This document shows positions 1 to 11,430 of a DNA stretch of 11,430 nucleotides, piece by piece. Source of the stretch: Bacteroidales bacterium (GTDB lineage Bacteria; Bacteroidota; Bacteroidia; Bacteroidales; UBA12481). Both the position numbers and the translations under genes were made by a program. The stretch spans positions 1-11,430 of the forward strand of contig JAGHDB010000235.1 in the NCBI GenBank assembly GCA_021160155.1. The letters run 5' to 3'. The notes beneath the pieces are model-generated. The model saw nothing but the letters and a program-made list of their open reading frames with translations, was not told the origin of the DNA and did not search any database. Every line of letters begins with the position of its first letter. Position 1 is the first letter of the stretch.

Positions 1-1217
1 ATCATACATTCACCGAATTGGTTAATTGGCTTTATGGAGCGGTCTCTTTTCAGTATCTGAAGGGCCGGCGTGTGGTAATCTTTGGTCATGACAGTATGGG
101 TATGGAGACAGCCCTTCAACATGTTATTCCAACCCGGAATACTTTTGGTTTGGAGATCACAAGACTGGATATGAAACTATTGGCTGATATGTTACAGAAA
201 AAAGCATACGATGCCGCTGAATTAAATACCTTAAGACATTGGATTGATACTCAATTCGGAGAGGTGGAGATCAAGAATGAGGATCAAAACGTACGCTTCA
301 ATCAAAGTTTGGCAATGTATCTGATAACCAGGGATCTGATGAAAGAGTTGGATGCGGTCGGGGGTGGTTTTATGTCGCAGCTTGAATGGGGATCTGATCG
401 GCGTGGACTACCATTGCCGGTTGCCGACGTAATGGAATCCCTGTTTAATTCTGACTTTGATCATCAGGGGCCCAAAACCGTTGTTCCGTTTGCTACTGAA
501 GCAGATGTTCAGGGATTATTGACCATGCTCTTCTTTACTTTTCTCAGCGGAGGGAATCCGCCTCTTTTTATGGATTTCAGAAAAGTATGGGAGCCCTGGG
601 AAATTCGTCAAAGGGTGGATGAGCTTAAATTAAAAATAGAGGGAGAATCGAGTTGGCTCATGAGAGGATTTGTGGATGGAAATAACAGTGGCTCTGCTTC
701 ATTTAACTGGGCCGGAAGACCGGGAGATAATCCGGATCAGTTTACCAAGAAAATTACTTTCCCGCAGGCAGATTCTCTCTATTTCCCCGGTCTGGGTAAT
801 TCAGTGACTTTTTTCTCTCCAGGAGGTATAGAAGGAATTGCCGGACGACTGGCTTACAGTGCACTTTCAGGAATGTTTTCTCTTATCTGGGATGAGGCTA
901 CAACCGTTGAACTTCCTGAACCGTTGGCACAAAAGGTTGCCGGCCTTTCTACTGCCGAATGGCCGCATACATTTATTACTCCACGGTATGCCTCAATGAA
1001 TGAATACAAGCATTATGCACCAGCCAATCACCTTCATATGACCTGGAACCTGCCGGTTTCACGGTTACAATACTGGATGGATCTGGCTAATGTGTTGTCA
1101 GTGACTCCCTGGTCTGCTAAACCTGCATTTGAAGAAGGGGTTGATCGGCCGATGCCATTGTTATTCCTGGTTAACGGGGGTGAAACCCAGGCAAAATTAA
1201 TGAGAAAAACCATATAA
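1..1217 (+). CDS. L-fucose/L-arabinose isomerase family protein, C-terminal part (5' end outside window)
   Basis: The reading frame is open to the left edge (first full codon at 3), so the start lies upstream; the TTG at 18 is only an internal codon. About 400 residues are visible, against roughly 590 for E. coli FucI, so some 190 N-terminal residues are missing. Three metal ligands known from FucI can be placed: Glu in ATEAD (codon 498), Asp in FMDFR (codon 573) and His in ANHLH (codon 1029). The VDGNNSGSA stretch matches the INSGSA loop of FucI. Family members interconvert aldose and ketose sugars (L-fucose/L-fuculose or L-arabinose/L-ribulose) with Mn2+ in the cytoplasm. Similarity to E. 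coli FucI looks low outside these motifs, so the substrate is open. It ends 12 bases before the next gene and is probably cotranscribed with it. Confidence 0.85.
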   Translation, partial: HTFTELVNWLYGAVSFQYLKGRRVVIFGHDSMGMETALQHVIPTRNTFGLEITRLDMKLLADMLQKKAYDAAELNTLRHWIDTQFGEVEIKNEDQNVRFNQSLAMYLITRDLMKELDAVGGGFMSQLEWGSDRRGLPLPVADVMESLFNSDFDHQGPKTVVPFATEADVQGLLTMLFFTFLSGGNPPLFMDFRKVWEPWEIRQRVDELKLKIEGESSWLMRGFVDGNNSGSASFNWAGRPGDNPDQFTKKITFPQADSLYFPGLGNSVTFFSPGGIEGIAGRLAYSALSGMFSLIWDEATTVELPEPLAQKVAGLSTAEWPHTFITPRYASMNEYKHYAPANHLHMTWNLPVSRLQYWMDLANVLSVTPWSAKPAFEEGVDRPMPLLFLVNGGETQAKLMRKTI

Positions 1218-1229
1218 TATCAGGCAGCT

Positions 1230-2162
1230 ATGATAAAGAGGTGGATGATAGTTGGATTGTTTTTTCTTTCCGGGGCAGGAGCGTTAATCGCCCAGAACAA
1301 ATCCGGATATCCGGATGTACCGGTTTTTAAACCTTACCTGGGTGTGCCCGGCAGAATTGTTAAATATAACAACTTTAATTATTTGATTATTCCGGATTCT
1401 TCAGGTGAACATACCCGGCAATCTACGGGGAATTACTGGGAGGTGAGTTATGTATATGATTCTCTGTTTCGCCAAAAAAAGAAATTTCGCGACTTTGCCA
1501 TCCAACAGATTAAAAAAAACCACGGTATTCTGTTTTTTCAGGATACCCTTCAATTGAATTTCGGTATCCGAAAACCCGGAGGAAACCTTTGGGGACGGTT
1601 TGTGTTTTTAAATGACCGGGTTTACCGGTTGCGTCTTATTAAAGAAACCGTTTTTATTAATCGACTGAAACTGGATACCCTTCAGGATGTGCGGTATGAT
1701 ATTGCCATTCCACCGGTTGATCTTCCGCAACGAATTAATTTTCTTCCCAATTCTGTTATAAAACGGGTAACCGAAAGTAAATACAATCATTATACTTTTA
1801 CCTATGATGTGAAGGATACCCTTTATACTCAGGTCGTCATGGGACCCTATTGGGATCTGAAGCTTCAGGTACAAAGACCGGACGGGAAAGTAGATAAAAA
1901 AGTATCCACCGTTGAAGTGCTCGAGAGCTATTATCGATCGGTTTTGAAAGCAGGCGGAAAGATCGTTAAAAGCCGGCCGAGAGAACTTGTATTTACCCTC
2001 CCGGTAAAGCAGTCGACCCTCTGGTGCAGGATTATGTCATCTATTGACGGAACCTACTTTATGAAAGTGCTCATACAATCACCCGAAGACCAACTTCCGC
2101 TGAAAAAAAAGGTGTTGACCTATCGGGCGATGAGCGATAGCAGTAAAAGAGGGATCAGGTAG
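1230..2162 (+). CDS. Secreted protein of unknown function with two tandem copies of an OmpA-associated-type domain
   Basis: The 310-aa product starts with a clear signal peptide (Lys/Arg at 3-4, hydrophobic core 6-20, likely cut after LIA at 21), so it is exported, probably to the periplasm. Two segments, about 28-146 and 172-291, follow the same order: a GxxGxVxxY or PNSVIKRV opening, a Tyr/Phe-rich strand, a Tyr-Trp pair (YWEV, YWDL), a helix ending in a Gly before a strand (KKNHGILFF, KAGGKIVKS), and a Trp-containing strand (LWGRF, LWCRI) followed by a Tyr-rich strand. The second copy resembles the domain often found in front of OmpA-like peptidoglycan-binding domains, but no OmpA domain is present. 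The last 20 residues are basic. The gene follows the isomerase by 12 bases. The function is unknown, and the domain similarity is from memory. Confidence 0.8.
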   Translation: MIKRWMIVGLFFLSGAGALIAQNKSGYPDVPVFKPYLGVPGRIVKYNNFNYLIIPDSSGEHTRQSTGNYWEVSYVYDSLFRQKKKFRDFAIQQIKKNHGILFFQDTLQLNFGIRKPGGNLWGRFVFLNDRVYRLRLIKETVFINRLKLDTLQDVRYDIAIPPVDLPQRINFLPNSVIKRVTESKYNHYTFTYDVKDTLYTQVVMGPYWDLKLQVQRPDGKVDKKVSTVEVLESYYRSVLKAGGKIVKSRPRELVFTLPVKQSTLWCRIMSSIDGTYFMKVLIQSPEDQLPLKKKVLTYRAMSDSSKRGIR

Positions 2163-2185
2163 TTTTTCCTTGTTTTATTATAAGA

Positions 2186-2212
2186 AAAAAATTCCGGATT
2201 CTGGAATTTTTT
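2186..2212 (+). terminator. AT-rich hairpin, probable intrinsic terminator of the isomerase unit
   Basis: A perfect 10-bp inverted repeat (AAAAAATTCC, 7-base loop, GGAATTTTTT) lies 24 bases after the stop of the 1230-2162 gene. The right arm ends in six T, which serve as both stem and U-tract, and the A-run on the left makes it usable in either direction. Only two G-C pairs close the loop, so its strength is uncertain. Confidence 0.55.
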
Positions 2213-2317
2213 GATTCATGAGATATTTTGTAACTATAAGATAATTAGAGAGATGGAATTGGTGCTTGCCAGGTGGTCTGTCTTTTGTTTCTCTCTGTTG
2301 AATTAAAAAACAGAGAC

Positions 2318-2548
2318 ATGACACATATGAACGGAAGAGTGATCGGTAAAAGAAACAAGTATGGTTTACTTGGGCAAAAGAAATATTACATCCAGGTGCA
2401 GTTCGATCGCAGTTTCAGCCGGGATGGGAAAGACCATTATGAGTACCAGGTAAAAGCTGATCTCTACAACCAGATTGTAATCGGTGCAGCGGTGAGAGGA
2501 GAGTTTGAGCAGGTACCCGAGGGGTTAAAGCCGGTCTATTTTTATTAA
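2318..2548 (+). CDS. Small hypothetical protein (76 aa)
   Basis: The frame is open from further upstream, but the sequence becomes protein-like only from the ATG at 2318; the ATG at 2327 is an alternative giving 73 aa. No strong ribosome binding site helps to decide, as is usual in Bacteroidota. The product is basic in its first third (GKRNKYGLLGQKK), then alternates in a beta pattern (YYIQVQFDRSF, YEYQVKADLY, VIGAAVRGEFEQV), which would suit a small beta-barrel or OB-like fold. It has no signal peptide or membrane segment, so it is probably cytoplasmic. It stands between two possible terminators and is likely its own transcription unit. I do not recognise the family. Confidence 0.6.
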   Translation: MTHMNGRVIGKRNKYGLLGQKKYYIQVQFDRSFSRDGKDHYEYQVKADLYNQIVIGAAVRGEFEQVPEGLKPVYFY

Positions 2549-2561
2549 ACATCAGTCGGTA

Positions 2562-2585
2562 GATTCCTTTCCGGAATCCGGTTTT
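2562..2585 (+). terminator. Weak hairpin with short T-run after the 76-aa gene
   Basis: GATTCC (2562-2567) pairs with GGAATC (2573-2578) across a 5-base loop, followed by CGGTTTT. It lies 14 bases after the stop codon. The stem is only 6 bp and the T-run only 4, so this is a tentative terminator. Confidence 0.25.
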
Positions 2586-2619
2586 CGAACTATTGGCCAT
2601 TCTTTTTTGCACAAACCTC

Positions 2620-2648
2620 TTGAAATTTAAAAATGTTGTCTATTTTTA
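2620..2648 (+). promoter_or_regulatory. Possible Bacteroidota-type promoter of the 2673-9661 block
   Basis: A TTG at 2620-2622 and TATTTTTA at 2641-2648 are 18 bases apart. The known Bacteroidota pattern is TTG or TTTG near -33 and TAnnTTTG near -7 with about 17-23 bases between; here the last base of the second box is A instead of G. The predicted start of transcription, around 2655, leaves a short leader before the ATG at 2673. The region is very AT-rich, so a chance match is possible. Confidence 0.35.
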
Positions 2649-2672
2649 AATAGATAAATATTAATTGCTTTT

Positions 2673-2951
2673 ATGGCCAGTCGAAAACATTTAAAAAAAG
2701 ATATCGATTACCTGGTTACCGGACTAATTGCAGATTGCTATCTTTGTATTCAGGAACGTCCGGATCAGGATTTGTCTGAAATTGAGGATATTATCAATAA
2801 TGCAGTTGACCTGAAAGAACAACTGCTGTTTCGGGTTAACCATGTAGATGAAGTACAAGGCTCTAACAGGCCACTCTATCGTACCATCAAACAAGACCTG
2901 CTTAACGGACTTCATGCATCATATGAGAAGTTGAGGGGCGTGATTGAGTAA
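2673..2951 (+). CDS. Conserved-type small helical hypothetical protein (92 aa)
   Basis: A 92-aa soluble protein with no signal peptide or membrane segment, predicted mostly helical: a basic start (RKHLKKDIDYL), a helix with two Cys (IADCYLCIQ), then longer acidic and basic helices. The general plan (basic N-terminus, D/E-I-D/N-Y, then a three- to four-helix bundle of about 90 residues) is like small uncharacterised proteins common in Bacteroidota, but I cannot name a family. Its ATG sits 25 bases after a possible promoter, and its stop is 11 bases before the large membrane protein, so it is probably the first gene of the block. A cytoplasmic partner of the cytoplasmic domains of the next product is a guess from order only. 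Confidence 0.7.
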   Translation: MASRKHLKKDIDYLVTGLIADCYLCIQERPDQDLSEIEDIINNAVDLKEQLLFRVNHVDEVQGSNRPLYRTIKQDLLNGLHASYEKLRGVIE

Positions 2952-2962
2952 ACCAGGATAAA

Positions 2963-5644
2963 ATGCTGTATTTAACTATCCGGCGATTTTTTTGCGGGGT
3001 TGTTTTGATCATAGCAGGGATTTTTCCTTTAACCGGTCAGCAACAAACTCAGGTTTTCCATTGGCTTGATACCAACGAAAAACTCCATAACGGTTTGTTG
3101 AAAGTGGAACTGATTGAGCAAACCAACCGGGTGGTATTTCAGGTAAAGTTCACGGTCACATGGTTTGATCTGAATAGTCAGCCACTCAAACACCAGGATC
3201 AGAAGCCCTATCTCTATCTGTCGAAATACGGATTATTTCTTTCTCCTCCAGAGACCTGTAAGTGCCTGACTTTTGAAGGTACCAATCAGGTTGAACTGGT
3301 TTTTCAGGATGAGGGTCAGCTTTTGATTTCATCAGCCAATACAAAAATGGATACACTGGTTCTAAAAACTGAAATGCATTATGCTTTATCCTATTCGGAT
3401 TACCAGAAGGGTAAATTAGAACCGGTCAGGTCCGATTCGGGCAGTACTTTTTCATTCTCATTTCCATTATATCCTCCTGAACCTGATACTAAAATTCAAA
3501 GAACCGATATTATTGCGAAACAAAATATTCCGCCGCTTTTAAATCCCGCAATAAAGGAGCAGTCAGAACAGATGATTCAACGCCTTGAAATCAGGAAGGC
3601 ACAATTAAATCGCTGGACACTGCCGCCTGAAGTTATTTCCTGGGGGAGCGAATTAGACAGCGTTCCGGTAATTACCAACCAGAGGCAGGCGGATTCTTTA
3701 TCCCCGTTGGTGAATGATGCCCTGTTTTCGCTTCAGCTTCAGATACAGGAAATCGATCAGTTTATCGGAGAGGTGGAAATGAGCCGTCAAAGATTGAATA
3801 AAGACAGCCTGGATGATGTGGATTACACCTCTTTCGAAGAGAGGTTGAATAAATTATGGGACGAATCAGGCCAGGAAAGAGCTAAATATTATCAATTTCA
3901 GCTGACCCTTTTAAAAGTACAAAAAGAAATCAATTCTCATAAAGGGCTACATTATACCGACAGCCTGTTGCAGGTGGCAAAGGCTCGCTTCATTCCTCTT
4001 TTTCGAAAACATATTGATTCGCTTAAGCGACTTGATAATATTTATCAGGTGGTTGCTGCTGATCTTTTGCCGTTTTTTACGGGTCCGCGAACAAAATGGC
4101 AGAATAATCCGGCATTGGATTCAATATCCGGGTTACATGAACGTATCCATATGCTGATGGATCAGTTAAAAGCAGAACATGATCAGGAATGGACAAACTA
4201 CCGCAGTTTTCTGGTTGGGATTGGCCGGGTCAATGAAGTGGAACAACTTCATGCAGACTTCAATGAAAATTATTACCGGATTAATCTGCTGGTCAAAGAA
4301 AACACAAAGAAGATCAGTGAACTACGTATTCCTCTTGAATCCCCGGGATGGTTAAAATCCGGTATTCCTATCTGGATCGGATCGGGTGTCATACTGCTGT
4401 TGCTGGTTATATTGATTGTACGGTATCAATTACGGGCGGGGAAACATGCCCGTGATACGGTTACTCAGGCTTTGGGGCCGTTTGCAATTAAATCGGGTAA
4501 TAACGGTGGCCAAGGGCATTATGCACTGGATCCGGTTGCTTATGAAAATTATTATGAAATTTCGTTTGCCCAAAGAATGCCCGATGTGGTTATCGATAAA
4601 ATTCATTTTCATAATTCTGTAATAAAATCCATCTACCAGATAGTTCATGGGATATTAATGAAGAAAACCCCGTCTGAATTCGGAGGTTTCCTTTTTGGTA
4701 ATCAATACCGCCTGAGAAGTAACGGACATATTAAATATGAACTGTTGGTTGAGAAAGTGGTGCCTGCTTTGTCAATTCGTTTTGATAATGTTGATACGGC
4801 AACTCATGGAGCTGACCTGGTAGATGAACTGGATGAAGCCGTTCGCCAGAACAAAAAATTATTACTGTTGGGCTGGTACGCCTCTTCGATTGATGCAACT
4901 CTTGAAATGGAACCCCAGTTTCAGAAGATTCACCGGACTTTCTTTAGTGAGAAATGGCAAATAGCCCTGCTGATGAATCCCGGTACCGCTAATTTACAAT
5001 CGGCTCTCTTCATGAGAAGAAAAAGCGGATTTTTTGAATCATTTCCTGAACCCGGAGCCCTCCTGAATTGGGACGAACTTTATACGCATGTGATGCATCC
5101 TCGTGTGCATACCCCGGAAAAAGATCCTTTCAGTGATCTTCAGCTCAAAAAAGCATTGAAAATTCCACTGCACTCTGATTGGTGTGATTCAATAATTGAG
5201 ACTTTATGGTTTTTACCTGATATTTTACCTTCTATCATTAAAGATAATGAGATGCAGTTTGAACCGGGTGTCTCTTACCGGGTTACAGGGTTTTTATATG
5301 GCTCTGTAAGAGAATTCTCCCCTCCCGCAGCCAGAAGAAAGGGATATGAAGTAATAGTGACCCGGTTCGTTGAAGCAGTTAACGGGGGCTCCCCAAGAGA
5401 AATCCCGGGATACCATCTTTTAGGATGGTGGGGACAGGGTGCCAGGGAGATACAGGATTTTTTGAATGCTGCTTTAACCTATCATGAGCCACTTTTTACC
5501 GCTCCGTATCATTTCTTCTGCCTCTCAAACAGCCAAAACGGTGAATTGAGAATATTCAGCCGGAATCACCAAATGAGCTTAAATAGAAACCTGATCGATA
5601 CAGAAGAGCTGAATACCAATACCCTGTTGAAAGATAGCCAATGA
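2963..5644 (+). CDS. Membrane-anchored protein with periplasmic helical region and two degenerate JAMM/MPN-like domains
   Basis: The 893-aa product has a signal sequence (about 1-26, ending LTGQQQ), a beta-rich part (about 30-170), a long helical and coiled-coil-prone region (about 190-460), one membrane segment (468-486) followed by basic residues, and a C-terminal part predicted to be cytoplasmic. Residues 555-695 read like a JAB/MPN domain: Glu572 in EFGGFLFG at the usual acidic position, then LLLLGWY at 633-639 where the family has GWYHSHP. The HxH positions are Ala640 and Ser642, and the later Asp position is Phe653, so zinc binding should be lost. Residues 770-880 repeat the plan (TGFLYGS at 775, LLGWWGQG at 819) with even less left. 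An isopeptidase or deubiquitinase activity is therefore unlikely; a scaffold or binding role is more plausible. The fold call is from motif spacing and needs testing. Confidence 0.8.
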   Translation: MLYLTIRRFFCGVVLIIAGIFPLTGQQQTQVFHWLDTNEKLHNGLLKVELIEQTNRVVFQVKFTVTWFDLNSQPLKHQDQKPYLYLSKYGLFLSPPETCKCLTFEGTNQVELVFQDEGQLLISSANTKMDTLVLKTEMHYALSYSDYQKGKLEPVRSDSGSTFSFSFPLYPPEPDTKIQRTDIIAKQNIPPLLNPAIKEQSEQMIQRLEIRKAQLNRWTLPPEVISWGSELDSVPVITNQRQADSLSPLVNDALFSLQLQIQEIDQFIGEVEMSRQRLNKDSLDDVDYTSFEERLNKLWDESGQERAKYYQFQLTLLKVQKEINSHKGLHYTDSLLQVAKARFIPLFRKHIDSLKRLDNIYQVVAADLLPFFTGPRTKWQNNPALDSISGLHERIHMLMDQLKAEHDQEWTNYRSFLVGIGRVNEVEQLHADFNENYYRINLLVKENTKKISELRIPLESPGWLKSGIPIWIGSGVILLLLVILIVRYQLRAGKHARDTVTQALGPFAIKSGNNGGQGHYALDPVAYENYYEISFAQRMPDVVIDKIHFHNSVIKSIYQIVHGILMKKTPSEFGGFLFGNQYRLRSNGHIKYELLVEKVVPALSIRFDNVDTATHGADLVDELDEAVRQNKKLLLLGWYASSIDATLEMEPQFQKIHRTFFSEKWQIALLMNPGTANLQSALFMRRKSGFFESFPEPGALLNWDELYTHVMHPRVHTPEKDPFSDLQLKKALKIPLHSDWCDSIIETLWFLPDILPSIIKDNEMQFEPGVSYRVTGFLYGSVREFSPPAARRKGYEVIVTRFVEAVNGGSPREIPGYHLLGWWGQGAREIQDFLNAALTYHEPLFTAPYHFFCLSNSQNGELRIFSRNHQMSLNRNLIDTEELNTNTLLKDSQ

Positions 5645-5650
5645 TCAATT

Positions 5651-6961
5651 GTGCTTATTGATTCATCCTGCTTTCCCGGTTTCTTATTTTTGTCTTTTTA
5701 TGTACATTTATCGGTTGCAAAACCATTGGGTGTGATAAGAACTTGTTTGAGTATTTTTGTTATATGGCTTCTGTTTGTGCCTGTTTACAGTCACACTCCG
5801 GTTCCCATTTCAAGACACGACTCGTTAAAACAACCGGTCAGAGAACTCCTGAATCAATATGCTCAATTATCTAATCGATTGGATAATAAAAATCAGGAAA
5901 CTCAGATTCGTGAAATTTTAAAACTTTTTGCAAATCCGCGGGTTCAGGTGTTTAACGATCTGGAAACGGAACCTGCGTCAACCGAGCTCAGTGTGGTAGG
6001 GTACTTTGAAAAATTATTGCAGCTTTACCCTGAAGGATTAAAACACTCCTTTACCTGGAATACCTTACATCTAGGCAAACCGGTTTACGATTTCGGAGAG
6101 CGCTATACTGTTCGTGCAGAGGTGGTAAAGGTGCTTCAATCCATGCCAGATCAATCGATGCCTCCGAAGGTAATTAAGTTAGCATTTGATATCGGTTTTT
6201 ATCTGCGTGATGGAATTCCTGTGGATCTGAAAATTATGGAGATATCCCATTCTCTTTCCGGCGATCAGTGGATTCATTTCAGTGCCGCACCCATGATGAC
6301 CCGTTTCACAAACCGGCCGGTATCTGAAGATGAACGGATGACTCTTTTATGGGGCGTAGGTTATCAGTCCCAAATAGATTTTAATCAATTCTTTAGTGAA
6401 CAATGGGGAGTCTCAGCCGGCTTGGGTTATGGGAGTTATCAGGGAGGGGTGGTCTTAGACCATTTTGATGCTTTTTTGGGAATGGATCCTCATTTCACTG
6501 ATGTACATATAATTACACGCCTTCATTATTTGGCGTTGCCGGTCAGCCTGATCTTCCGTTCAAGTTGGAAAGGGAAATTCAACTTGTTGGCCGGGGTGGG
6601 TCTTTCAGGTAATATAAGGCTCTATGAAACAAATTATTCTTCAGCAAAATCAGATCCTGGTGGGAATATCTATGAGTTTGTCTACAGTGAATACGATTGG
6701 GTTAACCAATTATCCCGTATAGGACTTGACATTCATGCATCAGGAGGTGTGGGATATCAGATCGGAGCCCACTGGATGATCTCTCTGGAGATATCGGTAA
6801 ATCAGGGATTGTTTGGATTAGAGCACCAACGAGAACCGAACTATTCAAATTTAAAATATACCGGACAGTTTAATCCCCTTTTCGGTGAACCCGATTATAC
6901 TACACGCCTGTTTGGCTGGTCAACCGGGGTGGGGATCAGTTACCGGTTACTTAAAGATTAA
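5651..6961 (+). CDS. Outer-membrane beta-barrel protein with N-terminal NTF2-like domain
   Basis: The longest frame starts at a GTG at 5651, six bases after the previous stop (436 aa). A GTG at 5732 gives 409 aa starting MIRTCLSIFVIWLLF, a cleaner signal peptide ending near VYSHT, and I think it the likelier start. Using the long numbering, residues 50-205 form a soluble alpha/beta domain with an NTF2/SnoaL-like look (an LFANPRVQVFND helix-strand, a VGYFEKLLQLYP helix, then strands). Residues 231-436 are a porin-like barrel of alternating aromatic strands with many Gly (GVSAGLGYGSYQGG, LLAGVGLSGNIRLY, GVGYQIGAHW) and a final strand VGISYRLL. It should sit in the outer membrane with the front domain in the periplasm. 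It lies between an inner-membrane protein and two lipoproteins, and its ligand is unknown. Confidence 0.75.
   Translation: MLIDSSCFPGFLFLSFYVHLSVAKPLGVIRTCLSIFVIWLLFVPVYSHTPVPISRHDSLKQPVRELLNQYAQLSNRLDNKNQETQIREILKLFANPRVQVFNDLETEPASTELSVVGYFEKLLQLYPEGLKHSFTWNTLHLGKPVYDFGERYTVRAEVVKVLQSMPDQSMPPKVIKLAFDIGFYLRDGIPVDLKIMEISHSLSGDQWIHFSAAPMMTRFTNRPVSEDERMTLLWGVGYQSQIDFNQFFSEQWGVSAGLGYGSYQGGVVLDHFDAFLGMDPHFTDVHIITRLHYLALPVSLIFRSSWKGKFNLLAGVGLSGNIRLYETNYSSAKSDPGGNIYEFVYSEYDWVNQLSRIGLDIHASGGVGYQIGAHWMISLEISVNQGLFGLEHQREPNYSNLKYTGQFNPLFGEPDYTTRLFGWSTGVGISYRLLKD
5658..5692 (+). promoter_or_regulatory. Possible internal promoter before the beta-barrel gene
   Basis: TATTTTTG at 5685-5692 matches the Bacteroidota -7 box TAnnTTTG exactly. 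A TTG at 5658-5660 lies 24 bases upstream, slightly beyond the usual spacing. Transcription from here would fit a translation start at the GTG at 5732. An identical TATTTTTG at 5752-5759 inside the gene shows that chance matches occur. Confidence 0.25.
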
Positions 6962-6976
6962 ATATGAAAGAGTATT

Positions 6977-7345
6977 ATGCAAAGGATATCCGGTAAAATA
7001 ACGCTCTTGATTTTGCTTTGCCTGACAGCTGTCGGGGAAGGGTGTATTCGGATTGATACACCTCCGCAAATGAGTATAACTGTACTGGATGCTGAAGAAC
7101 AACCTGTGTCCGGTGCAGTGGTTGGCCTTTTCGATTCACGGGAAGCATGGAGTAACCGTGAATATCCCGTGCAGGTGTGGAAAGCAACCGATGTTTCTGG
7201 TGAAGTGATCTTTGCCAGTCTGAAAGAACAACTTTATTATATTTATGTCAGAAAAGATTTGGCAGACAATAGTGGGGATATGATCTCAACAACTAATAAA
7301 CTATTGGCAAACCAGCGTTATAAAGTAGTAATTCATATTTATTGA
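6977..7345 (+). CDS. Small probable lipoprotein with Ig-like/carboxypeptidase-regulatory-type fold
   Basis: The 122-aa product starts 15 bases after the barrel gene. Residues 1-22 are an export signal (Arg3, Lys7, hydrophobic 8-19) ending at Cys23 in GEGC, a loose lipobox because Glu is at -2. If Cys23 is lipidated, the protein is an outer-membrane lipoprotein; otherwise it is a periplasmic protein. The rest reads as one beta-sandwich: SITVLDAEEQPVSGAVVGLF is the standard opening of carboxypeptidase-regulatory and Cna-B-like domains, followed by a TDVSGEVIFASL turn-strand and a YYIYVRKD strand. Such domains are structural or adhesive and carry no catalytic residues. It probably works with the barrel protein upstream or the PKD lipoprotein downstream. 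Confidence 0.7.
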   Translation: MQRISGKITLLILLCLTAVGEGCIRIDTPPQMSITVLDAEEQPVSGAVVGLFDSREAWSNREYPVQVWKATDVSGEVIFASLKEQLYYIYVRKDLADNSGDMISTTNKLLANQRYKVVIHIY

Positions 7346-7369
7346 CCTGAAAGAAGGCACTTGCCGCAA

Positions 7370-9661
7370 ATGAAACGCGCATTTTTTATCATAATTATAA
7401 GTATGCTGGTTATCGGTTGCCGACACGAACCGGTTGAAGAGATATCCGGTTCACTGAATGAGGCTTCATCGGTTATTCTGCCGGAGGTTGTCAGACTGGA
7501 CACTTTGGTATATTCGAATCCGCAAATCAGCAATAATCAGGTGCGCTTTGATCTATTGGCTCCCACACAACCCCTTCCTTCGGGAACCGTATTTTATTAT
7601 CCGGGCCGCTGCCCGATCACAGGCCGGGTAGATGAAACTAATCAAACTTCTGACCGGGTTGTTTTGACCATCGAATCTGTTTCTCTTTTTGATCTCTTTC
7701 AGTATTGTGTGTTGAGCGATACAATTATGGATCGTAATCCGGTAAATGAATCATGGCAGGCCGGAGTGATCTCAGACGGTGATTCTGTTTATATTGATTC
7801 ACTGAGCCTGGTCAGTGATAACGGCTCGTTCGGGTCGCTCTCAGCCTATATTCAGTCGGGAACCATTTCACTGAATGACATGTTCCGTTTTTTTCTCTCA
7901 ACCGGATTATCCGATACGGGATCTCATCTGCTTAACAGGATAAGCGGTCGCCTCTCTTTTAATTCTTTCTTCAGGGCGAATGTAGTTGCCGGAACTGATG
8001 AGGCTGTGTCTGGTAAAGACAGCGTATGGGTGGGTACGCGTGTCTATGGTCCGGTTTATATCCAGGATCTTCCGGTTTTCTTTTATCATAATATTTGGGC
8101 GGGTATTGAACTTACAACCGAACGTGAAGGTACTTACCAAATTAATGCTGCATTAAGTGTTAATGGGTCTGCCCGGTTTCATTATGAGTCATGGGCAGGC
8201 TGGGCAAACTCAACCGGAGTTACTTCATGGGAAGGGAATCTTGATTCCGTATCCGGCCCGGTTTATGCAGGGTATGTGTATCGCTTTTTTATTACTTCGT
8301 CCTGGGTCCCGGTAATTTGCGGTAGTTCGTTAAGTAGATTTGAATACTCTCTGAATGCCCTTGTACAAAGAGATTTTGACTTGACTTCTTATGTTGAAAC
8401 CCATACGACTTTCTCCTCTGCGGGAATGGCAGGCGATTACGCTCTTTTGAAGGATGAACTCCCTGCGTTTCAGTCTGCCGAAACCAGGGAACTTTCCCGT
8501 GAGAGCCGTTCCGGAGCATTGGCTAACCTTCCTCCGACTGCCAGCTTCGGAGTTTCCCCTGCAGCGGGATATACTGATACAAATTTCAAATTTGATGCTT
8601 CCGCTTCAACCGACCTCGAAGATCTGACAGAACAATTGCAGGTTCGATGGGATTTTAATGGAGATAATCATTATGATACCGAATATAGTTACGACAAAGT
8701 TATTTTTCACCAGTATGCTTTCCCCGGTTCTTATGATGTGGTTTTAGAGGTTACTGACCGGAATGGGCTGACCGATTATGCAACTACGAACGTCCGGGTA
8801 GAACTATCCGCATCTGCCCCTATTGCATTTTTTACGATTAATCCGGAAACGGGCAGAACAAATAACTATTTTGTTTTTGATGCATCCGGGTCATATGACA
8901 GTGAAGACCCTATAAATGCCTTAAAGGTTCGATGGGATTTTGAGAATGACGGACTATGGAATACTGCTTTTTCAGTTAATAAGGCAGCAGTCCATTATTA
9001 TACCGATGCGGGTACGTATGTGATTAAAATGGAGATAATTGACACAGACGGTCTCACCGGATCTACTACTAAGAAACTGGTTGTACTGCCTGCGAATGTT
9101 AAGCCTACAGCACATTATACAGTCATTCCTGAAAATGGAACTACCGAAACGATCTTTTCATTTGATGCCGGCTCATCATCTGACCCTGAAGATGCGGTTG
9201 ACGATCTGCTGGTAAGATGGGACTGGGAGAATGACGGTGTTTGGGATACCGAATACCGACAGGAAAAAACCATCAGGCGCCGGTTTGTTACAGCTGGTGA
9301 ATACCAGGTGGTTCTGGAGGTTGAAGATACCGAAGGGTTTGCCAGCACCTACTCCAGCATCATAACCGTCACGGATCCGAATACTCCTCCAACTGCAGAT
9401 TTTGTCATTCAACCTGCCAGCGGAACCGTGGATACTACTTTTGTGTTTGATGCTTCTTTATCCACTGATCATGAAGATGCTGTTGACTCTTTGGAAGTTC
9501 GCTGGGATTGGGACAATGATGATGTGTATGATACGGATTTTACCACCGATAAAGTAATCCATAAAAAATTTAGTCAAACAGGTACCTTTATTATCAAAGT
9601 GCAGGTAAGGGATTCCGGTGGTTTGACGGATACCAAAGCCAGACTCCTGGTAATTAACTAG
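7370..9661 (+). CDS. PKD-repeat lipoprotein (763 aa)
   Basis: I chose the ATG at 7370 over the in-frame TTG at 7361 because it gives a compact type II signal: MKRAFF, a hydrophobic stretch, then LVIGC with the canonical lipobox and Cys17. Residues about 25-385 are beta-rich and unlike any family I can name; several aromatic-rich strands (YVYRFFITSSW, HYESWAGWANS) suggest one or two binding or sandwich domains. From residue 388 four PKD domains of about 94-96 residues follow, each with FDAS-like, RWD and GLT motifs. The protein ends directly after the fourth repeat, with no type IX sorting domain. It is probably anchored in the outer membrane, perhaps facing outward, and may bind glycan or protein. 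It is the last gene of the block. Confidence 0.85.
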   Translation: MKRAFFIIIISMLVIGCRHEPVEEISGSLNEASSVILPEVVRLDTLVYSNPQISNNQVRFDLLAPTQPLPSGTVFYYPGRCPITGRVDETNQTSDRVVLTIESVSLFDLFQYCVLSDTIMDRNPVNESWQAGVISDGDSVYIDSLSLVSDNGSFGSLSAYIQSGTISLNDMFRFFLSTGLSDTGSHLLNRISGRLSFNSFFRANVVAGTDEAVSGKDSVWVGTRVYGPVYIQDLPVFFYHNIWAGIELTTEREGTYQINAALSVNGSARFHYESWAGWANSTGVTSWEGNLDSVSGPVYAGYVYRFFITSSWVPVICGSSLSRFEYSLNALVQRDFDLTSYVETHTTFSSAGMAGDYALLKDELPAFQSAETRELSRESRSGALANLPPTASFGVSPAAGYTDTNFKFDASASTDLEDLTEQLQVRWDFNGDNHYDTEYSYDKVIFHQYAFPGSYDVVLEVTDRNGLTDYATTNVRVELSASAPIAFFTINPETGRTNNYFVFDASGSYDSEDPINALKVRWDFENDGLWNTAFSVNKAAVHYYTDAGTYVIKMEIIDTDGLTGSTTKKLVVLPANVKPTAHYTVIPENGTTETIFSFDAGSSSDPEDAVDDLLVRWDWENDGVWDTEYRQEKTIRRRFVTAGEYQVVLEVEDTEGFASTYSSIITVTDPNTPPTADFVIQPASGTVDTTFVFDASLSTDHEDAVDSLEVRWDWDNDDVYDTDFTTDKVIHKKFSQTGTFIIKVQVRDSGGLTDTKARLLVIN
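8531..9658 (+). repeat. Four tandem PKD domain repeats (about 285 bp each)
   Basis: Repeat units start near 8531, 8819, 9104 and 9386. Each encodes a Pro-rich start with a [GS]xxxPxxG segment, FDAS or FDAG, S-x-D-x-E-D, a [VR]RWD[FW] core, a G-[ST/E]-[YF] strand and a D-x-x-GL/GF near the end. The core positions form a DxDxDGxxD-like loop: DFNGDNHYD, DFENDGLWN, DWENDGVWD and DWDNDDVYD. The DNA has diverged between copies, with only the core (GTTCGATGGGATTTT and close variants) still clearly alike, so the duplications are old. Confidence 0.85.
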
Positions 9662-9672
9662 TCTTTTGGTGT

Positions 9673-9848
9673 TTAGAAATCGCCTTTTCTAAGCGGTTGA
9701 CTTTCGATATATTTCCCTTTTACCAGGTCGTTTTTTAAGAATGCTTTCTCGGGGATTCCTGAATAAGTGCCGATTCCAAAGCTGTATATAAAGTATTAAA
9801 CACGATCAAAATCCGGTAGCGAATAGCTGCATATTTATTTAGTGCCAT
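9673..9848 (-). pseudogene. Remnant of a WYL-type transcriptional regulator, frame-disrupted
   Basis: On the minus strand an ATG at 9848 opens MALNKYAAIRYRIL, which matches the typical start of Bacteroidota WYL-domain regulators (M-x-x-N-K-x-A-x-I-R-Y-x-x-L-D); the reading continues only to a stop at 9735 (37 aa). In another frame of the same strand, YSFGIGTYSGIPEKAFLKND and then KGKYIESQPLRKGDF run to a stop at 9673. This second piece resembles a stretch of the WYL C-terminal half (IGV..., PEK..LK, KYIE..PLH). A full gene is about 330 codons, so most of the middle and the 3' end are missing. The two pieces in different frames in 176 bases point to a decayed gene with a large internal deletion. 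The family call is from memory of the motif and is moderately sure. Confidence 0.45.
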
Positions 9849-9909
9849 ATTTTTTTACGGTGATTGACGCATCTAAATAATAAAGTCGTGGGAGTTCGAT
9901 GCAATAGGA

Positions 9910-10107
9910 ATGCTGGCCTGGAGAAAACCTGCCATCCATTTGGATTTTCGTGATCCGTATAACCGGTCGCTTTCGGATATGTTTGTATGCCAGGATGATT
10001 CGGAAGCACTGATTCGCCTCCTGGAGGAGGTTAATGAACTGTATGACTATATTGATTCCATCATATTTACCCTGCAAACAACTGCGTATGGAACCTTTAT
10101 TACTTAG
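9910..10107 (+). CDS. Doubtful 65-aa hypothetical ORF
   Basis: The ATG at 9910 opens a 65-codon frame whose codon use looks like that of the neighbouring genes (many GAT, GAA, CTG, ATT) and better than the overlapping minus-strand frame. The product is acidic, has no signal peptide, and its second half should form a helix (SEALIRLLEEVNELYDYIDS). It stops four bases short of the convergent lnb-like gene. There is no clear promoter or ribosome binding site, and it lies next to a decayed gene, so it may be a fragment of a larger lost gene. I do not recognise a family. Confidence 0.4.
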   Translation: MLAWRKPAIHLDFRDPYNRSLSDMFVCQDDSEALIRLLEEVNELYDYIDSIIFTLQTTAYGTFIT

Positions 10108-10111
10108 TTTT

Positions 10112-11335
10112 TTATTCTGGTTTCTTTTGAACCGGGTGCAACCATCCTGACTGGTCCGTAAGACGGAGTGCGGTTACGAGAAAGAGCACATATCCAACCA
10201 CAGGGGTCTGTTGCGTACCAAAAATCATCATAAATAATCCGGGGACCATTAATACAAGCAAAATACGTGTATAACTCTTGAGGAATTTTCCGGAACGTCT
10301 GAACCAGACCAATACCGGAATGATGAGATGCAGGGGGAATGCCCACACCAGGTTCAGATTGGCGTGACTGACCTGATGGGCAGAGAAAACCCACATAAAC
10401 AGGAAAAGAGAACCGGTTAATCCGATGAGGAGAAACAGTAGTGAATCGAACAGCCTGCTTTCAAAACTTTCGGGGTTACGAAACATAAACAGAAGCACCG
10501 AAATCAATAAGATTACCAGGCTGATGGTGACCGGAGAGGCCCAGGAAGAATGTCGGGCTTTAACGTTTTGAGCTTTAAAAATGGTTCGAGAACCGGAAAC
10601 CAGTGGCAGATTGTCAGTGTCCCGTGCCACGGAAAACAGCTCTTCCATCCGGTTGGGAAGAAACATATACTCCCAATCAGAAGCCGGTTGATCTGCCCCC
10701 CGGGTTAATAAAAGGAAAATACCTGTTTGAACCCAGGGAATGGGTGCCAGAAGTGATTCAAGAAGCGCTCTGAAACTTTTGTGATCGTCGGAGTTCTCAG
10801 GCAGAATGAACCGGTTTCCTGACGCTTTGAAAACTATATCGCGAATCCGGGTGGAACAATTATCATAAAAGAAGTCATACCGGTAATACCGGTTCTCCGG
10901 CAGGTAGTTGGTTTCAAGAAGCTGAAAAAGGAGTTGTTTCTCTTTTGATGTTAAATTCAACACCTGTTCTCTGACCGAACGGTTTTCCCGAACATAATCC
11001 TGATAGAAATAGTTAAAAGCGGAAACGGACAATTTGTAATTTAATCTGCCCCTCATAAACTTCAGGTAAAAATGAGGTGTATCAAAGTCGAAAGTCCCGT
11101 AATTATAAACCCGGTCAATATGCCTGTACGGATCGTAAACCCACAGAGCACTGTGCCCGAAAACCGAATAGAGCTCCTGACCGGGATCACAGGTAAGCAG
11201 GCTGACTCTTGCCTGATCACTGAGTTTGGGGGCTGAGAATTGCCCCGATAAATGAGTTGAATAAAAAAATAAAAAAAAGATTAAAAACAGGGATAGATGG
11301 CGTGGTTTTCGAATGAAGTGAAATATGCTGCTCAT
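10112..11335 (-). CDS. lnb: Lnb-type lipoprotein N-acyltransferase (DUF4105 family)
   Basis: The 407-aa product has an N-terminal signal or anchor (basic RKPRH at 9-13, hydrophobic 14-31), a periplasmic domain (about 38-250) and five likely membrane segments (about 267-285, 297-316, 324-342, 351-369 and 373-390). The periplasmic part carries DUF4105/Lnb hallmarks: TCDPGQELYSVFGHSALWV with His61, the FDFDTPHFYLKFMRGRLNY block, FFYDNCSTRIRD with Cys160, and a PWVQTG...EYMFLP segment. The Cys and His fit the papain-like catalytic pair expected for this family. In Bacteroides, Lnb adds the third acyl chain to the N-terminal Cys of lipoproteins and replaces the Lnt found in Proteobacteria. Length and topology fit a full-length member. 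Family membership is strong; the exact activity is by analogy. The start at 11335 gives a good signal sequence. Confidence 0.8.
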   Translation of the reverse strand: MSSIFHFIRKPRHLSLFLIFFLFFYSTHLSGQFSAPKLSDQARVSLLTCDPGQELYSVFGHSALWVYDPYRHIDRVYNYGTFDFDTPHFYLKFMRGRLNYKLSVSAFNYFYQDYVRENRSVREQVLNLTSKEKQLLFQLLETNYLPENRYYRYDFFYDNCSTRIRDIVFKASGNRFILPENSDDHKSFRALLESLLAPIPWVQTGIFLLLTRGADQPASDWEYMFLPNRMEELFSVARDTDNLPLVSGSRTIFKAQNVKARHSSWASPVTISLVILLISVLLFMFRNPESFESRLFDSLLFLLIGLTGSLFLFMWVFSAHQVSHANLNLVWAFPLHLIIPVLVWFRRSGKFLKSYTRILLVLMVPGLFMMIFGTQQTPVVGYVLFLVTALRLTDQSGWLHPVQKKPE

Positions 11336-11430
11336 TTAATGTTACTTCTGGATCATCCTGCAATTTACTGTTTAATTAAAAAATAGCTACTTTTATTTCA
11401 TGAATGGTAATTAAACAATCAAATCACATG
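11336..11430. other. AT-rich intergenic stretch upstream of lnb
   Basis: These 95 bases should hold the lnb promoter on the minus strand, but I see no well-spaced TTTG/TAnnTTTG pair there. On the plus strand TACTTTTA at 11388-11395 is a one-mismatch -7 box, and an ATG occupies the last three bases (11428-11430). A divergent gene may therefore start at the window edge, but this cannot be confirmed. Confidence 0.3.

Follow-up and report, generated by a model that had tools for sequence, protein, structure and literature searches.

Pairs of MPN domains are used as docking modules in Rpn8/Rpn11, CSN6 and EMC8/9, and the most familiar inactive MPN domains are those of the eukaryotic lid, signalosome, eIF3 and EMC complexes; pseudo-deubiquitinases can retain binding surfaces. 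The window, by which the whole analysed stretch of 11,430 nucleotides from a Bacteroidales genome (GCA_021160155.1, contig JAGHDB010000235.1) is meant, encodes a protein that differs from the eukaryotic MPN-minus proteins (Rpn8, CSN6, eIF3 subunits, EMC8/9) in that its two MPN domains lie in one membrane-spanning bacterial chain, and in that no active JAMM partner was found in its own genome (81.6% complete). It differs likewise from BRCC36–KIAA0157 (5cw3), a soluble pair of an active and an inactive protein, by carrying two inactive copies in one chain.

In prokaryotes, operons uniting JAB, E1, E2 and ubiquitin-like (Ubl) genes, one kind of them with a RING gene, have already been described in passages of PMC1779556 and PMC7159879. 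The Bil and Bub bacterial ubiquitin-like pathways contain the same kinds of part (E1, E2, Ubl and JAMM) as the gene cassettes found with relatives of the window protein, which differ by their separate E1 and E2, their membrane JAMM protein and their vWA/RING protein. An E1/E2/Ubl/JAMM operon of the Bil/Bub kind is absent from the window, as judged from its open reading frames and Pfam matches.

The features of the window protein and its gene cluster are listed in Table 1. The topology, read from a basic segment, RYQLRAGKHAR, that follows the transmembrane helix, is that of a protein with a signal peptide and a single membrane passage, and on these grounds both MPN domains are predicted to be cytoplasmic. 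The full-length AlphaFold2 model (16 sequences; mean pLDDT 76.8, pTM 0.31) contained the beta domain, the long helices, among them a single helix spanning residues 285-373, and two C-terminal alpha/beta domains, while a separate model restricted to residues 520-893 (21 sequences) reached a mean pLDDT of 82.4 and a pTM of 0.73. The long helical periplasmic part that had been proposed from the sequence agrees with the model and with the homologues.

Table 1. Coordinates, strand and basis of assignment of the features in the window
Feature	Position	Strand	Basis or occurrence
92-aa protein upstream of the MPN gene, 11 bases between	2673..2951	+	Seven of 12 family genomes; immediately upstream of the MPN gene in six
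Gene of 893-aa membrane protein with two inactive MPN domains	2963..5644	+	Open reading frame and Bacteroidota homologues
Signal peptide, about residues 1-25	2963..3037	+	Hydrophobic N-terminus; predicted cleavage
Periplasmic beta domain, residues 27-168	3041..3466	+	AlphaFold2 strands; homologous domain in P0016-P0020
Long helical, coiled-coil-like region, residues 195-455	3545..4327	+	AlphaFold2 secondary structure; putative coiled coil
Single transmembrane helix, residues 468-495	4364..4447	+	Hydropathy and model helix
MPN domain 1, residues 541-714, zinc ligands lost	4583..5104	+	
Glu572, position of the catalytic Glu	4676..4678	+	Family alignment
Ala640-Ser641-Ser642, at His-Thr-His of relatives	4880..4888	+	Alignments
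Phe653, position of the zinc-binding Asp	4919..4921	+	Family alignment
MPN domain 2, residues 733-885, without HxH	5159..5617	+	hhalign and alignments
Outer-membrane beta-barrel protein with N-terminal domain	5651..6961	+	PF13568, E 1e-9
122-aa putative lipoprotein	6977..7345	+	Weak CarboxypepD_reg; N-terminus; in 9 of 12 family genomes
Putative lipoprotein with four PKD domains	7361..9661	+	PF18911, E 5e-31, four stretches; N-terminus; in 10 of 12 family genomes

The MPN gene and the three genes that follow it (barrel, 122-aa and PKD genes) are co-directional, with gaps of 6, 15 and 15 bases. At least part of the MPN gene is present in all 12 family genomes, some copies being fragments at contig ends, and the barrel gene adjoins it in all 12, with only a fragment before the contig end in G002 and G004. 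The contig ends before the PKD gene in G009 and G004 (likely continuation C182), and this gene is split into two open reading frames in the G008 record. The upstream neighbours vary: the 92-aa gene stands directly upstream in six genomes, and a much longer gene, reaching about 1630 aa, in three. Profiles of the barrel, 122-aa, PKD and 92-aa genes gave no match at E 0.01 in the cassette loci L037-L117. Among the 87 other genomes of the order that were searched, 28 gave weaker matches to the barrel, so that this type of barrel is not private to the cluster.

The beta domain of the window protein also forms the N-terminal part of caspase-type (Peptidase_C14) and OmpA-domain proteins in other Bacteroidales. 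Matches in three genomes (L127, 7769-9313; L128, 6720-8675 and 9083-10303; L135, 1471-3297; E 5e-10 to 2e-13) all adjoin barrels related to that of the window, which supports an envelope task of the beta domain that is independent of the MPN part. Elsewhere in the window, a gene for lipoprotein N-acyltransferase Lnb lies on the minus strand at 10112-11335 (PF13387, E 2.3e-28; NF051878, E 1.8e-84, below its cut-off), and the Lnb cluster is present in seven loci of the family. A distant relative of L-fucose isomerase, with its N-terminus cut, occupies 18-1217 and is open at the contig start (PF07882, E 2.5e-14).

With the window protein alone as the query, no match was obtained in Pfam, NCBIfam, PADLOC or a PDB sequence search, and a contig scan of genomes with the same single query detected no relative. 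PF01398 matched just 3 of 16 aligned proteins (the family and P0016) even at E up to 10. Simple family scans therefore miss this protein, and homologues are needed. When a profile of nine relatives with intact JAMM was used, hhalign gave a probability of 99.4% for copy 1 (0.5% with the reversed profile) and 98.7% for copy 2 (0.2% reversed), and copy 2 matched copy 1 at 98.6% (18.5% reversed). The N-terminal beta domain and the coiled coil of the same protein, taken as controls, gave 0.4% and 0.1% against the intact JAMM profile. Since the scores are far above those of the reversed profiles and of the protein's own N-terminal controls, the MPN match is more than chance.

The Foldseek searches bear mainly on copy 1. 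The best match of the C-terminal model was BRCC36–KIAA0157 (E 5.6e-7); in one search of the PDB, unrelated receptor chains also appeared at E about 1e-3, with a probability of 0.3 or less. Assignment of both copies to the MPN (JAB) superfamily is thus supported, that of copy 1 by profiles, the AlphaFold2 model and the PDB searches. For copy 2 it is supported mainly by profiles, and the strand order of its model domain fits MPN. The original prediction had named the motifs EFGGFLFG, LLLLGWY at 633-639, Ala640, Ser642, Phe653 and an FF pair in copy 1, and TGFLYGS and LLGWWGQG in copy 2; all are present in the translation, the FF pair at 660-661, and the stretch from GWY to FF aligns without gaps with HTHP-bearing relatives, as had been predicted. 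Its main proposal, a single-pass membrane protein whose double MPN module is inactive, agrees with homologues, profile comparison, AlphaFold2 models and PDB fold searches.

The replacement of the zinc ligands extends to the whole family of the window protein. Among its 15 members (P0001-P0015), the two His columns of copy 1 hold A/T/S and S/A/V, with His in 0 of 15 at either position, and the column of the zinc-binding Asp holds F/Q/L. The Ser column is occupied by E/P/K/Q/N/S, with Ser in one member only and E650 in the window protein. The catalytic Glu is found in the window protein only, the other 14 members having Asp (13) or Ala (1). The set of Glu, HxHP, Ser and Asp that marks a JAMM/MPN-plus metalloprotease is thus broken in the window protein (A640, S642, E650 and F653), which has an MPN fold without zinc ligands, of the type of Rpn8 and CSN6. 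Five unannotated Bacteroidota proteins (P0016-P0020) are full-length homologues with the same beta domain, transmembrane helix and two MPN domains, and differ from the family in that Glu, HTHP and Ser are kept and Asn replaces Asp. All five active-site residues are retained in P0021-P0036. A second MPN copy without HxH is carried also by P0016-P0021, L039 and L040.

Descent was examined on a tree of 77 MPN domains: 15 of the window family, five of P0016 type, three tandem ones with Asp, 34 long single-MPN ones, 12 short or soluble ones and eight of the outgroup. Twelve rows that were near-duplicate or short/partial (including L094), rows of fewer than 110 residues or not matched by the MPN1 profile, and, apart from five outgroup loci, all loci from L083 onward were omitted. 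The members of the window family group together as a single clade (100/100), with the HTHP-bearing P0016-P0020 as their sister group (100/98), and both groups nest in a 34-row clade of Bacteroidota JAMM proteins (96/87), all of whose members outside the window family keep HxHP. This clade also includes short JAMM proteins without a membrane part, and some of its inner branches are weak (83/76, 81/70, 83/37). On this tree, with its weak inner branches, the window family descends from the clade of Bacteroidota membrane JAMM proteins. The stem branch of the family is long (1.42), and the His pair was probably lost once, on this stem, one loss being enough.

The relationship extends beyond the first MPN domain. 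P0016-P0020 carry a match to the window protein's N-terminal beta domain (E 2e-18 to 2e-40), and copy 2 of the family matches the second MPN of L039, L040 and P0021 at 95.4% (0.4% reversed). The N-terminal region of these last three proteins matches that of the family with P0016-P0020 at 82% (0.1% reversed), and at only 23% with a narrower profile. No locus of P0016 type was present among the matches in 4 of 395 genomes of the phylum and 13 of 393 of the order; since the gene neighbourhood of P0016-P0020 was not found, the case for descent from a cassette draws on the wider clade instead of the sister group. Another membrane JAMM protein of Bacteroidales was noticed at L147 (1072-2706, minus strand; G187), in which HSHPGLGLFLSNQD is intact and the region after it seems degenerate on visual inspection.

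A contig scan with the intact relatives found 79 distinct loci among 91 that encode a relative. The Bacteroidota set comprises 41 of these loci (L039-L077, L082 and L094), and cassette genes were searched in them by tblastn (E 1e-4) with queries taken from contig G027:C685, the contig to which L040 and L043 themselves belong. E1 and E2 were present in the same 33 of 41 loci, the vWA/RING protein in 31 and Ubl in 25; E1 was also found in 23 of the 38 loci outside this set. The eight loci free of E1 and E2 include two second copies on contigs already counted (L041 and L043), and in the other six (L047, L049, L054, L062, L065 and L072) the contig is short or the match lies near the start of the stretch examined. 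On G027:C685 the order by Pfam is ThiF, YukD/ubiquitin-like, UQ_con, JAB, vWA (weak Prok-RING_1), SrfB and Virul_Fac, the Ubl, E2 and RING matches being under the Pfam cut-offs, and E1 of L037 matches the E1-E2 models of PADLOC. SrfB and Virul_Fac genes lie between the two JAMM genes of this contig, and a two-copy Ubl protein, a JAB protein, a subtilase, TerB and a transglutaminase-like protein are encoded downstream (L037/L038).

The JAMM proteins of Bacteroidota cassettes, for example those of Portibacter lacus (L064) and Neolewinella xylanilytica (L074), share with the window protein an N-terminal signal, a periplasmic part, one transmembrane helix and a C-terminal MPN domain, and those of L039 (a MAG labelled Draconibacterium), L040 (Bacteroidales MAG GMC9) and P0021 share the degenerate second MPN as well. 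They differ in keeping Glu, HxHP, Ser and Asp and in standing with E1, E2 and often Ubl. In its design the window protein falls within a broader group of membrane JAMM proteins of Bacteroidota, which are linked to ubiquitin-like conjugation genes.

No such partner was detected for the family itself. E1, E2 and Ubl genes are absent from the window by open reading frames and Pfam, and profiles of cassette-type E2 and Ubl were silent in all 12 family genomes; the same profiles match G027, whose own sequences are contained in both. PF01398 and PF14464 gave no match in the genome of the window (411 contigs), and PF01398 none in the family genomes G003 and G005. The family genomes are 62 to 100% complete, and these absences are therefore not final. 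The proposal that the inactive protein pairs with an active JAMM subunit thus found no support in these searches, nor was a ubiquitin-like partner of cassette type found.

An intact cassette beside contractile-injection genes was the most surprising side result. In locus L133 (G056:C129:20000-38000), the stretch 3296-13403 encodes a Ubl-like protein with IAG as its last residues, an E2-like protein, a membrane JAMM protein with intact HSHP, a vWA/RING protein with multiple transmembrane segments, a barrel and E1, and this cassette sits inside a type VI secretion (T6SS) cluster, with VgrG before it and TssK, TssE and TssF after it. Its Ubl, E2 and JAB do not reach the Pfam cut-offs; its E1 and E2 are tied by tblastn to other cassettes, such as L039 (4e-118 and 2e-41). 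Cassettes also adjoin TssN/TssK in Neolewinella L074, TssK in L066, L070 and L073, and TssF with gp25 in L044, and the cassette of P. lacus L064 adjoins an eCIS core, PAAR and an nSTAND NTPase. By tblastn with G056 proteins, T6SS genes were detected in 5 of the 41 Bacteroidota loci, L073 and L074 being near relatives. TssN is reported, in a passage of PMC10781749, to use a ubiquitin-like domain as a docking hub, and a ubiquitin-like fold beside T6SS genes need not therefore mean conjugation; here E1, E2 and JAMM are also present. No Ubl-conjugation cassette inside a Bacteroidota T6SS was named in titles or abstract openings among the matches listed, a search with subscription papers outside its scope.

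On balance, the window protein would be a pseudo-deubiquitinase kept as the cytosolic scaffold of a trans-envelope assembly, together with the outer-membrane barrel and the putative PKD lipoprotein and without a ubiquitin-like modifier; we regard this function, assigned by analogy, as somewhat probable. The ancestor, to judge from sequence, tree and prediction, would have been a membrane-anchored JAMM protein like those of Bacteroidota conjugation cassettes, and its layout of periplasmic domain, helical region, one transmembrane helix, a catalytic-type MPN and a degenerate MPN would have been kept, with the zinc ligands of the first MPN lost at the base of the family. By analogy, the two MPN domains could form a cytosolic binding platform, the helical region and the beta domain may span the periplasm toward the barrel and the putative PKD lipoprotein, and the whole protein might tie a cytosolic partner to the outer-membrane assembly. 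Contact with barrel and lipoprotein is suggested by gene neighbourhood and predicted helices, and neighbourhood can reflect regulation instead of contact. The comparisons with EMC and with EccD/TssN are analogies in the same sense. The fuller historical reading, that a Bacteroidales lineage turned the membrane deubiquitinase of a Ubl system into the pseudoenzyme scaffold of a new barrel/lipoprotein trans-envelope complex after losing the modifier system, is offered tentatively, as a possibility rather than an expectation.

The distribution of constraint along the protein bears on several alternatives. The MPN part is the best conserved part: within the family, mean pairwise identity reaches 0.56 in MPN1 and 0.49 in MPN2 and falls to 0.32 in the beta domain and 0.25 in the helical region. 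Between G006 and G009, dN amounts to 0.07 and 0.10 for the two MPN domains and to 0.30 for the N-terminal part, dS being about 2 or beyond estimation. A gene in decay, with an active site that drifted after the conjugation system was lost, would account for the missing zinc ligands and the long stem branch, but is disfavoured to the point of being hardly credible, because the MPN domains are the most conserved, nonsynonymous change is far below synonymous change, matches occur in all 12 family genomes, and the one stop reported in G005 is the gene's own end, with none inside. The same gradient, with conserved cytosolic MPN domains and a variable periplasmic part, resembles a fixed output, as expected of the main rival: an envelope sensor, in which the beta domain monitors the state of the barrel or of the lipoproteins, encoded in the same cluster, and the MPN pair binds or releases a cytosolic regulator. 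No constant regulator gene is found in the cluster, however, and its upstream neighbours vary, and we consider a sensor unlikely.

Two further alternatives start from the relatives. A dead JAMM that binds a ubiquitin-like protein without cutting it, as a receptor or decoy, would fit the Ubl genes that adjoin the wider relatives and the general capacity of pseudo-deubiquitinases to keep binding surfaces; in view of the silence of the cassette-type Ubl and E2 profiles throughout the family genomes, it is quite improbable. That the protein belongs, as a membrane component, to an injection machine of the type VI or eCIS kind might be thought of because relatives' cassettes adjoin such genes in several genomes, and is less probable still, indeed very improbable: no such genes are present in the window by Pfam, and the TssF profile PF05947, which finds its target in G056, matched 0 of 12 family genomes, although it is silent also in the cassette-bearing G027. 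A link of the family to type VI secretion thus has no support from this profile.

In titles and abstract openings among the matches listed, no description of a bacterial inactive tandem MPN membrane protein was found, and what appears to be new here is a membrane JAMM protein turned pseudoenzyme, its novelty not being proven. A conserved, unannotated envelope gene cluster is now named, and the cassette beside injection machines merits a study of its own. The bacterial proteins form a series from an intact JAMM in an E1-E2-Ubl cassette, through the form with HTHP and Asn, to a dead tandem MPN outside any Ubl context that was found, and this series allows testing how a deubiquitinase becomes a scaffold. 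If the scaffold reading is true, the window family would be a bacterial parallel to Rpn8 or EMC8/9.
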